Assembly: GCF_000711695.1 (NCBI RefSeq)
Contig: NW_013546897.1
Coordinates: 1-47,824, forward strand
Direction: 5' to 3'
Length of the DNA stretch: 47,824 nt
DNA from: Tilletiaria anomala UBC 951
Taxonomy: Eukaryota > Basidiomycota > Exobasidiomycetes > Georgefischeriales > Tilletiariaceae
Shown here: positions 1-47,824 of the stretch, piece after piece
Numbering within the stretch: position 1 is the stretch's first letter
How the letters are laid out: the number at the start of each line of letters is the position of its first letter
Translations under genes and position numbers: made by a program
The notes under the pieces: generated by a model
What the model saw: the letters and a program-made list of their open reading frames with translations, nothing else
What the model was told of the DNA's origin: nothing
The model's database searches: none

Positions 1-317
<317 letters not shown>

Positions 318-389
318 TCAAAGTCGAGATGTGTTGGTCAGGCGTGGATGGATGCAGTGTATACTGCGAATTGCGATGAGGGCCGTCAG

Positions 390-398
390 TTATATATA
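390..398 (-). promoter_or_regulatory. TATA box of the ubiquitin gene
   Basis: The minus strand reads TATATATAA here, about 115 nt upstream of the proposed leader-intron donor and about 300 nt upstream of the ATG. Position and orientation fit a core promoter of a strongly expressed ubiquitin gene. No start site can be seen directly. Confidence 0.45.
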
Positions 399-1658
399 CG
401 CACCTGCGCGGATGACTCGCGCAGCTGTGACTCGCGGTGCTCTCACTGTGACTGTGTGCGATTGTGGGCGAGCGGTTCGATGCGGTTCGTTTGATAGTTC
501 CATTTCGATTGCAACTGCGAGATGGATCCCGACACTTCCCCAATGCCTTCCATCCTCCGCGCGCGCCCTTTGTGCTGCAGTATGACAGAAGCGGAAGGTG
601 GCTTGCGAAGCACAATGCAAAAACAGTGCGCCCGTGCTGGTCCCCGTCCGTATCCTTCCGAGCTGCCCACTGCCTACACTCGCCCCATGCTGCTGCGCTG
701 TGCGAACTGCTCTAGCCTTGAGCCGTGTGGACCTGAACTGACTCCACGCTGTCGAACGTGGCCGGAAAGGACGGGGAGGGAGTGCCCCCGCAGAATGAAG
801 GCTCTGCAATGGTTCTGCTGCCAGCCAGCAGTACCGCTGCACCCCACAGGTCCCAGCAGCACAGGAATAGCATCAGGATTCTTCAGCTGAGCTTCTGCCG
901 CCTTCGAACTAACTTCAACAACAGTCAACAACGACGGGCAGGCGGAGTCTTCGACACATCGACACTCGACGTGTCGTCAAGCCCTATCATTCGTCAAGCT
1001 CAAGCAAGAGGAAAGGCTCAGACTGACCTTGACTTGGATATATCAGATCGACCTCCGCCATCTCCAGTCGTGGTTTCGGCTTAGTGTCTGCTCGGCCAAT
1101 TATTATTCGTTCCGCGAGCTCACGACACCATTGGATAGCGTTCGATCAGCTATATTAACTCGTCACCAAGAGCACCAGTGTGGCTGGACCGAATTCCGGG
1201 GTCCAAGCTGTTGGCGACGAATGTAGAGCTGATCAAAGCGCTATCCAGTGGTATAATAGTCAGCTTGCGAAACGAATAACAATTGGCCGAGCAGGTGGGC
1301 CGACATAGGCAGGGTAGGTGATCGGGTCCGGGGTTCCGAGCTTCCCTTGCGGAGGCCAGTGGGCAGGAGTCGAGCAACTTGACGCCTTTCCCAAGGACAG
1401 GGAGACCAGTTCGAATTCTTGACGACAGCAGACACACAAAGACACAGTTTTGCATCTTCGAAGTCCTCTTATGTAACTCATTGGTCACCAGGCGGGGTGT
1501 GCAGTTGCGTTGGCCCGCCACCGTGCGGACCGTGTCCGCGAGACCAGGCTTTCTTTTCACAGCACAACAGAACAACACGCGCTGCTCGACGCATCTTGTG
1601 CCTGAGCTTGCCTGGCACACGCATGGAATCTCCTGGAATACCTGATGATTAAATTACA
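399..1658. other. Intergenic region upstream of ubiquitin and downstream of MTC1
   Basis: Open frames here are short, overlap on both strands and resemble no family I know. The only structured element is the inverted repeat at 1088-1294, listed separately. The right part contains the 3' untranslated sequence of the MTC1-like gene. Confidence 0.6.
1088..1294. repeat. Imperfect inverted repeat, MITE-like hairpin
   Basis: The left arm (about 1088-1172) and the reverse complement of the right arm (about 1205-1294) align over some 85-90 nt. Both begin CTGCTCGGCCAATT, and blocks such as GGATAGCG and GATCAGCT recur in order with scattered mismatches and small indels. A spacer of about 30 nt separates the arms. 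No transposase is encoded and no clear target-site duplication flanks the element. It could be a miniature inverted-repeat transposable element, a decayed foldback, or a source of structured RNA. Confidence 0.7.
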
Positions 1659-3425
1659 TTAGACCTCAGAAGTTTCTTTGCTAGCGCTTGAACGGCCAGT
1701 CATTCGCCCATTGACGTAGTCCTGCAAGACAAGGTTCATGGGGAATGAGCGCGGTCCCATGCTTTTCAAAGATGCTGAATGAAGTGCAAATGCTCACCTG
1801 GCCAATGACACTTAATGCTACCTCCAGCACGTCAGTGAGGCCTTGTTCAACCCATGCATTTTGTTCGAAAGGGACCTCAACTGCGGGTGTGCGAAAAAGG
1901 CAAGCAACGTGTCAGCGCACACATGTCTTGCAACGTGTTTTGCTCTTCGCAGAGTGAGCCCAACTGACGCCATGTCTGCGGCACCGCCTGGCTGATTGTC
2001 TGATGGTCTAATCCATTTGACGGGTCCTTGAGCAGTATGATAAAGTAGAGATATTTGCTCAACGACCTACCCCACGGCAGCGGCGCTACGCATGGCTGGA
2101 TGCGGACGTACACCGGGCACGTCGTGATCGGCAGTGCCACACTGTTGGACGACGAGGTCTTCGCACTCGCGTCCGCTGGTTGAGCAGCCTTCTCTGCCTC
2201 TTTGCCCTTTGCGTTTTGCGATGATGAGGCAGAGGAAGAAAAGGATGATGCTTTGATGAGCTGCTCGACATTCACCTATGCGAAGAGATCGTCAGTGTTG
2301 GCGACGAGACTGCCAACCCAAACGGCGGATGCGACGTACCTCTGCGACCTTGACAGCCTCCTCGAATCCCTCGACCGCATTGATGTCCCTCTCGACATCT
2401 GCATCAGCAGGTTTTGCGCTTGCGCTCGGCGTCGATGACGTGGCGGGTGCCTCGGACTTTGGCGGCTTGTTGACCACTAATTGCTGCTCTGTTGAGGAAT
2501 CGCCGGCGTGCTGCTCCATTACGCGAGTCAACGTGCGGAAGACCACTTCGGAGATGCCGTCGTAGCCGATCATATCTGGTACCAATACAACTCAATCAGT
2601 CAAACGCAATGTTCATGCTGTTTCACAAGCCTAGGATGCGAACGCACCGTGTGATAGAGTGACCTGGATGATCTCGTGTGCAGCGATTGGCGGGGCGACA
2701 GCATTGATGATGTCCGTCCAGCCTTTGCGGCCGACTTGCGTCAGATCTGCGCCGATTTTTTCCAAGCCAGTCTCTTGCAGCAAGCCTCGCATATTCTGCG
2801 CAAATCCCCAGCCCTTGGCACTCAGCTCTTTGGCCTGCTCGGAATTCGCGCGCTTTTCCAGCTCTGCTCGTGCATTGTCCGCGAGCTTTGTTGCTTGAGT
2901 CCACACGCTTCCCCATGCTCCCCAGGCACCAGCATTACCACCTGCACCAGCGCCTGCGGGAGCTGATGAGGTGGCACCCGTCACGGCTTCGGCGGCTGAG
3001 TCAGGCTGGATGGCAGCTGGATCTAGGTCTGCAGACGCCCCTGTCCCCGATGCAGTCGATGTGTCTTGGGTTAACCTTGATTTGGAGAGGCCAGTTTCAC
3101 TCGTGGTCCGGCTCAGAGAGGTAGTCTTGCTCGGTGTCCCCCCTCTCGAGCTAGCCCCCCGACTGAGCGGCCTCCGCTGCACTAACGAGTCCAAGTCGTC
3201 CAGCAAGCTTTGCGCGTCCGGATGCTCACCAGACTTCTTCCCAGTGGATGCCGTTGGTGCGACAGTCGCTGTGGCAGCCTCGCTGCTGGACCGAGCAGCC
3301 GTATCGGTTTGCGAAGAAGAAGAGGACAGCGGAGCCAGCGAGTCAAGGTCGGATAGGAGCTTCTCCACGTCGTCTTTGCCTTTTCTAGCACCTGCGGCAG
3401 TGCGGACCGAGACCTTCGGCGACAT
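1659..3425 (-). CDS. MTC1: MTC1-like protein (maintenance of telomere capping 1 family)
   Basis: Five exons (3425-2648, 2575-2340, 2275-1969, 1880-1798, 1721-1659) join to 488 residues, close to the roughly 480 of yeast Mtc1. Family marks are an N-terminal repeat of the type DDVEKLLSDLDSL and SLLDDLDSL, a central WGSVWTQATKLADNARAELE amphipathic stretch, GLEKIGADLTQVGRKGWTDI, and the C-terminal PVYVRIQPCVAPLPW with HQTISQAVPQTWLE. The middle is Ser/Thr/Ala-rich. Yeast Mtc1 is linked genetically to telomere capping and found on COPI-type vesicles; a molecular role is not established. The start is the ATG at 3425, where homology begins; in-frame upstream ATGs exist but precede non-conserved sequence. 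All junctions are GT-AG, and the donor at 1968 (GTCAGT) was chosen because it restores the conserved TWLE. Confidence 0.88.
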
Positions 3426-3898
3426 TGCTACCGATGCCTTTGCTGGAGCTTTCCAAGCAATTAATACACTAGCAGCAATGGCAGATGATGCGTATGCAAC
3501 ACCGGCAGGCTGGACTCGGGTATCAGATGGATGGGCGCCTGTCAAAGATTGAAGGGAGTAAAAGGCCGAGTTAATTAACGATGACGAAACGTCTGACCCA
3601 AAAGCTGTGTTCTTGTGCCACTCTGCAGTACCTTGGGACAACAGCATGCAGCGTGTGATCGGTGACGCGCCGACGCACCACATGCAAGACCCTGTTGCTG
3701 CCTGCAATCGCCATCGTCACGTCTCGAGTCGCACAGACTCGCCCCCTTAAGACTGTTGTATCGGTTCATCTCTGGTCACACTGAGTACGCAGGCCTTACC
3801 GTCTTACCCCCTGATATAATCTTCAAAAGGGCCGTGACATTAAGACCCACTGGCGAGCGTAGCCCGTGGTCCAGTTTCCCCTCCAAGGCGTCTTCACC
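3426..3898. promoter_or_regulatory. Shared upstream region of MTC1-like gene and sugar transporter
   Basis: This 473-nt gap separates two divergently transcribed genes and must hold both promoters. I see no convincing TATA box or repeat. Confidence 0.5.
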
Positions 3899-5797
3899 AT
3901 GGCGAACAGCCCAGCCGTGGCCGATCGTGGCCGTGGCACTACTCCGGTCAGGCTGACAGCATTTTTTTATTGGATGGTCATTTTCATCATCCTCTCTGCG
4001 TTTCAATACGGCTGGGGCATCGCTGAGCTGAATGTGTTGCAAGATGCTCTTACTTGTAAGGAAGACAACTTAACTCATGAATCAACATCCAAGGGTACGC
4101 CGGGGAATGACTGCATCGGTCTCACAGAGACGCAGTTCGGCTATGTCACGGCTCTTTTCACCGTCGGAGGTTTTCTCAGCTCGCTTTCGCTCTCAACCAT
4201 CGCACAGCGCCTGCAATTTGGGCAGAGGATATCAATTTTTCTGGCTGCGCTCTTCAATACGACAGGCGGCGCCATCATTTCCATGTCGGCAGGGTTCGTG
4301 TCCGCGGGTGTTGGAAGGTTCGTCATGGGCCTCGGTGCTGGTATCGCAGTTGTCTGCGTTCCAATCTATCTGAGGTGAGCTGTACAAGCGTTTCGAGCGC
4401 CATTCATCCAAACTGACGGCTTGCCCATCGACGTGCAACCAGCGATATTTCTCCACCTGCATTAAAAGGATCTGTTGGCGTCCTCAATCAAGTGGGCCAG
4501 TGCGAGCAAAAACGGTCCGCATAGCACAGAAGTTGACATCGCATTCTTGACAGCTTGGAATTGTGTTGGGCATTTTTGCAGCCCAGGTTACTGGCTCACT
4601 CTTGACCTCTCCCGGGCACTCAATATCGTGGCGGTGGACACCAGGCATCAGTGCGGTAATTTCAGCCGCACAGCTTGTCTGCGGCATGCTGTTCGCTCTC
4701 GAAAGCCCACGCTGGGAGGAGGAGAAAAATGGCGACGCAGGGAAACAGCGTGCTCAGCGTATCTGTGCCAAGCTCTGGTCCTCGACTGGCGCAGCGGCGC
4801 AGTCCAGGCACTCGAGTGCTAATGAAGAGACCGAAGCGCTTCTGCAGGACCGATCTCACTTTCAGTCGCCGCACATGCCTTCCACACATGAAACGAGTTT
4901 TGCAGATCTATTGAAAGATTCAGAGATCCGACCGGGCATGGTGTTGATCGCATTCACCCAGCTAGGGCAACAGCTGAGTGGCGTCAACGCTGTGCTCTAC
5001 TACAGCACTGGCATTCTCGGGAGCTTGCTCAAGGATGATAACGGGGCACGAGCCAGTGCAAGGTGGATGGGAGTGGGAATCACCGTTGTTAATGCGGTTA
5101 TGACGTGCGTACCATAGGTTTCACGCATCGTCATTGGTGACACTGACAACTGGCTTTCATTATCCTGCCCGCAGTTTCCCTCCCATTTTCTTGATCCCTG
5201 AGCACCGCTTCGGTCGCAAGAATCTCTTACTCCTCTCGTCCGGAACGATGGTGCTATCAAGTCTGGTGCTCGGCCTAAGTTTGCAACTTGGATGGTCAGA
5301 CATTCTAAGCGCAGCGTGCCTCTTGCTTTTCGTGATGGGTTTCTCCGTTGGTCTTGGACCGTGAGTGTACGCGCATGAGGTTGGTCTGAATACACAAGTT
5401 GACCCGTGGTACCGATTTGCAGGGTGCCATTCCTCATCTTGCCTGAGCTAGTACCTGCTAGGGTGAGTCACGTTATCTTTACGCTTCACTGAAGGCCAGC
5501 TTTGCTTCGATGCTGACATCGCACGCCACCTGCTGCTCACAGGCCATGTCGCACGCGTCGTCTGTCGGCCTGGCGCTCAACTGGGTTGCAAACATCGTCC
5601 TCGCATCATCATTCTTGCCACTGCGATACTTCTTTGCGAGCATCGACGGTGGACGCGGGGGGAGCATTTTCTGGGTCTTCACCGTCGTCAACACGCTCAC
5701 TTTCTTCGTCGTCCTCAAAAAATATCGGTATTCGGGCGATGAAATGCGTCGACTAACGTCCGCCGGCGATGGCACAGCCCCAGCCGAACTGAATTGA
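3899..5797 (+). CDS. GLUT-like sugar transporter of the major facilitator superfamily
   Basis: Six exons (3899-4374, 4443-4491, 4554-5104, 5175-5360, 5423-5462, 5543-5797) give 518 residues, the normal size for a 12-helix sugar porter. The first helix (FYWMVIFIILSAFQYGWGI), the VGRFVMGLGAG loop, the PPALKGSVGVLNQLGIVLGI segment, LESPRW at the end of helix 6, QLGQQLSGVNAVLYYSTGI in helix 7 and HRFGRKNLLLLS are all family signatures. The helix-7 motif and the NWVAN-type helix 10 resemble SLC2/GLUT proteins and the yeast YBR241C/VPS73 group more than plasma-membrane hexose porters, so an internal-membrane role is possible. The substrate cannot be read from sequence. The start has a good context (CACCATGG). 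Exons of 49 and 40 nt are supported by frame continuity. Confidence 0.9.
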
Positions 5798-6927
5798 GCG
5801 AGGAAAGGCGTCACAAAGTGTCCTATCTTTGTAGATTGAGCGAGCCCTTGTACTTGTAAACGACGTAACATGCATCTGTACTTGTAAGCACGCTCTGCGA
5901 TAGAGATGGAAAGTGAATGTCTTTGCCGCAGTCGTTTCGTGCACCACGTATTGGTTAGCCCCGCCGGAGTCACAATGATGCTGAAGCCAATATTTCAGCT
6001 TGGTGAAGCAGGAGTCAAAACCAATATTCAACAAGGTATGCCATTTCCCTCATCGTGTCTCAATCAAACATGAATTCAGAGTGTGCTCTTGACGATAAAT
6101 CCCCCGAGCTTAACATGAACCCCGAGGAATGGGCGGCCCAGCAAAGGCTCAAAGAATTAGCAGACCGCGTCGGTTGGAGCGGCTCGATCAGGGGCTCCAA
6201 ATGGCCAGTCTCCCACCCGACGAATCGATGATGCAGCCAGATCCGGGTTGTCGACCGCCTCCAGACCGCCTTCAGCCTCCCGGCATTCCGGTCGTGACTC
6301 CAACAAAATCCTTTGATAAAGGCAGCAGCAGCATGTATGAACTCGTCTAGCAAGTCTCACGTTGCAGTCTCAATTCACATCTCTCGTTTGTTTTGAGAAA
6401 GCCAAGCGGCTGCACGCGTCCTGGCTGACGCGTCACTCTACATTCTGTGGTTTGCCGCAATTGTTCCGTTTCTTTCCTGTGCCCTCATGCCCTCACCATA
6501 AGTGCTTTGATGGGTTGGGTTCCGCGCCACTTGTTGCTACTTGAAGCGTGGATCTGCCGCTCCTCGTTAGGCAAAACGCCAAATGCCCTTTTGGACGAGG
6601 CCAAGCAAGTTGGATGAACCATCCTTCCTTCAAGGCACTTTTTGTATCTATGAAAACACCCAAGCAGGCCAACCCCGCCCACATCTCCTCCCACCTTTCG
6701 CGCGCTCATCGGTTGTCGCCTTCGAGACACCGCTTGAATCCCATCCGCAGCCCCGGACAGCTCTTGTAACAGCGTGCGCTACGAGATATCGCGCTGTCTA
6801 CCCCTTCCGCTCACTCGTTATCCTGTTCATTCCAGCCAGAAGTGTCTGGTAGCAAACGAATCCAGATACAAGGATCCCAGCTGCCTGATAAGGGAAACGA
6901 CTACCGAGCACACCTACCACTTTCAAG
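5798..6927. other. Intergenic region between transporter and surface-protein gene
   Basis: It holds the transporter's 3' end and the upstream region of the gene at 6928. One short reading frame (6070-6231) is listed separately. Nothing else with coding character or repeat structure was seen. Confidence 0.5.
6070..6231 (+). CDS. Possible small protein (53 residues), unproven
   Basis: An ATG at 6070 opens a 53-residue frame containing NMNPEEWAAQQRLKELADR, which looks like an amphipathic helix, and a pyrimidine-rich stretch precedes it, as before many fungal starts. A second frame ending at 6350 could be a following exon, but I found no splice pair that joins them cleanly. No family is recognised. 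It may be a real small gene or chance. Confidence 0.2.
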   Translation: MNSECALDDKSPELNMNPEEWAAQQRLKELADRVGWSGSIRGSKWPVSHPTNR

Positions 6928-7972
6928 ATGCGGCTCCTCCATTTAGGGCTCTGGCTAGCAGCAATGTCCTCCTCTCTTGTTGCTGCACAGGTCGGGCCCT
7001 TGTCTAATACAGATCCTAATATCCCGGCGGATACTACATCAACTTGCGCCAACACCATAATATCGTTGAACAAAGACGATGACAGCAAAGCATGCATTAG
7101 CCGGCTCGCGGGCGTAGTGAAAGGCTATATGACTGCAAGCAATGCACCAGGTACAACAGAAGCAGCGAACGCGAATGCGCTCAAGGCAGCGCTCAATGCC
7201 CTCTGTGCACCTGGCGCAGGCTGTGACGCGGGAATGTTGAAGGGAAAGCTCAAGGCGTTTTCGGATACATGCATGACAGACCTGGTAGCACAGTCGCAAT
7301 ACGTCATGGGAATCTACGACCAGCTGTACCTCCTGAGTCCCTTTCTGCAAGCGTTGTGCACGAAGGATACCTCGGGAGAATACTGCATTAAGTGAGCTTG
7401 GTTCAAGATTTTGGCTGCATAGGCCGAGCTGACTGGTACAATGCTTCTACATGCTTAGCACCCTTTCGCAAAATGGAAATGCGAAGAGCACAACGTCATC
7501 AAGGCGCAGCGTCGCAGGTGACATGAAGGATCACAGCGAGCCTCCTCAGCAAGTGTGGCGATCGATCGACAGTACTACTCATGAAAAGCGACAGGGAACA
7601 GAACCAAGCTCAGGCGATGCATCTCAGACTTCAGACAATATCCCGTTCCTATTCATCCAGCCCACTTCGCCCAAGTCCATCCTCTGCGGCACGTGCACAC
7701 AGAAAATTCTTGCTGCTTACATCAATTTTGAGACAGCTTCACCGTATGCTATTGGTCTGAAAAATAGCCCCAACTTGAACAGCCAGTCGGCACTGTACAA
7801 GGCAGGCAAGGAGACGTGCGGCGACACGTGGGCCAGAAGTGTCAACCAGCTCGCAGGTACGACAGCGTTTGCGGATGTCAGCGCTGCGCATCACGGCAGC
7901 GGAGATGCCGGATCCATGCTTCACGTCGCTCTCGTTGGCGCCTCGGTCTCCTTGGCCGCTCTACTTCTATGA
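6928..7972 (+). CDS. GPI-anchored cysteine-rich surface protein (DUF7729-type)
   Basis: Two exons (6928-7391, 7459-7972) give 325 residues. The N-terminus MRLLHLGLWLAAMSSSLVAAQ is a signal peptide, and the last 18 residues (MLHVALVGASVSLAALLL) form a hydrophobic tail preceded by small residues (GSGDAGS), the layout of a GPI-anchor signal. Paired cysteines occur in the order CANTI, CISRL, CAPGAGC, CMTDL, CTKDTSGEYC, CGTCTQKIL and CGDTW. The order resembles the fungal GPI proteins grouped as DUF7729, in which a repeat of this kind ends with PFLFIQPTS and an LCxxC motif. A Ser/Gln-rich linker (about residues 165-220) separates two cysteine clusters. It is presumably secreted to the cell surface; no enzymatic role is known. 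Confidence 0.82.
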
Positions 7973-8390
7973 TCACGAGTAAGGTCCGCCGGTCGACTCG
8001 GCTCAACCACTGAGTCCTGGCTTGCGATATTTCTTTCTTCAACCGGCGGCTGGAAACACCGGTCATTATTCATTGTTCTATCAGTAACGCCCTTCGATCG
8101 AATTCCATACCCCATCTTAGCTCGGCGTATCTCCTGGTTCTTCGATTCCTTGTCTTCGCTCGTCACCTTCCTTATCTACCCGACGCTCTCTTGAAGTGGA
8201 TATCACATCTCAAGACCCAAGAAGAATAAATGTATAGTTGAAACTTGAGCTTCGCTTATGACTGGATTTTCAAGGTGCTTCAGCGGCTCAAATTTCATCT
8301 TCTCTCCCGTGAAAATGCAATGAATGGATGGATATCTAACTATCCTACAGGGTTCATACGATTATCGTATGTGTTTTATTGAAAGGCAGT
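7973..8390. other. Convergent 3' intergenic region
   Basis: This 418-nt gap lies between two genes that end toward each other. It holds only their 3' untranslated ends; AATAAA occurs at about 8225 and could serve the plus-strand gene. No gene is seen. Confidence 0.5.
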
Positions 8391-9054
8391 TCAGAGCAGC
8401 TTGAGATGCCCGGTAATTTGGTCGACAAGTTTGACGGGTCCTGGTCCAATCCCAAGCACTGTCCTTGACCCAGCGGCGATCTGCGTCCTGCCAGCGTCGA
8501 GGATGCTCCTTGCGCAGAGTCCTGCGCTTTTCGCCCGTCTCTCCAGAGCAAGCATTTCTTCTTCGGTGCTGATCTTCAACGCGACTTTGGTCTGACCGTA
8601 GCGCTCCCAATGCTGCAGGAGAGACGGATTCTGCTTCTGCATTGCCTTGTAACATGCCAAGGTCGCGTGCGAACATTGCGCGGCGATCTTGCCCTTGTCC
8701 ATCTTGAGATCGGTGCGCACGACAAGTACGAGCTTGCATTCTTCCAGTATCCCGGCGCGCAGCCGATTCATGGCAACTTTGTCGTCGTCAATGATGTCCT
8801 CTGCTCCGTCTTCGTCTTCGGAGTCAGATGCTTCGGCGGCACGGCGAGAGGCTTTCGCCTTGTAGGAAAACAAGCTGTAACCGGTGCCGAGGTAGAAGCC
8901 GATGATCGTAGAGGAAATGCCCAGCGCTAAAAATGCAGGTACTGTCTCCCAGGGGAATGAAGTCAGAACCAAATGCCAGATCGCACGCTGTAGTAGGACA
9001 TCAGGATGAGGACACACCATTACTGTCGGCGTGAGGCCATAAGCTAGAGGCCAT
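8391..9054 (-). CDS. PTH2: Peptidyl-tRNA hydrolase 2 (Pth2/Bit1 family)
   Basis: Two exons (9054-9018, 8941-8391) give 195 residues. The enzyme cleaves peptidyl-tRNA that has dropped off ribosomes, freeing tRNA. The C-terminal 115 residues match the family: [64 protein letters not shown] and [10 protein letters not shown] hydrophobic segment near the N-terminus ([20 protein letters not shown]) matches the membrane or mitochondrial targeting segment of eukaryotic Pth2, followed by an acidic linker. The start at 9054 was chosen because splicing GTGTGT (9017) to ACAG (8942) links [12 protein letters not shown] in frame to that segment; starting inside the intron at 9020 is the alternative. The catalytic Lys/Asp region appears intact. 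Confidence 0.92.
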
Positions 9055-9968
9055 TGCGCATCACGCCCGATGCTGCGGTGAATACCCTCGTCGGCAGCCT
9101 CAGTCGCGTGGGCACAGCGAATGCCTTTTGATTCTTGTGAACAGAAGCGCTGCGTTGAAATCTCTCACCATTGACTGGGAATTGGGAAAGTGGTCGCATG
9201 CATAAAGTCGCACAAAAAGGAATTTGAAAGTGAGCGCAGTGAGTGCACTCATATTACTCATGAACGGTGCATGACGAGCACTTCAGCCAGGTTGTTGTGC
9301 AAGTAACAAACACCCTCGTTTTTGAGAAAATTCGGTGACAAGCCATTCCGGTCAGTTTGTGTTCGCCTCCAGGAGATCTCCTCGAAGCTTGCCCTTTCTT
9401 CCATTACTGACCCTGAATTCTAGCAATTCTATGTAAAGAAAACCGCATCTTTCGAGCTAATCAAGTATTTCCAGATCTAGACGCCACGAATGCCACAGAT
9501 TATGCCTGAGTTTTTTTTTTCGCTGCGTCTTTTCCCCATGCATACCGTGATACGGCATGTCGATCAGACGGCACCCACGACGCAGCCTTGAAAGCCACTT
9601 TATTACACATGAAGTGGCACCCAGTCAAGCACATGTCTACATGGTAAGTGCAAACGGAGTCACTGTTGGGGCTCAAAATGTTCGATTCAGCAGCTCGCTA
9701 ACGGATACGTCAAAGGTGAACAGCTGGAAAGAGTCAAAGTCAACTGCCTTCATCTGCGGACACCTTGCAAGAGGGGCCGTTCGTTCCGACCCCCTCGAGA
9801 GGTCTCGCCGTGTTTGTCTGGGGTCGACCCCTCAAGCCTCCCAGCAACAGCGCAGCTCGAATCGCTGAGACGGACCTGCTAATTCTCAGATCGGACACCA
9901 CCGCTGACTACTTTGTTGAACAAGCGTCGAGACACGAGACGTGAGGCTACCGCTGAATACAAGTCAGC
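9055..9968. promoter_or_regulatory. Shared upstream region of PTH2 and Mg2+ transporter
   Basis: This 914-nt gap separates divergent genes. It includes a ten-base T run at 9511-9520 on the plus strand. No coding pattern or repeat was recognised. Confidence 0.5.
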
Positions 9969-12900
9969 ATGTCCTCTCCCCAGCACAGTGGCCGACTCGA
10001 GACGCGAAACTCGTCTCCGCAGCCCCATGACGAGAGAAAGCAACACCACCAGCTGGAACAAGACCTAGATGCGGCGAGGCAAATGAGCAGGGTTCGGCAG
10101 AGCAGCTTCTCCCACCATCCAGGTAAGCTGTCGCGCTCAATGCTTTCCAAAGCCTTTCCTTCCGAAAAGCTATTTATTGCCGCTCTCTCTTCACAATACA
10201 CCTAGGTTCAGTATCGCCACCACGAGCGTCTCCCATTGTCTCACGCTGTGCCGAGCCCGATCCATTTTTCGAAGACCGAATGCCGGTCGCGGGATCGCCA
10301 TTGAATGTCCGGCAGCGTAACGACAGCTTGAGCGGTGCTGCTGCCTCCCCTCTCGCGCTTAGCTCCTCCATAGTCCCCATTTCCGCAAGCCAGCAGCGTA
10401 CCTCGCCCGCCGTTGCTCGTTTCTATCAGCACCATGGACGAAGAGGTTCCAATGCCAGCGTGAACAGCGAGAGTCACTTCATCGATCACCGACACCAGCA
10501 GCACTCACTCGGTGCCAACGCCAACTACAATATGGGCCGCAGCTACAGGGGCCCTGCCAGCATGCGACCGCTAGGCACACTGATAGGCCGGCCAGAAAGG
10601 GTTGGCGACGAGTCGACAGCTATGGACGACGGGGACACATCATCCCGGGCCGTAGCAGATGGCGATCGCTTCCATGCTGGCCCGACGCCGGCGAGTCCAT
10701 CGCAGATGCTCGATATGGGGTCTGGACAAGGAGCGGGGGCAGCAGCCGGCCGCAATGATGGCGCCTCGCCACGCACACTTTCGCGACGTGCTTCCATGGT
10801 CGAAGATGATGTGTGTTTCCCCCTTCCCGCGCGATCGCCTCACGCCGAGCATCATCCCCACCCAAGCGAGCTATACGGGGGGTATGCCGATGATTACATG
10901 GACGATCATGACGCTCCGCACCATGCGGCTGAGAGTGGCGTAGAGCTGCCACCAGGCTATCCTTACACCTTCGATCTGCAGGCGCTAGAGGACTTTGCTG
11001 GTGAGGAGCGAGCGCGAGCGGAAGCCTCCACGAGCCAGGGAAAGATTGGCGCTGGCGGACTTCGGCACCGCGCGGGAGGCGCAGCGCGTAATTCCAGACA
11101 GCTCAGCATTGCCAGCGCTGCAGCATATGGCATATCTCCCGAGTCGGACGATGCAACTTTCTACTCCCGCCGGCCTCGCAAATACACACCAGACGAGGCG
11201 GCGGCCGCTCGCGGCATTGTCGGCGGATTGTCGGCCGGGACGAGCAAGTACCAGCGAAAACTTGCGCTATTTGAATCGCACGCTGGAAGTGCCGATCCGC
11301 CTAGTATCCCAGGTGTGCCGCGCACGGGTGATCGCTCGACCACTGGAGGCGAGTGGGCGATCGGCAACATTATGGGATCAGGCGCCCTGCTCGAAGAGGA
11401 ACGCAGGAAAGTGAGTCGCTCGGATGTCAAGACGCCGTTGCTCAAGGACACAGATCACGCGCCGGCTTATGACGGCACATATGGCGAACTCAAAGATGAA
11501 GCAGCCGGTAAGCTACGCGGCCACTCTTCGGGAATTTTTAGCCCCAGTGGGGGCGGCGGTCCCAGCGGCACCGGGAGGGATATGTCCGAGAAGGATAAGC
11601 CATACCGCTTCACTTTCTACTCGAATGCACTTTCTTCGACCATTCATGCCAGGCATCTCTTTGAGCTGCCGGCGCCAGACCAGACATTCGAGGATCTACT
11701 GCGTGGACGCCCACCACGCGATGCTTCAGAAGAAGCCGAGGAGGGCAACGACCGAACGAAAGAATATCAGAGTCAAAGCCAGAGTCAAAGTCATAGTCGG
11801 CCTCCCAGCCAAGCAGGCATGAATGCAGCGCACAGCGCGTCGCGCATCGCACCCCTCGTTAGCAACGCAGGTGCCGGCGCACAAGGACGGGTCGAGGGGG
11901 TGACGGCTCCGCCGACACGGACTGGCACCCCGTTAGTGGGAGATGGAAATGGCGGATTTGGACGAGCTCAATCGCCCTTCCCTGGTGGACTGTCTGCAGC
12001 AAAGATAGCGATGCAGAACTCGGCTTTGACAACTGCGACGAGTGGACAGCCTAGTGGGAGCTGTACCGGCAATGGGCACAGCGACACCACTGCCACGAAT
12101 CAAGGCAACGGAAATGGTAATGGCAAGGGAGCACACAACGGCAAAGTTGCTCCGGAGCTGGCCAAGACGTTACCAGGCGGACAGATTATGATGGATAATG
12201 ACCCGGAGGCAAACACATGGTGGCTGGACGTGCTGTGTCCGACTGATCAAGAGATGAAGCTGCTTGCAAGGGTGAATATGCGACATGTGAAATGACATTA
12301 CTGCTGCACAGTGGCTGACCTCGATGCCCTGGTCCCTTTTTTTCCTTTACAGGTCTTTGGTATCCACCCCTTGACTACAGAGGATATCCTAATGGAAGAG
12401 ACGCGCGAGAAGATCGAACTTTTCCGCAACTATTACCTTGTCTGCTTCCGCTCCTTCGATCAAGACCCTTACAGCCCAACCTACTTGGAGCCGCTGAATA
12501 TGTACATCATCGTCTTCCGCGAGGGCACGCTTTCCTTCCATTTCAAGGCGACACCGCATCCGCAAAATGTCCGCAGACGCATCAAGCAGCTTAAAGACTA
12601 CATCAATGTCACGAGCGACTGGATCTCGTACGCCCTCATTGACGACATCACCGATGCGTTTGGACCGCTCATCCAAAACATTGAGTACGAAGTTGACTCT
12701 ATCGATGAGTTGGTGCTGATCCTGCGCGAGGCAGAACAGAGTGACATGCTGCGAAGGTGTGTACCTGCTATGGCGCCCTGCTTACAGAATGCGAAGTGAA
12801 TATGCTGACGGCGATGCTTTTCTTGCAAATTTACCGCCAGAATCGGTACTTGCCGCAAGAAGGTCATGGGCTTGTTGCGTCTGATGGGCAACAAGGCAGA

Positions 12901-13522
12901 TGTCGTCAAAGGTCTTGCCAAACGTTGCAATGAGAATTGGTCCGTCGCGCCTAAGTCAGATATTGGCCTCTACCTTTCCGACATTCAAGATCACTTGATC
13001 ACCATGACCCAAAAGTGAGGGCGCGGTCCTTGGGGTGCCAGGAAGCTTACAGAGGCATTAACTCGTTGCTTTTCGTTCTTCCTATCAGCCTGAACCATTA
13101 CGAAAAGATTCTCAGTCGCTCGCATTCAAACTATCTTGCGCAAATTTCGATTGAGATGACAGATGCAAACAATGAGGTGTGTGCCAACGCGCCCTTTGCA
13201 GTCTTCAGCTTCCAGGTGCTTATACCTGCTCTCTTTGAAACCAGATTAATGACGTCTTGAGCAAGCTGACTGCGCTGGGTACGGTCATAGTACCGCTAAA
13301 TGTCATCACTGGTCTCTGGGGTGTGAGTGACGAGCAATACCTTTTCTCTTCCTGAGCGCCACGCTCGCAGCTGACTTTTTGACGTTTCGTCGATCACAGA
13401 TGAACGTCAATGTCCCCGGTCAAGATGTCACAAACCTTTACTGGTTTGGTGGGATTGTTTCTGTCATGGTGGTCATTGCCGTGTCGGGCTACTTTGCCGC
13501 CATCCGATATCTAAAGCGTTGA
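9969..13522 (+). CDS. MNR2: CorA-type Mg2+ transporter, ALR1/MNR2 family
   Basis: Seven exons (9969-10122, 10206-12271, 12353-12756, 12841-13014, 13089-13176, 13245-13322, 13400-13522) give 1028 residues. The first two thirds are a disordered, Ser/Gly/His-rich cytosolic region with a repeated QSQSQSQSHS and an NGNGNGKG tract. The CorA domain starts near WWLDVLCPTDQEMKLLARVFGIHPLTTEDI and continues through EKIELFRNYYLVCFR to the two C-terminal helices. The diagnostic Gly-Met-Asn follows LNVITGLW at residues 988-990 and spans the last intron. Family members carry Mg2+ across the plasma membrane (Alr1/2) or vacuolar membrane (Mnr2); the long N-terminus and very short C-terminal tail suit Mnr2, but the assignment within the family is inferred. 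In the intron at 12272-12352 an earlier CACAG acceptor could add about 14 residues. Confidence 0.92.
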
Positions 13523-13814
13523 TGTCCTTCATCGCTACCTCCGCTCGGAGGAAACTTTCCTTTGCCACTTGCCTCGCCTCGCCGGGGAGTTCGTTCGAGT
13601 TCTACTCGATCTCATTCGCTTCGGTGGCACATAGATTCCTGAGACCTGGCAGCATACCTGTACATTCCTCATGAATGCGCTGAGTGTGATTATTGTACAT
13701 AGATGCTGAAGGAAATGAAACCTGATGGCACCATCTGGACCTCCACACTTTGGTTGCTTTCCCGGGGAGTGCACGATGGTCTCGAGCGCGTGGGGTGTTG
13801 TCGCCACATACCCT

Positions 13815-14783
13815 TCAAGCCGCATGGACCAGCCAAAATTCCGGGAAGCCTTTGCTCTCCGGGTCATTCGTCTTGCCCGGTTCGACTGATCCGTCGCTAG
13901 TGCACCATATCCGCCTGAGTCGTACATTAGCGTGAACATGAATGTATGCGATGCTTTTGAACCCTTCGATCCGCTTACACTGCCCTTGAACGTCCTGCTG
14001 TGTATGAGATGATATATGCTCCTGTGCGGCATGCTGTAATGACGAATTGTTGAACAGCTTAATGAGACGGTGTAAGGGCAAGCTCATGACAGACCAAGCG
14101 GTGAGCGCGGTCGGATCTTTGGCTGGTGAAGTTGGCAGGTCGAGAGGAAGATGCAGTAGGGGGCTCCCAGTCATGTCTGAGCTTGTATTCCGCACTGGAA
14201 GATAGAGGCTCGCGTCGCGCTGGAAAGTGCTCGCTCGTATGCGAGCCAATTGCCCCCGTGCGTCACGCACGCCGACCTCAAGACTTAACGGTCGGGCGCG
14301 GCCACCGATGCCGTCCAGAGGTGCAAGGTGAAGATGCAAGAAGGGCAGACCTTCAAGCGCCATCTCCGTTTGTGCCACTGTAGCTCCAGCCTCGGGTGAG
14401 AATGTGGGCGCGCCAGAAGAGCCTAGAGGCGGACATCGCAGCATAGTGGCCTTGATATTCGGACTCTGGAGGTGAAGAACGGTTTCTGAAAGTCGCCTGC
14501 CCGGCCGGCTGCTTGCGTGGAAGATAGGCCCATCAGCACCCGGTAAGGTCACTTGGCCTTTTCCAGATTGGCTACACAGCTTGAATCGGCGTACGTCACG
14601 AGCGAGCCGAGTCGGATCATTCTCAGCACTGTCCAACTGCTGGTCAGTGTCATCGTACAGGAAGACAGCGCCGCTGTCTTCGGGAAGCGCACGGTCGGCA
14701 TGGACGCTGAACAAAGTGAGCGGCGCGGAGGACGTGGACGTGAAGAGGGTCAGAGGAGATGGGGGCTTTGCTCCATTGAACAT
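13815..14783 (-). CDS. CFAP20/BUG22-domain (DUF667) protein
   Basis: One uninterrupted frame of 322 residues. The order of conserved blocks follows CFAP20: an N-terminal MFNGAKPPSPLTLFTSTSSA, then NIKATMLRCPPLG, LPFLHLHLAPL, RPLSLEVGVRDARGQLARIR with ASTFQ, LLHLPLDLP, TAWSVMSLPLHRLIKLF, and FKSIAYIHVHANVRLRRIWC followed by KGFPEFWLV. CFAP20 is a beta-sandwich protein of ciliary microtubule inner walls, but Bug22 relatives also occur outside cilia. The protein is about 130 residues longer than animal CFAP20 (193), mainly through insertions after residue 30 and between the last two strands. It converges on the Mg2+ transporter gene, with 292 nt between stops. Family membership is my reading of motif order and should be confirmed with a profile. 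Confidence 0.75.
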   Translation of the reverse strand: MFNGAKPPSPLTLFTSTSSAPLTLFSVHADRALPEDSGAVFLYDDTDQQLDSAENDPTRLARDVRRFKLCSQSGKGQVTLPGADGPIFHASSRPGRRLSETVLHLQSPNIKATMLRCPPLGSSGAPTFSPEAGATVAQTEMALEGLPFLHLHLAPLDGIGGRARPLSLEVGVRDARGQLARIRASTFQRDASLYLPVRNTSSDMTGSPLLHLPLDLPTSPAKDPTALTAWSVMSLPLHRLIKLFNNSSLQHAAQEHISSHTQQDVQGQCKRIEGFKSIAYIHVHANVRLRRIWCTSDGSVEPGKTNDPESKGFPEFWLVHAA

Positions 14784-15410
14784 CTAGTCTGTCCCAAGTC
14801 GAGCGTCGCATCAACCCTCTTCTAGAAGCTGATGTACACACATCAATAGAAAGAGCATGGTGGTTTCGATCACACAACAGCGGTGACTTGGCTGATGGTT
14901 ATAGGTGGTTGGCCGTATGGTCTGCTGGGGGCAATCAGCTGGCGGGCTTGTCCAGCCGGCTTTGCAAGCGACCCGCCGTTACCGGCCTTTGCGGTCGGCA
15001 GCACTGAACGAGTCTCTTTTAACCCACCTTCAAGCACTCGTCATTACCACGTCCATCTCTCTGGAACATCCCCCCGGGGATCCAGTACCCCCCGGCAACA
15101 AGTCAGGTCCATTGGCCATCGCTGACTCCCCTCCTTTTCACTTTCCCTCTGCACACACCGATACCATGCAGCCCGAAAGCGACTGGCAGGAAGGAGGCCA
15201 AATCAGGTGAAGGAGGCATAGCCGCGAATTCATCACAAACTCGTCGCGGTGTGTGGTGCTCAGTTGTACACGCTGCGACCGCTGTCGATCACTGCTAATC
15301 GGCAAGTCGGTCCCCGCAAATACAACCCCGCACTATTCGATTTAGATCGGTGGATCACTGGGGACCTACGCACAAAAACCTATCATTGCAGTCTAGGCTG
15401 CATCTGCATT
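14784..15410. promoter_or_regulatory. Shared upstream region of CFAP20-like gene and transacylase gene
   Basis: A 627-nt gap between divergent genes. An open frame enters from 15249 in phase with the transacylase but has no homology before its ATG at 15411. No repeat or clear TATA element was seen. Confidence 0.45.
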
Positions 15411-18268
15411 ATGAGGAGGACTCAGGGATTTTCAGCCGCGGCAGCGGCTTCAGGTTCAGCGTCGGTTTTTACCCCGCCCGCATTATCATGTTTGCAAGCC
15501 TCAAAGCGACAATGCTGTACGCTTCCAGCGGCAACGCTCACATCCGCTCATCTTCAAGCACGCCACGTCTCTTCCAGTACGCTGAAACGCGGCCGCAGCT
15601 CGACATCTGCAGCTGGAAAGAATCACTCCCTCCCCGATCCTCTAAACAGTACTGGCTCGGTGGCGGCACCTTTGCGCGCTGCCAGCCCCGTTGATCTGGC
15701 TTCTGGCCCAAGAAGCAGCGAAATCGATGCTGACTTGGCTGCTGCAAGAGCTAGGGCTGCGCTGAGGCGCATATGGAACGAGCCGGGTTACCGAGCCAGG
15801 TATCGGCAGGCGGATCCAGCTGTGGGCCAGGCTCCCATGTTTTCATCTTTGCAAGCGATTAGTACCAGCACCTTGGCTCAAGCAAGAATTGCATCTTCAT
15901 CTGCCGGCGCAGGCAGCTCAGTGTCTGCTGTTCCACCCTCATTAGCAGCCCTTCGATCATCCAATTCTGCGACATCGACTTTGAAAGCCAACTCATCGTC
16001 ATCTCTGTCTCGCACTCCTACTTCTTCCGCTGCATCCGCGACTCCATTAGCAGCATCTCAACAGCAGACAAGGAAGAATTCAACCACCCGAGGAAATGGT
16101 GATGGTGATGGTGGTGGCGACGATGCCGATTGGGCCTTTGGAGGCGGGTCCATGTCCCAGAGCGGACCCTGGGGCGCTGGCGCGCGTACAAGCGGCCCTA
16201 TACGCTTTGGCACAGGCTTGCACAACTACGACCAGGGTTCATACCAACAGCCACCTGCCACTGCCGAAGTGCAGAATCTTGGAATCGTGGGTAACGCAGG
16301 GAAAGGAGCGACCCCAAATTATGGCCGAAAGAAACGGATCGTCAAGCCAAAGCCAGATGAAGTGCCTGATGACGCGGCGCAAGACGTAGGTGCCGCTAAC
16401 AGAGTGAAGAGGGAGAAGGCTGATCGAGAATTCGCAGCTGGCTATGTGCACAAGGTAAGATTTTGCCGCATCGAGGCCGAGATTGCACAAGAAAGTTAAC
16501 GTATTGCCTTACGCAGTATGCTCCCTCAACCCGCTCGCCTGACCCTTTGCCACAGCACACCTACTTTTCGTCGCCCTCGTCGTCGTTCAATGCTTCGTCT
16601 TTCGTTGCACCCGGCACAGCTCCCCCTTTGTCGCGCGTCCTTTCCGCAGCGGGTGTCGGCGAGTACCTCCCAGGTGGGGTTCCAAAGCGCAAAAAGACGG
16701 CGGTGATTATGGCAGGTCAAGGGAGTCAGTACATCGGGATGGGTAAGAACATGTACAAAACTTTTCGCTCGGCGAGGGCCATCTGGCATACGGCGGAGGA
16801 AGCGCTGCTCTGGACCCCAGGCAGGCAATACCGGAACCAGAGGGGCCCAACCTCACCCTTCGGGGCGCCATTTGAGGAGTACGCGAAGTCTTCAGAGCAG
16901 AGGGAGCTGTTCGAGGAGGAACTAGCCAAGACGGCGCATTGGGATCCGAAGCAAGGATTCGCGGCAACGGGAACAGCCGTCACGAGGGGCAAGAGAGGCT
17001 GGCTGAGAGATCTTGTGGTAGGTTTGGCTAACACAGCAGTCTCATCGATCAGATTTAGCAAAGAGCTAATGACTTTCCTTTCGCGACAACAGTTCTCAGG
17101 AGATCAGCTTGACTTGACTCGCGCTGAGAATGCACAGCCAGCCATTTTGACATGCACTATGGCTTTCCTGACTGTCCTCAAAGAAGAGTTCAACGTCGAC
17201 CTCGTGGCAGACCATATGGACACTGCCGCTGGGCACGGCACTGGCAACTACGCTACCATGGTCGCTGCTGGCGTCTGCGACCTGACTGATGCGGTCCGAC
17301 TGCTCCGACATCGCGGTCTCACGTCGAGCCACTTCCTTGCCCAGAATCCAGTCCTATTTCCCCCCGGCTGCAAGCCTCCACTCAGCGTGTACGAGACTTG
17401 GGGTTTCAGTAACGCCGGCAGCGGCAAAGGCGCGACGCTTCTGAATGGGAGCGCTGGGTTGAGGAGTGGCACACGTGCAGTTCAGGATGAAGAGATGAAC
17501 GAGACGAGCACAATGGAAGGGCTCTCCGGCCACGGCTGGCGGCGATCGCAGATGTCCGGCGTCGTGCTGAAGCCCGGAAAGTTACAAGCAGCGCTTGCCG
17601 AGGTTGAAAGAGTTGCTGCGGATATCAAAGCCGGTCGCGTTCCCGAATTTCACCCGGATGAATTTGTCGAAGTGGCGAACTACAACTCATCCCTGCAGAT
17701 CGTCCTTGCCGGCACGAAGCTCGGCGTCTCCTACGCATGCGATCGGTTGCGCGCAAAGGGTCTCGGCGCGCGGGCGGTGAACCTGCCTGTCTCGGGTCCT
17801 TACCACACGTCCATCATGAAAGAAGCTGCTGACTTCCTCAAGCCAGCCGTGGAGTACCTGCCACTGCGCGACCCGTGCGGCCTCGAGCTCGTCAGCAGCT
17901 TCTCTGGTGCTATATTACCGAACGTCCAGTACATCCGCGATGACCTCAGTGGCGCGTTCGCGCGGCCTGTGCGCTGGCACCACTCAATCGAAACGATGGT
18001 CTTACGCGGCGTCGAACGCTTCATCTGTCTCGGGCCAGGGCGCGCGTGCGCGCACCTGCTCAGCAAGGAGCTGGCGTACCGCGACCGCCTCGCGCGCGCG
18101 GACCACGAGGCGGGGCGCGCGCCACCGCCTCAAGCGGAATTTGAGGTGTGGAGCGTGGCAAGCGTCGAAGATGTCCTGCAGCTCGGTGGCGTACTGGATC
18201 GGATCAGCGCCGCGGATGGTCGCGCGAGGCTCCGTCCGCAGATCAGGGACGATGTCATTGCGCTTTGA
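15411..18268 (+). CDS. MCT1: Mitochondrial malonyl-CoA:ACP transacylase homologue with altered active site
   Basis: Three exons (15411-16454, 16517-17017, 17093-18268) give 906 residues; typical family members have 300-450. Residues 1-60 are rich in Arg, Ala and Ser without acidic residues, like a mitochondrial presequence. Residues 60-400 are low-complexity Ser/Ala/Gly with no known domain. The FabD-like domain follows: AGQGSQYIGMG (near 415), LTRAENAQPAIL, a motif GHGTGNYATMVAAG (562-575), RLLRHRG, YNSSLQIVLAG and PVSGPYHT with His753. FabD enzymes load malonyl onto acyl carrier protein through a Ser in GHSLG; here residue 564 is Gly. The intron at 17018-17092 is 75 nt, divisible by three and stop-free, but removing it restores the family spacing. 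Catalytic activity is therefore doubtful though the fold is clear. Confidence 0.85.
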
Positions 18269-18429
18269 TCCATCTCTTTTCGATGCTTGACGCAGAGAGA
18301 GGCTCAAAATCATCGCACCGATGTACAGTAGATCAATCGGTTTTCTCACGCACAGCCTTGCCACATTGCAATCGCTGTACAAACCTGTGCGTGGTCCCCT
18401 TGCTGTGCGGAATCGAAGTTACAGCAGCC

Positions 18430-19584
18430 TCACTTGTTCAGGATGGGCACTTGTCTTGCGCCCCTCTCCTCCTCCGTCAGCACCTTGACGACACGGGCAG
18501 GGTTTCCTATGGCAACAGTGTACGGCGGCAGGTCTCTTGTGACGATGCTCCCTGCGCCGACAGTCACACCATCGCCGATGGTCACGCCGGCCATAACGGT
18601 GACATTCCCGCCGCTATTGCAAGGGAGCAGCAGGCGGAGGGGAAATCAGCGTCAGCGCTCGTAGGAAGGACCAGTCATGTGCTGGAAGGGAACGCACAGC
18701 CAGCAGTCCTTGCCAATTCGGATCGGTAGCGCTCGCTCGTACCCCTCGACACGCTCGGCTGTTGCAATGGAATGAGTTGCTGCATAGAGGTGGACGCTGC
18801 AGATTGGATGAAAGAAGGGTAGCGTAAATTTGATGATGTAATGGGTCTTCTGTCAGCATCTTAATCGAAACAATCTCGCAAATATTTGTTCACTTTGGTC
18901 CGAATAAAGTACCATCGCCAATAGTGATTTCTGCTGCGTCCCTGCAAGACGAGAATTGGTCACATGTGAATTAGTGCTGCGGTACTCTCTTCGGAAGTGT
19001 CGCAACCCGCGAATCTTTGGGAGAATACGCACAAGATTGTCGTGTTCCAGTTGCAGTAAAACGCGCCTTCCAGCTTGATGTTTGTTCCATAATCGCACCA
19101 GAATGGCGGCTCAATCTCGACGCGCTGCACACTGTCCTTGCCAACACCGAGCAGCTTGGAGATGAGCTCGCGACGCTCATCGCCCATGACGTCCGGTGGA
19201 GGTGAGTCTCCTGCTCCAATTGACGACCCGCCGATGCCTTGCGGCTGTTGCCCCGCGGGTAGATCGCTTGGATCGGTGGGATTGGGCAGGGACGCGTTGA
19301 ATGCATGGAAGATCCGGCGCGCTCGTAGACGTGCGCGCACAAGGGCGGGGTCATTTGCGAGGTACGGAAGGCCTTTCAGAGCCTGTCAGGCGGAATGCAG
19401 ACGAACTTTCAGTGAGTATCGAACGCTACTGCATGACAGCCCTGATATGTCATTCGGCTACACGTACCCGCTCCGTGTGACTCATCTGCTGGAGCTGGTT
19501 TTTATATTTGGTATCAGCATCGGCGAACTTTTGGCTGGACGTCTTGCCCTTGGGTGCGTGTACGTTGGTTGAGTCGGGAGACAT
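18430..19584 (-). CDS. Maltose/galactoside O-acetyltransferase-like hexapeptide enzyme
   Basis: Five exons (19584-19468, 19382-19033, 18941-18894, 18796-18698, 18613-18430) give 265 residues. The family transfers acetyl from acetyl-CoA to a sugar hydroxyl. A Mac domain lies in the first half ([20 protein letters not shown] with RIFHAFN). The left-handed beta helix follows: [45 protein letters not shown] with the catalytic His, [20 protein letters not shown] and [20 protein letters not shown]. The Mac domain carries an insertion ([15 protein letters not shown] and beyond) relative to bacterial Mac/NodL. All key residues appear present. Exon 3 is only 48 nt; every junction is GT-AG and restores the motif exactly. 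The natural acceptor in fungi is unknown, and bacterial origin of the family is possible but the five introns show it is well established. Confidence 0.9.
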
Positions 19585-20579
19585 GGCGGCCTTTGCTGAT
19601 CTGGCGAAATGCACTTGCTACACAGCTTGGAACTGCCAAGGTGATTCAGTGGGAGGAGACGATCAAATAAGACTCAAAGAAGAGGCTCAGACGGAGACCA
19701 CTTTCTAGAGAGATATGATGGTGCTTAAATCAGAACCAGGCCACAGCGAACGTCAGAGGCAAGCTAATTGGAGCTTGGAATTCGGCGGTGTCTGGATCTA
19801 CTTGCCACGCGCCGCGGCCCCACTGGCATGGGCTGCGTTATCAATAAGATCGTCCCCTCGCAGTTTGGTGCAAGGACTAGGTGCTACGAGAAGCAGCGGC
19901 ATCCACGTCTCCACGAGAGTCTTCTGTGAATATAGACAGGTCGACTGCCAGGCAGCAAGGTAATCCCGCGTTACGTGGAGGGGCAACAACCAACCACTCT
20001 CCACCTAGCGGTCTTTAGTGCGTGCCAAAACCCGACGGTGAGGTGGCACCGATGTGTAGAACGTTGATAAACCTCGGAATCGTGACACCCCTTGGTCCAG
20101 CCACGCATCCCATTGCTGTGAGCCATCTTGACCTTTTTGAATCCACGATCTTCAAGGACTTTGTCGCGGTCTGTTCTCCTCCGCACTCCAAAGTCGGCAC
20201 CACTCCGTAATCGCACCCCACAGAGCTGGCCCCTACTTGCCCACCAGGTATGTTGCAACCCGGCTGAGCCGCCCCCATCGAATGGACCACCTTCCCCCCC
20301 GGCCCCCGAAATTAGCCGGGCGAGGATCACATCTCGGGGATTTCGTCGATTCATATTCTCATCCTCGTCTGGTAGATGGTGTGTTTGGATTCTTTATTGT
20401 GCTTGCAACTAGACATTCAGAGGATGGGATTGAGGCTGCGACGAGCAACCAAATACATTCCGTAAGTCCTTAGTTCAACATGCGCGAAAATAATACCAAG
20501 CTCTGCTAATAAGATGACAAGACAAGTTCCCTTTCTTCTGAAGGCTGGGACTTCCACGTAAGACGGCCGGCTGCATATA

Positions 20580-21155
20580 CTCTAGAAATAGCATAGAGAC
20601 TTCGAACAGCTAGCCAAAGTGACTTCATATTGGTGGCCAGGTACACAACTGGATGATGAAGATATCAAGCTGTCTTCCAAACTTGTATAGCCGCAATCCA
20701 AGTGGAAGTGTTCGGTTCGGTACCAATACGCGATACTTCTGAGCTAGCTGCTAGAAGAGATCTGGAGCCGCACAAGCTCGCTGTGTAAACGCTGTATGTA
20801 GAAGACTAATCCTCATCGATTTCTGTATAGACTTGCCGGCCCAGGCAGTGCGAGCACGGTAGTGGAACGAGCTGTACAGCTCGGGTAGGGACGACGGTTG
20901 CTGATGCAGCCTATGCCAGGTAAGACGACGACCAATAGGTAAACCGTGACTCTGGAGAACTATACATCCCTTGGATCAGCCAGGCCGTGCAAAAATGGCT
21001 AGACACGGAGCTCAATAAAAGCTTGAAAAAGAAACGTGTCCAGAGCTATGGGTATCTTGTGGATCGTCTCATTGAAAACTTTAATGTGTCGTTGGGTGAC
21101 TACAAGATGGTTACATGTTCCCCCCACATCACGCTTCTAGCTGAGTATCATTGAG
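20580..21155 (+). pseudogene. Decayed coding-like stretches of unknown family
   Basis: Several short stretches on the plus strand have amino-acid composition and codon character of real protein, yet they lie in different phases and no complete gene can be seen. One at about 20940-21120 reads like a lysine- and leucine-rich helical protein, another at about 20600-20695 contains a Trp-Trp-Pro-Gly motif. The region is more AT-rich than its neighbours. It may be an old mobile element or a decayed host gene; I do not recognise the family and cannot estimate its age beyond saying it looks heavily broken. Confidence 0.3.
20868..20883. repeat. 16-base perfect palindrome
   Basis: CGAGCTGTACAGCTCG reads the same on both strands. 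It lies inside the gene-poor region. It could be a dimeric regulator site or chance. Confidence 0.4.
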
Positions 21156-22148
21156 CCAACACTCACTTCCAAGTCAGCACCCTCGCTCTCGCTTCTTGTC
21201 TCTCTTTCCCCTCTTTCTTGCAGCCTTGATCGGCAACGTCTCGCATACAAAATTCAATGTGCCTTCTTCGGAAGCATCGTCTTGCGTAGACTCCTTACGA
21301 TCGACAGAATGCCAATTTTGGCCTCTTGGCCCTGATCCGCCGCAGTCCATCGCCGTGGTGAAGGCGGTGCCACCCGATCCAAGCAAGGGAATGGGATTGG
21401 AATAAAAGGAAGAGCATTCCGTGTAATTACTCCACATAATGAAGGGGACCACATTGGCTCCAATTCCTTTTCTCGACATTCATTTGGCGAATTGCTTGCT
21501 TCTAGGGAACATTCGCGATATGGAACACTAGTGTGCTAGTCACGTGACGCTCTTGGCTGTGAAAGTGATCAGTGCGCCTTGACTGCCAGCTGTGCAGCGT
21601 GTATGTGGTTGAGGTATGGCCACAATCGGCATGAGGTGGGTGCCCAGGCGACCAACTATACCTCCATTCTCCCCTTTGAAATAGCTGGATGCTAGAGGCG
21701 ATAGCGCAAGGCGCTTGCAGACCATTGGGGGCATCGCATTGTACCATGCTGTGACCTTGGTCGTCTTCCATAGAACGGAGGCGGTTGATGCTTTCGGCAG
21801 ATCGCCGGTCACGACTGCAAGCATCACACCCACTTCCGTGCTCGGACTGTGGATCGGGAATCAGGGCATGAGGAGTCGAGGACGAGCATGCTGGAATTAT
21901 TGCTCTCCCAAGCAAATACTCGAGTTTGATCCGGCGAAACGCAGCTACTCGTGATATCTGCGTCTTCGCTCACTCGGCTTGGAGGAGCGGTTCCATCTTT
22001 TGATTGGTCCGCCCTGACCCTCAAGCTGCGCAGCGCAACCTCCATCACACATCCCGAATTGGGACGCGGAGTGGGTCTAATTAGATTTCCAAATACGCCT
22101 CCAAAGTCGGTCGCATACGCATCGTTCTCCCGAAAACGGACATCCACC

Positions 22149-25100
22149 ATGTCGTCGCATAACAAGCAAAACGGTAGCTTGGCCGCCAACACCAATGGCC
22201 TCAACTCCTCGGCTCCCACCTCTAATGCCGCGATAACCCCTTCGCCCGTATCGGAAACAGCAGCCCTCTCGCCAAACCATCCTAGAAATCTGCGCAAGCT
22301 GGCTACAGTAGATCTGACCGATGACTACACCATCAAGTCATATGTCGGCGCAGCAAACGCCTTGCGCGACAAGGCGCAAGCTGCAGATTTGCAGGGGCAG
22401 CTTGAGCAGGCGTTCGTCAACTACCTCAAGGCAGCCCAGTGAGTAAATCAGTCTAAACACCGACTCCACTGGGCCCGGCGATCAAGATTTCTCACTCATG
22501 CATGCTCTCCCGCAGGATTGTGCTGTTTATCCCAAAGCACAAAGAATGGCAGGCAGTCGCCCAGCGCCGCTCTCCAATCTACTATCGCTATCAGGATATC
22601 ACACAGCGCACGCCAGATATGATTGCGCGCGCCAAGCGGATAGAAGAGCAGCTGATTCAAAGAGAGGAGCGTCGAACACGAGAAGCAGTAGCGGAGGCTG
22701 CCGCTCGACAGGCCAGCAGCGATGGGCAGGGGCTCCAAGATGATACTCGGCCCCGCTTACAAGCCAGGGAGGGAATTGAATGTGGAGAGGAGCAGGCATT
22801 GTACGAGCTTGATGGCCATCTCGAGGCACTGAGCGTATCAGACGCGCAAATAGAAGATGCTTTGAAGGAATGGGGTAAGTCTTCGAACACAGCAGCATCT
22901 GCGTCGTCGTCAGATGTAGCTGCTCGTCAAACGGACCTCTCAGGTCCGCGAGCAAGTTCTTCATCCTCAGCCAGTGCTACATCCTCGGGAGACTCGCATG
23001 TGCATTCTTTTGCTCGAGAGGGAAACATCACAACGTCTCTGCATGGTCCTGGAGCCATGCATCCGCGCTCCGGCACGCCAGACCTTAGCACTGAAGATGT
23101 GAACGCCAGGACGGATGAGGCAGTGAACAGCCTCGAAGCACGCTTGCAAGCTTTGCGAGGAGGTGCATCTGCTTCCGATACTGCTGTTGGTGGCTCTGCC
23201 TCCTCAGCATCTGGGGCTGCGCACAGGTTCGGCCAAGGCGGGCAGCCTGGCAGCACAGATAGCTACAACTCGATTACCGGTAGGCGCTTAGACCATTCTG
23301 CAGCATCGGCTACAGGCGGCCGGTTGCGATCCGGTTGGGAACCGCAGGAGCTGGAAATCCCTCACGATGTACGACACTACTACGAGGATGAAGGTGGGGA
23401 GCCGACACCACGCGATGACGGCTCTGAAGCGTTCGACCAGCAGTACCCCTCACTCGACGAATTTGAGCGCGAGATCGGTAGCACAAGAGATACAGGTACA
23501 GGATCAGGTATAGGGGGATCAGGAAGACAGCCGACAAATGGCTACCATCACGCCGCATTCGCGGAAGAAGGGGAGGAGGGCGAAGCGGCTGGACGGCCAA
23601 TCTTTCCGACTGCACCGGATCACCAGCCTGGGTTTAAACGTGATATGAGATCGTCGCTGGGTGAGCCGCCTTCACGGCCTGTCGGGTCGTTCCCACCCGC
23701 ACCACCGACGGAGCTCATGCAAAATGGAGCAGCGCGCACAGTAGCAGGAGCGGTGGCGGGGGAAGATCCTTTGCGGCCTTCTACTGCACCGAATGCATCG
23801 TCGACGGCCGCGCAGTCGATCTCGATGACCAGCGCTGCGAGAGCTCGCCCGCTCATTCCGGCTGGCTCCAAGCCTTCATCCAAGGCCGGTCCTTCGGCCA
23901 TGTGTGCCTCTACGTCCACAACCAGCAGCAGTAACTCCATGACGCATCCAGCCCCGCCGTTGCCGCCGCCGGCGCCACCCTCCGCGCCTGGTGCTGGCGA
24001 TGGATCATACGGCGTCAAGCCACAGCCTCCCTTGAGCAACCACGTCAAAGCGCATGAGCTATGGCAACTACTCAATCCTGGTTTCGCATCAGTGCGCGAT
24101 CAAGCGACTGGACGCGAAATCATTCTCAAGCGAAAGGGACTCAGAGTGCTCCTATTGGATCTTAGACCCAAAGAACACTATCAGAAGGGAAGGATCAAGG
24201 CGGAGCATATTGTTAATGTCGAGCCGCTCATGCTCAAACCTGGGTAAGTACGTCCCTGTCTTGATCATCCCTCCGCACAAGAGGACGAGTCGCTGATCTT
24301 TATCTCGACTGCAGGATGACATCCGACGAGATAGAGAACAAATTGATCTTGTCAACACAAGCGGAGCAGCAGGACTTTGCCAACCGGCATACATTTGATC
24401 TCGTCATTCTCTACGATCAGAATTCCAGGTCACTCGGCCCCGTGCCGATCCAAGCAGCTTCAGGCAAGTTGAATTCATCGGATGAGGCACGCGAAAGGTT
24501 AGACATCGTGGTCAAGGCCATCTATGAAAGGGAGTTCCGCAAGAACCTGAGGCATCAACCGACTCTTCTGGTGGGAGGCTTCGAATCTTGGATTAGGGCT
24601 GTTAGGGAAGATGGCGCTGTAGGCATCGGTGAACCGTCTGGCGAGACTGCAGTCAATGGAGGAGCCGTCAAGCTTCGATCTCCCAGTCAACCTCCACAGG
24701 AAAGTGATAGGGTATCATGGCGACAAGGTGCAGTATTGCCGGACGAGATGGATACACCGCATACAACACACTCAGTATATCAGTTCCATCTGACCGCCAA
24801 TGGCGCCTCCTCACTTACACCGCTACCCCCAGCGGCGGCCTTTGTGGCGCCTTCGCTTCCTGCTCGGGCATATCAAGCCGGTACGCCAGTAGGCATGGAC
24901 GGTTTCGCTGTGCTTCCTGCGCCATATGCACCTGGTTTTGTCGCATCATCTTCTCAGCCCCACATTCCGTATGGGGCGCCTCAGCCGAGTCGGAAAACAA
25001 GCTTTGACTACCCTCAGCTGCGCTCTCAACAGTCTTCAGACACCCCAACACCGCCTCCCGCAGCAGCAGGCAGCAGCACGCGCGCAACACATGGGCGAAC

Positions 25101-26372
25101 AGACTCATCTACCTCCATTCCGCACGCGACGAGGCTGCAGGAATCTCTGCATCGGCCACCGCTCGCCGTCAAGCACACCAACAGCTTGTTCACCTCGTCT
25201 CAGGTGGCTCGCGTGCGCATCGGCTTGACAGGATTGAAGAATGTAGGAAACTCGTGCTACATGAACTCGACGCTGCAATGCTTGAGTGCTACGCCCAAGT
25301 TCGCGCGCTTCTTCCTCGATGGGAGCTACAAGAAGGCGATCAACGAAACAAATCCGCTTGGAACGAAAGGCGTGCTTGCTGAGGCTTTCGCAGGGCTCAT
25401 TCGTGTCCTATGGTCGGAGCACTACACCTTTGTCTCACCTGTGACCTTTCGCCAAGCGATCACGCGCTTTGCCCCGGCTTTCCGTGGCTATGACCAGCAT
25501 GACAGCCAAGAGTTCCTTGCATTCTTGCTCGATGGGCTGCACGAGGACCTCAACTACGTCATCCACAAGCCTCCGCCGGTTGAGATGACTCCACAGCGGG
25601 AGGCTGAGCTCGAAACGCTTCCACAGCAGATTGCTAGCGTAAAGGAATGGGCCATTTACCGCCAGCGCAACGACAGTCTCATCGTCGATTTTTTCCAGGG
25701 TCAATTTAGAAACAAGATGACATGTCTTACATGCGGCAAGACTTCGGCCACCTACAACGCTTTCATGTACCTGTCTCTTCCGATCCCAAGCGGTCGGGGG
25801 ATCAGCAAGGTCACGCTGCAGCAGTGCCTCGACGCGTTCGTCAGGGAGGAGATCATGGACAAGGCAGACGCATGGAATTGTCCGCAGTGCAAGAAGCCCC
25901 GGAAAGCGACGAAGCGGCTCAGCATCTCGAGACTTCCACATTTCCTCTTGATCCACCTGAAGCGATTCTCCTTCCGCGGGCCCTACACGGACAAGATTGA
26001 GACGCGCGTCACGTTCCCAACGAGCGCACTCGATTTGACGAACTACATGCCGCCGCCTCTCCCACCAGGCGCAATAATGAAGGGCGTCCCTGTCAGTGTT
26101 AGTCAGCAGCCGCCGTATATGTACGACCTCTTTGCTGTCACACATCACTTTGGAACGCTCAGCTCCGGTCATTATACAGCGACAATCCGCAACAATGGAC
26201 AGTGGGATTACTGCGATGACAGCCGTATCGTCCGCAACGATGAACGGCAGCTTCATGTGAGTCGAAAGCAGAACGCACTAGTCCTTCGTATTGAGTCTCG
26301 CTGCTTACGCGTCCGTCGCGCTTGCAGACCAATTCGCCGTACGTCTTGTGGTTTCAACGACGACCAAATTGA
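22149..26372 (+). CDS. DOA4: Ubiquitin C-terminal hydrolase, DOA4/USP8-like
   Basis: Four exons (22149-22438, 22516-24243, 24315-26256, 26328-26372) give 1334 residues. Three parts are visible. The N-terminal helical region (about 55-175, with FVNYLKAAQIVLFIPKHKEW) resembles the MIT/USP8-dimerisation region that binds endosomal ESCRT proteins. A rhodanese-like domain follows (about 610-770, LLLDLRPKEHYQKGRI). The peptidase domain begins near 975: GLKNVGNSCYMNSTLQCLS holds the catalytic Cys987, DQHDSQEFLAFLLDGLHEDL the second box, two CxxC pairs (CLTCGK, CPQCKK) a zinc site, and HHFGTLSSGHYTATIRN the catalytic His1292. The family removes ubiquitin from endosomal cargo and recycles it. Long Ser/Pro-rich linkers join the domains. 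The last exon is 45 nt (TNSPYVLWFQRRPN, then stop), supplying the conserved YVLWF end. Doa4 versus Ubp5-type assignment is inferred. Confidence 0.92.
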
Positions 26373-26491
26373 GGCGGGCTTGTATTGCAGCAGACTTATT
26401 CTCATGGGTACTTCGGTAGAGCTTCACGCGCCCTGCATTTTGTAAACAAAAAACGTATGCCTGCACATACTACATTGCGACTCTCTTCTCG

Positions 26492-28487
26492 TCATGACGC
26501 AGCTCGACCACTCGCATCTTGCATCTCAACATCGCCCGTCAGCATTTCCCCTGCTTGCGCTGGCGCGGGTTTAGGCGGCGCCGTAGGCGCTTCGGCCATC
26601 GTTGCACTTGGCGGTGCACCGGAAGGCACGGCCATTGACGCGGGTGCTGGTGCGGGATCCGACGCAAAAGAAGATGATGCGTTGACGCCGTCAGGCAAAG
26701 TGCCGATCGGCGGCAGCTCGCTCCGCTGTGCGTTCCGACCTTTCATCGGGTCCATGATCCCCGGCCCGTTCTTGTGGTTGGTCCGATCTCTGCGCCCACC
26801 CTCGCCCTCATCTTCGCTATCGCTCAACTCGCCCTGTCTCTGCACTCGACGATCACGCTCCCTCTGTCGCTTGCTGATCCGCTCATCGCCGTCCATCTTG
26901 TCCTCATCCTCGTCGTCGTCCAACATCCCGTCGCGCGGAAGGCGCGGTTCCACGTGTCCTTGCACGCTCGGCGCGTGCGGGATGTGCCGCAGATGCTCAA
27001 ATACTTGCGACTTGACCTTTTCGAGGTACTCTCGCGTGTTCAGATTCTCCATGTTGTTCGGCCGCACATCTAGCTTGTAGTCCGGACCAAAGTACTCGTA
27101 GTACTCGTTGACCGGGACCTCTGGGTAAGCAAAGGAGACATTGGTATGTAAGAGATACGTCTTCCTGACTGTCCATCGGGACATATAACTCCAGTATAAT
27201 CATGCACTCACGTGAGCTTAGCTCTTTCCCCGCTGCCAAGCCAGTCTCGTACGCCCAAGCGCGACTGACATTGCGAATGGTGTAGCCCCCACCGCCGAGC
27301 AGCAGAAGCGGCAGTCCAAAACTCTTGACAAATTCGACGCAGTTGGCATGCCCCCTCATGGACAGGTTGAACGAGCCGATCTTGTCACCTGCTAATGAAT
27401 CGGAGCCGCACTGCAATACAACGGCACTTGGTTGGTAGGTCTCCATGATCCGTTGGATCACCTGCAGAGGTGCGGTGCAGGCCAAAAGATCAGGTCTGTG
27501 CGCGTTCGCATTCGCACTGCGCCGACAGGCACGCAACTCACCGGCTCGAAAACGTTCTTGTATGTCTCATCCGTGATACCATCGCGTAATGGAAAGTTGC
27601 AGCTGTAGTTTTTGCCTTTTCCGTATCCAACATCCCTCAACTCTCCCGTACCGGGGAAGAACTCCCCGTACTTGTGGAAGCTGCAGGTCATGACTCTGTC
27701 CGTGGTGTAGAATGCCTCTTCTACGCCGTCCCCGTGATGCACATCGATATCAATGTACAGCACACGCGGATGATATCGCAACAGCTCGAGGATGCCGAGG
27801 ACAATGTCATTGATGTAGCAAAACCCGCTCGCTTCGCCTTTTTTCGCATGATGTAGCCCACCGGCCCAGTTGATTGCAATATCGCACTTGTCACGCGACA
27901 GTCGAGCAGCACCTTCCATGGAGCCGCCAGCGCTGATGCTGCAATATTCAAACAGTCCATCGAAGACAGGGCAGTCGTCGCCGACGTTGAACTTTGCTTG
28001 CTCTTTGACGAAATTATCGATATTATCCGGGGTTACTCGGTGCAGGAATTCGACGTACTCGTCCGTGTGGAACTGTGACATTTCACGCTTGGTGGCTGGC
28101 TTTGCTCTCTGTGGTCGGATACAGAATAGTCACAAATTGGTGATCTGCCCAGCCACACGGAAAGGACTGGGTTCGTTGCTCACTCACAAAGATTTCCATG
28201 TGCTTGTAAAGGCCATAGTTCATGACCAGCGAGTGGCACATCCGAATTCTGGTCGGCTTCATCGGGTGACCAGGACCATAGTGGTAGTTCCCAATATCGC
28301 TGTCGAAGAAGTAGCATACTCGCGACGGTCGATCTCGCTTGGTTGCTGATGCTGATGCGGATGGTTGAAGCAGGGCAGAACTGCTCCCAGACGCGCTCCC
28401 TGCCGCACCGGATGGTTGGAAAGTTGTCGATGTTTGGGCCGTCGGCTGCGGGTTGGGCGGCAGCAATGTCCCATTGCTTGAAGCCAT
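26492..28487 (-). CDS. RPD3: Class I histone deacetylase RPD3
   Basis: Four exons (28487-28188, 28108-27542, 27461-27212, 27120-26492) give 581 residues. Rpd3 removes acetyl groups from histone lysines within Sin3 complexes. The sequence has [40 protein letters not shown], the catalytic [20 protein letters not shown], the zinc ligands in [18 protein letters not shown] and [20 protein letters not shown], and [18 protein letters not shown]. Residues 1-50 form a Ser/Ala-rich extension before the domain, and the last 200 an acidic, Arg-rich then Pro/Ala-rich tail longer than in yeast (433 residues). The start at 28487 is the first ATG before the domain; an upstream in-frame ATG at 28610 is less likely. 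It converges on the DOA4-like gene with 119 nt between stop codons, so the transcripts probably overlap. Confidence 0.95.
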
Positions 28488-29091
28488 CTCGACAGCCCTA
28501 AATTCTACAACACGGTTGCAAATGAGAGTGGGTTCGTGGTTCGCAAGGAAGGTGGCGATGGACTGTCCAACTACTAGAGCCAGCCGCCTGGATCGAATGC
28601 CGAGTCTCAATACCGTGCCAATTCTACGCTGCGCTCTCGGGCACGGCGGCAGCTACTGCAATTCCCCGCTGTAGACCAATCCGATGCCTATGCCTGGCTT
28701 CCAGAGGTGCTCCAGCGCCGAAGAAGCGGGGCCGGTAGCTAAGCATATACATGACACTTGCTGCTGGAAGATGCTGTGGGAGCGAGATGGTTGACCTACT
28801 CATGCGGAGTTGCGTACAGCCTGTCTGCGGGCGGAACTGCCTGCGCTGACTGCTGTGGTCCGCCGCCAGCCAGTGAGTGTAGCCTGAGTTTACGCCGCAC
28901 ACTCCTTCCGTCATGGCTTCAATGGGCGGCTTGTTCTCCTGACCCAGCATGTTACGAGCAACTGCGCCTTGCACCCGCACCGTGTTATCACAGGCCGAGC
29001 ACAGCTCATCAAGGCACATGCATTCGGGCCTCGGACCGCTACTACTTGCTGTGTGACCTGCCATCAGGCCTGGAGTGACAGTAGGATCAGT
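28488..29091. promoter_or_regulatory. Shared upstream region of RPD3 and VMA7
   Basis: A 604-nt gap between divergent genes. An in-frame extension of each gene enters it without homology. No repeats or clear core elements were seen. Confidence 0.45.
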
Positions 29092-29958
29092 ATGGCTGCC
29101 TTGACCGGCGCAGCTGGCGCGGCGGATCGGACGCTGATCGCCTTGATTGCAGATGAGGTGAGTCAGAGGGAGAGCAGCGGCTTGTGGACTGGGATCTGCT
29201 CCGAGCCATCGCATGGCTCACAGAAATGGGAACGAGAAGGCTGAATTACATTGTTTTTTCTTTGACTTCGTGCGCTGTGCCACGTTCTTCAAATCTGCTC
29301 GCTCGTCCGACGTACCGTCTCTCCTGAAGGACTCGACAACTGGTCTGCTATTAGCAGGGATAGGCAACATTGACCAGCATGGCAAGAAAAACTTTTTCAT
29401 TGTGGACAGCAAGGTGCGTGTACTTATTCTGAAAGATATTCTGACTGAATATTTGTCTTGTATGAGCTAGGTTGCTGATCGTTAGACAATTATCCTTTTC
29501 GTTCTCCTCATCCCTCTTTGACGCTCGGGCTTCGACCATTGTGTTTTCTGCCTGCACAGACGCCAACATCAGAGATCGAAGCGTCCTTCCTAGAGTACAC
29601 GTCCGAACGCAAAGATATAGCAATCCTTCTAATCAATCAACACATCGCCAACAAGATCCGGCCCATCGTCGACAAGTACACCCAAGCGTTTCCGGCCTTG
29701 CTCGAGATCCCGGCGAAGGACCACCCATACGGTGAGGAGGGAAAACGTCCTCGTGCACCGAGACATGCGTGATTATTTTGTGCTGAGCTGCTGTCTTGGT
29801 TTTGGGTTACATTGATAGATCCTTCAAAGGACTCAGTGCTTAGGCGTGTGCAAAAGGTGAGACTCTCTCCCGCCCTTCGCATTGAGTGGTGCCCCGTGTC
29901 TGAGTCGCCATTTCCCTTTGTTTTCCTCTTTGCCGCTGAACAGCTCTTCGGCGAGTAA
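29092..29958 (+). CDS. VMA7: V-type ATPase subunit F
   Basis: Five exons (29092-29157, 29330-29413, 29560-29731, 29819-29856, 29944-29958) give 124 residues, the normal size for subunit F. It sits in the central stalk of the V1 sector and couples ATP hydrolysis to rotation in the vacuolar proton pump. Landmarks are [49 protein letters not shown] and [20 protein letters not shown], ending VLRRVQKLFGE. The final exon is 15 nt and encodes only LFGE and the stop. The intron after IADE (29158-29329) is the longest. The start at 29092 aligns with the family; an in-frame ATG at 28969 is upstream of it. Confidence 0.95.
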
Positions 29959-30275
29959 CTCTTCCACCGCGCATTCCCATCCCCGGCAGCTTGTCTCGCT
30001 GCACATGTATGACCCCTCCTGCCAGGTATCTGTATTTTGTCATGACCTAACTCAACCCTTCTCTTTAACCCACCAATCCGCAATTGAAGGCATTTAGCAG
30101 GCAAGGTGATTGCAATGCAAATGATCATGATTTCTTGGTGCTTCTACATGTCAAATTTGAGAGGCCAATTCTGGGTGCGATTACGGTCGGAAGCTTTTCG
30201 CTGGAAGTTGCGAAAATGTACCGTGGAACTTTCATGGCCAGCTCGTGTCTATTGGTAATGTCATGCAGGTCATTT
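29959..30275. other. Convergent 3' region between VMA7 and PLD1
   Basis: This 317-nt stretch contains the 3' untranslated ends of two convergent genes. No gene or repeat is seen. Confidence 0.5.
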
Positions 30276-33200
30276 CTAATCGTATACGTTAAGAGGGAGC
30301 AAGGCGTCTGATGGGAACAGCTACTCATCAAAAAGGAAAGGAAGAGGTGTCAAGATTGTAAATGAAGAAGCTGTGCAAGCTGTGCCCAGGCAGAGACCTA
30401 CCAAGTTACCGCTTGCGCCCTCCTTCTCCAGCCATCGAGTGGGAAAGACGACTAGATGACCCTGTGTCTCCTCGAGAAGATTTTCCATCTGCCTCAATTC
30501 TTCTGGCGAGAAACCGGGGTCCGCACCGTGCGCGCTAGCCGGGCCGCTGTGTCCCTTTCTATCTGCCTTGCCTTTATCCTGGTCGTCCTTTTGGTCCGCT
30601 CCACTGTCCTGGTCCCGCCTGCCGCTCAAAGGGCCGGGACGAGCAGTGGATGGAGGAACCGGCGCGGCGCCAGCCTCGTTTTCCCCGTTTTTTCCTGCCG
30701 AGTCGACAGTTTGCAATGTCTCTCCTTGTTCAACGTCCGCCTTACCGCTGTCGCTGGTGTTGCCACCCTGGTGGCTGTGACGTTGGCCCTGACTGTCTGT
30801 TGAAGAGGTTGAAGTGACTGAAAGCGGGTCAACTGGGAATCGCTGGTTGTACTGGTCAGCGCGATCGTCCAGATGAACTTTCGCGTTAGTGGACGAGGGA
30901 TTCTGCGAGCGCGACAGACGGTCGGACCACGCCAAGAAAGCCTTGTAGTCTGACCAAGTCGTGACCGTGTCATCAGGAACGCATTTGAAAACCTTGCGGT
31001 AGATATGCGTATTTCGCACGGCAATGGCCATCCATCTGTTCTGCAAACAGAAAAATGAAATTTAGAAATGCAAGTTTATTCTCAACAAAATTTAGATGTG
31101 GTAAATCCAATATGACTCACGAGGTAGAAATCGTCTGCAATGGGGTCTTCGAAGCAATCAGGGTCTATGTCGATCTGGTCGCCAGGTCGAGACCACGGAT
31201 TCGCAGAGAGCTTGGTGCTCATCTTGCGCTTGACGCTGTTGCTTCCTTCATCAAGATGGCTGGCAACCGAGGCGGAGCGTGTCGTGTTGTGTGCAGAGTC
31301 TCTGCCCGATCTTCCGGATTGGACAGAATTGGCGCGCGATGGTGGGCTCACGTATGTCGCATGCGTGTTTGATTCCTGCCTAGCAAGCACCTGCCCTTCG
31401 ACGGTTGGCACCACATCGTGTGGCATGGGCTTATCGACAGTCAGACTCTTGGATCTGTCCTCAGTGCAGGAAGTCTGTGAGCATTCATCATCCTGGTCTG
31501 CCCTCGCTGGATCAGGAGAGTCCTGCGTTACACCATCGCGACCGCTTGTCACCTTGGGCTTGACATCACCGGCCTTTTTGCTGACCATTCCATTTATGGC
31601 TTCGAGAGCCTTTAATGGCTTGAGGTTCTCCGTGGTAGCGGAAATTGTCATCTTGTACTGCTCAGCCGTCCCACGAGCTTGTTCGACCATATGCCCTTTT
31701 GCATCGTCTTCCCCAAGAGTCCGCTCATTCTCAGGGTCCCATTCACCATCTGAGTCGTCCAGTTCATGCACAGAGACATCGCTGTCATCATCTCCGCATG
31801 CTCCCACGGTTTCGCTGTCAAGCCCATCGACGTCGATGCCTAGATGTTCCCTCATGAGACGGAGGCGCAGTGTGTGCGCAAAGCGACCGACCTTGAAAGG
31901 CACTCCTGCCATTGTGCTGTCGATCAAGTCTGTGTCCCTGAGGACGCACGCAAGCTCAGAATCGCGGTCTCCTCGTTGCGAGCGCTCATTGATGTTCGCC
32001 GAGCCAATGATCGCCAGGCGATCGTCGACGATCATAATTTTTCCGTGGATGTAGACTTGTTCTGTTGTCAAAAGACCTCCGCGCAGGGTTCCCCATGTCC
32101 TCAGAGAGAAGAAACTGATGTAGTCCTCGGGTGAGATGCCTTCGCGTCTGAGACGGCCAAAGATGGAGTGCTCGCCGCGACAGATGGCACGATACTGGCA
32201 TTCCACAATGAGACGCACGGAGCTGGCATCAGGATGATCGATCGGCATTGGAAAGCCGGGAATCAGAGGGATGACAATGACTGCCCGCCAATGCGTGCCT
32301 TCACGGTGAGCACGAATGATACGATGGACGAGTGCGTCGCCAAGTTGGTTCTCGATCTTGGTTGCATCGACGGTGGTGGAAGTGACGAAGAATTGGTTCT
32401 CGATATAGACGAAATGCTCGCTCATCTGGATGGCTTTGAGATAGGCATTCTGAATCGAGTACTCGACCTTGTTGTTCGTACCCATGCTCCAAGGACCGCA
32501 AGAACGACAGATCTGCGCCTCAATAGTACCCGTCAAGCCGAACTTGATAAGTTCCTCCGGCGTAAAGTCTGGTGGCGGGAGAAGGAAAGGCATGACTCTG
32601 CTATGGTTCTTAATCCTGAGCAGAAAATTCCAGCGCTGGACGAAGTGTCGGCACAGGTCTCTGGCTGGCTGGCCGACCAGTTGAAGGCCAGTGTCATGCC
32701 ATGGCATTCGAGGGAACTTCTCTCGCGAGAAGAGATCCTCTTCCGGTTTGCTGAGAGTATGCCACTCCATCACACGTTCGTTGGCGTAATCTTGACCAGG
32801 CCAGATGCGCGCCTCAGCACCATCACGCGTAGGCCCAAGAAAGGTGCCGTCGGGAGGGGGCATATCGCCATCTGCATCGTCGATCAACACGTGTCCGGGA
32901 GTGTCCCAACGCCCAAAGCCTAGCATTGTGGAAGAGACCCTGTCAACATCGGAAGTTTAAGGGTAGGAATAGAACCAGATCATCGATACTCACATAAGTC
33001 GAGCCCACCCATGAACGCGACCGTTTCATCGATGACGCAGAGCTTCTCGTGATGCGCCCAATAGAACGTACCAGTTTGGAAATGGCTTGGCGAGCGCTGC
33101 ACATATATGTTGCGGTGCAGACTGATGAGACGCTGCTTGGTGTAATTGGAGTCGGTCGGTGTAAAGTTGTTCGACACTTCATTGTACAAAATGACAAAGA

Positions 33201-35867
33201 TCTTGACCCCTTCCTCTGCCTTCTTCTTGAGGATATTGTCCAGACGCCACTTGGGCTTACCCGGTCGACGCAAGTATAGTTCCGGGCTGAGCCACCAGTC
33301 GTGGATGAAGATCCGGTCTTTGGCCATGAGCAGCGCTTTGCTCAAATTCCAAAAGTAGTCTCGACCGTCGACGAGCCACTGCGCGTTAACGTTGAGCCTG
33401 ATCGGGGCAAAAGACCCAAAGCGATTTCCGCCAGTGAACACGTTACGCGCGGCGACGGCCTCCATAGAGGCAATAAATTGGTGCATCTGGCGCTCGTTCT
33501 TTGCAACTAGACGAAGCTTCCGCTCGGAGTTCTTGAGGAAGAATGTATGTGCGGAAACTCCTTTGTTCTTCTTGTCGTCTCGTTCACCCCTCTGGACATT
33601 GTCCGCTGCATTTGGATTACCATCTAATTCATTTCCATCCGCTTTGCGCGGCGTTCGGAACTGGCCACCTGTGAGCAGAGCCGTGCGGTCACCATCCGTG
33701 AGAATGTCCATGACGCTATTAATATTTCTGCTTGCGTTCTCGGGCTCCTTTCCCTTCGTTTTGCTCTTCTCGATGCCAATCTTAGTGGCAGCCTCGCTGC
33801 ATTTTGCCATACCGTTGTCCTCCTCCTTTTCGTCATCTTCTCCTCCACTTTTGTCATCACTGTTGCCAATCTTTGCGCCTTGACGAAGGTCCTGTGCGAG
33901 TGACATGGTCTGTCGGTAGATACGCTTGGGTCGTACGATCTCGAATTCCGTGTCCATGAGAAAGACGTCGTGAATCTGCAAACTGTCAGGTTCGTCGACG
34001 ATAGCGATGAAGCTTTCTCGCACAATGAACCACTTTGGCTCATGACTTTTGACCCAACGCCAAGGAGTCAGCAGGCTGGCCTGCTGCTCGCTCTTCCTGC
34101 TGCTTTTGCTTAGGATGCGCAGGTAGCCCTGCTTGCCCTGGTAGCCCCCACGACTGGCAAGACTAACGCTGAGCGCGCTGATCTCGAAGAATTTGCAGAG
34201 CCGGTTCGCTTCGGGCCGGAACATGGTACGTCGAATCAGCTGAATGATATACGTCTCGAGCGCCTCGCGCTGCGCACTGGCAAATTCGGCCTTCTTTGCT
34301 TTGCCCTGGCGGTGGAGCTGCGTGAAGTACGGCAGCGATGTGAGTGGGAAAGAATGAAGGCCAAGGTCGCCTTCGGTGGTGGAAGATCCTGTGCCAAGGG
34401 GCTGGGTGAATTTTCCGCGGAGCGCAGCTGCGCGATAGTGCGTATGGAGGTTGATGAAGTCTTTGAGCTCGCGGTAGACGACCCATTTAACCAGTCCGTC
34501 TCCGTACTCTAGCTCGATGCGGAAAACAGCATGTGTGCTGAGCGGGTTCACACTATCGGTGATTTTGAGACGCAAGTGATTGAGCAAGACCGGAATTCGA
34601 CGATTCTTCTGCTCGTCGCGCTCAATCGACATCTTGAGCAGTAGGACAGGGAGGATACCAGATTGAAGCTCCTGCGTCAGGTCTGGCCCACCGACGAGCT
34701 TGCGCTTTTGCGATCTAGCGGTTTTTGCCTGGTTGATGCGCCGCTTCAAAGCCGACCAACGGGCACGGGCCACAACAGGACGAGGGGTGTTCGGACTCTG
34801 AGGAGCATCTACATCAATGTTGCCGCTCGGCCCCTCCGGGTTCTCTCCATCGCTTCCTTCTTGCTGTTGCCCGCGTTCCTCAGGCGACTGACCACACGTA
34901 GAGCCAGGTATGCCACCTGAATCGCCAGGGTTCGCTCGTCCGCTCAGTCTTCCCATCATCAGGTGGCTGATCTGCATCATCTTTCTTGTCTGAGATGGAG
35001 ACGATGTTCCTTGGTGTTGCTGCTGTCCACAATCTTCTTCCTTCTGCGCCTGCACGTCCAAACCCTTCTGCGCTTCCTGCACCGTCCCACGGATAGGACG
35101 CGAGAAGGCATCTTTGGTGACCGCAATGGCCTGTTCCTTCCTCCTATCTCCATCACCGCCGCCCAGTAAACTGCCTAAACGTGGTGCGCCAGCTCCATCT
35201 GGGCCATTTTCGGCACGGTCTTCAGCGAGTTGCCCATTGCCCAGCTTTCCTGGTGCAACATTTGGTGTGGAGGGCGTCGGTGGTCCCGACGTAGTTACCA
35301 TCGAACGGAAAGATGACTGGCGGTACGTGACTGCAGACTTTAATGTGCTGGATAAGTTCTTGGATGATTTTAAATCACGCTTGAGGGCATTGATGTGATT
35401 GCGTTGTTCTTGGTCCGGCCTTGAAAAAGAGGGGAAAATAATGTCAAAGGGGCACAATACGGTGATCCGCGCTAGCAGACGAGGATTGATCTTTCTCACC
35501 TGCTTGCCCACATGGGTCCGCGGCTCTGATGGAGCATCTCGTCTTCTGTTTGTGTCTTATCATCTTTCTGTGCTGCGTCCAGCACTAGGGCATTGATTGC
35601 GCCGGATCCCAAACTTGCAGTGCTTGCTTGGCGCTTGAGAAAGGAGAGCGGCCGAGATAGGAACACTGAAGCTCTGGAGCCACCTTGCTTGCGGTCCAGA
35701 TCCTGCTGTGCATCGAGGACATAGCTTGCGTCAATCTGACCTTGCACAAGGCTCCCTGCGCCAAGAGCCTTGGACAAGGGCCGCTCTGCGGCTGGGGTGG
35801 GCCCGGTGCTGTTATTGCCTTTCGCGTCCGACGCGAAATCCGTCGCACGCGGTTGATCTGGCGCCAT
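30276..35867 (-). CDS. PLD1: Phospholipase D1 (PX-PH-HKD type)
   Basis: Five exons (35867-35500, 35419-32994, 32919-31121, 31040-30402, 30320-30276) give 1758 residues. The enzyme hydrolyses phosphatidylcholine to phosphatidic acid and choline, acting in secretion, sporulation and membrane traffic. After a Ser/Gly-rich N-terminus come a PX domain (about 395-545, with FRIELEYGDGLVKWVVYREL), a PH domain (about 570-790, with a long acidic insert) and two HKD active-site motifs: HHEKLCVIDETVAFMGGLDL near residue 913 and HGKIMIVDDRLAIIGSANIN near 1222. The C-terminal part has a disordered insert, then WMAIAVRNTHIYRKVF, GHLVVFPTRWLEKE and a 45-nt last exon (LFPSDALLPLNVYD). The intron at 32920-32993 splits the Cys codon of GGLDLCFGRWDTPGH, which fixes the junction. 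Both HKD motifs are intact. Confidence 0.94.
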
Positions 35868-36795
35868 GTTGGTTTGTGCTACCCTATACTCCTGTGACCC
35901 GAGCAGTTCTAAAGTTTTTAGCCGCTCAGATCTATTCAGCTCGCCCCGCCAGCATCAGAGAAGCAGGTGCAGGGTTGGAAAGTGTGTGGTAAGGAGCTGG
36001 TCCGAATGGAAAAAGGTTGCATTCTTCCCTAGGATACGACGTGTCGGCGCACGAAGAAATGCCCGTTGTCTTGGGTCCGACTCCTCATGCTACCCAAATC
36101 TTGGTTTTGGCGTCAGACGAGTTCGAAGCGGAACTTCGGCTTGTCAACACGTCTATCATAGCCATGGGGGATGAGCAGTGAGGTCCAATCTGAATGCAAT
36201 CCCTCAGATGACGACAAGAAGCGGTCTGAGAGCAACGATGAGCAAGGCGGTGTTGCTCCGCACCTGTATAATGAATGAGACTCGTTTGGTGGGAAATCAT
36301 GTTACATTTCCTCTCGTTCATTCTACCGTTGAGCACCCTATGACGCGCAGGGTGCTGTCGGAGACAGTCCCACAACGCCTCGGGATGTCTACGATCGGCT
36401 CTCTTCGCAGCAGCGGGCGGCCTCACCAGACATGAAACACAATGAAGGCGAAAGCAATAATGCGTCCAAAAGCTTGGTCCCTCGGTTGTCTGGGCAGCCA
36501 GTGCGGGAGATGCGGTAAAGCTAACCATGCGTAACGAGTGGCGTAAGCGACATGCAAAGATACCTTGGTACAAGCTCGTTCCAGGGACACGTGTAGCGAT
36601 ATGCGCGAGGCCAGACAACTTGCCAGAGAACAAACCCGAGTTAGGCTGTACGTGCCATTCATAGCAAATGCCCTTTTATGAGCATCCATCTCGCTCACAG
36701 ACAGCAATTTGTGATGTGCAGGAGTACGCGAGTAAGCGGTGTAAGACCCCCTATGCAGGAGAAGTGGCACCTCGATGCAAATTGCAAATGCTTCA
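35868..36795. promoter_or_regulatory. Upstream region of PLD1 and 3' end of SEC22
   Basis: The 928 nt between two minus-strand genes. A 182-residue open frame on the minus strand (36085-36633) shows no domain, is rich in His, Cys and Arg, and looks like chance. Confidence 0.45.
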
Positions 36796-37791
36796 TTAGA
36801 AGAACTTGATGTAGATGATGAAGAAAAACAGAATGCCCACCGCGCCTACTGGGGCCCACTTGCGGATCATAGCATCGATATTGATCTGCCGCGCCGCCTT
36901 GCGGTATTTGAGCGATTCGTCTCGTAGTGAGCTGGACATGGATGACATTTCTGCGCAACGGAGCAAAGGTATGAGCGAATCAATGGCGGCAAGACATGTA
37001 CTCATCAAGGCGGCCAAGAGCCGGCGCAGTTGCGCGGGGTATGGAACGACGACTCACGGTCCAGACTGTCTCCTCGCCAGAGCAGATCCTCCATGTTCTT
37101 GGTCATGATCCTCGTCACGTCTTGCAAGTCCTCATTCAGCTTGTCGAGATTGCTTGAAGCTGCCGTCTGCGCTGTCCGCGTATCTGCATATAGGCGCTTC
37201 GTACGTTGCATGAAAGTATCTGCACACAGAATTTGTGACACATGTCAGAATACGATAAAGCTACGCGCGTGCAGAGAAGGGAACACCACAAGGCACGCAC
37301 CGAAAGCTACAAATGCATAGGGTCGGAGATTGCGCGCAGCGACTTGTGATCCATAACTTCGCTCAAATTCTTTGGAGAGTTCATCGAGGTAGGAGAAAGC
37401 GAGCTTGCGTGGGTACGAGCGTTCTGCGACTGTCAAATAGACAACAGAGGCTGGATCTGACGGCGGTGGATGCATGAGATAGCTGAGTGACAGGCAAAAA
37501 ATCCACAGAGCGTGAGCACAAATCGATCCAATAGGATCGGCATGTGGATTGTCCACAATCACCGCGAGCGTCTAAGGGAGCTCCGCAGCCCCGTTTGCAT
37601 CACACTCACTGTAGCGTGTAATTCCCACTCTCGATGCTACACCGTTGTTCGGCGCTTGGCCCAAGTCGTCGAAAGATGAGCTTTGCTTGTTGCTTGTACT
37701 CAGACAAGTCTTTCTCAGTCTGGTCGTCATCGACCGACTGTGCGAGCGGGAGCCCATCAGAAACGCGAGCGATTTGTGTGGAGCGGACCAT
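36796..37791 (-). CDS. SEC22: R-SNARE SEC22
   Basis: Four exons (37791-37610, 37482-37301, 37219-37058, 36950-36796) give 226 residues, close to the 214 of yeast Sec22. The protein drives vesicle fusion between ER and Golgi in both directions. The longin domain is clear: STQIARVSDGLPLAQSVDDD, EYKQQAKLIFRRLGP, CSIESGNYTLHYL, SYPRKLAFSYLDELSKEFER and RPYAFVAF. The SNARE helix follows (LNEDLQDVTRIMTKNMEDLL, with WRGDSLDR), carrying Arg in the zero layer (VTRIMT). The C-terminal anchor is KWAPVGAVGILFFFIIYIKF. All introns are GT-AG, and the four exons join in frame. Confidence 0.96.
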
Positions 37792-38659
37792 CGTATGGAA
37801 CTTCCAAGCTGCAGCTCAACGTGACGGGATCGGCTACACGATTAGCGGCGAGAAGCGCAAGTGGTTATGACTCAACAGGCTTCGCGTTCCAGACTGATGT
37901 GAGCTTCTCCCTGTCGAAGCCAACTTGCGGCCGCGCTCAATTGGATGGCGATGCGATGATTGATGGTCCAAATAAACGTGGCAAAGCACTGGGTAGTCTT
38001 ACTGAGACGCGGGTGTGTGTGATGCGCATATGGAGGGTGGACCGCGCGCGGACAGCGGAACACCTCCCTCACTGACGAGTGCTTAGCTTGAATTGTCACA
38101 TTCACAGGACTCCCAAAAGGTACCAATGCCCGCCCAGAAGGCAAGCTCGGGGGTTCTTGAAAGTCCTTCGTTGGCCGCTCGAACAGCGACCCTCAGTGCA
38201 CACGATCAACCCTCAGTGCACACCATCTCAGCCGAAATAGATTTTACGAGGAAGGCAGTGCTAGTCGACGAGCGCGCACAAGCCCAGCGCCACGATGCAC
38301 TTATTGCATTGATGTTGCGCATCCTTCAAGCTCTGTCGAGCGTGGGCCGAGATACAGAAGACGGTAACCAATGCAGAGAAATATATCACCCAGGCATGTG
38401 CGTGTGTGCGATCATTCATAAGGGTCTCTGCAGAGAGAACCGTTCAGATTCTAGTGCTTTCTCTTCATTGCCAATCCATTTGCCTGCCTGACATTCCCCG
38501 TGGCCGGAAGGCGCTCTGCAAGCGGCCATTCCGCATACATTACAACAGGCAGTGTGCAGCAGGCACATCGCGCAGAAGAGCCACCCCTTTATACGACGCG
38601 CTCGCATGTCCGCTGGTGACCCCGAGAAAGTGCCGGTCAAGCATATGTGCAGATGAGTC
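37792..38659. other. Region between SEC22 start and SUMO stop
   Basis: 868 nt holding the SEC22 promoter and SUMO 3' end. One possible plus-strand frame is listed separately. A short direct repeat (CCTCAGTGCACAC, two copies near 38190-38225) lies inside that frame. Confidence 0.45.
38126..38491 (+). CDS. Possible small helical protein, unproven
   Basis: From the ATG at 38126 a 121-residue frame runs to 38491. Residues about 30-75 (SAEIDFTRKAVLVDERAQAQ and RHDALIALMLRILQALSSVG) have a heptad-like hydrophobic pattern such as small coiled-coil subunits show. The last 40 residues look non-coding, and GTAACC near 38363 with CTGCAG near 38431 could be an intron, but the continuation has no recognisable domain and runs toward the SUMO 3' end. 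It may be a real divergent partner of SEC22 or chance. Confidence 0.3.
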   Translation: MPAQKASSGVLESPSLAARTATLSAHDQPSVHTISAEIDFTRKAVLVDERAQAQRHDALIALMLRILQALSSVGRDTEDGNQCREIYHPGMCVCAIIHKGLCRENRSDSSAFSSLPIHLPA

Positions 38660-39603
38660 TCAAAGACTCATGCCACCGAGCTGCTCGATCATCGCGTCGA
38701 TCTCGTCCTGATCCTCCAACCCAAGCTGCATTCATTTCCCATCCAGCCCAGCGTAACGACGTGAGGCAAGAAAGCGAGATGATGACAAGCAAAAGTTAGC
38801 AGAGACGAAGTAAGCGTCGAGCAACTCGCACGAAGCTTACCGTGTCTGCAGTGTCCTCATCGTTCACTCGGGCGCCATCAAACATGAAACGGACTGACCT
38901 ATTTTCGGAGAGAGAAGAATTTGCTTTTGTTCATATGTTGCTGATGTGGCGCCCAAAGCAGCATATCCGGAACTCACGATACTGGTTTTCCCTGTCGGCC
39001 GACGGGCAGCGAATTGTAATGCAGCGTGAGATATTGCGCTTCCCATCTGTTCGAAATGGAGCTGCATAGCAAGCTCCGCTGGTTACTAGGAATCGACTTA
39101 CCATTCGCTCAGCGTATGCTGTCATTAATCCCAAAGGTGAGCGGAGCAATGATCAGCCATTGCCCCGGGGGGTCGCGGTATGATTTTCTGGAATTTGACT
39201 CACCCTTCTTCAGCTTTGAGAGCTGAGCGATCGCAAGGATGCGACCCCAAGGAAGGAGCGTAAGCAGCAAATTCAGTTTCCAAGCATCCTTCTTCAGTAC
39301 GGGAGGGCGGTCATACATGGGTCATACGTACTTTTGTGGTCTTCTTGACCTGCAGATGGACGAGAAGTTAAGTACAGGAGAAAAGTCGAGGAAATCAAGT
39401 CAGCGGCCACCGCTTCACTTTCCCAAGGCATGAAGGCCTCGATACCACATGTGCTCCACAGGGCACCGCCGGGCAGTTCCGTGCGCATGTACGAGTGGAC
39501 GAACCTTGAAGAAGACCTCGAATCCATCAGCATCCTTGACCTTGATATTTAGCTGGTTGTCCTCAGAAGTCTCCGGCTTGATATTCTGCTCGGCGTCGCT
39601 CAT
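38660..39603 (-). CDS. SMT3: SUMO (Smt3), gene split by four consecutive microexons
   Basis: Seven exons (39603-39505, 39349-39332, 39222-39204, 39118-39102, 38991-38978, 38898-38841, 38725-38660; 99, 18, 19, 17, 14, 58 and 66 nt) give 96 residues. SUMO is conjugated to lysines of nuclear proteins. The joined protein has LNIKVKDADGFEVFFK, VKKTTKLSKLKKAYAERMGK, PVSSVRFMFDGARVNDEDTA and DTLGLEDQDEIDAMIEQLGG, then MSL, which a Ulp protease would remove to expose Gly-Gly. Each microexon has GT-AG borders, phases match and the product aligns with SUMO without gaps, so the structure is well supported although the first donor (GTTCGT) is weak. Introns are 79-155 nt. The N-terminal tail lacks an obvious chain-forming VKxE site but contains IKPE. 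Confidence 0.9.
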
Positions 39604-40984
39604 GTTGACGAAATTGGACCTCTAATATTTAGCGTTCAGGATGTGCACGTTGACTATCTTCTCTGCAGATGTGATCTTACTAGGATATGATGATGCGAAG
39701 AGAGAATGCTGTCTGTCCCAACTAAGACCGACTCTAGATCTGAGCATCTCGAAGGCTCGAATGCTGCTTGGTCAATGCTGCTTGTGCCTTTCAAAGCTGC
39801 TGCGGCGGAATCAATCAGTGATGACGCAGGCCACATGCAGCAACCGTGTGCAGGTAGTAGTAGTTTGTATGTTGGCACACGCGCCGCGCGCGCGTCTCTT
39901 CCCCCCCTTTTTTGCAAACACAGGTGCACAGACCGCACGACGCGACGCGACAACCATGCAATCGCCAGCATAAAGCAGAACAGAATAGGGGGAACCCAGA
40001 GCTTTCTAGGTGAGTGTCAGCTTTCGTCGGCAACGCAGTCTACAACACATGAAGCGCCAGCAGCAAGAGGGCATCATCTCGCCCATTGTTGGGCGCCGTT
40101 GGTCCTCCGAGTGCGCATTGAATTCTTCCAAGCGCATCCATGCGGTGGTCTTGGGGCACTTGAGCAATAAGTCATCATTCTTGCGTCAACTACTCGCGGC
40201 AGCTCTATGAAGAATTGAAGGCCTTCTGCCACGTGCGGTCGGCAAGAGTCTTCACAGAGCAAAACAAGAGCATCATCGAAAACCATTCTGTACCATCGGA
40301 AGAGTTAGGCAAAGACAGGTCACCATCATCGGCGATGGAAACCCCGAATGAATTGGTCGCGCACCAGCGCCGACGCCTTCGATTTTCTCGTTCGCGTAAC
40401 ACCTGGCAACAGGACTAGGGAGCTGCAGCCCAACTTCAAGGAGGTAGCAATACAAGCTGAAGATTGGAAGCTTTTACACAGAAAATGTCGATATCGAAAG
40501 TGGTTTGCAGTTGCTCCACCGGGAAAGTCTGTCTGGACGCACACGCCATTCTTGTTCACAATGACCATCACTGTCGCAGCCACCATACAAAGATACTCTC
40601 TTTATTGTATCTCTGAGCCAAATTTTGCAAAGTCAACCTTGTTTATGGGACCATGGATACAATGTATTACTGTAAATGCCACCAGCGAGGGCGAGCGATC
40701 ACGACGACACCATGTCCGTAAGTTCGAGCGGCCGTCCGTTGTTGAGAAAAAAAGTTACAGATGTGTCAACAAATGCATTGTTGCGCTGCGTGCCAAATAG
40801 AGATGTGACCAAACTTCCTTCCACGGTATCCTCGATCCACTGTCAGAAGTGTGGCAGAAAGGACTTCAGCGTTCGTTACCGTCCGTCCAGTGAGCGTGTC
40901 ATGGCGAAAACGATGGACGAGGGGCCTAAAGAGCCGTCATACTGTCCCAATCCGCGAGAAATTGGGTTTCGTATAGCGTGCCGA
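39604..40984. other. Region between the two SUMO-family genes
   Basis: 1381 nt. It must hold the SUMO promoter. On the plus strand a stretch at about 40195-40419 (containing RQLYEELKAFCHVRSARVFT) and another at 40688-40990 (with HCQKCGRKDF) have some protein-like character, but neither has a supported start, partner exon or known domain. The latter ends against the SUMO-like gene's stop. Confidence 0.4.
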
Positions 40985-41468
40985 TTATAGAGGACCGCAG
41001 GTGCCACCGATTTGGTGAACGGATGCTTCTATCAAGTCGTCTTCATCGAGATGGAGCTACAAGTGCAAGGCTAGCAAGGAGCCGGGTATCAGACCGAGAG
41101 AGTAGGGGCAAATGTATAAGCCAGCAAAGTAGAAGCCACCCCAAAGCCCACACCCATACATACCTGTTTCGCGGTATCATCAAGGTTGATATGCTGCCCT
41201 TCCGGCATGTGAAAGACTACAGCGCGAGGATCGGTGTTTAGCTTCGCTGCGAACGCGCTCTTGACTTCGCGGAACTTGATCAGGGGTTTACCTGTCGGAA
41301 CGCACGGTCACGAAGCGCAAAAGGGAATGGGAAACACCAAGTTCGTAAACGACTAGCTCAGAAGAGGATGCGGGGTATATGGCCTACCCTGAAATGTATC
41401 ACCTCGCCATTGAACTCCACTCTCAGCGTCGTGGACGAGAGGTTCTTTCCGTCCGCTTCGTCAGCCAT
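40985..41468 (-). CDS. Divergent SUMO-like protein, possibly frameshifted
   Basis: Three exons are visible (41468-41388, 41291-41164, 41056-40985). Exon 1 reads MADEADGKNLSSTTLRVEFN then GEVIHFR; exon 2 KPLIKFREVKSAFAAKLNTD then PRAVVFHMPEGQHINLDDTA; exon 3 LHLDEDDLIEASVHQIGG followed by TCGPL and stop. Aligned to the SUMO encoded just downstream, the pieces correspond almost without gaps, including TLRVEF/LNIKVK, INLDDT/VNDEDT, LDEDDLIEA/LEDQDEIDA and a C-terminal Gly-Gly with a five-residue tail. Most SUMO surface residues differ. The first intron (GTAGGC at 41387 to GACAG at 41292) leaves exon 2 one base out of phase; total exon length is 281 nt. Either one base was lost, the record has an error, or a splice variant is missed. 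It could be a recent pseudogene, though the rest shows no decay. Confidence 0.65.
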
Positions 41469-42101
41469 CGCGAAGGCATTGATTGCAATGGTAGTACATG
41501 TACAGTGCCCAAGCTCTTTACATTGGCTGCGGCGCGCTTGCTGATGCTGCGTTCCATCTGCGTTCGTATCAGCGATCAATAGATGTATGCAGACGCTACA
41601 TGCTTTGTCGGAGATAGTGCTGACGACGAGACATCAAGGATATAGGACTCATCACGCGCTCACCTTAGCACGGTTGGGTCGACCTTCGTGAGCCACGGCA
41701 GTCCCAGCTTGAGCATTTGGGCGAAGCGAATCAGTTAGTAGTAGAACACAGATGAACTACTTCCGCCGTCTTACTCTCATGCGTTTTTTTAAATACATTT
41801 TTTATGCTCCAGTTCACCGGCCCTCCGCCTGGAGCAACGCCAACAATTGTCCAAGCCCAAAAAGAAAGAAAGAAAAGAAAAGAAAAACAAATGGAAAGGG
41901 AAAGATCAAAGAAGATGACGCTGTGTGCTGGACGCAGCTGGGGAAGAATGGGGGGAAGCTCATGTCTCGATTCGAACACACAGCATCGCTTTTATGCCAC
42001 TGTCCATCACGGCGCCATTTCTTTCTCACTTGCAGGTGACCATACAGCAGCCAGCTGGGGTACTCGACGGAGAATTATTCTTTAGCCTGTCAAATCACAC
42101 G
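41469..42101. promoter_or_regulatory. Upstream region of SUMO-like gene and TOM70
   Basis: 633 nt between divergent genes. A purine-only AAAGAAAGAAAAG-type tract lies at about 41858-41889, about 220 nt before the TOM70 ATG. Splice-like signals and a protein-like stretch near 41660-41710 on the minus strand could be leader exons of the SUMO-like gene, but no frame can be settled. Confidence 0.45.
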
Positions 42102-44229
42102 ATGGCGCCCGCAGTATCACCTGCACATCAGCAGGCCGAGCGAGCGGCCGACGTTGCTCAGTCTGCCGGGGCGAGGTTCACACGCTGGCTCGAGGACAAT
42201 CGATATGTGCTCATGGGTGCCGCTGCTGGTGTCGGCGCCGCCGGGTTGGCATACTACTTGATCAGCGGACCGTCCTCACCACCAGGTGGCCGGGGAGGCG
42301 ACGCCAGCAGCAGCTCTGCCAGTGTTGGCCCAGGGGGAGAGAAGGGCGGCAGCTCCAAGAAGAAGAACAAAAAGAAAAAAGCCAGCAACAAGAAGGATGG
42401 GGAGAGGGAGCTGCCGGGAGACGGCCCACTGCTGGAAGAAGCGAGCGATGCGCAGATCATAGCCCTTTCCGCTGAGGAGATTGCTCGTTTGCCCGGGCAG
42501 CGTCGCAAGGACATTGCACAGGCGCTCAAGACAGCCGGCAACAAGGCGTACAGCGAGCGCGAGTATGAGAAGGCGATCCAGCTATACACAAAGGCCATCG
42601 CTGCAGATCCGCTCGCGGTATTCTACAGCAACCGGGCGGCGTGCTACAACAATCTCGGAAGGTATCTCGAAGTGATCGACGACTGCAATGAGGCGCTCAA
42701 GCAACAGAAGGATTACGTCAAGGCTCTCAACAGGCGGGCCACCGCTCGTGAGAAACTCGGAGGGGATGGCGGGAGTGGGGGCGAATCAGATGAAAAGATG
42801 CAGTCTCTCATCCGCAGCGCAGAAGGTGCGTCTGCACTACTTATCCTTCCATATTTGGTAGTCATCAACTGACGAACCTTTCACACTGCACAGACTTTAC
42901 CGCTGTTGCAATTCTAAGCAGATTTAAAGATGCCGCAGCGACCCAAGCGGTCGAGCGTGTGCTCAACACCTTTGCACGCGCTAGGGCTGGTCATACGCTA
43001 CGAACGCGAGAGCCGCGACTACCATCTCCGACGTTCGTCATCGCCTACCTAGATGCGTTCCGCAAAAAACCCGTGCCGGCTCTTCCAGCAGAGCCGTCGC
43101 AGGGTGACAAGACGCTCAAGCTGGCGTACGAGGCGCTTGCAGCCAATAATTTCCCACATGCTTTCTCGCTCATCAGCGAGTCCCTCGACCAAGGTCTCAG
43201 CACGGACGACTTGAAGGCCAATGCGCTGAACATGCGCGCAACATTCCAGTGAGCCTTTCCCTGCAGTCCTGAGCATCTCTAACTTTAAGGAGTAATCATT
43301 GCTAAACTGCGCAACCTTTGCTCCACCAGGTTTGTCATCGGCAACGCCCCGAGTGCCCTTGAAGATCTCGATGAGAGCACGCGACTTGTCCCCTCGTATG
43401 TCCAGAGCTGGGTGAAGAAGGCGAGCGTGCACATGGAGCTTGGTCAGCGCGAGGAAGCATTCAACGACTTCGAGCGAGCGATTCAGGCAGACCCTTCGGA
43501 TCCGGATATCTACTACCACCGCGGCCAAGTCCACTTCATTCTGCAGCAGTTCGATGAGGCGCTCAAGGACTATAGCAAGTCGACCGAGTTGGACGACTCA
43601 TTCATCTTCAGTCAGGTGCAGTATGCCGTCGCGCAGTACAAGCTTAACAAGCTGCCGCAGTCCAAGCGATCCTTTGAGCGCATCCTGGCCAAGTTCAGCA
43701 ACAGCTCCGAGGCGTACAATTACTGCGGCGAGCTTCAACTCGACCAGCAAGAGTTCGAATCAGCGCTCGAAAACTTCAATCGGGCCATCGCGCTCGAAGC
43801 GGCCAAGGCGAACAGCAGCAATGTCCTTCCAATGATCAACAAGGCTCTCTTGCTGTTCCAGTGGAAGACCGACTTGGCAGGAGCCGAGGAGCTTTGTCGG
43901 AAAGCGCTCGAAATCGACCCGGATTGCGATGTCGCGGTCGCCACACTCGCCCAGCTGTGCCTCCAGCAGGGCCGCATTCCCGAATCCATCGAGTTCTTTG
44001 CCCGGAGCGCACAGATCGCGCGCACAGAGCCTGAACTCATCAACGCCATCACATACGAGCAGGTGAGCTGATTTATTGAATTTTTTGATGCTTTTGCATA
44101 TTTCAAAAAGTGAGCTGACCCTTGAAGAGTGCCTCTCTCCATCAGGCTTCGCGAGCCCAAGCTTCCTTCATCGAAAAATTCCCAGAACAAGGCGCCGACC
44201 TCGCTGCTCTGGCTGGGGCTATGCCGTAG
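42102..44229 (+). CDS. TOM70: Mitochondrial import receptor TOM70
   Basis: Four exons (42102-42825, 42894-43248, 43330-44062, 44146-44229) give 631 residues, the usual size (617 in yeast). Tom70 sits in the outer mitochondrial membrane and receives Hsp70/Hsp90-bound carrier precursors. The anchor is near the N-terminus (about 36-54, LMGAAAGVGAAGLAYYLI), followed by a Ser/Gly and Lys-rich linker. Tetratricopeptide repeats follow: ALKTAGNKAYSEREYEKAIQ, ADPLAVFYSNRAACYNNLGR and KQQKDYVKALNRRATAREKL form the chaperone-binding clamp, and a second block (GQREEAFNDFERAIQADPSD, DIYYHRGQVHFILQQFDEAL and others) the precursor-binding part. The last exon (ASRAQASFIEKFPEQ onward) was fixed by the acceptor CATCAG and phase. 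Confidence 0.95.
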
Positions 44230-44703
44230 GCAACTGTTACATGGTGTAACACCCATGACTTGGGGCCGGCAAATCCTGATCTCGTACATACGCGCCTGTA
44301 CTGCTTCTATGTTCAAGGCCCCCACACACAAGGTACCGCTTGCCAATCGCACACATTACTTTCTCCCAAGGTAATGCTTCATTGCTGGGGTCGTGATCGT
44401 GAGGATGTCGTGATAGAAATACAAGTGATCCGCGCTGCTCTGGGGGGGCGCAAAGCGGAATGCATGGATGACTGGACTGTGGAGATGATGAGATATGAAA
44501 GCATGATTGAGGTAAGAGAGAGACGAGCTGCGAAATAATTATATCTAGCTGCGTCGGGCGTGGTAAGATGCAGGGATGAAATGCGATGATAATGTTGATG
44601 ACGATGTTGTAAAGTATAGTTTAGCGGAGTACCTATAGTGTTGTTGGTCTTGGTGAGAATCATGCGATATACTGAGAAGGGTGACACATTCCTCCGATGC
44701 TGA
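44230..44703. other. Convergent 3' region between TOM70 and the unknown gene
   Basis: 474 nt containing both 3' untranslated ends. No gene or repeat is seen. Confidence 0.5.
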
Positions 44704-47700
44704 TTAAAAGAAACTGAAATGCGAGCCTGCCGGTGCGGACGGTGGCACTAGCTGGTAAGGATGCACGCTGTATGCGACTCCGGGTAGTGGCGCAAAGCCG
44801 GCGCCGTCCACGGGGCCAAGCTGGAACTGAGGGAAAGCCTGGTGTGGGATCGCCTGAGTCGAACCGCCATTCATCAGCGTGCTCGTCCTCTTGCGCTTGT
44901 TCGACCGGCGATCGTCATCGCTTGCGTCGTCTTCGTCGTCGCCATCGTTGCCCTCGTCAAGAGGGTAGAGCTGGTCGGACCATCCGGCGACAGGCTCTTC
45001 GTCGATGGTGATGTAGTATGGCGCACCGTTGAGGGTGTGCTTATTCTCCGCGAGCCAGGCCTTGTCGAAAAGCGCAGAGGGCAGCCGACGACCGCGGAGC
45101 GAGTGCGGGACGTCTAGCTCGACGGGCTGGTCTCTCCTCCAGCGGGTCAGGTGCTTGTTCTTCGACTTTTTGTCGGCCAGTTGGTACGCACGCGTCAGGT
45201 GCGGATTCCTCCATCGAGGAGTCAGTGCCTCGAGGCCGTGGTCGTCCTTGAGTTTCAAGCTGCGCTGTGCTTTCCACGTCTGTATATCCATCCCGTGCAG
45301 ATCCTCGTCGCTGGCGGCGTCATCGCTGAATGCGCCGGACATCAGCAGAGGTCGAGGGATAGGGTGCTTGAGTTTTGCCGCGCCCAATTCGCGACCGCGT
45401 TGTTTCTGCAGGTGCAGTCGAAGAAACACGCGTAAGCATACACACATACAGGCCGCCATGATTGCACAGAGAAAGTGATCGGGCAGGCTCACAATCTTGG
45501 ATCTCTCCGTCTCCCGGTCCTTCTGATCCTTCTGCTTTTCGCAATCCTTGGCACCAGGATCGGTGCGCAGGCTCTGCCTGAAGCCGCTGCGGGCGCTGTC
45601 CATGAGATCCTTCGCGACGTCTTCGATATGGGAGGCCTTGAGCACGCCAGGCGCGCAGCCGTACTCCTGCGGATGCTCCTCTGCAAGCGCCAGCCCAATG
45701 CGGACGATCTCATCGATCAGCTCATGATTTGTCTTGTAGTAGTCGCGTGCTTGGAAGTTGACGTGGAAGAAGCGGTCCTTGGAAGAGGTACTGTCGGGGT
45801 TGGAGACCCACTCGGCTTGGCTGTACGTTTTGGTGATCTGCCGGAACTCGCTCGTGTTGAGCCAGCGATACAGGTACTGGCGCAGATCACGCTGTTGACG
45901 ATGCAGGAGGACTGAATCGTCAGCCAAGTCCGGCATTCCAACGTAACCCGGACCGATCAACATGGACTCACCAAAAGCTTTCGGTTCCTGTACCGCTTGT
46001 CGCTGAGCGGAATATCCGTAACGAGGTCCGGCACGCTGACGTTGGCATCCACCGAGCCTCGGCCGCTTCCAGTCGATGGGGCACTACCTGCTTCCGCCAA
46101 TTGTCCGCCGAGGTAGCTCCCGGCGAGATTGGCGCCAGCCGTAGCGCCCTGGAGGGAAGCAGCGCTAGCCGTGCGCGTGAGCCTGACTGTCTGGACGCCA
46201 ACACCACCGGGAGGCCCGCTCCCGAGTCCGCCTTCCGACGCCGGCGAAGGGATCGCGGCGCCAGTCGTAGCCTGCACGTGCGCGTGCAACGGCACGTGCC
46301 AGCCATCCAGAAAGGTGGGCGCGCCGGCGCCGGCGCTGCCGATGGGAACGGGCACGGGCATGGGCCCGGATCCGGTGCTGGCCGAGCGCGGCTGCAAGCC
46401 AGCGCCTGCTCCCGCATCGGGACCCATAAGCTGCATCGTACTGCTCGTGCCTGCGGCTGTGCCAATTGCGGCCGTGAAGGCGCTGTGGGAGATGGCGTTG
46501 CTCATTGCAGACGCGCGAAGCGCCGCGACGTGCGCCTGCAGCGCCATAGCCGTCTGCGAATCGGACAGGCTGCGGGCTGCATTCGCGGCGGCGGCGGCCG
46601 CCGCCGCTGCGCCAGACGACGCAGACAGTGAGGGCGCCGCCACGGATGACAGGGCGCTTCCGGGGGCGGCGCCGGCGGTCCAGGCGGCGGACACAAAGTC
46701 TGCGCTGGCCGTGGGGGGCTGGCAGCCGGGGGCGGCGGCCACTGTGGGCGGAGGGGGAGGATGCATGCCGTGCGCGATGGTGGAAGCTGAGGCGGAAGCA
46801 TGGCCGGCGCCGGCGCCTTCGCCACGATTGATATTGCTGCTGTAGTTGGTGGAATTGGAGAACGTCGCCCACTGCGCACTATGCAGGCCCTCGTAGCCGC
46901 CTGCAGAGGAGCGACGGAACGCAGCGGCGAGTCCGCCCGCGAGCCCACCTACCCCGTCGCCGCCAAAGTGCGCGCCGGGCGCAGCGGCGTAGCCGCTGGC
47001 GGACAGCGGCATTCCTGAACCTATGCCCGGGGCGGCGGCGGCCGGCGTGGCTGTTGATGACGACGAGAAGGGAGAGGTTGCGGACGACGGATGCTGGTAC
47101 GCGTGCGCTGCAGCAAAGGGGTTGTGAAATGGTGGGAGGATGCCCATGCTGTAAGATCGTTGCGCCATCGCCGGCGCATGCGTGTATACATGCGGCTGTT
47201 GTTGTGCAAAGGGATTGTGCGCATGCGCAACAACGCCGCTTCCGCTGGCGTTACTGCTGGTGATGGTGCCGGTGGTAGTGGTGCCTGTGCCTGTGCCTGT
47301 TCCAAAGGGGTGCTGTGCGAGATCAGCAAAGGATGCGTAGTGCATCGAGGACGACAGCGACGAGGGTGAGGTGGACGCAGACGTCGACGTCGAGCCGGCA
47401 GAGTGCTGCAGATCGAGTCCGGGAGGGAAGAGCATGGGTTGCACGCGCCTTGCGGTGGAGAAGGAAGAGGCACGGGACGAGATGGCAGCAAACTCCCTGC
47501 CAATGTCGGCGGCGGGGACGCGGCGGAAGCTTGAGTGCTCCACCTCGTCATCCGAGTCGTCGAGCGCAGATGAGTCCAAGTCGGCCGCAGCAGCGGCATC
47601 GGCGGCGGCGGTGACAGCGGCGGCATCAGCGGCAGCAGTGACGAGGTCGGCAACATGCGCGACGGTCTGCGCCTGGGGGACAAGCTGGTCGTCCTTGAGC

Positions 47701-47824
47701 TTGCGTATGTTCTGCGCAGAGATGGACAGCTTGGCCATCAGCTCCCGTGCGGCGTTCTCGACGCTGCCGACCATGTTGTCAATCAACGCGTAATCCGGAC
47801 GCTTCACCCGACCATTGGCGCCAT
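44704..47824 (-). CDS. Large protein of unknown function (5' end beyond window)
   Basis: Three exons are seen (47824-45972, 45891-45493, 45405-44704), about 980 residues, open at the right edge. The visible N-terminal part reads NGRVKRPDYALIDNMVGSVE then NAARELMAKLSISAQNIRKL, which looks conserved and helical. About 550 residues of Ala/Ser/Gly/His low complexity follow, with poly-Ala, GTGTGTG and FHNPFAAAHAYQHP-like tracts. A second ordered block starts at RYRNRKLLRDLRQYLYRWLN and includes NFQARDYYKTNHELIDEIVR and IEDVAKDLMDSARSGFRQSL. The C-terminal part has an acidic patch with NKRKRT, a possible nuclear signal, and an aromatic end (SHFSFF). Such a layout fits a nuclear regulator, but I recognise no domain. 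The second intron (45406-45492, 87 nt) is stop-free and in frame, so retention would add 29 residues. Confidence 0.75.

Follow-up and report, generated by a model that had tools for sequence, protein, structure and literature searches.

Four consecutive microexons in a SUMO gene model of Tilletiaria anomala, supported by protein match, donor sites and spliced alignment

A SUMO gene model that is interrupted six times, with several very small exons in a row, raises the question of whether exons of this size are genuine parts of the gene and, if they are, how they would be spliced and what they would mean for the output of the protein. The gene model occupies positions 39603-38660 on the minus strand of contig NW_013546897.1 of Tilletiaria anomala UBC 951. 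The window referred to below is the whole stretch of this contig that was analyzed (positions 1 to 47,824; 47,824 nt). An earlier, sequence-only reading of this DNA had proposed the gene, its exon borders and a control of SUMO dose through splicing.

The proposal that the locus encodes SUMO was borne out by the protein itself. The 96-residue product of the seven exons matched the Pfam family Rad60-SLD with 81.2 bits (cut-off 23.8) over positions 1-72 of the 72-position profile, and a search of the PDB with this protein returned 185 distinct sequences at E values up to 0.001. The best of the 60 listed among these 185 matches were 4bkg (SUMO2, matched in two stretches) and 5gjl (E = 7.2e-23), a chain that carries only the label "Uncharacterized protein", and these were followed in the same listing by SMT3 chains and SMT3 fusions. 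Sequence identity was 44% to SMT3 (1l2n), 46% to SUMO2 (4bkg) and 45% to 5gjl. As had been claimed, the stretch encoded by the microexons aligned without gaps to all three chains; we assign this conserved stretch to the terminal part of strand beta2, the loop and helix alpha1 of SUMO. The protein ends in EQLGG-MSL directly before the stop codon, its GG aligns with the GG of the three PDB chains, and the gene model includes the short MSL tail after the diglycine, of the kind that is cleaved off in SUMO processing. Additionally, the SUMO acceptor consensus is psi-K-x-E, which the N-terminal IKPE matches. Judging from these sequence features, the encoded SUMO would be competent for conjugation.

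Recomputation of the gene model reproduced all of the exon and intron coordinates, lengths, phases and borders that had been proposed (Table 1). The seven exons yield a coding sequence of 291 nt. Exons 2 to 5 each fall below the 20 nt used here to define a microexon, are each preceded by AG and followed by GT, and lie consecutively inside this one 96-codon gene, with a combined length of 68 nt. All six introns begin with GT and end with AG.

Table 1. Features of the SUMO gene model and middle exons of the competing four-exon models (positions in the window).
Feature	Positions	Strand	Length (nt)	Description	Basis
Exon 1	39505..39603	-	99	start codon at 39603; MSDAEQNIKPETSEDNQLNIKVKDADGFEVFFK	translation and spliced alignment
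Intron 1	39350..39504	-	155	phase 0; GTTCGT..CAG	
Exon 2 (microexon)	39332..39349	-	18	VKKTTK; acceptor CTGCAG, donor GTACGT	translation, spliced alignment, donor census, donor-weighted controls
Intron 2	39223..39331	-	109	phase 0; GTACGT..CAG	
Exon 3 (microexon)	39204..39222	-	19	LSKLKK and one base; acceptor GCTCAG, donor GTGAGT	translation, spliced alignment, donor census, donor-weighted controls
Intron 3	39119..39203	-	85	phase 1; GTGAGT..CAG	
Exon 4 (microexon)	39102..39118	-	17	AYAERM, first codon split; acceptor TGACAG, donor GTAAGT	translation, spliced alignment, donor census, donor-weighted controls
Intron 4	38992..39101	-	110	phase 0; GTAAGT..CAG	
Exon 5 (microexon)	38978..38991	-	14	GKPV and two bases; acceptor CGACAG, donor GTGAGT	translation, spliced alignment, donor census, donor-weighted controls
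Intron 5	38899..38977	-	79	phase 2; GTGAGT..TAG; without YTNAY branch-like motif	
Exon 6	38841..38898	-	58	finishes S56, then SVRFMFDGARVNDEDTADT	translation and spliced alignment
Intron 6	38726..38840	-	115	phase 0; GTAAGC..CAG	
Exon 7	38660..38725	-	66	includes stop; LGLEDQDEIDAMIEQLGGMSL; diglycine and three-residue tail	translation and spliced alignment
Middle exon of four-exon models, three versions	39038-38978, 39038-38983, 39046-38983	-			spliced aligner

The donor sites provided a line of evidence of their own. The usual fungal donor motif is GTRNGT, which accounts for 2.7% of the GT dinucleotides on both strands of the whole window. The 606-nt middle of the gene contains 26 GTs, only four of which are GTRNGT; each of the four sits directly behind one of the four microexons as its donor. 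The odds that four random picks among the 26 GTs would be exactly these sites are 1 in 14,950, or about 1 in 3,000 if five picks are allowed so as to include the intron 1 donor. The two donors of the gene without the motif are GTTCGT (intron 1) and GTAAGC (intron 6). With their GT-AG ends and GTRNGT-like donors, the six introns have the character of U2-type introns. Branch-like motifs were found as CTRAY in three of the six introns and as YTNAY in five, with variable spacing to the 3' end; a motif scan of intron 5 found neither form.

The microexon borders were also recovered by a spliced aligner whose inputs were a reference protein, BLOSUM62, GT, AG and a fixed intron cost, with no splice-site weighting; the donor census is therefore information that this aligner lacked. 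The references were the aligned stretches of SMT3 (1l2n), SUMO2 (4bkg) and 5gjl from the PDB search. At intron costs of 5, 8, 10 and 12, the borders of the four microexons were obtained with all three references, and at a cost of 15 with two of them, 5gjl giving a four-exon model instead. Four-exon models were preferred with all three references at costs of 18 and 20. When the aligner was weighted with a bonus for GTRNGT donors, which was chosen after the donors had been seen, the microexon borders were obtained with all three references at 10 and 15 and with two of three at 20, where 5gjl still led to a four-exon model.

Controls were built by replacing the middle segment of the gene between the exon 1 donor and the exon 6 acceptor, both of which were left in place. 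In the unweighted alignment, none of 500 dinucleotide-shuffled middle segments matched the observed score in any of six settings, with the tightest margins at a cost of 10 (135 versus a shuffle maximum of 134 for SUMO2, and 163 versus 161 for 5gjl). With donor weighting, the observed score was reached by none of 1000 shuffles and by none of 1000 same-length segments, drawn from either strand of the rest of the window with the SUMO locus excluded, for each of the three references. The microexon layout is more than chance, as all 12 controls (500 or 1000 replicates each) were without an equal score. Altogether, the spliced alignments, the controls and the donors give good support to the earlier claim that the four microexons are real exons of the gene model.

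The reading that we favor, with a probability of roughly 0.85, is that this SUMO gene carries four genuine consecutive microexons that are spliced constitutively by U2-type intron definition, with later introns having arisen beside old ones. The major (U2-type) spliceosome would most likely excise all six short introns constitutively, pairing the splice sites across each of them. An exon of 14-19 nt would offer scant room for spliceosome parts at both of its ends together, and this crowding could be eased stepwise, because the removal of one neighboring intron lengthens the exon. The suggestion of intron definition, which the sequence-only reading had also made, seems reasonable given the short introns, the strong 5' splice sites and the habit of fungi, which are thought to use this mode of recognition (PMC2219887).

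One alternative to this reading is that there are no microexons and that the gene has four exons, with a single exon of 56-64 nt between an extended exon 1 and exon 6. This is the structure that the aligner chose at the higher intron costs, and the version with the middle exon 39046-38983 retains the length of 96 residues. However, the raw match of the four-exon models was lower by 53 (SMT3), 54 (SUMO2) and 40 (5gjl) BLOSUM half-bits. Of the three versions, one of which has exon 1 running to 39493 followed by 39038-38983, the two with middle exons 39038-38978 and 39046-38983 were built and scored with Pfam, and they reached 45.9 and 51.3 bits on Rad60-SLD, 30-35 bits worse than the seven-exon protein. 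Both require the donor GTCCAC after exon 1 and pass over the strong donors after exons 2-4. In addition, residues that are invariant in the four-sequence alignment are altered in both, namely K35, T38, L40, L43, R50 and G52 in the 39046-38983 version and K35, T38 and L43 in the 39038-38978 version. The four-exon models were rejected on these grounds and must be considered very improbable. A decaying pseudogene or an assembly artefact that merely appears interrupted might be suspected from an exon structure that looks odd next to neighboring open frames of hundreds of codons. The start, the stop, the seven-exon frame, the diglycine and the strong splice sites are nevertheless all intact, and six insertions that each have GT..AG ends would be unlike the product of decay or of an assembly error. 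The G+C content of 0.66 at codon position 3 versus 0.31 at position 2, a coding-like contrast taken without a control set, also argues against decay, which we regard as hardly credible. Recursive splicing has been described for certain exons (PMC6224609), and exons 2 (CAG/GTCAAG, from 39349) and 6 (TAG/GTCAGT, from 38898) do start with GT straight after the acceptor AG on the minus strand, so that donors might be regenerated after joining. Yet both GTCAAG and GTCAGT carry C in the third position, outside the GTRNGT motif, and strong donors follow exons 2-5, which makes this explanation exceedingly doubtful.

A further alternative accepts the microexons and concerns their use. The earlier reading had calculated the outcomes of exon skipping, and its calculation stood in that losing exon 3, 4 or 5 on its own puts the sequence out of frame (products of 60, 56 and 57 residues, respectively) and that the loss of exon 2 (18 nt) has a distinct, in-frame outcome; it had overlooked that joint skipping of exons 3+4 (36 nt) and 2+3+4 (54 nt) also preserves the frame. 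The same is true of the non-adjacent combinations 3+5 and 2+3+5, and the frame is lost when exons 3-5 (50 nt) or 2-5 (68 nt) are skipped jointly. Retention of introns 1-6 singly gives products of 62, 45, 76, 103, 56 and 89 residues, each stopped upstream of the normal stop. Since all six single retentions and the single skips of exons 3, 4 and 5 run into an early stop, the gene tolerates few errors, and failed splicing would, as with other split genes, leave less of the functional product.

It has been proposed on this basis that splicing controls SUMO dose, and one may picture the microexons as regulated cassettes whose skipping or inclusion tunes functional SUMO or yields forms that cannot be conjugated, as with human SUMO1-alpha and SUMO2-alpha. 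In-frame skips are available, as listed above; human SUMO genes do yield exon-skipped isoforms, of which SUMO1-alpha and SUMO2-alpha are non-conjugatable (PMC9911741); one switch-like microexon is known in Trichoderma (PMC11121469), and exon skipping has been reported in Cryptococcus neoformans (PMC3990503, PMC2219887). Additionally, skipping is associated with short exons across eukaryotes (PMC6142364), which speaks against a purely constitutive use of the microexons. However, eukaryote-wide skipping is also more typical where splice sites are weak and the flanking introns longer, and its level in fungi is comparatively low (PMC6142364), whereas the four microexon donors here are strong and the flanking introns short. 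The in-frame skips would moreover leave a Rad60-SLD match of 56.6 bits after the loss of exon 2 and of 47.0 bits after the loss of exons 3+4, compared to 81.2 bits for the complete protein. Regulated skipping thus seems unlikely, and the proposed control of SUMO dose by splicing found no support in these observations.

Under the favored reading of constitutively spliced microexons, the gene is a compact natural test in which an intron-definition spliceosome meets several exons whose length falls short of what exon definition needs. It would also serve as a warning for annotation, as annotation software that enforces a lower limit on exon size would be expected to lose the core of SUMO or to invent a four-exon substitute. 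It is conceivable, though distinctly improbable, that the microexon run ties SUMO output to spliceosome capacity through a constrained order of intron removal, such that slowed splicing would lower SUMO first. Were this the case, and if spliceosome proteins are SUMO targets in the host, splicing and sumoylation would be linked in a feedback loop.

With six introns per 291 coding bases, the SUMO gene gives the impression of being unusually interrupted for its neighborhood, judged from the open frames around it. Heuristic intron candidates in neighboring genes were unverified by homologs and were hence left out of any splice-site model. Amongst these neighbors, a 726-codon ORF at 24265-26445 on the plus strand, at a distance of some 12 kb from SUMO, contains a nearly complete USP-type ubiquitin hydrolase domain, with USP15, USP4 and USP11 as its best PDB matches. 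Phospholipase-D-like ORFs of 858 and 624 codons are also present in the window. Two TPR ORFs of 317 and 260 codons (41919-44071, plus strand) lie on the same strand in different frames, and the shorter one has Tom70 among its best PDB matches; for these reasons they are probably one gene with short introns. The ORF at 13815-14783 on the minus strand carries a weak CFA20 domain that is above threshold (26.3 bits, cut-off 24); in other settings this family is connected with flagella. No matches to Rfam were obtained for the window at the gathering threshold, and a scan of the window with ARAGORN returned no genes.

Searches of contig collections were made with the SUMO protein and with a four-sequence SUMO alignment. 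The protein gave 12 pattern matches and no relatives in a viral contig collection, and the alignment gave 221 pattern matches and no relatives in the same collection. In a genome contig collection, the alignment gave 270 pattern matches and two relatives, NZ_MSIF01000054.1 (Actinophytocola xinjiangensis) and NZ_QBUK01000018.1 (Flagellimonas amoyensis). Each is a contig of 6623 bp with a T7 promoter, lac operator, His tag and SUMO, and all 55 of the 100-mers sampled from NZ_QBUK01000018.1 occur in NZ_MSIF01000054.1. Both look like a contaminating SUMO-tag expression vector and, being a His-tag/T7 vector in unrelated bacterial assemblies, were rejected as comparators for the SUMO gene.

The human SUMO genes offer a reference for the age of the introns. 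Exon 3 of human SUMO2 spans codons 52-75, and human SUMO exons are ordinary in length. Exons 5 and 6 of the Tilletiaria gene together (14 + 58 = 72 nt) also cover codons 52-75, with phase 0 borders. If the human borders do lie there, introns 4 and 6 share the positions and phase of human introns and are therefore probably old, and introns 1, 2, 3 and 5 may be extra. A few old introns, before G52 and before L76, would most likely have been joined by additional introns nearby. Human SUMO2-alpha, in which exon 3 is skipped, is missing R56, R59, R61, D63 and P66, by which the extract of PMC9911741 brackets the exon 3 borders only as at least R56 to P66. The split structure is shared by the human SUMO1, SUMO2 and SUMO3 genes (PMC9911741), and exons 5 and 6 here would equal the human exon border for border. 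The difference, given these human borders, is that the Tilletiaria gene cuts codons 52-75 once more and the upstream part further.

Amongst fungi, the SUMO gene CpSmt3 of Cryphonectria parasitica likewise contains introns, but it has three exons and two introns compared to the seven exons found here (PMC11111931). Our search of the open-access literature turned up neither a fungal SUMO gene described with consecutive microexons nor a paper joining microexons with SMT3, and consecutive microexons were found there only for RPS24; these negatives hint that such a run in fungal SUMO may be new. Very short internal exons in multi-intron genes are known from Cryptococcus neoformans, where exons go down to 1 bp and are hard to identify automatically (PMC3990503), and from the P450 genes of Phanerochaete chrysosporium, with microexons of 2-10 codons (PMC1184071). 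The earlier description of the present gene as extreme for a fungus hence stands only in part: four consecutive microexons are striking, but tiny exons as such have precedents. A run of four within a 96-codon gene is nonetheless not described in the extracts of these two papers. Plant microexons (1-15 nt, backed by RNA-seq) are similar in that such small exons are often misannotated and that two adjacent microexon clusters occur in Peptidase M1 genes, although the extract of PMC8831610 describes no run of four. The microexon of Xlr2 in Trichoderma virens is also fungal, but it is single, regulated and experimentally shown (PMC11121469), in contrast to the predicted run of four in the SUMO gene. 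As tiny exons have been reported in basidiomycetes, the microexons described here belong to a kind that is already known, and the SUMO run is a striking and unusually dense example of it.
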